DNA from: Merismopedia glauca CCAP 1448/3
GTDB lineage: Bacteria > Cyanobacteriota > Cyanobacteriia > Cyanobacteriales > CCAP-1448
NCBI RefSeq assembly: GCF_003003775.1
Contig: NZ_PVWJ01000046.1
Coordinates: 1-37,606, forward strand
DNA: 37,606 nucleotides
Direction of reading: 5' to 3'
The notes beneath the pieces are model-generated. The model made no database searches, had not been told where the DNA came from, and was given only the letters and a program-made list of their open reading frames with translations. The stretch's first letter is position 1, and the number at the start of each line of letters is the position of its first letter. Shown piece after piece: positions 1 to 37,606 of the stretch. Both the position numbers and the translations under genes were made by a program.

Positions 1-22
1 TCCCCACTCTCCCCACTCTCTC

Positions 23-1285
23 CTACTGCCTTGGAGGGCGACGATTGCGTAAGAAATCTGGTAAATCTAGATCTGGGGATTTTGGCTCTGGTGCTTGTCT
101 AGATGGAGTTGCAGGGGGATAAAACTCCCGTTTCGGGATTTGAGATACTTTAGCAGTGGGATTTGGAGGTACGGGTTCGCCAGTAAATCCGGTGGCGATG
201 ACGGTAATCCTAATTTCTCCTTGCATTTTATCGTCAATGACAGCGCCAAAGATGATATTGGCGTTGGGATCGACTACTTCGTAGATCGTTTCGGCAGCAG
301 TGTTGACTTCATGTAAGGTTAAATCTTGACCGCCAGTAATATTAAATACTACGCCTTTGGCTCCTTCAATGGAAGATTCTAGCAATGGAGAAGCGATCGC
401 CGCCACAGCAGCTTCCCTAGCCCTAGATTTGCCAGAACCAATCCCGATCCCCATCAAAGCAGAACCCGCATCTGCCATCACGGCTCTAACATCGGCAAAG
501 TCTACATTCACTAATCCAGGAATCGTAATGATATCCGATATCCCTTGCACACCTTGACGCAAAACATCATCGGCGAATCTAAATGCTTCTTGGACTGGGG
601 TTTGTTCCGAAATGACTGACAATAGCTTATCATTGGGGATCACAATCAAGGTATCTACCCGCGTTTGCAGTGCCCCGATCCCTTCTTCCGCTTGATTTGT
701 CCGTCTCCGCCCTTCAAACATGAAAGGACGAGTAACTACCCCAACTGTCAGCGCACCCATCTCCTTGGCTATTTCTGCCACAATTGGAGCCGCTCCAGTA
801 CCAGTACCACCACCCATGCCAGCCGTGATAAAAACTAGGTCGGTCGCTTCCAAGGCTGCGGCAATTTCATCGCGAGATTCTTCCGCCGCTTTTTGACCAA
901 TGGCTGGATTTCCTCCAGCACCTAGCCCTCTGGTTAATTTTTGCCCAATTTGTAACCTTTTAATGGATGAGGACTGATCTAATGCTTGAGCATCGGTATT
1001 AATCGACCAGAATTCTACTCCTCCCAAATCGCTGGCAATCATTCGGTTGACGGCGTTCCCGCCACCACCGCCGACACCAATAACTTTGATTTTGGCAATG
1101 CTGCTGTGAACGATGCGATCTGGTCTGGGGCTTTCTTTGGGAATGCCTTTAGTGTCATAACCAGTATTGAATTGCAGACCGGAGTTACTAAAGGGGTTTG
1201 AATTATTCACTGTAACAGTAGGATCTATTTGCGCTGGTGTGTGAGAATTTTCGGGGTTAAGCCCTAGTTTACTATTAACGGTCAT
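23..1285 (-). CDS. ftsZ: Cell division protein FtsZ
   Basis: Tubulin-like GTPase that polymerises into the Z ring at midcell. The GTP-binding signature GGGTGTG lies at residues 158-164, and the nucleotide-binding glycine run [10 protein letters not shown] is near residues 71-80. The C terminus carries the conserved short peptide [11 protein letters not shown] used in other FtsZs to bind membrane tethers. At 420 aa it is longer than E. coli FtsZ because of a poorly conserved N-terminal extension of about 60 residues, which is usual in cyanobacteria; the ATG at 1285 keeps that extension. It lies downstream of ftsQ on the same strand but 493 nt away, so it probably has its own promoter. Identity is certain; the exact start is slightly less so. 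Confidence 0.98.
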
Positions 1286-1778
1286 GATTGTTAAAAGTTT
1301 GATAATTTTTTAATTTGTTATTTTGATCTGATATTTGAAAAACAAAACTAGGTTGTATTATCTTCTTGAATCCCAACTTTTAAGACATACCTCAAGTTTC
1401 TAAAATCTTTGATCATAGGATTTATATCTTCTAGTTTTCAATTAAGTTTTCTGATTTATTTTCTATGCCGGTGTTAGCCAGAGGGCATTTTGAGATTAGC
1501 ATAATCCCCATAATTTTTGTTAGACAATACAACTTATCCAACTAATTTAGTACATAAGTACTGGAGAGGGAGAAGTATAGTTTTTTACCATAATAGTTTT
1601 GTTCAGGGAATATGGCAAAACCCTACACTGTTAATGATAATTTGACAACAGACTAAAAGCGGATTTACTTAGAGAATTTACTCATAAGAATGTGTTAGGT
1701 TATACATTTTTTCGGCTTAGAGGGTAGAAGCAACTGTAGAATATTGTTGATAGTTTGGCAGCAGTTGATATGATAAAT
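1286..1778. other. AT-rich gap between ftsQ and ftsZ
   Basis: This 493-nt stretch has no convincing reading frame; the longest one read on the plus strand is about 19 codons. It is AT-rich and presumably holds the ftsZ promoter and a long 5' leader on the minus strand. No operator, riboswitch or strong hairpin could be recognised by eye. Confidence 0.6.
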
Positions 1779-2612
1779 CTAGGGTGAATTAGTCGCTGCC
1801 GATTCGGGTGACGATCTAAGTTGAATTGAGGGAGAGGCTGGGTCTGTTAAATCAATGTAAGCAAGGCGATCTCGCTGAATTTGATTGGGTAACTGACGCA
1901 TTCGATCTAAAACTTTGAGTTGTTCTGTGAACTTGTCTGTGTAAGGACCTAGATGCACGGTGCCAATTTCTGTCTGTAAAACCAAGTTAACTGGATCTGA
2001 CCAATTAAGTTGCCGAATTTTGACGGGACTAGCACTAAGCTTTTGGTAAACTTGAGACCAATAGGGGCGATACATATTGTCATACCCTGTCACCTCAAGT
2101 TGAGGAACTTTGAAAGCTGTAGTAGCTGATTGATAGCTAGATAACGGAATCCAATTGCCTTGGCGATCTAATAATCCTGGTATAATTTGATGGCGACCTG
2201 CGACTTTTTGCTGTAGAGGAACTAGGGCAACTGGTTGCCTCTCTTGGATTTCAATTTGAATTTTAGGCGGCCAGAGAGTCCGGTTCACAGTAGCTTTGGC
2301 GATCGCTGGATTGGAATTTAACTCTTTCGTAATAACTTGAGGCTGAACTTGTAGTAGAGATTGGGGATAAGAGATAGGTAAAGTAGAACGCAGGGAATTC
2401 AGTGAGAGTAAACGATTACCACGAATTTCTATTTGTTCTGGCGATCTAACTACCCAGTCAGAACGTTGCGCTACCCAAACAACACCGCCTAAAATCCCGC
2501 TAACTAAAGTTAAGCGCCAGAAAAACTGGGTTAACTTAATTCGGCGTTGGTGTCGTAAATGACGGCGGCGCTTCTGTAAATAAGCTGGTGAGATGCGAAC
2601 TATTTCATTCAT
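1779..2612 (-). CDS. ftsQ: Cell division protein FtsQ (POTRA domain)
   Basis: Bitopic division protein of the septal complex. The N terminus is strongly basic (residues 14-26, many Arg/His/Lys) and is followed by one transmembrane helix at about residues 30-49, so the bulk is periplasmic. Residues about 53-125 read as a POTRA domain (EIRGNRLLSLNSL... LQVQP... ATVNRTLWP...IEIQERQPVAL), then the FtsQ/DivIB beta region. Length 277 aa fits the family. It is the upstream partner of ftsZ, an order kept in cyanobacteria. The divergent neighbour is the formaldehyde dehydrogenase gene, with about 170 nt between start codons. Confidence 0.93.
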   Translation of the reverse strand: MNEIVRISPAYLQKRRRHLRHQRRIKLTQFFWRLTLVSGILGGVVWVAQRSDWVVRSPEQIEIRGNRLLSLNSLRSTLPISYPQSLLQVQPQVITKELNSNPAIAKATVNRTLWPPKIQIEIQERQPVALVPLQQKVAGRHQIIPGLLDRQGNWIPLSSYQSATTAFKVPQLEVTGYDNMYRPYWSQVYQKLSASPVKIRQLNWSDPVNLVLQTEIGTVHLGPYTDKFTEQLKVLDRMRQLPNQIQRDRLAYIDLTDPASPSIQLRSSPESAATNSP

Positions 2613-2770
2613 CAGAATATGTCTCTATTACTTACCAACTAATCAATCAATCATGTTGCGTTTTTTGAACAGGTAAATTAATTAGCTCGAATAGCCTGTA
2701 AAAATATCGATATCCTAACAATTAATTGAGCTAACTGTTCACTATATATTACTTGAGATGGAAAATCTAA

Positions 2771-3895
<1,125 letters not shown>

Positions 3896-3984
3896 TTAAG
3901 AAAGGAAGAAGGTTTTCTGTAGTAGCTTTTCTCCGAATAAATCCAAAAATTACGCGAAAAGTGAGATTAGGCGCTATATCTAGG

Positions 3985-4012
3985 GTAGGGGCGCAAAGCT
4001 TTGCGCCCCTAC
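3985..4012. repeat. 28-nt perfect palindrome, copy 1 (centre AGCT)
   Basis: Both arms are GTAGGGGCGCAA and its complement around a self-complementary four-base centre AGCT, giving 14 paired bases with no loop. It lies between the formaldehyde dehydrogenase and S-formylglutathione hydrolase genes. Copies with the same 12-nt arms but different centres are at 8275-8302 and 22516-22543. Confidence 0.93.
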
Positions 4013-4109
4013 AGAGGGTTAATTTGTAGCAAGTATTTAGTGATTTGGTATTGCTTAAGTCCTCATATCGATCCAATTGGATTTCGTGTTCTTGATTTAA
4101 TGATTAAGT

Positions 4110-4961
4110 ATGATGGCAAATATAACTTTGGTCAGTGAGTATAATTGTTTTGGGGGTAAAGTTAGGTTTTATACCCATCAATCAACTGCTTGTAAGGCTC
4201 CCATGCGGTTTAGCGTTTACTTACCTCCCCAAGCTGAATCTCATAAGGTTCCCGTTCTCTACTTTCTGTCAGGTTTGACTTGCACGGAAGAAAACTTTAT
4301 GGTGAAGGCGGGGGCGCAAAGATATGCGGCGGAATCTGGTTTAATGCTCGTAGTTCCAGATACTAGTCCCAGAAATACGGGAATTTCTGGCGAGGATGAT
4401 GATTGGGATTTGGGAACGGGTGCGGGATTTTATGTAGATACGACTCGATCGCCTTGGAAACAGCACTATCAAATGTATAGTTATGTAATCGAAGAATTAC
4501 CACAAATAATTGCTGAGAATTTTCCTGTAAAAAGCGATCGCCAAGGGATTTTTGGGCATTCGATGGGAGGACATGGGGCGTTGGTTTGTGCCCTAAGAAA
4601 CCCCAAAAAGTATCTCTCTGTATCGGCATTTTCGCCCATCGCAGCACCTATGCAGTGTCCTTGGGGTGAAAAAGCATTTAGCCATTATTTGGGGTCAGAT
4701 AGGGAAATTTGGCGCGCCTACGATGCAACAGAATTAGTCCAAACCGCTAACTATCATTCTCCAATCCTAATAGATCAAGGAACCGCAGACAATTTTTTGG
4801 CTAACCAGCTACTACCAGATAAATTTGCTCAAGCTTGCGAAAAAGCGGGTCAACCCTTAACTTTGAGGATGCAAGCTGGATACGATCACAGTTATTATTT
4901 TATCGCTACGTTTATGAGAGATCATATTATCGAACATCACGCGCCGATATTACATCAATAA
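4110..4961 (+). CDS. frmB: S-formylglutathione hydrolase
   Basis: Esterase-D-type alpha/beta hydrolase that splits S-formylglutathione into formate and glutathione, the second step after the dehydrogenase upstream. The nucleophile elbow GHSMGG places the catalytic serine at S151; the likely acid and base are D227 (GTADNF) and H260 (GYDHSYYF). Also typical are the N-terminal [11 protein letters not shown] stretch and the DTSPRN motif. Length 283 aa matches the family. The gene begins ATGATG, so the start may be at 4110 or 4113. It is separated from the dehydrogenase by 214 nt that contain a palindromic repeat. Also called fghA or esterase D. Confidence 0.96.
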
Positions 4962-4974
4962 TAAATAAGCGGTG

Positions 4975-5000
4975 TTGGGTTTCGGCTCCGCTCAACCCAA
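4975..5000. repeat. Inverted repeat TTGGGTT...AACCCAA
   Basis: A seven-base stem (TTGGGTT at 4975-4981, AACCCAA at 4994-5000) encloses a 12-nt loop rich in CG. It lies just after the stop of the S-formylglutathione hydrolase gene. The wording resembles a dispersed repeat common between cyanobacterial genes; it could also end transcription, although no T run follows. Confidence 0.6.
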
Positions 5001-5151
5001 CCTACTCACTACTCAAAAATCATACTGTTTATCCTGGCAGGGTGACAAAAGGCGATCGCCTAGCAGCACTTTGTACAATCCGCTACGATCTAAAAGTAGA
5101 AGTTCAAAAAAATTGCATTTACTAGATTTAGCTTTTGAGGGAGAGGCGATC

Positions 5152-5580
5152 GTGGATGACTGGTCTAAAGAATTCTGGCAAGCGATCGATGACGCTATAC
5201 TGGCTGTAGATCGGGTATTTACAGGGGTGGCGACAACGTTAGAAACTGCTGTAGATGACCTGTTAATGGAAGTAGCGACAAATGTAGAAAGTACCGTCGC
5301 TGATGTCCAAAAGATAATTGTTTCTGAACTAGATGAGAACGTTCCTGAATGGCGCGAGTGGTTAGATGGGGATGACGATTTATTCCCAGATATGGAAGAA
5401 TTCAATCATCATACTGAATTTTATGATGTCTACCCCGTGTTTCCTTCTGCCGAAAACAATCCTGCTTGTATAGGTTGTCGTAACTACCACGGTCAAGTTT
5501 ATAACGGAAATATCTTAGTTTGTGGGATGCATCCTTCTGGTTGGGAAGATGAAAAATGTCCTGACTGGGAATCGAATTGA
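5152..5580 (+). CDS. Small acidic protein with C-terminal four-cysteine motif, function unknown
   Basis: Not recognised. The best start is GTG at 5152, after a GAGGGAGAG purine box. Upstream in-frame codons from 4972 run through an inverted repeat and look non-coding. The 142-aa product begins VDDWSKEFWQAIDDA, followed by an acidic, probably amphipathic helical region (residues about 1-65). It ends with a compact cysteine-rich module: C-x2-C (PACIGCRNYHG), then LVCGMHPSGW and KCPDW, four cysteines with an intervening His. That pattern suggests a small zinc- or metal-binding knuckle. It follows the formaldehyde-detoxification pair but nothing in its sequence ties it to that pathway. The gene is followed by a TTCTTCC repeat tract. 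Confidence 0.7.
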   Translation: MDDWSKEFWQAIDDAILAVDRVFTGVATTLETAVDDLLMEVATNVESTVADVQKIIVSELDENVPEWREWLDGDDDLFPDMEEFNHHTEFYDVYPVFPSAENNPACIGCRNYHGQVYNGNILVCGMHPSGWEDEKCPDWESN

Positions 5581-5596
5581 TTAAGCTTTATAATAT

Positions 5597-5625
5597 TTCT
5601 TCCCTTCTTCCTTCTTCCTTCCTCC
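5597..5625. repeat. TTCTTCC heptanucleotide tandem repeat
   Basis: Three TTCTTCC units (one preceded by an extra C) and a degenerate TTCCTCC occupy the short gap before queF. The tract is all pyrimidine on the plus strand, so queF has no visible Shine-Dalgarno box there. Confidence 0.75.
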
Positions 5626-5634
5626 TTACAGCTT

Positions 5635-6069
5635 ATGAGTCATTCATCTACACCAGAAACATTACCCCCTACTCAAGAAACCAGAGAAATGAAATATGGG
5701 GAACGCGAAATAGCTGAAGGTCAGCTAATCACATTCCCCAATCCCAGAGTTGGGAGGCGTTACCATGTTAATATCACTTTGCCAGAATTTACCTGCAAAT
5801 GTCCTTTTTCGGGTTATCCTGATTTTGCGACTATCGATCTGACCTACGTTCCAAATCTCAGGGTAGTAGAGCTAAAGGCATTGAAACTGTATATTAATAG
5901 CTATCGCGATCGCTATATCTCTCATGAAGAGTCTGTTAACCAAATCCTCGATGATTTCATAGCTGCTTGCGACCCATTAGAAGTCACGATTAAAGGTGAT
6001 TTTACACCTCGCGGAAACGTGCATACAGTTATTGAGATACATCACTCAAAACCCCAATTGGACAGCTAA
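5635..6069 (+). CDS. queF: NADPH-dependent preQ0 reductase QueF (short, unimodular type)
   Basis: Reduces the nitrile of 7-cyano-7-deazaguanine (preQ0) to preQ1 in queuosine tRNA modification. The active-site cysteine is C56 in [10 protein letters not shown], with the partner aspartate D63. The QueF signature [16 protein letters not shown] follows, then the substrate-binding HEE stretch ([11 protein letters not shown]). At 144 aa it is the short Bacillus-like form. The ATG at 5635 gives an N-terminal tail of about 20 residues, which cyanobacterial homologues also tend to have; M19 is the alternative. Its last 41 nt overlap the end of the convergent msrA gene. Confidence 0.96.
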
Positions 6070-6694
6070 CGTTAGTTCCCCCTAACCCACAGTAACCATT
6101 AGGGTTTTTGGCGAGATATTGCTGATGGTAGTCTTCTGCGTAGTAGAATTCTGGAGCATCGAGAATCTCTGTAGTAATTTCGCCATACCCATTAGCTGTT
6201 AAAGCTTTTTGATAGGCTTGACGGGAAGCTTCAGCTAACTTTCGTTGGGTAGAAGAATAAACATAAATCCCCGAACGGTATTGGGTTCCAGTGTCATTTC
6301 CCTGACGCATTCCTTGGGTAGGATTGTGATTTTCCCAAAATATCTGTAATAGGGATTCATAACTGATGACTTTAGGGTCAAAAACCACCTTCACCACTTC
6401 ATTGTGACCAGTTCTACCCGTGCAAACTTCTCTATAGGTAGGATTAGCTGTCATCCCCGCCGCATAACCAACGGCTGTGGTGTAAACTCCCTCTTGAACC
6501 CAGAATTTGCGTTCTGCACCCCAAAAACACCCCATCCCAAACATAGCTGTTTCTAAGCCATCGGGAAAAGGTTCGGTTAGCGGATGACCGTTGACGTAAT
6601 GACTTTGTGGAACAGGCATTTTTGTCGCACGTCCTGGTAAAGCTTCTTCCACAGTCGGTAACTCTAATTTTTTTCCAAATCCAAATAATGCCAT
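6029..6694 (-). CDS. msrA: Peptide methionine-S-sulfoxide reductase MsrA
   Basis: Repairs oxidised methionine (S-epimer) in proteins using thioredoxin. The active-site motif GCFWG puts the catalytic cysteine at C56. Two further cysteines near the C terminus (C202 and C211, in NGYCGLGG and VSCPIG) are placed like the resolving cysteines of E. coli MsrA. Typical motifs include GYAGG-like [31 protein letters not shown] and AEDYHQQYL. The 221-aa length includes an N-terminal extension of about 40 residues seen in E. coli-type MsrA. No signal peptide was noted, so it is cytosolic. It converges on queF, with 41 nt of shared coding sequence. Confidence 0.96.
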
Positions 6695-6795
6695 TGCTTT
6701 TCCCCTATAAATCGCTGATGTGCCTAAGTTCTATCTTAAATGCAACTATTAAACCTTGTGGTAGAGATATCTCTACCAAGTCCCCAGAGAATTGA

Positions 6796-7380
6796 CTACA
6801 CGTCTGACTTGAGAACTTGGGGAATAGAAGTGATAATCATTTCTACTATAGCTTCTGGAGTTCCTGTAGCGTCAATTTTGAGGTCAGCTTGAGAATATAG
6901 GGGTTGACGTTTTTGCAAACGAGTTTCGATTTGACTAGCTAAAGGACGATCGCCTTCATCACTCGCTACCCGTGATAAGATAGTTTCTAAAGGTGCATCT
7001 AGCCAAATAGTTAAGCCATAGTGTAAGTAACTCCAATTTTTACTTCTTTCCACTATTCCACCACCTGTAGCTATGACTAGGCGAGTATAGGCACAAACTT
7101 CTTCTAATACCTGAGTTTCTAAATCGCGAAATGCTGTTTCCCCTTCATCGTTAAAAATATCTGTAATCTTTTTCTTAGCTACTTGTTCAATGACAGCATC
7201 AGTATCGCAAAAGCCGTATTTTAGATGAGATTGTAGTAATTTCCCGATGGTAGATTTTCCTACCCCCATCATCCCAATTAAATAAATATTGATCCCTTTC
7301 AATCTCTCAGTAAGGGTGTCAGCGCTGGTGCGATCGCTGATACTATGATGATTCATCCCCAAATCTCGCATCTTTTCCAT
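6796..7380 (-). CDS. aroK: Shikimate kinase
   Basis: Phosphorylates shikimate with ATP to shikimate-3-phosphate on the route to chorismate and the aromatic amino acids. The P-loop is GMMGVGKST, then the shikimate-binding DTD (FCDTDAVIE), the FRDLE motif, the glycine triplet ATGGGIV, and the lid arginine in GDRPLA. Length 194 aa is slightly long: the first 28 residues before INIYLIG look dispensable, so internal M9 is possible. The chosen ATG at 7378-7380 directly follows purine-rich sequence contributed by a heptanucleotide repeat, which can act as its Shine-Dalgarno box. Confidence 0.94.
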   Translation of the reverse strand: MEKMRDLGMNHHSISDRTSADTLTERLKGINIYLIGMMGVGKSTIGKLLQSHLKYGFCDTDAVIEQVAKKKITDIFNDEGETAFRDLETQVLEEVCAYTRLVIATGGGIVERSKNWSYLHYGLTIWLDAPLETILSRVASDEGDRPLASQIETRLQKRQPLYSQADLKIDATGTPEAIVEMIITSIPQVLKSDV

Positions 7381-7411
7381 CCTTCTTCCTTCTTCCCTCT
7401 TCCCCCTTCCT
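7381..7411. repeat. CCTTCTT heptanucleotide tandem repeat (AAGAAGG on the minus strand)
   Basis: Successive seven-base units CCTTCTT, CCTTCTT, CCCTCTT and CCCCCTT, then a partial unit. On the minus strand this is a purine tract abutting the aroK start codon and containing AAGGA about 8-12 nt before it. Confidence 0.75.
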
Positions 7412-7421
7412 TAAATTAAAC

Positions 7422-8069
7422 CTAACGGCGATCCCCATCAATATCTTCATCATCTAAATCAAAACCCCAATCATCTTCATCTGCTGGTGTTTCTATCGTT
7501 TGATGCTGAGGGGGAATAATTACCCGATAGTTAGCTTCCCGGATGGCTTCGCTTTTTCCCACACCTGTATCTTGAGGTTGACGGTAGCTATATGAGTAAA
7601 CTGAACCAGAAACATTTTTGGTAGTTGGTTCTTGTTTAGCTTCATAGTTTGGTTCTGAATAGCTGCTAGTTCTAGTTTGAGGAGATTCTTCGTCTTCAAA
7701 ATCCCACTCTTCTGATTTAGGAGGAGGTTCTGAGTCCCAGTCTAAGTCATCATCAGAGGTTTGAGACACTTTTCTCTGGACATCTTTGGGTGGTTTATAA
7801 TTACCAGGTGAAGAGCTTTTGGGTTGGCGATCGCGCAGTCGCCACCTAGCGGCATCGCTTTTACCTAGTTCTGGTAACTGGAGAAACTGTAATAATAAAC
7901 TAATTCCCAATCCAGTAGCTAAACCCAACACCAGCCAAATTCCCACAGAAAGCGATCGCGTCTGCATTCCCAAAAATGAGAGCGGTAACCCCACAGACCA
8001 ATTGGAAGCTACCAAAATTGCCACTAAGCTTAGCGTTACCAATAATAATATAAATCTATTTGGGGACAC
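7422..8069 (-). CDS. Membrane protein with LapA/DUF1049-like N-terminal domain and acidic tail
   Basis: Two hydrophobic helices are clear: residues about 5-21 and 41-62. They are separated by SNWSVGLPLSFLGMQTRSLS. The spacing and the N...LSFLG...LVLGLATG pattern resemble the LapA (DUF1049) two-helix domain, but this is an inference from sequence wording. Residues about 66-215 are hydrophilic and probably disordered and cytoplasmic, rich in Asp/Glu/Ser/Pro, ending in an acidic stretch (DEDDWGFDLDDEDIDGDRR). It lies 41 nt upstream of aroK on the same strand and could be co-transcribed with it. No enzymatic motif is visible. Function unknown. Confidence 0.8.
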   Translation of the reverse strand: MSPNRFILLLVTLSLVAILVASNWSVGLPLSFLGMQTRSLSVGIWLVLGLATGLGISLLLQFLQLPELGKSDAARWRLRDRQPKSSSPGNYKPPKDVQRKVSQTSDDDLDWDSEPPPKSEEWDFEDEESPQTRTSSYSEPNYEAKQEPTTKNVSGSVYSYSYRQPQDTGVGKSEAIREANYRVIIPPQHQTIETPADEDDWGFDLDDEDIDGDRR

Positions 8070-8141
8070 GATCTACTTCCTAAAAAGGAGTTTACAGCGA
8101 TTAACTTTCTCAATTTTATAAAACTTTAGGTAAAGTCAAAA

Positions 8142-8165
8142 GTAAACTAAGTCTGTAAACTAAGT
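8142..8165. repeat. Direct repeat GTAAACTAAGT (two copies)
   Basis: Two identical 11-nt units at 8142-8152 and 8155-8165, offset by 13 nt, lie upstream of the LapA-like gene on its strand. Spacing is not quite one helical turn; it may be a regulator site or a chance duplication. Confidence 0.4.
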
Positions 8166-8274
8166 TTAATTGGTCAATGCCCCATGCACAATCTTTATCG
8201 AAACGATCGGGCTTAAAACCTCCCCTTTGAAGGGGAAATGTTGTTGGAGCGGGGCATAAATCCCCGTTTCAACT

Positions 8275-8302
8275 GTAGGGGCGCAACGCGTTGCGCCCCT
8301 AC
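8275..8302. repeat. 28-nt perfect palindrome, copy 2 (centre CGCG)
   Basis: Arms GTAGGGGCGCAA and complement around the centre CGCG, fully paired. It is downstream of the UbiX gene. Further short inverted repeats occur just to its left (TCCCCTT/AAGGGGA around 8220-8235 and GGGG...CCCC around 8250-8265), so the whole 8.2-8.3 kb gap is hairpin-rich. Confidence 0.93.
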
Positions 8303-8320
8303 TTCTGACTTCTGACTTCG
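8301..8320 (-). repeat. TCAGAAG-family heptanucleotide array after ubiX
   Basis: ACTTCTG occurs twice plus a partial unit on the plus strand; on the minus strand this reads GAAGTCAGAAGTCAGAAGT and starts immediately after the ubiX stop codon. The same family is found after recQ, tRNA-Leu, hisZ (inside its end) and the bacterial-type ferredoxin. Confidence 0.85.
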
Positions 8321-8950
8321 TTAAGATTGAGTGCCTTGCCATCTCTTTAAAGGTACGCAATCAATCTCTAATTGATCTAACGTTCTAGCAATCACAAAAT
8401 CAACTAAATCTTCAATAGTTTGAGGATGGTGATACCATGCTGGAATAGCAGGCACAATTTTTGCGCCAGCTTCTGCTAAAGTAGTTAGATTTCGTAGATG
8501 AATCAAGCTAAAAGGTGTTTCCCTAGGAACAATAACTAACTTGCGCCCTTCTTTTAATTGAACGTCAGCCGCTCTTTCTAGCAAGTCAGAACTCATGCCC
8601 GCAGCGAGTTTCGCCACAGTACTCATACTACAAGGAATAATCACCATCCCTTGAGTCCGAAAAGATCCACTAGCAATATTTGCGCCTACATCACCCCAAC
8701 GGTGACAGCGCAGTTTGCCCAAAATTTCGACTCCAGCCTGTTTACGCCAGAATAACTCCTGTAATTCTGGTTCAACCGGCATCTTAATTTCATTTTCTGC
8801 TTGCCAAACTATATATGTAGATTTAGAGGCGACTAACTCAATGTGATATTCGGCTTCTAACAGAAACTTTAAGGTACGAACTGCATAAATTAAGCCGGAA
8901 GCACCAGTAATCCCGATGGTTATGGGTAGGCTGGAAGATAGATGATTCAA
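8321..8950 (-). CDS. ubiX: UbiX-type flavin prenyltransferase
   Basis: Makes prenylated FMN, the cofactor of UbiD-type decarboxylases, by joining a dimethylallyl group to reduced FMN. Family signs are the N-terminal flavin-binding ITGASGLIYAVRTL (GASG at residues 16-19), the IIPCSMSTVAKLAAGMSSDLLERAADV stretch in two halves near the middle (IIPCSMSTVAKLAAG, then SDLLERAADV), and the VPRETPFSLIHLRNL and PAIPAWYHHPQTIEDLVDF regions. Length 209 aa is normal. No ubiD gene is in the window. In cyanobacteria the decarboxylase partner acts in plastoquinone synthesis. The stop codon is followed at once by a heptanucleotide repeat. Confidence 0.94.
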   Translation of the reverse strand: MNHLSSSLPITIGITGASGLIYAVRTLKFLLEAEYHIELVASKSTYIVWQAENEIKMPVEPELQELFWRKQAGVEILGKLRCHRWGDVGANIASGSFRTQGMVIIPCSMSTVAKLAAGMSSDLLERAADVQLKEGRKLVIVPRETPFSLIHLRNLTTLAEAGAKIVPAIPAWYHHPQTIEDLVDFVIARTLDQLEIDCVPLKRWQGTQS

Positions 8951-9038
8951 AGTACTTTAAACTTCAAGGCTACCAATAGTACAACATAGCGTAAGTTAAG
9001 AACTCATTAGTAAGAAACCAAATCTATTGAAAATCAAT

Positions 9039-9055
9039 ACTTCTGACTTCTGACT
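9039..9055 (-). repeat. TCAGAAG-family heptanucleotide array after tRNA-Leu
   Basis: Two ACTTCTG units and a degenerate third on the plus strand. On the minus strand, which carries the tRNA gene, they read AAGTCAGAAGTCAGAAGT and begin about 25 nt past the tRNA 3' end. Confidence 0.8.
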
Positions 9056-9079
9056 TACGCACAGTGATACCAGTGTTTA

Positions 9080-9160
9080 TGCGGATGAAAGGACTTGAAC
9101 CTTCACTCCTTACGGAACTAGATCCTAAGTCTAGCGCGTCTGCCATTCCGCCACATCCGC
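9080..9160 (-). tRNA. trnL-UAG: tRNA-Leu (anticodon UAG)
   Basis: Read on the minus strand, the acceptor stem GCGGATG pairs with CATCCGC, discriminator A. The anticodon arm is CTAGA-CTTAGGA-TCTAG, giving anticodon UAG (leucine, CUN codons). A long variable arm is present and the T loop reads GTTCAAGTC, as expected for a class II leucine tRNA. CCA is not encoded. Length is 81 nt. Confidence 0.96.
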
Positions 9161-9334
9161 AAGTTCACTATCTTATTATACAGAAAAATTCAACTTTGAC
9201 AATAGATAGAACCAAGTAATTACTGAAGTGTTTCAATCTTCTCAATTGCTGATAGGTTATTGAAGATTTTGGGCAAGATTACTACATCTCTTCAAACCAG
9301 ATCCAATTTTTGAATAGATGCAGATATTAAAATT

Positions 9335-9871
9335 ATGAAGCCAGAACTGCAAGCTAAATTTATTAAATATTTAAATTCGCGAAAATCCCACTCAGGATTC
9401 ACCTTAATTGAAGTAATGGTGGTGATAATTATTATGGGAATTTTAGTAGCTATTGGGTTGCCATATTTCCTTAGTAGAACAGCTAATGCTAAGCAATCTG
9501 AAGCTCAACAATCTATTAGTAGTATTAATAAAGCTCAAACTGCTTACCGCAGTGAACACAGGGAGTTTAGTGATAGTTTTGATAAACTGGCTTTAGGAAA
9601 TTTGAGTGGTGCTAATATAGCTGATACTCCTAATTATTCGTATGAAATAAGTTCTGATATTAGCACATCTACCGCCAGTGCCCAAGCTAAAGATACATCA
9701 CTTAGAGGGTACTATGGAGCTACTTTACAGTATGTAAATTCTAGCAATTATTTAGGCATTTCTAGCGTGCTTTGCGAAGCAGAAGATCCAGGAACAACTG
9801 CACCAGGAGTGGGTACGTTTGGATTATTTACTCCTAATTGCCCAACTGATTATATAGAATTATCTAGGTAA
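9335..9871 (+). CDS. Type IV pilin-like protein (prepilin N-terminal motif)
   Basis: The N terminus has a 21-residue basic leader ending in G21, followed by FTLIEVMVVIIIMGILVAIG. This is the class III prepilin signal cut by PilD between G21 and F22, with the conserved Glu at mature position 5. The hydrophobic helix (residues 22-45) anchors the subunit and packs the fibre core. The rest is a Ser/Ala-rich globular head with a C-terminal cysteine pair (C147 in VLCEAED and C169 in PNCPTD) suited to a disulphide loop. It resembles the cyanobacterial PilA/GspH-like pilins. Whether it is the major pilin or a minor pseudopilin cannot be told. It stands alone downstream of tRNA-Leu. Confidence 0.92.
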   Translation: MKPELQAKFIKYLNSRKSHSGFTLIEVMVVIIIMGILVAIGLPYFLSRTANAKQSEAQQSISSINKAQTAYRSEHREFSDSFDKLALGNLSGANIADTPNYSYEISSDISTSTASAQAKDTSLRGYYGATLQYVNSSNYLGISSVLCEAEDPGTTAPGVGTFGLFTPNCPTDYIELSR

Positions 9872-9950
9872 AGTGTTAGGTGTTGTGAGAATTTTTATAT
9901 CCTATCTTCCGTCTTCTGTTTCTTAGCCAATAAATTAAATAGATGATAGT

Positions 9951-10250
9951 TTAAGATTCAACTTTGACACCTTTCCAAAAAGCAATATAACCTTCTATAT
10001 TTTTGGCAGCCGACTTAGCTTCAGGATAATACCAAGCAGCATCAGGATTGGATTTTCCGTCTACTTCAATTGTATAGTAACTAGCTACTCCTTTCCACGG
10101 ACAAGTAGTATGTGTATTACTTGAGTGAAAATATTCTTTAACAATCGCATCGGGAGGAAAATAATGATTACCTTCGACAACTTCAGTGCGATCGCTTTGT
10201 GCTAAAACTGCACCATTCCAAGTAGCTTTTGCCATAATTACTTCACTCAA
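9951..10250 (-). CDS. DUF427 domain protein
   Basis: Short single-domain protein of 99 aa matching the DUF427 fold: KATWNGAVLAQSDRTEVVEGNHYFPPDAI, then CPWKGVASYYTIEVDG, then AWYYPEAKSAAKNIEGYIAFWKGV (each recognisable in order). The family is widespread and largely without assigned function. Two starts are possible: the ATG at 10250 (MSEVIMAKATW) or the internal ATG five codons later, which gives the more usual MAKATWNG start. It is divergent from recQ with about 75 nt between them. No link to RecQ is evident. Confidence 0.9.
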   Translation of the reverse strand: MSEVIMAKATWNGAVLAQSDRTEVVEGNHYFPPDAIVKEYFHSSNTHTTCPWKGVASYYTIEVDGKSNPDAAWYYPEAKSAAKNIEGYIAFWKGVKVES

Positions 10251-10323
10251 AATCTCAACGACAATACAGGGAGTTATTATATACCTAAATACTAACGCTC
10301 CTCACAAGTGCCAGACTATCTCC

Positions 10324-12435
10324 ATGCTTTCTTTGTCACAAGCGCTGAAACACTACTTTGGTTACGATTGCTTTCGTCCTGGACAAGAACCGGCGATCGC
10401 CGCAGCTTTAGCGAATCGAGATGTAGTCGCGATCATGCCAACGGGTGGGGGTAAGTCTTTGTGTTTCCAACTACCAGCACTTCTCAAACCAGGGTTAACG
10501 GTGGTGGTATCCCCCTTGATTTCTTTGATGCAAGATCAGGTAGTGGCGCTACAAGCTAGAGGAATCGGCGCTACTTTCCTTAATAGTACCCTAGGATGGC
10601 AAGAAATTAAAGCTAGGGAAAATGACATATTTCAGGGTAAGACTAAGTTACTCTATATTGCCCCAGAAAGGCTACTTAGTCCTAAAGGTTTAGAGTTTCT
10701 AGATGCTGTCAAAGAAAAGGTGGGAATTTCTAGTTTAGCGATTGATGAAGCCCATTGTGTTTCGGAATGGGGACATGATTTCCGTCCAGAATACCGACAA
10801 CTAGGCAGTTTACGCCGACGTTATCCAGATATACCTATTTTAGCATTAACTGCGACGGCAACTCAAAGAGTTAGAAAAGATATTATTCAACAACTATCTT
10901 TACGCAATCCTGAAGTTAATGTTTCCAGCTTTAATCGTCCTAATTTATACTATGAAGTTATTCCTAAGCAAAAACAATCTTATGCTCAATTATTACAGTT
11001 AATCAAACGACAAAAAGGTTCGGGAATTATTTATTGTTTGAGTCGGAAGAAGGTGGAAGAAGTTGCTTTTCGCTTGCAAAAAGATCGGATTTTAGCCTTA
11101 CCTTACCATGCTGGAATGAGTGATGCTGAACGAACCGAAAATCAAACTCGTTTTTTTCAAAATGAAGTCCAAATAATTGTGGCTACTATTGCTTTTGGAA
11201 TGGGAATTAATAAACCAGATGTCAGGTTTGTGATTCACTATAATTTACCCCGCAATATAGAAAGCTATTATCAAGAAGCAGGGAGGGCAGGTAGAGATGG
11301 AAATCCATCTCGTTGTACGGTATTATTTGGTTGGGGAGATTTGCGAATTGTTAACTACTTAATCGATCAAAAAGAGAATCCTCAAGAACAGAGAATGTCT
11401 CGTCAACAACTGCAAAAAGTAGTTGAGTATGCAGAAGCGAATGAATGTCGTCGCAAGATGCAATTAAGTTATTTTGGAGAACGTTTTATTGGGAATTGTG
11501 GTAGTTGTGATAATTGTTGTAATCCCAAACCGACAGAAGATTGGACAATAGAAGCCATGAAGTTTCTTTCTTGTGTGGCGCGCTGTGAAGAACGTTTTGG
11601 GATGAATCATATTATTGATGTGTTGCGAGGGGGTGTCGGTAAAAAAATTGAGCAATACGGACATCATCTTTTATCTACTTATGGAATTGGCAAAGATAAG
11701 ACGGTAGATGAATGGAAAAACTTAGGGCGATCGCTCGTCTTTCAAGGTTTAGTTGATGAGACGGCTGATGGCTATAGTGTATTTAAATTAAATGCTCAAA
11801 GTTGGGAAGTCTTAAAAAGGCAAAAACAGGTATTTATTCCAGTTAATTCCGCACCTCAAACTTCCACTCGTAAATTTGAAGCTGACAGTTTGTTAGTGAA
11901 GTTGCGATCGGTATCTAAACAAATAACTAAGCAATTTAATGACTTTACTATTTCTGATTTGACACTCAAGTTGCTGGCGCAAAAACCACCTCAAACCTTA
12001 ACTGAATTTCAAAAAATTTGCCGTCTCAATACCCAGGAAATCCCCGACTCTTATTCTCAGCTTTTTGCAGAAATTAAACAACATTTAGTTCAGCAAAATA
12101 GCTTTATTCCCGAAAGTTTACCAGACACGCCTAAGTATAGTCATTTATTGACGTTAGACCTACATCAACAAGGATTGAATCTCGAAGAAATAGCTCATCA
12201 AAGGAATTTGCGTCCTAGCACTATTGCGACTCATTTAGCTGAATTAATCGCTCAGAAAATGCCTGTCGATCTTAACCGTTTAGTCAAAGTAGAACATCAA
12301 TTGTTAATCTCTTCAGCCATTAAAGAAGTAGGTTCTGATTCTCTCAAAACTATTTATGAGTATCTAAATGAAAAATGTAGTTATTCAGACATCAAGTTAA
12401 CTTTGGCTTTATGGCGACAACAGCACATTAAATGA
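10324..12435 (+). CDS. recQ: ATP-dependent DNA helicase RecQ
   Basis: Superfamily 2 3'-5' helicase for recombination and fork repair. Residues count from the ATG at 10324 (MLSLSQALKHYFGYDCFRPGQ), which begins at the usual RecQ N terminus; longer in-frame sequence upstream overlaps the divergent DUF427 gene and is unlikely to be coding. Motifs in order: Q motif FRPGQEPAI, Walker A MPTGGGKSLC, DEAH box AIDEAHC, TATAT, then motif V/VI (IVATIAFGMGINKPDVRFV, and QEAGRAGRDG). The RecQ zinc domain has CRRKMQLSYFGE and CGSCDNC. A winged-helix region follows. The last 120 residues contain a helix-turn-helix-like segment (LNLEEIAHQRNLRPSTIATHLAEL). The 703-aa length suits RecQ. The stop codon overlaps the first unit of a GAAGTCA repeat. 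Confidence 0.97.
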   Translation: MLSLSQALKHYFGYDCFRPGQEPAIAAALANRDVVAIMPTGGGKSLCFQLPALLKPGLTVVVSPLISLMQDQVVALQARGIGATFLNSTLGWQEIKARENDIFQGKTKLLYIAPERLLSPKGLEFLDAVKEKVGISSLAIDEAHCVSEWGHDFRPEYRQLGSLRRRYPDIPILALTATATQRVRKDIIQQLSLRNPEVNVSSFNRPNLYYEVIPKQKQSYAQLLQLIKRQKGSGIIYCLSRKKVEEVAFRLQKDRILALPYHAGMSDAERTENQTRFFQNEVQIIVATIAFGMGINKPDVRFVIHYNLPRNIESYYQEAGRAGRDGNPSRCTVLFGWGDLRIVNYLIDQKENPQEQRMSRQQLQKVVEYAEANECRRKMQLSYFGERFIGNCGSCDNCCNPKPTEDWTIEAMKFLSCVARCEERFGMNHIIDVLRGGVGKKIEQYGHHLLSTYGIGKDKTVDEWKNLGRSLVFQGLVDETADGYSVFKLNAQSWEVLKRQKQVFIPVNSAPQTSTRKFEADSLLVKLRSVSKQITKQFNDFTISDLTLKLLAQKPPQTLTEFQKICRLNTQEIPDSYSQLFAEIKQHLVQQNSFIPESLPDTPKYSHLLTLDLHQQGLNLEEIAHQRNLRPSTIATHLAELIAQKMPVDLNRLVKVEHQLLISSAIKEVGSDSLKTIYEYLNEKCSYSDIKLTLALWRQQHIK

Positions 12436-12478
12436 AGTCAGAAGTCAGAAGTAGAGGGAGTAACGAGTAACGAGTAAC
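12434..12478 (+). repeat. Two adjacent heptanucleotide arrays after recQ (GAAGTCA and GAGTAAC)
   Basis: GAAGTCA units start at 12434, inside the recQ stop codon (two full and one partial copy). A second, different array of three GAGTAAC units follows at 12458-12478. Two unrelated seven-base families in tandem at one gene end is characteristic of cyanobacterial short tandem repeats. Confidence 0.85.
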
Positions 12479-12565
12479 GACTGAAGTACATAGACCACAA
12501 AATGTAAATATACAAATAATTTTGCCTACCTACTTGAATCCGTTAGATTTAGTAATGCTGGGGAT

Positions 12566-13804
12566 CTATCCAGCTAAGTTATAGTCAACCTTTACTTTTT
12601 TACCATACTCATCTTGGATGGTTACCTTAATATTTTGTGGTTCGCCTTTACCAGTTGAAATTTGACAACCTAAACTCTCTCCTGGGGTGAATATAATTAA
12701 TGTTTCTCCACAATCTACCTCGACTTTTTTCCCTGTACTATTTTCTACTTCTTGGCTAATAGTTTCGCCTAGTTTTGTGGGAATTAATATCCCTTTAGCC
12801 TGGTATTTAAAACCGCCTTTAGGATTAGTAAGTTTGACTACTAAAGAAAATTTACCCTGTCCAGTTACAGCTTGACAAGTATAGGATTTACTAAAGTTTT
12901 TCTCAACTTTATCTGGACAATTAACCGATCTAATAGTTGTGCCTATGTCTTTGCTTAAGAGTGTTTTTAAGCTTTTTTCTAACTTCTCACTATTCTTAGT
13001 TGCAGCCTGAGAATTGGCGGCTACAGTTGGTGTTTTTTTCTGAGGTTTAGTAGTTGAAGATGTTGAATTTCTCCCCAAGATTTTCACCGTAATTCCATTT
13101 GGATCTCCAGTCAGGTTGTTGAAAGTAATCGTAGCTGATTGACTTTTTCCCTCTTGATTTTTGACTTGACAATTGAGATAATCTCCACTATTGAAAATTA
13201 AAACTTCTCCAGAACAGGTTGCTTTTACATCTTCTCCTTGGCGATTTTTGACAGATGCTTCAATATTAGATTCTAGTTCAGTAATGTTAATTGCACCTTG
13301 TGGTTCATACTCGAATTGTTTGCCTTTATTAGTTAGTTTAACTGAGAAATTTCCATCAGGAGTAACTACAGAGCAAACAGATTTTTTACCTTTGGTAACT
13401 GAAGCTAAATTGGGACATTTTACAGAATTAATAGTTAGACCTAATTCTGTAGATAAGGAATTTTTGACTTCTGTTTCTAGAGATTCCGTGTCTAATTTAG
13501 ATGAATTGTTCGGTGAAGTGGAAGTTGTAAGGTTGGGAGAATCACCTTCAATAATAATAGGTATTTCTCCTGAATTAGTTGAAGATGGAGATTTTTTCGG
13601 ACGAGGTTTGGGCGAAATTTGGGTAATAGGTGTAACTGGTGGAGTTGTCGGAATAGGATCGAATACGGTGGTATTTTCCGGAGGAGATGTAGTTTGGGTG
13701 ACAATTACTTGAGTTGGTTTTTCTTGAGTAGAATTGTTGCAACTGGTAAGAGCGATCGCTAATCCTAAAACCCCAACTTTTCGCCAGTAATAATTAAATA
13801 ACAT
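12566..13804 (-). CDS. Lipoprotein with four DUF4333-like repeats
   Basis: The N terminus has a signal peptide ending in a lipobox, ALTSC, so C22 should be lipidated and the protein held on a membrane facing the periplasm. Residues 23-105 are a Pro/Thr/Ser-rich linker. Then come four similar modules, each with one cysteine pair: C130/C144, C197/C212, C296/C310 and C365/C380. The spacings alternate 14, 15, 14, 15, so the protein is a duplicated two-module unit, with a linker (about 245-270) between the halves. The pattern (VxCP...G...C.V....G.F.V) resembles DUF4333, a small domain found in actinobacterial and cyanobacterial secreted proteins; no activity is assigned. It stands alone, divergent from the acyl-ACP synthetase gene. 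Confidence 0.85.
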   Translation of the reverse strand: MLFNYYWRKVGVLGLAIALTSCNNSTQEKPTQVIVTQTTSPPENTTVFDPIPTTPPVTPITQISPKPRPKKSPSSTNSGEIPIIIEGDSPNLTTSTSPNNSSKLDTESLETEVKNSLSTELGLTINSVKCPNLASVTKGKKSVCSVVTPDGNFSVKLTNKGKQFEYEPQGAINITELESNIEASVKNRQGEDVKATCSGEVLIFNSGDYLNCQVKNQEGKSQSATITFNNLTGDPNGITVKILGRNSTSSTTKPQKKTPTVAANSQAATKNSEKLEKSLKTLLSKDIGTTIRSVNCPDKVEKNFSKSYTCQAVTGQGKFSLVVKLTNPKGGFKYQAKGILIPTKLGETISQEVENSTGKKVEVDCGETLIIFTPGESLGCQISTGKGEPQNIKVTIQDEYGKKVKVDYNLAG

Positions 13805-14181
13805 ACGGTCAATTAATTTAATAGATAAATATTGCTTGTCTATGTTCGCTTGTCTGCATCTAAGTAGTTAGATTTTTTCAAATTTCTTTACAAATTGCGA
13901 TCGCTACTTAAGCATCTAAGATAAGATTTATCTTTGATTTTGAACCACTCCAGACACAAAGTTCACAGAGTTAGAAAATAAGAGGATTTCACGAGTAAAT
14001 CAGGAACTACATCTCGATATGGCTCAAAATAGCTAAAATTTCCCTTGCTGTTCTTTAAAATGCGATCGCAGGTAATAGTCTTTAACTAGACCAGATAAAA
14101 TTGTGTCCCATACTCAAGGTATTGCGATCGGTTTTAGTATTAATTTGAATATAGAGATACTGATGTTAACAAAAAATTCTT
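13805..14181. other. Intergenic region between divergent lipoprotein and acyl-ACP synthetase genes
   Basis: No gene is visible in these 377 nt. They contain two HIP1 octamers and a hairpin at 13917-13933 (AAGATAA, loop GAT, TTATCTT) that could be an operator between the divergent genes. Both promoters must lie here but neither could be fixed by eye. Confidence 0.55.
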
Positions 14182-16152
14182 ATGTTGAGCGATTCTTCGA
14201 CTAATGGAATAACTGCTGAACACCGCCAGGAATATGCGCGGCTAGTAGATTACTCTGGAGTATCATGTCTACCAGAGGTTTGGTCAATTGCGGCAGAAAA
14301 ATTCGCCTCTACTCTAGCTTTATATAACCCTCACAGTCAACCAGAAATCAAGGTTACTTATAGTCAGCTTGGAGAGAAAATAAAGTTATTTGGGACAGGC
14401 TTACAGGTTTTAGGAGTTAAAGCCACAGATAGAGTCGCCTTAATTGCCGATAATAGCCCTAATTGGCTAGTTGCAGATCAAGGAATTATGACTGCTGGGG
14501 GTGTAGATGCCGTTCGCAGTTCTCAAGCAGAAACAGAAGAATTGCTTTATATTATCGAAAATAGTGGGAGTAAAGGTTTAGTAGTAGAAGATAGCAAGAC
14601 TCTGAGCAAATTAGCCATATCTAATAGCTTAGATCGCTTACTAATTGAGTTTGTCATCCTGCTGTCAGATGAAACCCCACCGGAAGGAACTAGGTATAAA
14701 GTTTTAAACTTTCAGCAATTACTCGATATTGGTCGCAATTCCACCTTAAAACCAGTAATTCAACAACTAGAGACTTTGGCTACCTTAATGTACACTTCTG
14801 GGACTACCGGAAAACCAAAAGGAGTCATGCTCAGTCATGGTAACTTATTGCATCAAGTCACCGGATTTAGATCTGTAATACAGCCACAGATAGGCGATCG
14901 CGTTCTCAGTATTCTACCAACTTGGCACGTTTACGAGCGCGCTGTCGAATATTATTTGCTTTCTCAAGGCTGTACTCAAATATACACCAGCATTCGCTAT
15001 TTTAAATCTGATATTAAAATACATCAACCTCAATACATGGCTGTTGTTCCTAGACTGTTAGAAGCAGTTTATGAAGGGGTAGAAAAACAGTTTCGCGAAC
15101 AACCCGCTAACAAACAAAAACTAGTCAACTTCCTCTTAGACACTAGTAAGCGCTACATAGAAGCCAAAGAACTTTCCAATGGGGTTTACCTCGAAAACTT
15201 AGATCCATCACCCTTAAAACGCCTCCAAGCCACCTTACAAGCAACTGTATTAACCCCCCTGCATCTTCTAGCCGATAAATTGGTTTACGAGAAAGTCCGC
15301 GCAGCTACCGGAGGAAAAATGAAGCAATTCATCTCTGGAGGTGGTTCCCTAGCTTTACACCTAGATCGGTTTTTCGAGATGGTAGGGATCGAAATCTTAG
15401 TTGGTTACGGATTAACTGAAACTTCCCCAGTTACTAATGTACGTCGTCCGTGGCGCAACTTGAGAGGATCGGCAGGACCTGCCATACCAGGAACAGAAGT
15501 GAAAATAGTCGATCCACAAACCCGTCAACCCCTACCTCAAGGAAGTCGAGGCTTAGTCATGCTTCGCGGCCCCCAAATCATGCAAGGATATTACCAAAAT
15601 CCTGAAGCCACAGCTAAAGCTATAGACAAAGAGGGGTGGTTTGACAGTGGGGATTTGGGTTGGGTGACTCCAGATGGAGATTTAGTTTTGACAGGCAGGG
15701 AAAAAGATACAATTGTCCTGACTAACGGCGAAAATATCGAACCCCAACCCATCGAAGATGCTTGTCTGCGGAGTCCCTATATCTCCCAAATCATGCTCGT
15801 CGGACAAGATCGCCGTTCTGTAGGCGCTTTGATTGTACCTAACCTAGAAGCATTGCAGCAATGGGCACAAACTCGAAATCTTCATTTATCAGTGAGTGAG
15901 GAAACCGCACCTGCTAATACCCAGGTAGTTGACTGCAATAGTAAGATCGTGCAGGACTTATTGCGTCAAGAGTTGAACCGAGAAGTCCAAAATCGTCCTG
16001 GTTATCGCCTAGACGATCGCATTGGACCATTTCGCCTGATTCTATCACCATTCTCCATTGAAAATGGGATGCTGACTCAAACTTTAAAAGTTCGCCGTCC
16101 TGTCGTCACGGAACGCTATCGCGATATCATTGACGGGATGTTTAAAAATTAG
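14182..16152 (+). CDS. aas: Long-chain acyl-ACP / acyl-CoA synthetase (AMP-binding)
   Basis: ANL-superfamily ligase that activates free fatty acids with ATP. In cyanobacteria the single FadD-like enzyme acts as acyl-ACP synthetase and recycles fatty acids released from membranes; that role is inferred from the family. The P-loop-like AMP motif MYTSGTTGKPKGVMLSHG is at about residues 204-221. Other signs are WHVYERAVEYY, the GYGLTETSPVTNVR motif, GWFDSGDLGWVTPDGDLVLTGR with the ribose-binding Asp, and the KDTIVLTNGENIEP hinge. Full length at 656 aa. A YlqD-like gene follows 45 nt downstream on the same strand. Confidence 0.93.
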   Translation: MLSDSSTNGITAEHRQEYARLVDYSGVSCLPEVWSIAAEKFASTLALYNPHSQPEIKVTYSQLGEKIKLFGTGLQVLGVKATDRVALIADNSPNWLVADQGIMTAGGVDAVRSSQAETEELLYIIENSGSKGLVVEDSKTLSKLAISNSLDRLLIEFVILLSDETPPEGTRYKVLNFQQLLDIGRNSTLKPVIQQLETLATLMYTSGTTGKPKGVMLSHGNLLHQVTGFRSVIQPQIGDRVLSILPTWHVYERAVEYYLLSQGCTQIYTSIRYFKSDIKIHQPQYMAVVPRLLEAVYEGVEKQFREQPANKQKLVNFLLDTSKRYIEAKELSNGVYLENLDPSPLKRLQATLQATVLTPLHLLADKLVYEKVRAATGGKMKQFISGGGSLALHLDRFFEMVGIEILVGYGLTETSPVTNVRRPWRNLRGSAGPAIPGTEVKIVDPQTRQPLPQGSRGLVMLRGPQIMQGYYQNPEATAKAIDKEGWFDSGDLGWVTPDGDLVLTGREKDTIVLTNGENIEPQPIEDACLRSPYISQIMLVGQDRRSVGALIVPNLEALQQWAQTRNLHLSVSEETAPANTQVVDCNSKIVQDLLRQELNREVQNRPGYRLDDRIGPFRLILSPFSIENGMLTQTLKVRRPVVTERYRDIIDGMFKN

Positions 16153-16197
16153 CCTTACCTCGCCCTTTTTTCAGATTATCAGACGAGACAAATCATC

Positions 16198-16647
16198 ATG
16201 GATTTATCATCATCTCAGTTATTTCTTAAAAGACCAGTGACAATTAAAGCAGTTGTGACTCCTCGTTGGAAAGAAGAAGCTCAACAGCAACTACAAGGAC
16301 AAATCAATGCTATAGACGGGGAAATGCAACAATTAGATATGCAGGGAAATCGCGCGATCGCCGAAATCAAAAAGCAAAGCATCCAACCCCCAGGACCCCA
16401 AGTTACCCAACAAATCGAAAGTATTCAAGGTCAAGTTAACGAACGCAAAAGTGAAATGTTGGAGCAAAAAAACCAACTTTTACAACAGCTACAACAAGTT
16501 CAAGTTTTAGAAATGAACCAAGAAGTCAATCAAGGTCAGATTGAAGGTATATTCACAGTTGAACGTGGAGAAAACCTGATTCAAAAGATGCAGGTAGAAG
16601 TTCTCCTCAGAGATGGAGTGGTTGAAGAAATTCGCGGCGAATTGTAG
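16198..16647 (+). CDS. YlqD-like coiled-coil protein
   Basis: A 149-aa soluble protein. It opens with LFLKRPVTIKAVVTPRWKEE, has a long glutamine/glutamate-rich helical region (residues about 25-120) with heptad-like Leu/Ile spacing suited to a coiled coil, and closes with a beta-like segment (VLLRDGVVEEIRG). This order matches the YlqD family of Firmicutes and cyanobacteria, whose function is unknown. It directly follows the acyl-ACP synthetase gene and is probably co-transcribed. The hairpin at 16668-16686 likely ends the unit. Confidence 0.82.
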   Translation: MDLSSSQLFLKRPVTIKAVVTPRWKEEAQQQLQGQINAIDGEMQQLDMQGNRAIAEIKKQSIQPPGPQVTQQIESIQGQVNERKSEMLEQKNQLLQQLQQVQVLEMNQEVNQGQIEGIFTVERGENLIQKMQVEVLLRDGVVEEIRGEL

Positions 16648-16667
16648 CTTTTAGTAGCATTGTGGGG

Positions 16668-16686
16668 GGCAGGCATCTTGCCTGCC
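16668..16686 (+). terminator. Terminator-like hairpin after the ylqD-like gene
   Basis: GGCAGGCA pairs with TGCCTGCC across a three-base TCT loop, 20 nt after the stop codon. The following bases are TAAAAATATA, not a clean T run, so it may instead be a dispersed repeat that also works as a terminator. Confidence 0.6.
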
Positions 16687-16793
16687 TAAAAATATAGCAT
16701 AATCCATATATTTCTCTATACACTTTCCTTTTTCTAACCCACGCACTTAAAGGATGAGAATTACTAATTTCCAAAAATGAAAGGCGATTGCGC

Positions 16794-17912
16794 CTAAATT
16801 CTGGAAAAAGTCTGCAATATGTGCCAAATGTGAGCGCTTTTGTCTGCTAAGCGTTCTCTCATCTTCAGATAAAATATCAGTTGCTTGAGTCTGAATTTAA
16901 TATCGAACAGCGATTTTTGAGGTGTAGATAAATCGTCTGCATCTGTAAATAAAGACGCGCAAACTTGTTCTACCAAATCAATAGCGGTTGAGTCAGCCTG
17001 AATTTTGACTAATATCTCTTCTGGTAAAGTTGCATCAAACAGATTTCTGGCTAATAGCAAACCAAACCATAGCATCCGCACCGCACCGATCGCTACAGCC
17101 TGTTGGATAACTTGTTCCCAATCGAGTTGTTTATTAGTTTCAAGTAGTTTAGCAATATCGCAGACTTTGGCTAGATGTTCTATCTGTTGTTCTCTTTCCC
17201 AACAATCTTTAGCTATCTGAATGCAAAGAATTACTAACAAATCTTCAGCCGAAAAGCTAAATACACTTCTTTCAAATAAAGCTACAGGTTGCACGCGCTG
17301 CCAATAAGCTTCAAAATCAATTTCTAAGGGGAAATAAAATGGCGTTAATCCCCAGTGGAGATCTACTTCAATCTTAGTGTCTGGATGGGAAAAACTATGT
17401 TCTCTATCAAACTTTTCCTTGAGAAGATATCCTAGAGATATGAGTAATTCTCTACTTTGATGAAAATCCTGCTGATGAACTAAAAGATCGATGTCGTAGA
17501 CTTGTCGCAGGGATAGTTTGCCATAAACTGAATTAGCCAGGATAGTTCCTTTATAAGGAATAACGCGAATTCCTCTTTCTTGGAACATATCTAATAATCT
17601 ACTCAGTTCGTTAGTTATAACTAAATTTTGTCGGGAGTTTGCATAAAAGCGACCTCGCAAATCTCTAAAAACTGGTGGGGGAACAGCTTGAGGACAAGTC
17701 GTGTTGAGGCGGCAATAAAGTAACTGGATTAACCTATGTTTTTCAGCTATTTGAAGGAGATGATTCCAATCAATATCGCCAGCAACTAAAGCTTGAATCC
17801 GCTTATTTATTGTAGGGTCTAAACCAGTTTGCACGCAACATAAAAATAACTCTCCTTCGGAACTAATATTTGTCGCTAATGGTTTTGGTAAAACTTTTAA
17901 ATTTGTCATCAT
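16794..17912 (-). CDS. Nucleotidyltransferase family protein (NTP_transf_5-like)
   Basis: The core stretch IPYKGTILANSVYGKLSLRQ followed by YDIDLLVHQQDF carries the G-[ST]-like turn and the D-x-D pair of the pol-beta nucleotidyltransferase fold, in the version called NTP_transf_5 (PF14907). The later EVDLHWGLTPFYFP motif is typical of that family, which commonly sits beside RiPP and polysaccharide genes. The exact donor and acceptor are unknown. The C-terminal half is helical (LEHLAKVCDIAKLL, VRMLWFGLLLARNLF). It is the last gene of the minus-strand cluster, 236 nt after the SMP-30-like gene, so it may have its own promoter. It begins MMTN; either Met could be used. Confidence 0.82.
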   Translation of the reverse strand: MMTNLKVLPKPLATNISSEGELFLCCVQTGLDPTINKRIQALVAGDIDWNHLLQIAEKHRLIQLLYCRLNTTCPQAVPPPVFRDLRGRFYANSRQNLVITNELSRLLDMFQERGIRVIPYKGTILANSVYGKLSLRQVYDIDLLVHQQDFHQSRELLISLGYLLKEKFDREHSFSHPDTKIEVDLHWGLTPFYFPLEIDFEAYWQRVQPVALFERSVFSFSAEDLLVILCIQIAKDCWEREQQIEHLAKVCDIAKLLETNKQLDWEQVIQQAVAIGAVRMLWFGLLLARNLFDATLPEEILVKIQADSTAIDLVEQVCASLFTDADDLSTPQKSLFDIKFRLKQLIFYLKMRERLADKSAHIWHILQTFSRI

Positions 17913-18148
17913 CGAGCAACTTCTCTACACTAAAATTTCATAGTAAACTTGTATATTTAAGGATTTAAACTCTATGTGTTTTAGATCATTCGTGAAAAGA
18001 TTCAAAATCTAGTTTTCAATATCAACCTCGGTTCCCACTTTTTCCAAAATTTTAAAGTATTTTTTAGAGCAAAAGTGAAGATTTCAAAAGTATTTATTGC
18101 TCATTTTTTGGCATATATAAATTAAATCTGGTCTGGAAATTCATGGTT

Positions 18149-19084
18149 TTAATAAACTTTAACTCCTGGAAGATTGACTCGAATTTTATAAATAGAAGTA
18201 CCAGCCGTGATATAAAGAGTTTGGCGATCACTATCCCCCCAAGCACAGTTAGCGGGTATTTCTGGGGTGATAATAGTTCCTAAATGACTACCTTGAGGAT
18301 CGAAAACCCATACCCCTCTGGCTCCCGTACAATAGATGTTTCCCTCTACGTCTACCTTCATCCCATCTGGTAAACCTACATCGGGAACGTTCATATCGTA
18401 GAAGAGGCGATCGCCTCTTAGTGTACCATCAGCTAAAATATTAAATACGCGAATATGACGGCGTTCTGAATCATCAATATAAAGCTGTTTTTGATCAGGT
18501 GAAAAGGCTAAACCATTGGGTTTTTTAAAATCATCAGCGACGATACTCAATTGCTTCCCATCAGGTGACAGACGGTAAACTCCTTGAATTGGCTGTTCTT
18601 GCTCATCGGCTGCGATACCATAAGGCGGATCTGTGAAGTAGATACTACCATCGCTTTTTACTATTACGTCATTAGGACTATTCAGTTTTTTTCCTTGGAA
18701 TTTATCTGCTAAAACAGTAATTGAACCATCTTTTTCAGTTCGTGTAACTCGTCGATTACTATGTTCGCAAGCAATTAGCCGACCTTGCCGATCTCTGGTT
18801 AAACCATTAGAATTACCACTAGGTTGTCTAAAGATCGTGATTCCACCATCAGCAGTCATCTGAAAGATTTGGTTAGCTGGAATATCGCTGAAGAGAAGAT
18901 ATTGTGCTTCAGAAAACCAAATTGGTCCTTCAGTAAACTTAAACCCCGTTGCTATACGTTTAAGTTGAGCATTTCTAGGAAATAGATGGTAGAAGTTAGG
19001 AGATTGAGCAGCTAGACAATTAATACTAAATCGATCTTTAATCCATTTTTTAACACGTAACATTTGTCTTTTTACCCTCATCAT
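18149..19084 (-). CDS. SMP-30/gluconolactonase/LRE-like beta-propeller protein
   Basis: Six-bladed propeller family that hydrolyses sugar lactones and related esters using one divalent metal. The usual metal ligands can be placed: Glu in GFKFTEGPIWF, Asn in LNSPNDVIV, Asn in FKKPNGLAFSPD and Asp in LYIDDSERR. The motifs DPPYG and SNGLTRDRQGRLIACEHSNRR are classic for gluconolactonase-like members. Length 311 aa fits. The first 25 residues are basic and not clearly a signal peptide. Starts MMRV. It follows the SDR gene by only 8 nt, so the two are almost certainly co-transcribed. The lactone substrate cannot be deduced. Confidence 0.88.
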   Translation of the reverse strand: MMRVKRQMLRVKKWIKDRFSINCLAAQSPNFYHLFPRNAQLKRIATGFKFTEGPIWFSEAQYLLFSDIPANQIFQMTADGGITIFRQPSGNSNGLTRDRQGRLIACEHSNRRVTRTEKDGSITVLADKFQGKKLNSPNDVIVKSDGSIYFTDPPYGIAADEQEQPIQGVYRLSPDGKQLSIVADDFKKPNGLAFSPDQKQLYIDDSERRHIRVFNILADGTLRGDRLFYDMNVPDVGLPDGMKVDVEGNIYCTGARGVWVFDPQGSHLGTIITPEIPANCAWGDSDRQTLYITAGTSIYKIRVNLPGVKVY

Positions 19085-19092
19085 AATTGTAT

Positions 19093-19971
19093 TTATTCAG
19101 GTGAAATTGGCACAAGACAATAACTGTACGATGATACTCCAGCATCAATTTTAATAACGCTTCCAGTAGTAAATTTGGAAAAATATTCTGATGCCAAATA
19201 AACTGCGGCTCTACCTATATAACAAGGATTAATAGAAGTATGATGTAAAGGAGCATAGTGATGATATTTTGCCTTTCCTTCTTCATCTTCTGCTACCAAA
19301 CCAGGTGCTATTCCATTGACTCTAATGCCAGCAGGTGCCAAATCTACAGCTAGTTCTTGAATAATCATTCCTAATGCAGCTTTAGAAGAACTGTAACTGG
19401 GAAAACCTATAGTTATCCATTGATGTATAGAAGTCACGAAGATAATAGAACCGTGTCTCGAATTTTGCATCATCATCTTGGCAATATTTTTAGTTAAATA
19501 TATAGGACCAAAAATGTTGGTATTAAATGTCTGATACCACTCTTTCAAGTCAAGATTAATTATTTGTTTGGTTTCCAACTGAATGCCAACATTATTAACT
19601 AAAATATCGATATAAATTTCCTGTTCATGTAATATATTTAATAGTCGATTGATATCTTCGATTTTAGAAATATCAGAAACAAATCCTTGAGATTCAACTT
19701 GGTAACTTGCTAATTCCTGTTCCAACTCTGTACAAGATTGTGGATTAAGATCGGTAAAGAAAATATTAGCTCCTTGTTTAGCCATCTCTATTGCTATGCT
19801 TTTACCAATATTTTTGCCAGCACCAGTGATTAAGACATTTTTACCAGACAAAAGTTGATTATCTATCACTAATGATGGTTCCAGATCTGATTTATGAACT
19901 ACAGATTTAGCTGGTTTTACACCATCTTTAAGAATACTTAAAGCTAGTTTAATGCGCTCTTTAAAATTCAT
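19093..19971 (-). CDS. Short-chain dehydrogenase/reductase (SDR)
   Basis: Classical SDR oxidoreductase using NAD(P)H. The cofactor motif is LITGAGKNIGKS, then FTDLNP at the end of beta-2, where the Asp favours NAD(H). NNVGIQ corresponds to NNAG. The catalytic Ser is in FVTSIHQW and the Tyr/Lys pair in YSSSKAALG. The C-terminal part (RVNGIAPGLV and GSVIKIDAG) is canonical. It has an unusual N-terminal extension of about 45 residues (MNFKERIKLALSILKDG...) before the Rossmann fold, possibly a membrane- or partner-contacting helix. It lies 35 nt after a glycosyltransferase gene and 8 nt before the SMP-30-like gene. Substrate unknown, probably a sugar or hydroxyl-bearing intermediate. Confidence 0.9.
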   Translation of the reverse strand: MNFKERIKLALSILKDGVKPAKSVVHKSDLEPSLVIDNQLLSGKNVLITGAGKNIGKSIAIEMAKQGANIFFTDLNPQSCTELEQELASYQVESQGFVSDISKIEDINRLLNILHEQEIYIDILVNNVGIQLETKQIINLDLKEWYQTFNTNIFGPIYLTKNIAKMMMQNSRHGSIIFVTSIHQWITIGFPSYSSSKAALGMIIQELAVDLAPAGIRVNGIAPGLVAEDEEGKAKYHHYAPLHHTSINPCYIGRAAVYLASEYFSKFTTGSVIKIDAGVSSYSYCLVPISPE

Positions 19972-20006
19972 ATTTTAAACTTGAAAATTTCCAATTTTTA
20001 GAGCGA

Positions 20007-20711
20007 TTAATTATCTAGTTTTTGTTTAGCTGCACGTCTTCTATCGAGAGAAGCTTTGATAATGTGTACGTACTGACTAACATTTTGACGTTGTTGAACT
20101 CCTTTATTGGCAGTGTGTAATCGCCTTAGTGTGACTAAATCTGGAAGCATCATTGTCTTGAGATTTAACTCAGTCGCGCGCACATACCAATCGATAAATT
20201 CTCCTATTTCCCAGTTAGTATGAAACTGACCTACACGAGTAAAAGCCTCTCGTTTAATTAGTACGGCTGAGGGGATATTTCCTGGCATTAATTCAGGCGG
20301 ACAATAGATTTTAGCTTTAGTAGTTTCATCTAATTCTGGACTGTGAAACTGTTTGACTTGTCCCATCACAATATCAAAGTCAGGATTACTATTGAAAGCT
20401 GCTATTTGGATTGCTAGTTTATCTTCTAGCCACAAATCATCAGCATCCAGAAAAGCGATGAATTCTCCTAATGCCAATTCTATGCCATAATTTCGTGCAG
20501 CACCGCTACCACTATTAGGTTGAAAATAGTAGCGAACTAATGAGGTAAAACTCTGCGCTACCTCTGCGCTACTATCAGTTGAACCATCATCAACTACAAT
20601 AATTTCGATGGATTTATAGGTTTGTGATAAGACACTTTCAATGGCTGCTTTGAGATAGCGATCGCCGTTGTAAACTGGGATAATTACGCTTACTAAATCA
20701 GTCTTATTCAT
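20007..20711 (-). CDS. Glycosyltransferase family 2, second of a tandem pair
   Basis: Inverting GT-A fold glycosyltransferase: VSVIIPVYNGDRYLKAAIESVL, in which the first strand and helix are visible, then IIVVDDGSTDSS for the nucleotide, and the DxD-type motif FLDADDLW. Length 234 aa is just the catalytic domain with a short basic C terminus and no membrane helix. It overlaps the end of the upstream glycosyltransferase by 8 nt, so translation is probably coupled. The two are clearly paralogues (shared DLW..DKL..QI and a basic tail), made by tandem duplication. Donor and acceptor sugars cannot be told. Confidence 0.9.
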   Translation of the reverse strand: MNKTDLVSVIIPVYNGDRYLKAAIESVLSQTYKSIEIIVVDDGSTDSSAEVAQSFTSLVRYYFQPNSGSGAARNYGIELALGEFIAFLDADDLWLEDKLAIQIAAFNSNPDFDIVMGQVKQFHSPELDETTKAKIYCPPELMPGNIPSAVLIKREAFTRVGQFHTNWEIGEFIDWYVRATELNLKTMMLPDLVTLRRLHTANKGVQQRQNVSQYVHIIKASLDRRRAAKQKLDN

Positions 20712-21405
20712 CTTGTTTTTTCCTAGACAAATTCCGCTTGCGTTCGATTGATTGCTTTAAGAGTTTTAGTAAATTCTGATTATTAACTGATGAGGTTAAA
20801 GAGAGATTAGTATTATGAACTCGTTTATGAAGTAAAACTTGTTCTAGTGCTGCATTTTTAACTTGTCGATCGTTGGCTCTAGCAAACCAATCAACATCTT
20901 CTGCTACACTAAAGTTAGGATTTAATTTACCTATTTGACTGAACAAGGTTTTTCTAGCTACCAAAGTTTCCATGATATAGCCAACGCGATCGCCTGTCAG
21001 TAACTCTTCCCTAAAACCAGGTGGAATTGCATGACCTTCTTCTAAGAAAAACTTGACTCTAGCTACTGTATATTGAACGTCTGGATGCTCTAGTAAGTAA
21101 TTTATTTGGAGAGTTAATTTATCCTGTGTCCACAAATCGTCGTGAGATAAAAAGGCAATAAATTCTCCTTCAGCAGCATCAATTCCCAGATTATAAGCAT
21201 CAGCAATTCCTGCACCTGTTTGCCGTAAATAGCAAATTTGCTGGTAAGATTTAGCAATTGTTTCTGTATCATCTGTAGAATTGCCATCCACCACTATAAT
21301 TTCATAAGGTTGATAGCTTTGGGCTAAAACACTTTCAATTGCATTTCTTAAATAGCGATCGCCATTTCTGACAACAATAATGACACTAACTAAACGATCG
21401 TTCAT
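20704..21405 (-). CDS. Glycosyltransferase family 2, first of a tandem pair
   Basis: GT-A family 2 protein of 233 aa: LVSVIIVVRNGDRYLRNAI at the N terminus, IIVVDGNSTDDTETIAKSY for nucleotide binding, and FLSHDDLW at the DxD position. Its partner downstream has DADD there while this one has SHDD; many active GT2 enzymes accept such variation, so loss of activity should not be assumed. It may differ in donor or metal use. A late VLLHKRVHNTNLS segment has a counterpart in the partner (VTLRRLHTANKG). The gene lies 46 nt downstream of the PqqD-like gene and is probably in the same transcript. Confidence 0.9.
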   Translation of the reverse strand: MNDRLVSVIIVVRNGDRYLRNAIESVLAQSYQPYEIIVVDGNSTDDTETIAKSYQQICYLRQTGAGIADAYNLGIDAAEGEFIAFLSHDDLWTQDKLTLQINYLLEHPDVQYTVARVKFFLEEGHAIPPGFREELLTGDRVGYIMETLVARKTLFSQIGKLNPNFSVAEDVDWFARANDRQVKNAALEQVLLHKRVHNTNLSLTSSVNNQNLLKLLKQSIERKRNLSRKKQDE

Positions 21406-21451
21406 TAGTAAGTTTAGTAGAGTTTTTTGAGGTTAAATTTACGAGAACCAA

Positions 21452-21898
21452 TTATTGCTTAGCATTGGGCCAACCTGTTTCTTCAACTTCGTGGATCGGA
21501 TCTAGCAAAAGTAGATCTTGCATATCTGTAAATTTTTCTAAGGTTGGCGGCTCAAATTTAGCCTTGTCTTTTATTGTATTGCTGGGAGTTTCTTGAGTGC
21601 CATTGTTAGCGATCGCTGCTGTATTTGCTGATTCCAAAACTATTAACTTTTCTAGCTGTAGTTTTTCTATAAATATATCTATAGAAGCTTTGATTTCTTC
21701 ATAGCTGCCATCATAGCGATGGGATATTTCAGTAATTAAATTGTCTTGAGAAATACCTCTGGCAATTCCATCCCAAATATCGGCACCTACTTTCGCTAAA
21801 CTGTAATAATCCCCTCGATCGAGGTTAACTACTACGACTTCACCCTCTATTGTTTCATGCACAACTTTGGGACTATTGATTCTAAAGGTGGGAGACAT
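21452..21898 (-). CDS. PqqD-like RRE protein with precursor-like C-terminal tail
   Basis: Residues about 5-88 form a PqqD-type RiPP recognition element: KVVHETIEGEVVVVNLDRGD, YYSLAKVGADIWDGI, then a helix ending IDIFIEKLQLEKLIVLE. Such domains bind leader peptides and present them to modifying enzymes. Residues 89-112 are a flexible Ala/Asn/Thr linker. Residues 113-148 form a separate tail that starts FEPPTL (F115, P118, L120), matching the Y-x-x-P-x-L leader motif bound by lasso-peptide RREs, and goes on to DMQDLLLLDPIHEVEETGWP. It heads a run of two glycosyltransferases, an SDR and an SMP-30-like gene. The fold call is firm; the idea that the tail is a built-in leader/core or docking peptide is inference. 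Confidence 0.88.
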   Translation of the reverse strand: MSPTFRINSPKVVHETIEGEVVVVNLDRGDYYSLAKVGADIWDGIARGISQDNLITEISHRYDGSYEEIKASIDIFIEKLQLEKLIVLESANTAAIANNGTQETPSNTIKDKAKFEPPTLEKFTDMQDLLLLDPIHEVEETGWPNAKQ

Positions 21899-22166
21899 AC
21901 TTACGATTGCTTTCCTAGATTTTCAGTTCAAAAAGTAATTAAAGTTACATATAATAACTTTCTGTTAAATACAAGTTTAACTACTTTTAACCTGACTCCG
22001 CAATTATCTTTGTGGAAATTTCAGTAGTACCGGAATGGCGAACGAGAGGTACTTCTGGGATCTTCGTGATTAAGCCAAACTAGAGAAGAGCGATCGCCTC
22101 CCTCATCAATTACATCTCAATAAAGGGTAAAATGTCTTCTCCAGCCACCTTGCAATTACCTGCTGC
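21899..22166. other. Divergent intergenic region between PqqD-like and GH116 genes
   Basis: Checked on the minus strand for a separate precursor peptide; the longest short frames are about 20 and 8 codons with no leader-like features, so none is called. It contains a GTA-N8-TAC word at 21935-21948 without a well-placed -10 box, and an inverted repeat AGTACC...GGTACT (22026-22053). Confidence 0.5.
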
Positions 22167-24584
22167 ATGATTTACCCAAGTCCTCGTCCTGAAATTCCTG
22201 CATCTACTTGGAATCGTCCCATCGGTTTAGGTTGGGAAAAACCTTACACGGTGCGCTATGCAAGCAATCTAGACGATGGACCTTGGCATGGAATGCCTTT
22301 GGGTGGTTTTGGCGCGGGGTGTTTGGGACGTTCTTCTCGCGGCGATTTTAACCTGTGGCATATTGACGGTGGAGAACATATTTTTCGCAGCCTTCCAGCT
22401 TGTCAATTTAGCGTGTTTGAACGGGTGGGAGACGAACAGCCTCAAGCTTATGCACTATCTACCCAAGCGCCGGAAGATGGTAGTTTATCCCAATGGCAAT
22501 GGTATCCCGATGAAGGTAGGGGCGCAATGCATTGCGCCCCTACAGGGACTTATCATGCTTTATATCCTCGCAGTTGGTTTGAATACGAGAATGTATTTCA
22601 ATCTCAACTGACTTGCGAACAATATTCGCCGATTTGGGCGCATAATTATCAAGAAAGTAGCTATCCGGTAGGCGTGTTTGAATGGACGGCGCACAATCCA
22701 ACGGATAAGCCGATTACCATCAGTATAATGCTGAGTTGGCAAAATACGGCGGGTTGGTTCAGCAATGCCATTAAAACTCCTCAAGTTAAAGTCAGGGATG
22801 ATGGCAGTCCCGAATACGAGTATCAGCCACGCTGGGGAGATAGTACGGGGAATCTGAATCAGTGGATTGTGGATGGGTTTCGGGTAGGGTGCTTGTGCGA
22901 TCGCTTGCGGTTGGGGGATGATGTAGAAGAAGGTGAAGGACAGTGGGCGATCGCTTCGATTGTCAATCCCAGCGTCGAAGTGTTCTATCATACCCGTTGG
23001 AACCCCCAGGGAAATGGATCTGAGGTTTGGGATACTTTTGCTAGCGATGGTTCTTTAGCGGATTATCAAGACGAAACGCCAGCCGCACCAGGAGAACAAA
23101 TTGCAGGGGCGATCGCGATTCGGTTTACAATTAAACCTGGAAAAACTCGTAAAATACCTTTTATTTTAGCTTGGGATTTTCCCATCACTGAGTTTGCGGC
23201 TGGCACCAAATACTATCGCCGCTATACAGACTTTTTCGGTCGCAATGGTAAGAATGCATGGTCAATTGTCCGCACTGCTTTAAAAAATGTCGATACCTGG
23301 CGCGAAGAAATCCAAAACTGGCAAGCACCGATTCTGAAAGATACCAACTTGCCTGATTGGTTCAAGATGGCATTATTTAACGAATTATACCTGCTAACCG
23401 ATGGTGCTGCTCTCTGGACGGCTGCATCGGAACTAGATCCAGTCGGTCAATTTGCCGTGTCGGAATGCATGGATTATCGCTGGTATGAAAGCTTAGACGT
23501 GCGCTTGTACGGTTCTTTTGGGTTATTGCACCTGTGGCCCAAGTTAGAAAAAGCGATTATGCTAGCTTATGCTCGTGCCATTCCCACTAGCGACGATACG
23601 CCTAGGATTATCGGCTATAACCAAGCCTCAGCCATTCGGAAAGCTGCTGACGCAACTCCCCACGACTTAGGCGCACCTAACGAACACCCCTGGGAAAAGA
23701 CGAACTACACCAGCTATCAAGATTGCAACTTGTGGAAAGATTTGGGTTGCGATTTTGTCTTGCAGGTATATCGAGATTATTTGTTTACTGGGGCAAAGGA
23801 TACCGAATTTCTGCAAGATTGTTGGGATGCAGTTGTTAAAGCCTTGGATTATCTCAAAAAATTCGATCTAGATAACGATGGCATTCCCGAAAACTCTGGC
23901 GCGCCAGATCAAACCTTCGACGATTGGCAACTCAAGGGAGTTAGCGCCTATTGTGGTGGGTTGTGGATTGCAGCCTTAGAAGCAGGAATTGCGATCGCTA
24001 ACATTCTATTATCCCTCCCCGATGCACCTGAATCTATTAATGCAGAAATAGCTAAATATCAAACCTGGCTGGCACAATCTCGCCCTATATACCAAGAAAA
24101 GCTATGGAATGGCAAATATTACCGTTTAGATAGCGAAAGCGGAGTAGAAGTCGTGATGGCAGATCAACTGTGCGGACAATTCTACGCGCGCTTGCTGAAC
24201 TTACCAGATGTCGTCCCCGAAGAATGCGCTAAATCTGCTCTAGAAACCGTATACGATGCTTGTTTCTTGAAGTTTCACGATGGTAAATACGGCGCGGCTA
24301 ACGGCTTGCTTCCCGACGGTTCGCCACTCAACCCCAAAGCCACTCACCCCTTAGAAGTATGGACGGGAATTAACTTTGGGATTGCTGCATTTTTAATCCA
24401 GATGGGGATGAAATCTGAAGCGATGCAAATGACGGAAGCTGTAGTGAATCAAATATATGAAAATGGCTTGCAATTCCGCACTCCTGAAGCGATTACTGCG
24501 GCTGGAACCTTCCGCGCCAGTCATTACTTGAGAGCAATGGCGATTTGGGCAGTTTATTTATTATTTAATGGGGTTAAATATTAG
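22167..24584 (+). CDS. GH116 family beta-glucosidase (GBA2/glucosylceramidase-like)
   Basis: Retaining glycoside hydrolase of family 116, related to animal GBA2. The N-terminal beta domain (residues about 15-330) starts MPLGGFGAGCLGRSSRGDFNLW, a family hallmark. The C-terminal alpha/alpha-barrel carries the catalytic residues: by alignment with GBA2, E433 (VSECMDYRWYESLDVRLYGS) is the likely nucleophile and D581 (PDQTFDDW) the likely acid/base. Length 805 aa is normal for a bacterial member and no signal peptide is seen, so it is probably cytosolic, acting on glucosides or glucolipids. Odd feature: codons 117-126 (GRGAMHCAPT) are encoded by a 28-nt palindromic repeat at 22516-22543 that also occurs twice outside genes; the reading frame is preserved. 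Confidence 0.92.
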   Translation: MIYPSPRPEIPASTWNRPIGLGWEKPYTVRYASNLDDGPWHGMPLGGFGAGCLGRSSRGDFNLWHIDGGEHIFRSLPACQFSVFERVGDEQPQAYALSTQAPEDGSLSQWQWYPDEGRGAMHCAPTGTYHALYPRSWFEYENVFQSQLTCEQYSPIWAHNYQESSYPVGVFEWTAHNPTDKPITISIMLSWQNTAGWFSNAIKTPQVKVRDDGSPEYEYQPRWGDSTGNLNQWIVDGFRVGCLCDRLRLGDDVEEGEGQWAIASIVNPSVEVFYHTRWNPQGNGSEVWDTFASDGSLADYQDETPAAPGEQIAGAIAIRFTIKPGKTRKIPFILAWDFPITEFAAGTKYYRRYTDFFGRNGKNAWSIVRTALKNVDTWREEIQNWQAPILKDTNLPDWFKMALFNELYLLTDGAALWTAASELDPVGQFAVSECMDYRWYESLDVRLYGSFGLLHLWPKLEKAIMLAYARAIPTSDDTPRIIGYNQASAIRKAADATPHDLGAPNEHPWEKTNYTSYQDCNLWKDLGCDFVLQVYRDYLFTGAKDTEFLQDCWDAVVKALDYLKKFDLDNDGIPENSGAPDQTFDDWQLKGVSAYCGGLWIAALEAGIAIANILLSLPDAPESINAEIAKYQTWLAQSRPIYQEKLWNGKYYRLDSESGVEVVMADQLCGQFYARLLNLPDVVPEECAKSALETVYDACFLKFHDGKYGAANGLLPDGSPLNPKATHPLEVWTGINFGIAAFLIQMGMKSEAMQMTEAVVNQIYENGLQFRTPEAITAAGTFRASHYLRAMAIWAVYLLFNGVKY
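22516..22543. repeat. 28-nt perfect palindrome, copy 3, inside the GH116 gene (centre TGCA)
   Basis: Same GTAGGGGCGCAA arms as the two intergenic copies, with centre TGCA. It lies within the GH116 coding sequence between the codons for YPDE and TYHALYPRSW, adding about ten residues without a frameshift or stop. Confidence 0.93.
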
Positions 24585-24625
24585 ACTTGGAACAGAATAA
24601 TTTACCAATTCTTTAGCCTGCTACC

Positions 24626-25714
24626 CTAATTACTGAACCATTCTTTACGTATCTCACTTTCCAACCTAAATAGTTTTTCATCAGATAAAATTGAGTTGTT
24701 TGTTCCAATTTGCTGCGCGTATTTAACCTCTCGTTCTGTCTTTTGACTAGCGATGAAAAACTCTTGACTGGTAGCAGCGCTTGCTTCATTAACGGCTTCC
24801 ATATCAAGCTTTCCGATCTGAGAATCTATCGATCCTATTAGGAGGTGCTGACTTGATATTGGTAATAAGACATTATCAAAATTAAAATTATTTTCCGCAG
24901 TTAGTAGAGCTTCATAACGATTTTCCGACGTAATATGGAGGGAACCTGCATCTCCCAAAATATAACTACCTATAGGAGCAATATTTACAGACCATCTCAA
25001 ACTACGCAACTTCTCGACCCTCTCTTGAGGCGCAATTGAGTCCGACAAAGACTTTATGTGTGCCTCTTTTATCATATCTGGTAACTCACTTTGTACAAAC
25101 TCAAGAGAATTTAACATAATCGGATGCAACTCTGAAATAGAATTTCTGAGAAATTGCGATATGATATGCGGATGGTCACTGATGTATTGACGGATAGCTT
25201 TTTGCTGAGATAGCGTAAATTTATCTTTAATTTCTTTCTCGAAGAAATCAGGGTTTTCATCTAAATATTTAATTATGAAATTCTCAAAGTCACTCGACTC
25301 TCGCAAATTGTTTTGAACCATGTCTATACATAACTGGCTCGCGTCTTTGATTGAATTACGTAAGTTCTTGGTTCTCACAAAAAGATGAACCACTAGTTCT
25401 GGAATTACAGGCTCATGCACCAGTGCATCTGAGGTATGTGTTCGTAGTCGATTAACGAGTTTAGCATATTGATGCTCAGCCTTTGTTATAGAAGTGTCAA
25501 GTGCAGAGTTTTCTAAGCCATAAAAAAATCTTTCAGCACCCTTATTCCTCACATTAGTAAGATAAGGCTTTCTACCACTCTCGAAAACCCATATTTGATC
25601 CTCTTTTTTTCTTTTAGATTTCACATTGTTGGCAAATGCTTTACCATTAAGCTCTGATATGCTAAACCCTCTTTGTAAAAACTGAGGTATAAAGTGCTGA
25701 TTTTTTCCTGACAT
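24626..25714 (-). CDS. DUF4238 domain protein
   Basis: The opening MSGKNQHFIPQFLQRGFS is the signature N terminus of DUF4238, a family of bacterial accessory proteins without an established biochemical role. The 362-aa sequence continues with a mixed helical region and no transmembrane segment. Later parts are LVVHLFVRTKNLRNSI (about 110-125) and a C-terminal beta/alpha section (VNIAPIGSYILGDAG, then NVLLPISSQHLLIG). It converges on the GH116 gene (41-nt gap) and is followed upstream by the hicBA pair, so it belongs to a small accessory patch between conserved genes. A role in defence or toxin biology would be a guess. Confidence 0.85.
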   Translation of the reverse strand: MSGKNQHFIPQFLQRGFSISELNGKAFANNVKSKRKKEDQIWVFESGRKPYLTNVRNKGAERFFYGLENSALDTSITKAEHQYAKLVNRLRTHTSDALVHEPVIPELVVHLFVRTKNLRNSIKDASQLCIDMVQNNLRESSDFENFIIKYLDENPDFFEKEIKDKFTLSQQKAIRQYISDHPHIISQFLRNSISELHPIMLNSLEFVQSELPDMIKEAHIKSLSDSIAPQERVEKLRSLRWSVNIAPIGSYILGDAGSLHITSENRYEALLTAENNFNFDNVLLPISSQHLLIGSIDSQIGKLDMEAVNEASAATSQEFFIASQKTEREVKYAQQIGTNNSILSDEKLFRLESEIRKEWFSN

Positions 25715-25851
25715 TGAATTTTCAAATAAAAGTTCTGAAAGTGTATAATTTTGAGCATAACTAGAATATCTATTAATCTAATTTAAGAACTACTGCTAAG
25801 GTAGCGATCACAATCTGACTATTAATTAAAATTAATCGCTATGTACTTCAC

Positions 25852-25870
25852 TACAGCCGGAACGGCTGTA
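25852..25870. repeat. Hairpin TACAGCCG-GAA-CGGCTGTA
   Basis: Perfect eight-base stem with a three-base loop between hicA and the DUF4238 gene. No T run follows on either strand, so it is more likely a dispersed repeat or a boundary element than a classic terminator. Confidence 0.55.
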
Positions 25871-25930
25871 TCAGACCTTGTTGCCTTCATAAGCTACGTA
25901 TAATATCTAATCAAACAATTAAGTCTACTT

Positions 25931-26152
25931 TTACAATAATGACAAAAATTCCTCCACACTCAACTCAATACTCCGAATAATTGATCGCAGAGTCCCTTTT
26001 GCTAACTCCGAATGATCTGGCACTACAACTTGAGCAAATGGATCGTCTCTTCGCATGATTACATGACTGCTCTCTCGGCGTTTTTCGTAGAATCCAATCT
26101 TTTGGAGTGCCTTGATGCAATCTTTACCTGAAATACTAGGCAACTTACTCAT
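25931..26152 (-). CDS. hicA: HicA toxin (mRNA interferase)
   Basis: Small double-stranded-RNA-binding-fold toxin that cleaves mRNA. The 73-aa sequence has the family pattern: LPSISGKDCIKALQKIGF, then RRESSHVIMRRDD with the catalytic histidine H30, then QVVVPDHSELAKGTLRSIIRSI. The usual Gly before Ser-His is Ser here, which many homologues tolerate. It overlaps hicB by 4 nt (ATGA), antitoxin first, so translation is coupled. Probably active, since all key positions are intact. Confidence 0.94.
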   Translation of the reverse strand: MSKLPSISGKDCIKALQKIGFYEKRRESSHVIMRRDDPFAQVVVPDHSELAKGTLRSIIRSIELSVEEFLSLL

Positions 26153-26355
26153 ACTAAGACTAGGAATGCCTCAAACTTATCTTCGGGAACAGGCAAACCA
26201 TCTTCTTCCAAAGCAACGACATAACCAGAAATGGCTTCTTTGATGTTTACCAAAGCTTCCTCTTTGGTTTTTCCTTGACTGACGCACCCTTTTAAACTGG
26301 GACACTCGACAATCCAATATCCATCTTCATCTTTGTACAATATTACTTGCCTCAT
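26149..26355 (-). CDS. hicB: HicB antitoxin (short form)
   Basis: Partly degraded RNase H-like fold antitoxin: MRQVILYKDEDGYWIVECPSL, then KGCVSQGKTKEEALVNIKEAI, ending VPEDKFEAFLVLV. At 68 aa it is the short form without a C-terminal DNA-binding domain, so autoregulation must depend on another mechanism or on the complex. It lies upstream of hicA, overlapping by 4 nt, the reverse of the E. coli hicAB order but common in cyanobacteria. The promoter must lie in the 116 nt before rluD, which is divergent. Confidence 0.94.
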   Translation of the reverse strand: MRQVILYKDEDGYWIVECPSLKGCVSQGKTKEEALVNIKEAISGYVVALEEDGLPVPEDKFEAFLVLV

Positions 26356-26471
26356 TTTTGATATTACGTCTATAAACTAAGGATCATCTCTAATTTTAGA
26401 GCTACTGGAACAATTAGGCGATCGCCACATCAACTATAATCGTCTTATCTAAATAACAGTTTGATAATTTT

Positions 26472-27413
26472 TTGAACGCCGATTCCCCACTAATTCAACT
26501 CGAAGTTTCTGAGTCCAATACTCGCTTAGATACTTGGTTAGCTAATGAATTACCAGATTTATCCCGCGCCAGGATTCAAAAGCTGATTTCTCAAAGCTGT
26601 GTCAAAGTTAATGACGATATTTGTACTAGCAAAAATATTAAACTAAAGCCGAGCGATCGCATTGAAATTACTATCCCCGACTCTACACCCCTAGAATTAC
26701 AACCCCAGTCAATTCCTCTCGATGTTCTCTACGAAGACGAGCATTTAATTATTATCAACAAACAAGCTGGCTTAGTCGTTCATCCCGCCGCAGGTCATGC
26801 AGATGGCACGCTAGTTAACGCATTGCTAGCTCACTGCCATAATTTAGCCGGAATTGGGGGAGTACAGCGTCCCGGCATCGTCCACCGCTTAGATAAAGAT
26901 ACCACTGGAGCGATGGTAGTAGCTAAAACCGATTTAGCCTTCCAGCACCTCCAAAATCAGCTAAAGGATAAAACAGCCCGTCGGGAGTATTTGGGGGTGG
27001 TCTACGGCTCCCCTAGAGAGGATTCCGGTAGGATTGACGAACCAATCGGCAGACACTTAGGCGATCGCATCAAAATGGCAGTGATTCCCGAAAGCAAAGG
27101 AGGACGACCTTCAGTCACTCATTGGCGAGTCGAAGAAAGATTTGGCAACTATACCTTAATGCATTTTCAGCTTGAAACCGGACGCACCCACCAAATTCGG
27201 GTACATATAGCTCATCTCGGTCATCCAATTGTTGGCGATCCGATTTACAGTTCCGGTCGCTCTGTGGGAGTAAACTTATCGGGACAGGCTTTACACGCTT
27301 GGCGGCTGACCTTGGAGCATCCCCTATCTGGAGAAACAATTGAAGCGATCGCTCCCATACCTTCAGAACTCGCCAAACTAATCGATATTTTCCGCCGTCG
27401 TCATCACAGCTAA
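26472..27413 (+). CDS. rluD: 23S rRNA pseudouridine synthase RluD-type
   Basis: RluA/RluD-family enzyme that isomerises uridines in 23S rRNA helix 69 (inferred from family). An N-terminal S4 RNA-binding domain (residues about 14-70, TRLDTWLANELPDLSRARIQKLI) precedes the catalytic domain, with the family motif HRLDKDTTG and catalytic D141. Other signs are INKQAGLVVHPAAGH and LETGRTHQIRVH. No in-frame ATG fits the N terminus; the start is TTG at 26472, with an in-frame stop a few codons upstream and no clear Shine-Dalgarno box. Length 313 aa is standard. Confidence 0.94.
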   Translation: MNADSPLIQLEVSESNTRLDTWLANELPDLSRARIQKLISQSCVKVNDDICTSKNIKLKPSDRIEITIPDSTPLELQPQSIPLDVLYEDEHLIIINKQAGLVVHPAAGHADGTLVNALLAHCHNLAGIGGVQRPGIVHRLDKDTTGAMVVAKTDLAFQHLQNQLKDKTARREYLGVVYGSPREDSGRIDEPIGRHLGDRIKMAVIPESKGGRPSVTHWRVEERFGNYTLMHFQLETGRTHQIRVHIAHLGHPIVGDPIYSSGRSVGVNLSGQALHAWRLTLEHPLSGETIEAIAPIPSELAKLIDIFRRRHHS

Positions 27414-27561
27414 TTCAAAATTCCCAAATAACCAGAACTGGGAGCAGAATAAGCAGACACTTGCACTCAGCATACTTGAGAAATATCTCAACCAAGACCT
27501 ATGCCTTACCTATTTCCACTCCTAGATCCAGCATTTCAAGGACCAGCCATTAATTCACAAG

Positions 27562-28323
27562 TTACTTTTTGCGGTAAGGAACTGCATTTAAGTAATCTAT
27601 GTTAGAAGCTGCCACTCTGGGGGGAGTAGCAGTTGGTAACGTCAAGCTGCGAGCCATTTCTGCATATAAAGATGGGTTTCCAGCTTTAGCTTTCTGGTCT
27701 TGAGGAATGTAACGACGAACTTCATTTTGCCAAACAATTTGGGGGAAGCCCAATTGAGCGCGATGATAATCGTTGTAACGGGGAGACTTGATGTTAAAAG
27801 GAGTTTCTCCAGCTTCCCGACTAGGTAACGATCTACGCAGTTGGTAAGGAACTGTGTTGTAGCCGAAGTTAGTTAGGTATTCTTCGGTACTGAGCAACTG
27901 GTCAACAAAGCCGCGAATCCCTTTGGTAGCGATGACGATTGACCACGCGATTTTCTCACGTTCGCTGTAAGGGTCACGTCCCAACACCCGTTGAATGCAC
28001 TGTTCTACAAACCGATAATTACTATTCTTTTCATAAAAGCTGCTGTAAAAGGTTTGAGACAAGAGCAAGCCACGAATAAAATCACGCACGGTAATTTGAC
28101 CGCAGCGTAACTGAGACTCTAGGGCTTTTTCTCGATCCGATGCAAAAGCATGGAAAAAGATTTGCCGATAGGCTGCATCAATCAGTACACCCATATCTCC
28201 AGGAGAGAGGATGTTATCGGTGCTATAAATCCTGGGTTGCTCATCAGTACCAATGTCATATGCTTCCACCCGTTGGTTTTGACTGCTGGGGGAGTAGCTT
28301 AATAAAGGAAGTGCCACGTTCAA
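27562..28323 (-). CDS. cpcG: Phycobilisome rod-core linker CpcG
   Basis: Linker that attaches phycocyanin rods to the allophycocyanin core. The N-terminal phycobilisome linker domain (residues about 20-180) has [15 protein letters not shown], then [14 protein letters not shown], then [25 protein letters not shown] in pieces, all typical. The C-terminal part is hydrophilic and ends [13 protein letters not shown] with no hydrophobic anchor, so this is the core-binding CpcG1 type and not the membrane-linked CpcG2/CpcL type. Length 253 aa fits. It lies downstream of the cpcS and metallopeptidase-like genes on the same strand but 336 nt away, so it likely has its own promoter. Confidence 0.96.
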
Positions 28324-28659
28324 TCTCCGTAATCTTGGAATATCTTACAAAGCTTAATCTCTAACTTATAACAAAGTCGGCATCACTCTCTCAAAAAAAT
28401 GCATAATTTTAAATCGTTTTTTCTAGGGCAATTAATTAGTTAGTTGAAGAACTAGGGCTAAATTCACGTCAAATAACACTTAGTTGGCAATTTGTTGATT
28501 CGCTAACCTAAATTTCAGTCAAAGTATATAGTTAATTTTTGTAAATTTATCTTAAGTAAAGTCACTTTTTTGATTGGGATTTCGACCCTCATCGCCTCTC
28601 CTCAACAAATGTCTTCTCAAACCTTTTCCTTGTGACTCTCAACCATCAAATTAAATCGG
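28324..28659. other. Upstream region of cpcG
   Basis: A 336-nt AT-rich gap without a visible gene. It presumably holds the cpcG promoter and leader on the minus strand; no specific element could be assigned. Confidence 0.5.
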
Positions 28660-29292
28660 TCACAGCTTAACACCTCTCCAAAATTCAATAGGGTGAGTCA
28701 CAAAATCACAAGGAGGCCATTTTTGCAGCCTTGCTTCTTTTTCTGGGGCTGACATTTCTGGATGACATCCTGGTGGCTCAATTCCTAAACCCAGACAAAG
28801 GTGTTCTAAAACCGCCAAAAAAGCATCTCCGTGACCAGGGTAACCTAATTGAGCATGGGCATATTCATGAGCCACAATTCTCAACCAATCTGAGGGCGCA
28901 ATGCGACCAACATCCATCAGAATGACTCTAGGTTTTGCCTCCACATTACAGAGGGCATCGATCGCAAAACGACTAGCGATGGGAGTTGCCCAAATCTCTA
29001 CTTGTGGTCTTTGGTGAGGATAGAAACAATCATGACAAGCCTGAAGGCACGTTGTCAATTGAGCATTAATTGAATCAATATTATTGCCAATCCATGCCAA
29101 AATTTCGGTCTGCAAAGCTTTTCCAGGTAGATAAGACATAGAAGGGGCAATTTCTTCTAGATCTACCATTGCTGGAATCAGAGCTACAGAACGAACTGTG
29201 CTGAGGTATTTTAAGCCATGCTCAATCGCATACGCATTATTTGTATATTTACCAGCCCAATACGGATTCAAATTGTTGAGATACCGATACAT
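28660..29292 (-). CDS. Putative zinc metallopeptidase (HExxH) of unknown role
   Basis: Not a family I can name. Residues 138-165 read RIVAHEYAHAQLGY then PGHGDAFLAVLEHL: H142-E143-x-x-H146, with a further His at H154 (GHGDAF), a plausible third zinc ligand in the style of SprT-like or other gluzincin-like minimal peptidases. The N-terminal part includes CLQACHDC, another possible metal site. No signal peptide or membrane helix is seen, so it should be cytosolic. The start at 29292 lies inside cpcS (44-nt overlap in another frame); later Met codons are possible, for example in PAMVDLEE. Its place between cpcS and cpcG suggests a phycobilisome link, but that is only context. Confidence 0.75.
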   Translation of the reverse strand: MYRYLNNLNPYWAGKYTNNAYAIEHGLKYLSTVRSVALIPAMVDLEEIAPSMSYLPGKALQTEILAWIGNNIDSINAQLTTCLQACHDCFYPHQRPQVEIWATPIASRFAIDALCNVEAKPRVILMDVGRIAPSDWLRIVAHEYAHAQLGYPGHGDAFLAVLEHLCLGLGIEPPGCHPEMSAPEKEARLQKWPPCDFVTHPIEFWRGVKL

Positions 29293-29866
29293 TTGTTGCT
29301 ACTTGGGGTGTTGCACCTCCAGTTGTGATGGGCGAAGTTTCTGTATCAAGGCGCGTCTCGACACAAAACGAAGCTGTACTAAAACCACCAAATCGCTTCA
29401 CGGTACTGGTTCGCATCCTAATGTTAGAACCAACAAACGAAAATCGTTCTACAGAACTCATGGTTTCGTACTCTGTAGTCAAAACTAAACCATTTTCATC
29501 GTCTAAGTAAAAATTGCCAACTACAGGCACAATTTCCGCGTAGCCTCTTTCCCGCAATAACTTGCCTTCTTTTGGGTTTTCAGCAGATGGAACTAAGGCA
29601 AAAACGGTTTTTCCTTCATGGTTTTCATCGTTTTCTCGATCCCAAGCCATCGTTCCTTGCCAAGTGACAAGGCAGCCACCCACCGTTAATTTTGGCTCTA
29701 TTTGATGATATTCGCACAGAGAAATGATTTCTGGATGATGGGCTGATAAAGCTGCCACTTGGACTTCTGATTCCCCGATTTCTGAGCGTCTAAAGGGTAA
29801 ATGGTGAGTTGTTCTTTGCGATCGCCATTTACCTGCACTTAACTGAAAAAATTCGATTGCTTCCAT
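29249..29866 (-). CDS. cpcS: Phycobiliprotein lyase, CpcS/CpeS type
   Basis: Lipocalin-like chromophore lyase that attaches phycocyanobilin to cysteines (commonly the Cys-84 site) of phycobiliproteins. Family wording is clear: MEAIEFFQLSAGKWRSQRTTHHL at the N terminus in two parts (IEFFQLSAGKW, RSQRTTHHL), then GTMAWDRE, GYAEIVPVVGNFYLDDENGLVLTTEYE in pieces, and ERFSFVGSNIRMRTSTVKR. The 205-aa length includes a C-terminal low-complexity tail (TSPITTGGATPQVATN). Its end overlaps the start of the metallopeptidase-like gene. Divergent from nblA across about 180 nt, so synthesis and breakdown genes share one intergenic region. Confidence 0.94.
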   Translation of the reverse strand: MEAIEFFQLSAGKWRSQRTTHHLPFRRSEIGESEVQVAALSAHHPEIISLCEYHQIEPKLTVGGCLVTWQGTMAWDRENDENHEGKTVFALVPSAENPKEGKLLRERGYAEIVPVVGNFYLDDENGLVLTTEYETMSSVERFSFVGSNIRMRTSTVKRFGGFSTASFCVETRLDTETSPITTGGATPQVATNVSVSQQFESVLGW

Positions 29867-29942
29867 GTCTCGATCTAATCTCCGTCAACCACTTTCTGCG
29901 AGCTTTTTCTCATCATATATCTTCTGTGTTCTCAAGAACTTT

Positions 29943-29983
29943 GTAGCTAATGCTACGATAATAGATATTAAGTTGCGTATTAT
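29943..29983 (+). promoter_or_regulatory. NtcA-type promoter of nblA
   Basis: GTAGCTAATGCTAC at 29943-29956 is an exact GTA-N8-TAC NtcA site. Twenty-one nucleotides later comes the -10 box TATTAT (29978-29983, fitting TA-N3-T). NtcA-activated promoters use just this layout, with the site in place of a -35 box. Transcription would start near 29990, giving a leader of about 55 nt to the nblA ATG at 30046. Since nblA is induced by nitrogen starvation in other cyanobacteria, the biology agrees. Confidence 0.85.
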
Positions 29984-30045
29984 GTCAAGTGTGTGTTACA
30001 TTTTTTTATAGTCTCCCCTACCAAAAATCACTCAGGAGCCAAACT

Positions 30046-30213
30046 ATGGAAATACCTATTCAACTGAGCATGGAGCAACAATTTAAGTTACAGGTTTACC
30101 AACAGCAAATCCAGAGCTTAACTAAAGAACAAGCCCAAGAATATTTAATGGAAGTTCTGAGACAAATGATGGTTAAAGATAATTTATTAAAGCAAGTATT
30201 AAAACAGGCATAA
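30046..30213 (+). CDS. nblA: Phycobilisome degradation protein NblA
   Basis: Small adaptor that triggers breakdown of phycobilisomes on nutrient starvation by guiding them to Clp protease. The 55-aa sequence from the ATG at 30046 matches the family: PIQLSMEQQFKLQVYQQQ, then SLTKEQAQEYLMEVLRQMMVKDNLL, predicted as two helices. A CAGGAG Shine-Dalgarno box lies 8-14 nt before this ATG; an upstream ATG at 29989 is in frame but sits at the expected transcription start and gives a non-family N terminus, so it is rejected. Regulated by the NtcA-type promoter upstream; a HIP1-built hairpin follows. Confidence 0.95.
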   Translation: MEIPIQLSMEQQFKLQVYQQQIQSLTKEQAQEYLMEVLRQMMVKDNLLKQVLKQA

Positions 30214-30289
30214 TCAGCCAGGAAACAAATTATTTAGATTAAATAACACATAGACTAGTACCACACTGGAGTCAGTAAAAAATAACTGT

Positions 30290-30318
30290 AATCCGCGATC
30301 GCTTAGCGATCGCGGATT
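30290..30318 (+). terminator. Strong hairpin of two HIP1 octamers after nblA
   Basis: AATCCGCGATCGC (30290-30302) pairs perfectly with GCGATCGCGGATT (30306-30318) around a TTA loop: 13 base pairs, followed by ATTTT. It lies 77 nt after the nblA stop, between nblA and the convergent tRNA-Ser gene, and could stop transcription from both sides. Each arm contains a full GCGATCGC. Confidence 0.75.
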
Positions 30319-30343
30319 ATTTTCAGTCAAAACCAAGATTAAA

Positions 30344-30430
30344 CGGAGAGGGAGGGATTCGAACCCTCGTTAAAGTTACCCCTAAACAGCATTTCCAGTG
30401 CTGCGCCTTCAACCACTCGGCCACCTCTCC
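30344..30430 (-). tRNA. trnS-GGA: tRNA-Ser (anticodon GGA)
   Basis: On the minus strand the acceptor stem GGAGAGG pairs with CCTCTCC, discriminator G, as serine tRNAs need. The anticodon arm CAGCA-CTGGAAA-TGCTG gives anticodon GGA (UCC/UCU codons). There is a long variable arm and the T loop is GGTTCGAATCC. CCA is not encoded. Length 87 nt. Confidence 0.96.
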
Positions 30431-30523
30431 AGGTATGCCAGTTCTCAATCATACAATGTAAACTAACTAAGTGCAAGGCAGTTTTGCCCCAAAATTGCAC
30501 GCCCAACTTTTGTAACTATCTAG

Positions 30524-30892
30524 ATGACAAATTCTTACACGATTCGGATTCACGATCGCTCTACAGATAAGTGGTATACAGTTCAAGTCCCTGATGACCG
30601 TTATATTCTACATGCAGCGGAAAAACAGGGAACCGAATTGCCTTTTGCTTGTCGTAATGGCGCTTGCACCACCTGCGCCGTGCGGATTAAATCCGGTCAA
30701 GTTTACCAACCAGAAGCTATGGGGCTATCCCTAGAACTGAGGCGCAAGGGCTATGCCTTACTGTGCGTCAGTTATCCCCGTTCAGATTTAGAAGTAGAAA
30801 CCCAGGACGAAGATGAAGTGTACGAACAGCAATTTGGTCGCTATTTTGGTAAAGGTAAAATCAGAGTAGGTTTACCCTTAGATGAAGATTGA
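30524..30892 (+). CDS. Plant-type [2Fe-2S] ferredoxin with C-terminal extension (FdC2-like)
   Basis: Soluble electron carrier. The cluster ligands are C43, C48, C51 and C81 in the order C-x4-C-x2-C...C (FACRNGACTTCAVRI, later ALLCVSYP). Relative to photosynthetic PetF it has a tail of about 30 residues (DEDEVYEQQFGRYFGKGKIRVGLPLDED), as in the FdC2 type of cyanobacteria and plants, which has a different redox potential and partners. That subfamily assignment is inference from the tail. The gene begins a likely operon: the nuclease-like lipoprotein gene starts 6 nt after it and the inositol monophosphatase gene 5 nt after that. Confidence 0.92.
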   Translation: MTNSYTIRIHDRSTDKWYTVQVPDDRYILHAAEKQGTELPFACRNGACTTCAVRIKSGQVYQPEAMGLSLELRRKGYALLCVSYPRSDLEVETQDEDEVYEQQFGRYFGKGKIRVGLPLDED

Positions 30893-30898
30893 GCGCCT

Positions 30899-31444
30899 GT
30901 GTACCAGAGAAAGCGTCAGATACTCATTCTTTTGTGTTTAATCTACTGGCTGGGGTTATTAGGTTGCCAATCTTATCAACCTCAAGGAACTACTGTGGAA
31001 ATTCAACGAGTTCTCAGTGGTCAAACCTTAGAATGGACAGATAAAACCAAGCAACCACCCACGATTCAAAAAGTCCGGTTGATTGGGGTTCAGTCACCCG
31101 ATTGGCAACAACAACCCTGGAGTGGAGAGGCTAAGATTGGTTTAGAGAAAATCTTGGGTTTGGATCGTGGAAGCCAAAAACAATCGGCGATTTTGGAGTT
31201 TGACCTAGAAATGGAAGATACCTATGGTCGAGGTTTGGCTTATGTATGGAAAGATGGAATATTGGTAAACGAGCAACTAGTCAAGCAAGGTTATGTCTTA
31301 GCTGTATCGCGATCGCCCAACACCAAATACGAGCAAAGACTAGCTTACGCTCAAGATTATGCTCGTGTCATGGGGTTAGGAATTTGGCAACCAGATCGAC
31401 CAATGCGCCAAACCCCAGCCGAATTCCAACGCCAAAAGCCATAA
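30899..31444 (+). CDS. SNase-like lipoprotein with altered active site
   Basis: Begins with GTG at 30899. A hydrophobic signal ends in the lipobox GLLGC, so C23 should be lipidated and the protein exported. Residues 31-150 match the staphylococcal nuclease fold: VEIQRVLSGQTLEW, VRLIGVQSPDW and YGRGLAYVW. The arginines at R60 and R111 that correspond to nuclease R35 and R87 remain. However, the calcium-site acids are changed: the D-G-D-T stretch is S-G-Q-T, the next Asp is Q65, and the catalytic Glu is D68. Catalysis is therefore doubtful; it may bind nucleic acid or another ligand. It lies tightly between the ferredoxin and inositol phosphatase genes. Confidence 0.86.
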   Translation: MYQRKRQILILLCLIYWLGLLGCQSYQPQGTTVEIQRVLSGQTLEWTDKTKQPPTIQKVRLIGVQSPDWQQQPWSGEAKIGLEKILGLDRGSQKQSAILEFDLEMEDTYGRGLAYVWKDGILVNEQLVKQGYVLAVSRSPNTKYEQRLAYAQDYARVMGLGIWQPDRPMRQTPAEFQRQKP

Positions 31445-31449
31445 TTTAG

Positions 31450-32316
31450 ATGAGTCAAGTAACCTCCCAATATCTCCAGAATTGCCTAGAAATTGCCACA
31501 GAAGCTGCCTTAGCTGCTAGTGCTGTCTTGCTCAAGTATTGGGGCAAACTAGCTACCGTTGAAGAAAAAGGTAGATCGGGAGATTTAGTCACTATAGCTG
31601 ACAAAGAATCAGAAGCTGTTATTCTTGAGATTATTCGCCGAAATTTCCCCAATCACTCCATTTTAGCAGAAGAATCTGGTCAATTCACCAGCAATCAAAG
31701 TGAATACTTATGGGCGATCGATCCTCTAGATGGAACCACAAACTATGCTCATCAATACCCCTTTTTCTCTACTTCCATTGGGTTACTGATTGACGGAGTT
31801 CCTCAAGTAGGAGTAATTTACGATCCAATTCGCGATCAATTATTTCGAGCAGCGACGGGTTTAGGAGCCACTTGCGATCGCGCCACCACACCGCAAGGCG
31901 ATCGCCATCCGATTCATGTTTCCCCAACCAAAACCTTAGATCGCAGCTTATTAGTCACCGGATTTGCTTACGATCGCCGCGAAACCCCTGACAATAACTA
32001 CGCAGAATTCTGTTATTTAACCCATTTAACCCAAGGAGTCCGCAGAAGTGGCGCAGCTTCCTTAGATTTAGCTTATGTCGCTGACGGACGTTTAGATGGT
32101 TATTGGGAAAGGGGTCTTTCGCCCTGGGATCTAGCCGCAGGTGTAATATTAGTCACAGAGGCAGGAGGAAAAGTTACAGCTTACGACCAAACCCCCTTTG
32201 CGATCGACACTGGGAGAATTATGGCTACTAATACACTGATTCATGAAGAACTCAGTTCAGCACTTTTGCGGATAGCACCTCATAAACTTGACAAGTTTTT
32301 CAGCAATATCTCTTAG
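31450..32316 (+). CDS. Inositol monophosphatase family phosphatase
   Basis: Mg-dependent, Li-sensitive-type phosphatase fold. Metal-binding motifs are in order: the Glu pair in AEESG, then WAIDPLDGTTNYAHQYPFF (D-P-L-D-G-T), and the late SPWDLAAG aspartate. The signature RSGAASLDLAYVADGRLDGYWE is typical. Length 288 aa fits. Substrates in this family include inositol phosphates, fructose-1,6-bisphosphate, PAP and histidinol phosphate. The nearby hisZ makes a histidinol-phosphate phosphatase role worth testing, but sequence alone does not decide it. Confidence 0.92.
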   Translation: MSQVTSQYLQNCLEIATEAALAASAVLLKYWGKLATVEEKGRSGDLVTIADKESEAVILEIIRRNFPNHSILAEESGQFTSNQSEYLWAIDPLDGTTNYAHQYPFFSTSIGLLIDGVPQVGVIYDPIRDQLFRAATGLGATCDRATTPQGDRHPIHVSPTKTLDRSLLVTGFAYDRRETPDNNYAEFCYLTHLTQGVRRSGAASLDLAYVADGRLDGYWERGLSPWDLAAGVILVTEAGGKVTAYDQTPFAIDTGRIMATNTLIHEELSSALLRIAPHKLDKFFSNIS

Positions 32317-32399
32317 ATTTCTACGATGTCATGATTGAGAGATAGAGGAGATAATATAACCAAGCTCATACCCAAAATTAAGGGGCAAAGTAGGATTGT

Positions 32400-33257
32400 A
32401 TGTATTTCAAAATTGAAAGGGGCTTATTTAAATATGAGTTTGCCGATCATTATGCCGTCTTGGGTGTGCCCCTAGAGGCAAATCCAGACCAAATTCGGGA
32501 AAGATACAAATATGTGGCTCGTCAGTTACATCCTGATAGCTGTAAAGCTGCGAGTGCGAAAGAAAGAGAGTTTGCTACACAATTATTTTCCAAATTAGTT
32601 AGTCCAGCCTACGCTCATTTATCAAGAGAGCAACAACGTACTGAATATAAGCTAGTTTTTAAGCAAATTGGCAGAAATATTGCTCAAGGCTCAGTCAAAG
32701 ATTTGGCAACTGGCGAATTTGCTCAAAAGCTTCAGCAACAAACCAATGTAAATCAACTTGATTTAGTCTATAGAGACTGTTGGCAGAAGCTAGCTGCCCA
32801 ACAATATAAAATAGTGAGCCAATCTCTCGATATAATTGCCTCACTGAGTGAATTAAACCTGGTATATATGGTGACCAAGGAAGTCCAAACTTCACCCCCA
32901 GCAATCAAAATGCCAGAGTCAACCTCAAACCAAGCTACAGGAGGATTAGTAGAACAGTATCTCCGTCGCGCTAATGACCATATAGCCAGCAAAAATTTTG
33001 CCAGAGCAATTTTAGAACTCCGAGACGCGATTAACCTAGAGCCGAATAATAGCACTTGTAATAGTCTGTTAGCCAAAGCTTACCTTCAGCAAAATCAGGG
33101 GACTATGGCAAATATGTACATCACTAAAGCTTTAAACTTAAATCCCCAAGATCCAATTGCTTTAGACCTTAAAAAAATCTTAGACAAGTCAAAAAATCCT
33201 GCCAAAGCTGAAAAACGGGGATTTTTGGATGGGATATTCCGAGCAAATCAAAAGTAA
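32400..33257 (+). CDS. J-domain protein with C-terminal TPR region
   Basis: Residues about 14-80 are a J domain (HYAVLGVPLEANPDQIRERYKYVARQ in parts, then LHPDSC) with the HPD tripeptide intact, so it should stimulate a DnaK ATPase. After a linker, residues about 190-255 form tetratricopeptide-like helices (YLRRANDHIASKNFARAILELRDAI, then LEPNNSTCNSLLAKAYLQQNQ). There is no zinc-finger or glycine-rich segment, so it is a class III J protein. No membrane helix is seen. It shares one nucleotide with the hisZ start codon (TAATG), so the two are translationally coupled. Client proteins unknown. Confidence 0.9.
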   Translation: MYFKIERGLFKYEFADHYAVLGVPLEANPDQIRERYKYVARQLHPDSCKAASAKEREFATQLFSKLVSPAYAHLSREQQRTEYKLVFKQIGRNIAQGSVKDLATGEFAQKLQQQTNVNQLDLVYRDCWQKLAAQQYKIVSQSLDIIASLSELNLVYMVTKEVQTSPPAIKMPESTSNQATGGLVEQYLRRANDHIASKNFARAILELRDAINLEPNNSTCNSLLAKAYLQQNQGTMANMYITKALNLNPQDPIALDLKKILDKSKNPAKAEKRGFLDGIFRANQK

Positions 33258-34558
33258 TGGTAGATCAATCATCAACTTCTCAGTACAATTCACAGCGTCT
33301 AGAAGATAAAAATCTGAGTTTTTACTCTTCTAGTGTGAGGGATTTGCTTCCCTTAGACGTGGCTCAAAAATGCTGCATTGAAGCTCATTTACAACAAGTA
33401 TTTCAAAAATGGGGCTATCACCGCATTATCACTTCTACTTTAGAAAGATTAGATGCGCTAATGGCTGGTGGAGCAATTAAACCTAAGACAGTGCTTCAGT
33501 TAGAAAATGCTGAAGCTGGAACCTTGGGTTTAAGACCAGAATTAACGGCTTCTATCGCTAGAGCGTCAGTCACGCGCATGGGATCGATTTATCCCCAACG
33601 CTTGTACTATAACGATAACGTTTTCCGCCGTTCTCTTGATGGAGATAGTGGCAGTCAGCAAGAGTTTTATCAAGCAGGAGTCGAACTTTTAGGTGCAGGG
33701 GGGTTGTTAGCAGATGCCGAAATTTTGTTATTGCTAGCAGATAGCTTACAGGAATTGGGGGTCGATGATTGGCATTTGGTTTTAGGAGAATCTGGGTTAA
33801 CCAGGTCGCTTTTGGCTACTTTTCCCACCCAATTACAAGCAGAAGTCAGACTTTGTTTAGCTCATCTCGACCGGATTGGCTTGGAAAACCTGGGTTTAAT
33901 CCCCGAACAACTGGAAATAGCTTTATCTTTATTTGATTTACGTGGCGAACCAGAGGTAGTATTAGAAAGTGTCAGTCAGCTACCCTTAGATGAGTTGGCG
34001 ATCGCCACAGTTGATAACCTCAAATCTCTGATCGGACTGCTACAAAAAAATAGTAAAACTAAACTGCCTCTTATCCTAGATTTAAGCTTAATTCAAACAT
34101 TTGATTACTACACCGGTATTGTGTTTGAAGTTGTCAGTTACACTGCATCTCAAACCAGAGTAATTGGACAAGGTGGTCGCTACGATCGCCTGTTAGGTTT
34201 ATACCATCCTCAAGGGAAAAATTATCCAGGTATTGGTTTTTCATTGAATATTGAAGATTTACACCAAGTATTAACTAATAAAGATATTTTACCGCAAAAA
34301 ACACCTGCTAGCGACTGGCTAGTTGTATCTACCAGCCCTGAAGCTCATAGTGCTGCTTTAGCTCACGCTCAGAAATTGAGGAGTGGTGACAACTTGGTGC
34401 GAGTAGAAATGGAGATTAGCGATCGCACTCAAAAAGCTGATATCTTAGATTACGCCCTTCGTTCTCGCATCCCCAATATTGCCTGGGTACAAGCAGATGG
34501 CACTATAGAAAAGTCAGAAGTCAGAAGTCAGAAGTCAGAAGTCAAGACGAATAGCTAG
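33257..34558 (+). CDS. hisZ: ATP phosphoribosyltransferase regulatory subunit HisZ
   Basis: Class II histidyl-tRNA-synthetase-like protein that lacks aminoacylation and instead pairs with short-form HisG in the first step of histidine synthesis. Clear signs: SVRDLLPLDVAQ, RPELTASIARASVTRM, RRSLDGDSGSQQEFYQAGVELLG in pieces, LDLSLIQTFDYYTGIVFEVV, and GQGGRYDRLLG. HisRS motif residues for tRNA charging are absent. The final residues after ADGTIE (KSEVRSQKSEVKTNS) are encoded by a TCAGAAG heptanucleotide array and are not part of the fold. The J-domain gene overlaps its start by one nucleotide. hisG is not in the window. Confidence 0.93.
   Translation: MVDQSSTSQYNSQRLEDKNLSFYSSSVRDLLPLDVAQKCCIEAHLQQVFQKWGYHRIITSTLERLDALMAGGAIKPKTVLQLENAEAGTLGLRPELTASIARASVTRMGSIYPQRLYYNDNVFRRSLDGDSGSQQEFYQAGVELLGAGGLLADAEILLLLADSLQELGVDDWHLVLGESGLTRSLLATFPTQLQAEVRLCLAHLDRIGLENLGLIPEQLEIALSLFDLRGEPEVVLESVSQLPLDELAIATVDNLKSLIGLLQKNSKTKLPLILDLSLIQTFDYYTGIVFEVVSYTASQTRVIGQGGRYDRLLGLYHPQGKNYPGIGFSLNIEDLHQVLTNKDILPQKTPASDWLVVSTSPEAHSAALAHAQKLRSGDNLVRVEMEISDRTQKADILDYALRSRIPNIAWVQADGTIEKSEVRSQKSEVKTNS
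34511..34544 (+). repeat. TCAGAAG heptanucleotide array inside the hisZ 3' end
   Basis: Four complete TCAGAAG units (34514-34541) plus partial units at both ends. The seven-base period in a three-base reading frame yields a 7-residue peptide period (SEVRSQK). Confidence 0.93.
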
Positions 34559-34560
34559 CA

Positions 34561-34581
34561 CCCAATGCCCAATGCCCAATA
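34561..34581 (+). repeat. CCCAATG heptanucleotide array after hisZ
   Basis: Two CCCAATG units and one CCCAATA, starting 2 nt after the hisZ stop codon. This is a second heptad family next to the TCAGAAG array. Confidence 0.85.
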
Positions 34582-34633
34582 CTCAAGCATTTGATACCCT
34601 AGAAACTAGAGATATTTAGAGAGACAGAAAGCC

Positions 34634-34858
34634 GTGCCTCATACCATTGTCACTAATACCTGCGAAGGTATTGCAGATTGCGTTGATGCTTGTCCAGTAG
34701 CTTGTATTCACCCTGGTCCTGCCAAAAATGCTAAGGGCACCGATTGGTTCTGGATTGACTTTAGCACTTGTATTGATTGTGGTATTTGCCTACAGGTATG
34801 CCCAGTTGAAGGGGCGATACTACCAGAAGAGCGCCCTGAACTCCAACAAACCCCTTAA
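34634..34858 (+). CDS. Bacterial-type ferredoxin, probably [3Fe-4S][4Fe-4S]
   Basis: Small electron carrier of 74 aa beginning with GTG at 34634. Eight cysteines: C10, C16, C20, C24, C46, C49, C52, C56. Motifs are C-x5-C-x3-C-P and C-x2-C-x2-C-x3-C-P. Compared with Azotobacter FdI, all ligands of both clusters have counterparts (C10, C16, C56 for a 3Fe cluster; C20, C46, C49, C52 for a 4Fe cluster), but the regular C-x2-C-x2-C of an 8Fe ferredoxin is missing in the first half. A 7Fe type is therefore the best guess. The middle KNAKGTDWFWID is typical of this type. A GAAGTCA array begins 2 nt after its stop. Confidence 0.9.
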   Translation: MPHTIVTNTCEGIADCVDACPVACIHPGPAKNAKGTDWFWIDFSTCIDCGICLQVCPVEGAILPEERPELQQTP

Positions 34859-34860
34859 AT

Positions 34861-34887
34861 GAAGTCAGAAGTCAGAAGTCAGAAGTC
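34861..34887 (+). repeat. GAAGTCA heptanucleotide array after the ferredoxin
   Basis: Three GAAGTCA units and a fourth GAAGTCG. The junction AAATGAAGTCAG is the same as at the recQ stop codon, although the stop codon used differs (TAA here, TGA in recQ). Confidence 0.88.
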
Positions 34888-34917
34888 GCAGTGCTACGTT
34901 GTTAGAGTCATTCAAAA

Positions 34918-35394
34918 GTGGTAATACAGCTAAATAGGGCGCAAATTAAAGCGATAGGTCAACAGGGAGAAAATACATATCCAGAGGAGTGCTGCGGTAT
35001 AATTGTCGGTTACTTGGGTAGTAGTGGAAAAATAGCTGTAGAGTTGGTGCCAACTGAAAATTCTTGGGGTGCAGACATGGCAAGTTTCCATCTGGAAACT
35101 GAGCTAGTAGCAAGTAAAAGGAGACGATATGCGATCGCTCCTCAAGACTTACTCCAAGCCCAAAAACAAGCACGGCTTCAGCAATTAGAGATAATCGGCA
35201 TTTACCACTCTCACCCAGATTATCCAGCTACTCCTTCTCAATTTGACCTGACTTGTGCTTGGTCTAGTTACTCTTATATCATCGCCTCCATTGGTCAAGG
35301 AACCGTCAGCGATATCCAAAGCTGGTGTCTTGATGACTATGGTCAATTTCAGTCAGAGGAAATTGTTATTTTGGCATCAGAACCTATTCTCTGA
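34918..35394 (+). CDS. JAMM/MPN+ metallopeptidase (Mec-type)
   Basis: Zinc isopeptidase-like enzyme of 158 aa starting at GTG 34918. The JAMM residues are complete: E24 in YPEECCG, then H97, H99 and D110 in YHSHPDYPATPSQFD. Bacterial single-domain members such as Mec+ remove the C-terminal residue or adduct from small ubiquitin-like sulphur carriers (CysO, ThiS or MoaD type). The next gene is an E1-like enzyme with a rhodanese domain, which is the expected partner for sulphur-carrier activation, so a joint role is likely. No sulphur-carrier gene is visible here; it may be elsewhere. Confidence 0.92.
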   Translation: MVIQLNRAQIKAIGQQGENTYPEECCGIIVGYLGSSGKIAVELVPTENSWGADMASFHLETELVASKRRRYAIAPQDLLQAQKQARLQQLEIIGIYHSHPDYPATPSQFDLTCAWSSYSYIIASIGQGTVSDIQSWCLDDYGQFQSEEIVILASEPIL

Positions 35395-35432
35395 TCGTCC
35401 TGACTTTTTGTGTTTTCCTACTCAATAAACCC

Positions 35433-36605
35433 ATGTTGAACCCGAATCTGGATGAAATCCAGTTAACGAAAGAAGAATACGAACGTTACTCCCGTCACTT
35501 AATTTTGCCGGAAGTGGGATTAGAAGGGCAAAAACGCCTGAAAGTAGCCAGTGTTTTGTGTATCGGTACTGGCGGGTTAGGTTCACCTCTCCTCTTATAT
35601 CTAGCTGCGGCAGGAATTGGGCGGATTGGAATTGTTGATTTTGATGTGGTAGATTACTCCAATCTGCAACGTCAAGTCATTCACGGAACTTCTTGGGTAG
35701 GTAAACCCAAGATTGAATCTGCCAAAAATCGGATTTTAGAAATCAATCCCTATTGTCAAGTAGACCTCTATGAAACGCGGTTGAGTTCGGAAAATGCCTT
35801 AGATATCATTAAACCTTATGATATCGTAGTTGATGGAACTGATAACTTCCCCACCCGATACTTAGTTAATGATGCCTGCGTTTTGTTAAATAAACCGAAC
35901 GTTTACGGTTCTATTTTCCGCTTTGAAGGACAAGCCACAGTATTTAACTATGAAGGTGGTCCAAACTATCGCGATCTATACCCAGAACCACCACCACCAG
36001 GGATGGTTCCTTCTTGCGCTGAAGGTGGGGTATTGGGGATTTTACCAGGGATTATTGGGGTGATTCAAGCCACTGAGACAGTAAAAATCATCATCGGTCA
36101 GGGAACCACTTTGAGTGGTAGATTGATGCTCTATAATGCCTTAGAAATGAAGTTCCGCGAGTTGAAACTTCGTCCCAATCCCGAACGACCAGTAATTGAA
36201 AAGCTAATTGATTACGAGCAATTCTGCGGGATTCCTCAAGCTAAAGCCCAAGAAGCTCAACAGCAGCAAGATATGGCAGAAATGACAGTTATTGAACTCA
36301 AAGAATTACTAGATAGCGGTGCTGATGACTTTGTATTAATCGACGTGCGTAACCCCAATGAGTACGAAATTGCTCGGATTCCTGGTTCCGTCTTGGTTCC
36401 ATTACCTGATATCGAACAAGGTGCAGGGGTTGAGAAGGTGAAGCAACTCGTCAATGGTCATCGTTTGATTGCTCATTGTAAAATGGGTGGGCGATCGGCT
36501 AAAGCCTTGGGTATTCTTAAAGAAGCTGGACTTCAGGGTACTAACGTTAAAGGTGGGATTACCGCTTGGAGTCGGGAAGTAGATTCTTCAGTCCCAGAAT
36601 ATTAA
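35433..36605 (+). CDS. moeB: MoeB/ThiF-like adenylyltransferase fused to rhodanese (MoeZ type)
   Basis: E1-like enzyme that adenylates the C-terminal glycine of a sulphur-carrier protein and then supplies sulphur. Residues 1-270 are the ThiF/MoeB domain: RYSRHLILPEVGLEGQ, nucleotide loop GTGGLGSPLLLYLAAAGIG, DGTDNFPTRY, and C195 in MVPSCAEGGVLG. The two CxxC zinc pairs of E. coli MoeB are absent, as in MoeZ proteins. Residues about 280-390 are a rhodanese domain with active-site C349 in AHCKMGGRS, to carry the persulphide. Length 390 aa matches MoeZ. It lies 38 nt after the JAMM gene, with a terminator-like hairpin downstream. Confidence 0.95.
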   Translation: MLNPNLDEIQLTKEEYERYSRHLILPEVGLEGQKRLKVASVLCIGTGGLGSPLLLYLAAAGIGRIGIVDFDVVDYSNLQRQVIHGTSWVGKPKIESAKNRILEINPYCQVDLYETRLSSENALDIIKPYDIVVDGTDNFPTRYLVNDACVLLNKPNVYGSIFRFEGQATVFNYEGGPNYRDLYPEPPPPGMVPSCAEGGVLGILPGIIGVIQATETVKIIIGQGTTLSGRLMLYNALEMKFRELKLRPNPERPVIEKLIDYEQFCGIPQAKAQEAQQQQDMAEMTVIELKELLDSGADDFVLIDVRNPNEYEIARIPGSVLVPLPDIEQGAGVEKVKQLVNGHRLIAHCKMGGRSAKALGILKEAGLQGTNVKGGITAWSREVDSSVPEY

Positions 36606-36639
36606 TCTATAACCGTTCTGGGTTTTATAAGCTAGTGAT

Positions 36640-36660
36640 GGGCGGGCAAAATGCCCGCCC
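36640..36660 (+). terminator. Terminator-like hairpin after moeB
   Basis: GGGCGGGCA pairs with TGCCCGCCC around an AAA loop, 35 nt after the moeB stop. Nine G/C-rich pairs but no T run, so factor-independent termination is uncertain; it resembles other cyanobacterial intergenic palindromes. Confidence 0.55.
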
Positions 36661-36787
36661 AAACTGACGGGAGTGACAACCTAGCTAGAAAGCTTCCTGT
36701 ATAATTACTATCAAATTCGTGGTGGAAAAGATGAATCCTAGAAAGTAGAAAAAGCTCCTTTTTTCCTACTTTCTTTTCCCGATCGAA

Positions 36788-37300
36788 TCACTCAAACAAA
36801 CGATAATAAGGGTAACGAGGCGGTACACCTGGTTCTTTGTCTAGGTCAAAATTAATTACTTCCCAGCAAGGATCGGCTTCAGTTTCAGAGCTAAACTCTA
36901 CTGGTAACCCATATAATCTGGCGTAATTAGTATCGTTTTGGTTCTGCCAGTTGGTAGTTTGTTCTAAACAGCCACTAATTAAATCTTTATAACGACTGGC
37001 AATAATCACCCGTGTTGCCCGATAACCTTGGGTATAGAGTCGGTCTAGAGCTTCATGGATTTCAAATCGAATGCCATCAGGATGAGTGTGCTGACGATAC
37101 CACTCATTCTCCCAGTGTCGCCAATGCCGTCCCGACTGTAAATGAGTTAATTCTCCAGTTTTAGGATCGGTTTCAAAAGCGCCATGACGAGGGCATAAAT
37201 ATGTATCTGTGAGGGTCAATGCCGGAATCATCTGACGGCAGTGGGGACATTGAATCTCTGGGCCGAAAATGGGGTACTGCAAGCCTAGATTCATCATCAA
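36788..37300 (-). CDS. Cyanobacterial conserved protein with CPHC zinc-ribbon-like motif (TIGR02652-like)
   Basis: A 170-aa soluble protein with an N-terminal cysteine/histidine module: IQCPHCRQMIPAL, then YLCPRHGAFETDPKTGEL. Four ligands (C-x2-C and C-x2-H) make a likely small zinc ribbon. The rest has a tryptophan-rich HWRHWENEWYRQHTHPDG and a helical/strand core (YTQGYRATRVIIASRYKDLI). This looks like the cyanobacteria-restricted family TIGR02652, of unknown function; that name is from memory. It converges on moeB with about 180 nt between, including the hairpin. Starts MMMN; any of the three Met codons is possible. Confidence 0.82.
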   Translation of the reverse strand: MMMNLGLQYPIFGPEIQCPHCRQMIPALTLTDTYLCPRHGAFETDPKTGELTHLQSGRHWRHWENEWYRQHTHPDGIRFEIHEALDRLYTQGYRATRVIIASRYKDLISGCLEQTTNWQNQNDTNYARLYGLPVEFSSETEADPCWEVINFDLDKEPGVPPRYPYYRLFE

Positions 37301-37372
37301 ATGAGTACTGACATTTGGGTTTCGCCAAACAGTTAGCTGTGGATTTATTATATCTTTAATCTGAAAGACTGT

Positions 37373-37603
37373 TTAGTCACTTCTGGGGAGATGTTTGAGC
37401 AAGTCAGCTACTTGTGCGTTTAAATTGTATAAGTAGAACAGCGTAATTAAACTGTGTTGGCGAGAAGTGAGCGTAGCCGAACTTGGGCGGGTTTTGGATA
37501 CGTAGAGACAAGGGTATATCGCGTCTGTAACTGTTACACCGTATGAATCTGAAAAGGGCGGGTTTTGTTTGATATTAATCTGTAACCTGAAAATCGATCC
37601 CAA
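37373..37603 (-). other. Unassigned short reading frame at window end
   Basis: A 76-codon frame with no family resemblance. The last 28 residues (QHSLITLFYLYNL then NAQVADLLKHLPRSD) have protein-like composition and could be the end of a small or broken gene. The first part runs through TTCGGCTACGCTCA, a word common in cyanobacterial repeats, and looks non-coding. Reported only as something seen. Confidence 0.2.
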
Positions 37604-37606
37604 GAG

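Follow-up and report, generated by a model that had tools for sequence, protein, structure and literature searches.

The RRE-tail gene of Merismopedia glauca CCAP 1448/3 raises the question of what a leader-like tail does at the C terminus of a peptide-binding RRE protein when no separate precursor gene lies nearby. The gene (21452..21898, minus strand; ORF list and Pfam) encodes a protein of 148 aa and is located in a window, i.e., the whole stretch of DNA analysed (37,606 nucleotides), which also contains a HicA/HicB-type toxin-antitoxin pair (25931-26355) and a phycobilisome linker gene, the latter marking the genome as cyanobacterial. The reading favoured here is that of a self-presenting RRE, in which the C terminus of the protein supplies both a leader-like segment and a fixed core-like peptide, and the tail is modified; we consider it about equally likely to be right or wrong.

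Residues 1-88 (21635..21898, minus strand) were taken for a peptide-binding RRE domain by the first-pass annotation, and this assignment is confirmed. The Pfam PqqD model (PF05402) matches residues 20-86 with 43.7 bits (cut-off 23.4), and the AlphaFold model and its PDB matches indicate a lasso-B1-like domain; the best NCBIfam match, lasso_PqqD_Bac, reaches 52.3 bits and thus stays below its cut-off of 80. The best PDB matches of the model are RREs solved together with leaders: TbiB1 (5v1v, Z 15.1, rmsd 2.4, 88 residues aligned; 5v1u, Z 14.8, rmsd 1.2, 84 aligned) and TfuB1 (6jx3, Z 12.7, rmsd 1.6, 85 aligned). The NisB structure with the NisA leader (4wd9) was aligned over model residues 1-127, a range that gives the first and last residues and is a hint only. 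The pocket residues of PbaB1, Y39, L41, I44, I48, Y69, F83, L87 and L92 (PMC13381572), map by alignment onto Y32, L34, V37, I41, Y62, F76, L80 and L85 of the window protein, and when the PbaB1 alignment was mapped onto 81 sequences, the groove residues Y31, Y32, L34, I41, Y62, F76, L80 and L85 were found to be conserved.

The RRE domain is followed by a variable linker (residues 89-112; 21563..21634, minus strand) and the tail (residues 113-148, which with the stop codon run from 21562 down to 21452). The coordinates first given for this stretch of 36 residues were correct, and its start needed a trivial change (AKFEPPTL, not FEPPTL). The profile of 81 sequences (the window protein and the best 80 of 304 relatives) shows that the tail is kept better than the RRE, the mean relative entropy being 2.12 for residues 5-88, 0.58 for 89-112 and 3.12 for 113-144; both tail motifs are therefore more conserved than the linker, a comparison that the annotation had proposed for homologues with the same tail. 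The leader-like motif F115-E-P-P118-T-L120 (21539..21556, minus strand) has F in 76/81 sequences at its first position (Y in 3, W in 2), P in 80/81 and L in 76/81, which agrees with the F-x-x-P-x-L pattern proposed earlier, and the basic residue three positions before F115, K112, is K or R in 60/81. The core-like segment D133-PIHEVEETGW-P144 (21467..21502, minus strand) is near-invariant: D125, L129, D133, P134, H136, G142, W143 and P144 are identical in all 81 sequences. The annotation's suggestion of a fixed DPIHEV-x3-GWP tail in other PqqD-like proteins is thus supported, six of its residues being shared by the window protein and all 80 aligned relatives.

Because tail patterns were used to find the loci, the 81-sequence profile alone overstates the conservation of the tail. 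A search with the RRE only (residues 1-90 as query, 292 genomes) is free of this overstatement, and all eight RREs at least 46% identical to the query, the window protein included, lie in tailed frames; a variable or absent tail was sought there and not found at this level of identity. Eleven other discrete RREs, which together with one kinase frame made up the sample read among the untailed matches of this query, end at most 13 residues past the match and have no DPIH. When the tail was used as a query against 386 genomes of the phylum, 48 had a match at E <= 1, and the matches at E <= 0.007 fall in frames of at least 150 aa. The RRE precedes the tail in all 28 tailed proteins among the phylum loci read. 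Eight strong same-order matches have tails that are 62-82% identical, as against 46-53% for the RREs of seven of them (the eighth, G338, was outside the 292-genome draw). Synonymous changes make up 72% of the codon differences in the tail (16 codons, 81 sequences) versus 40% in the RRE (32 codons, 80 sequences), in loci found by tail patterns and with one of the 81 sequences lacking a match to the RRE pattern. Judged by these sequence comparisons, the contrast between tail and RRE is more than chance. Weak tail matches outside RRE frames (an IspF-like frame, a 44-aa frame in G155 and a 65-aa frame in G332) were rejected as chance. The tail gave nothing at E <= 10 against PDB sequences, and no description of it was found in a literature search limited to open-licence papers.

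A scan of one genome per species yielded the 304 relatives, and nearly all of the best 80 align from about residue 5 up to 145 or further. Tailed relatives carry about a dozen phylum names, including Cyanobacteria, Nitrospirota, Chloroflexi, Acidobacteria, Bacteroidetes, Verrucomicrobia and Latescibacterota (labels as deposited, mostly of metagenome bins). A second tailed family, f32, occurs in genomes of 1.6-2.1 Mb, possibly of Vampirovibrionia, and shows RRE identities of 18-26% (12 tailed RREs) versus tail identities of 46-64% (20 tails); the Pro of the docking motif is kept in only 2 of these 20 tails. The f32 tails (L012, L014-L032) extend past GW, mostly with a TPEKDSIGYTKEET..RE-like extension, which was not noticed in any of the 81 sequences of the main alignment. 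Five Chloroflexi loci (L115, L119, L123, L129 and L141) share one protein cluster, whose members measure ~910-920 aa at all but one locus; at L115 the member is adenylation-carrier-acyltransferase-like, and ABC-transporter-like genes lie nearby. Another chemistry may be joined to the tailed RRE at these loci.

Where the tail would lie is suggested by two AlphaFold models. The first was built from 77 rows (the window protein and 76 of the best 80 relatives, L076, L082, L085 and L105 being left out). Its RRE block has mean pLDDT values of 89-96, linker residues 92-108 fall below 50, and residues 111-120 return to a mean of 89. Strands are predicted at 113-114 and 121-123 and a short helix at 126-130; after residue 130 the means drop to 50 and 48, so that the core-like segment (mean pLDDT ~50) is predicted to be disordered. 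In the PbaB1-PbaA complex, RRE residues Y38-N40 are paired with the leader positions that come six to eight residues past the Trp of the WxxPxL motif (PMC13381572). Six to eight residues past F115 are E121-F123, i.e., exactly the predicted strand (21530..21538, minus strand), whose register equals that of leader residues -9 to -7 in PbaB1-PbaA. LppB Asp70 bonds the Tyr hydroxyl of its leader (PMC13381572); its match would be residue 72, if LppB F74 is equated with PbaB1 F83 from the text of that paper, and this position holds A, G or S in 65/81 sequences, as fits a Phe in the motif. The second model represents an f32 protein and used 19 rows, none of them common to the first (of the 20 f32 sequences, L028 was left out); its RRE matches TbiB1 best again (Z 11.3), and it has a tail strand at 109-112, a helix at 115-121 and a core (122-142) below 50. 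Two models from separate families thus place the tail strand and leave the core disordered, and in neither is the tail part of another folded domain. The self-docking first proposed for the tail accords with these models, and the tail very probably docks in its own RRE groove, the contact being deduced from model confidence and strand register. As modelled, the layout is that of a leader and a core in cis.

Docking in trans, with the tail serving as leader for another RRE, such as a second RRE of the f32 kinase or that of a domain-swapped dimer neighbour, is improbable to a high degree. At locus L156 an f32 kinase continues in frame into an RRE (residues 386-458), and RRE matches occur in five frames of 503-535 aa, the L156 frame included (292 genomes). 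With the second RRE on the f32 kinase (one locus checked) and the Pro mostly lost in f32, trans docking is possible in that family. However, no second RRE was noticed by eye in the ~360-aa kinases of other families, domain scans of L063 show none, and the single-chain model puts the tail in cis.

The claim that no separate precursor is encoded nearby also stands. None was found in the 268-nt gap upstream (21899-22166) or in the 236-nt gap (17913-18148), both defined by ORF coordinates. Within 15000-26000, two ORFs of 25-130 aa contain [YFW]xxPx[LIVFA] (15620-15712 and 16581-16676); neither is precursor-like and neither lies in the gaps. A stand-alone tail gene was not found in 30 whole genomes, in which all 34 tail matches lie in frames of 145-302 aa, and the loci of the scan gave no convincing second tail-like stretch, with four chance-like matches at E < 1.

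Separate precursors do exist in the genome of the window. Two of its RREs are untailed and sit in lasso-type clusters, with precursors such as MKQAYNTPELLVHGSVEKITLNGVLENADV... on contig C66 and ...YHSPNFIEHGNAEEILESIE... on contig C35, and a lasso precursor leader, AYNTPELLVHGSVEKITLNG, aligns gap-free with KFEPPTLEKFTDMQDLLLLD of the tail. The first cluster (L215, G000:C66, 4201-14505) contains, besides the untailed RRE, a B2-like peptidase (PF13471) and five YxxPx[LN] precursors that closely resemble one another; an Asn-synthetase-like protein and ORFs of kinase size (301 aa) and transporter size (622 aa) were recognised there by eye. The second (L216, G000:C35, 2553-8945) was read by eye as two YHSPNF precursors, two NTP_transf_5-like proteins, an HPrK-like kinase and the untailed RRE. 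These real YxxPxL precursors, together with an RRE type and a motif that are the same as in true leader complexes, would suit a tail that acts as a built-in plug, a pseudo-leader that fills the groove and gives way to a true precursor whose gene lies elsewhere or was overlooked. We regard this as unlikely, since no precursor is found near the gene, no convincing second tail-like stretch occurs in the loci, and a plug has no need for the far segment DPIHEVxxxGWP as its best-conserved part.

The self-presenting reading draws further on the company that the gene keeps, above all on a kinase that is absent from the window and is nevertheless the key partner. In other loci the gene at position +1 is most often a ~360-aa HPrK-like kinase (47 of the 69 loci first counted). 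Over 55 profile positions it resembles HPr kinase structures (1jb1, E 5.5e-6), and among 67 sequences with an aligned length above 250 it retains His (67/67), Lys (67/67), Asp (67/67) and a second Asp (64/67), which is the motif of lasso kinases (PMC9266682). The kinase is present within the flanks in 72/80 loci, on the same contig in 76/80 and in the same genome in 78/80. A kinase profile search of the 11 genomes outside the first count gave a match in nine (E <= 4.3e-74), with the kinase at the RRE-tail locus in L094, L134 and L136, 11-20 kb off on the same contig in L115, L119, L123 and L129, and on another contig in L114 and L130; the search found none for L099 and L108, both of whose contigs end one gene past the RRE-tail gene. 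Among 292 genomes, a kinase at E <= 1e-20 occurs in eight, the same eight that have a tailed RRE outside f32 (kinship ignored), and five genomes without a strong tail match have none at E <= 1e-6. In G270 the RRE, tail and kinase lie in one frame. The f32 kinase is divergent and was present in six of the seven loci read, the seventh having no kinase in view.

The window locus is one of those, like 8/80 loci, with no kinase within its flanks; the kinase of this genome is on contig C98, in two copies, one of them fused to a GT2. The locus on that contig (L149, G000:C98, 6046-15796) is of the glycan type and has no RRE-tail gene; besides the HPrK-like kinase it encodes an 842-aa GT2-DUF1919-kinase fusion, NTP_transf_5 and a pair of ABC-2 exporter proteins. 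The window gene itself is followed downstream, all on the minus strand, by two GT2 glycosyltransferases (20704..21405 and 20007..20711; Pfam), a short-chain dehydrogenase (19093..19971; cluster members in 19/81 loci), an SMP-30/gluconolactonase-like protein (18149..19084; 15/81) and an NTP_transf_5 nucleotidyltransferase homologue (PF14907; 16794..17912; 215.6 bits; 63/81). The "GT" neighbour cluster (74/81 loci) mixes kinases with GT2s through kinase-GT2 fusions, and the kinases were therefore counted separately. ABC exporter cluster members occur in 38/81 loci, with none in the window cluster. Overall, the surroundings are polysaccharide-like (GT2s, a GlcNAc 2-epimerase-like protein and ABC-2 exporter parts). 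In 24 chosen genomes, the B2 peptidase domain PF13471 was found in seven, in no case within 10 kb of the RRE-tail gene (nearest ~10 kb, in G388), and the SpI-like peptidase model TIGR02228 was over cut-off in three and at E <= 0.001 in 14, none near that gene. No Asn-synthetase-like cyclase was noticed among the neighbouring proteins inspected.

As the family occurs together with a kinase and sugar-transferring enzymes, the protein probably presents its tail to these enzymes. The leader part, from K112 to about F123, would dock as an additional strand in the groove of the same protein, the position that the leader of a free precursor takes in lasso B1 proteins, leaving DPIHEVxxxGWP flexible and exposed. 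Gene company and the chemistry of PsmK/PsmN and LPP suggest that the HPrK-like kinase, the NTP_transf_5 protein and the GT2s would then use the tail as acceptor, which would give a phosphate- and/or sugar-bearing peptide on a protein carrier. In the genome of the window the kinase would act from the other locus on contig C98. No linked leader peptidase was found in the 24 genomes, so the product may stay tethered. It is possible, though unlikely, that this is a widespread RiPP-like system whose RRE, leader and fixed core form one protein serving as a peptide primer: the kinase would charge a core residue other than Ser/Thr (Asp133 and His136 are candidates), the NTP_transf_5 protein would add the first sugar and the GT2s would extend it, the glycan staying on the carrier or being exported together with it.

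Position 124 is Ser/Thr in 77/81 sequences. Its use as a universal acceptor was dropped, as it is N in 13, D in 4 and S in 3 of the 20 f32 tails and D in the divergent copy L217. The core segment has no conserved Ser/Thr; D133 stands 18 residues past the motif aromatic, which is the distance of the Ser phosphorylated by LppK (LppA Ser3). These positions count against the core as acceptor, as do the mostly lost Pro of the f32 docking motif and the loci that have no kinase within their flanks; the chances that the tail core is the acceptor of the modification seem evenly balanced. The earlier annotation had considered a self-docking leader, or the modified peptide itself, the simplest reading; its self-docking part is supported by the models, and against the simplest reading count the better conservation of the core than of the leader motif, the failure to find a linked peptidase in 24 genomes and the lack of a universal Ser/Thr. 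A segment that is fixed, disordered and devoid of any conserved Ser/Thr acceptor, the polysaccharide-like surroundings and the internal position of the tail in a kinase fusion would also suit a pure recruitment motif, which is a serious rival, if a somewhat doubtful one: the RRE would hold the leader, and DPIHEVxxxGWP would gather the kinase, the NTP_transf_5 protein and the GT2s on another substrate, e.g., a lipid-linked or soluble sugar, the tail remaining unmodified. This leaves unexplained why the motif follows a lasso-type leader in the normal register, and the HPrK-like kinases of lasso and LPP systems phosphorylate peptides (PMC9266682, PMC13381572).

According to a published analysis, 21% of PF05402 matches are above the size of a discrete RRE and have no other Pfam annotation (PMC12710340), and the RRE-tail family belongs to this oversized, otherwise unannotated type. 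A system whose precursor is fused to its recognition domain can escape searches for modified peptides, since these depend on a short precursor encoded on its own. The constancy of tail, kinase and sugar-transferring set across about a dozen phylum names would allow one protein to be used for testing the part that HPrK-like kinases and NTP transferases play in polysaccharide loci.

Several known systems share parts of this arrangement. Mycofactocin and PQQ precursors have a fixed core and are served by a PqqD-type RRE and radical SAM enzymes; the fixed core is common to the RRE-tail family, whereas those precursors are separate genes. In borosins the substrate peptide is present in cis as a tail fused to the N-methyltransferase, while the substrate-like tail described here is fused to a non-catalytic RRE. 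The phosphorylated lasso systems of the paeninodin/pseudomycoidin type resemble the family in the B1-type RRE, the His-Lys-Asp-Asp kinase and the nucleotidyltransferase homologue (PMC9266682, PMC5067487); their PadeK/ThcoK-type kinases phosphorylate the C-terminal Ser of the peptide, and hexoses are attached to the phospho-Ser only if the nucleotidyltransferase homologue PsmN is present (PMC9266682). Unlike in these systems, no linked B2 peptidase (24 genomes), no separate precursor and, among the neighbours looked at, no cyclase was found here. The LPP of Bacillota, encoded by lppAKBSDN (Popov et al., 2026; PMC13381572), is described as having glycosyltransferase-rich loci with an RRE, an HprK-like kinase, an NTP transferase and an MsbA-like exporter (PMC13381572). 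Common to both are the lasso-type RRE, the leader recognition ([Y/W]xxP in LPP), the HprK-like kinase and the NTP transferase, and ABC exporters accompany part of the RRE-tail loci, although not the window cluster. LPP precursors are separate genes with variable C termini, a phosphorylated Ser3 and an SpI-like peptidase, whereas no linked SpI-like peptidase was found for the RRE-tail family (24 genomes), in which the RRE carries leader and core in the same chain, with a fixed core and an Asp at the position equivalent to Ser3. As the family has the same gene set as the LPP systems and the precursor in cis, the protein would thus dock its own leader and offer DPIHEVxxxGWP to these enzymes.
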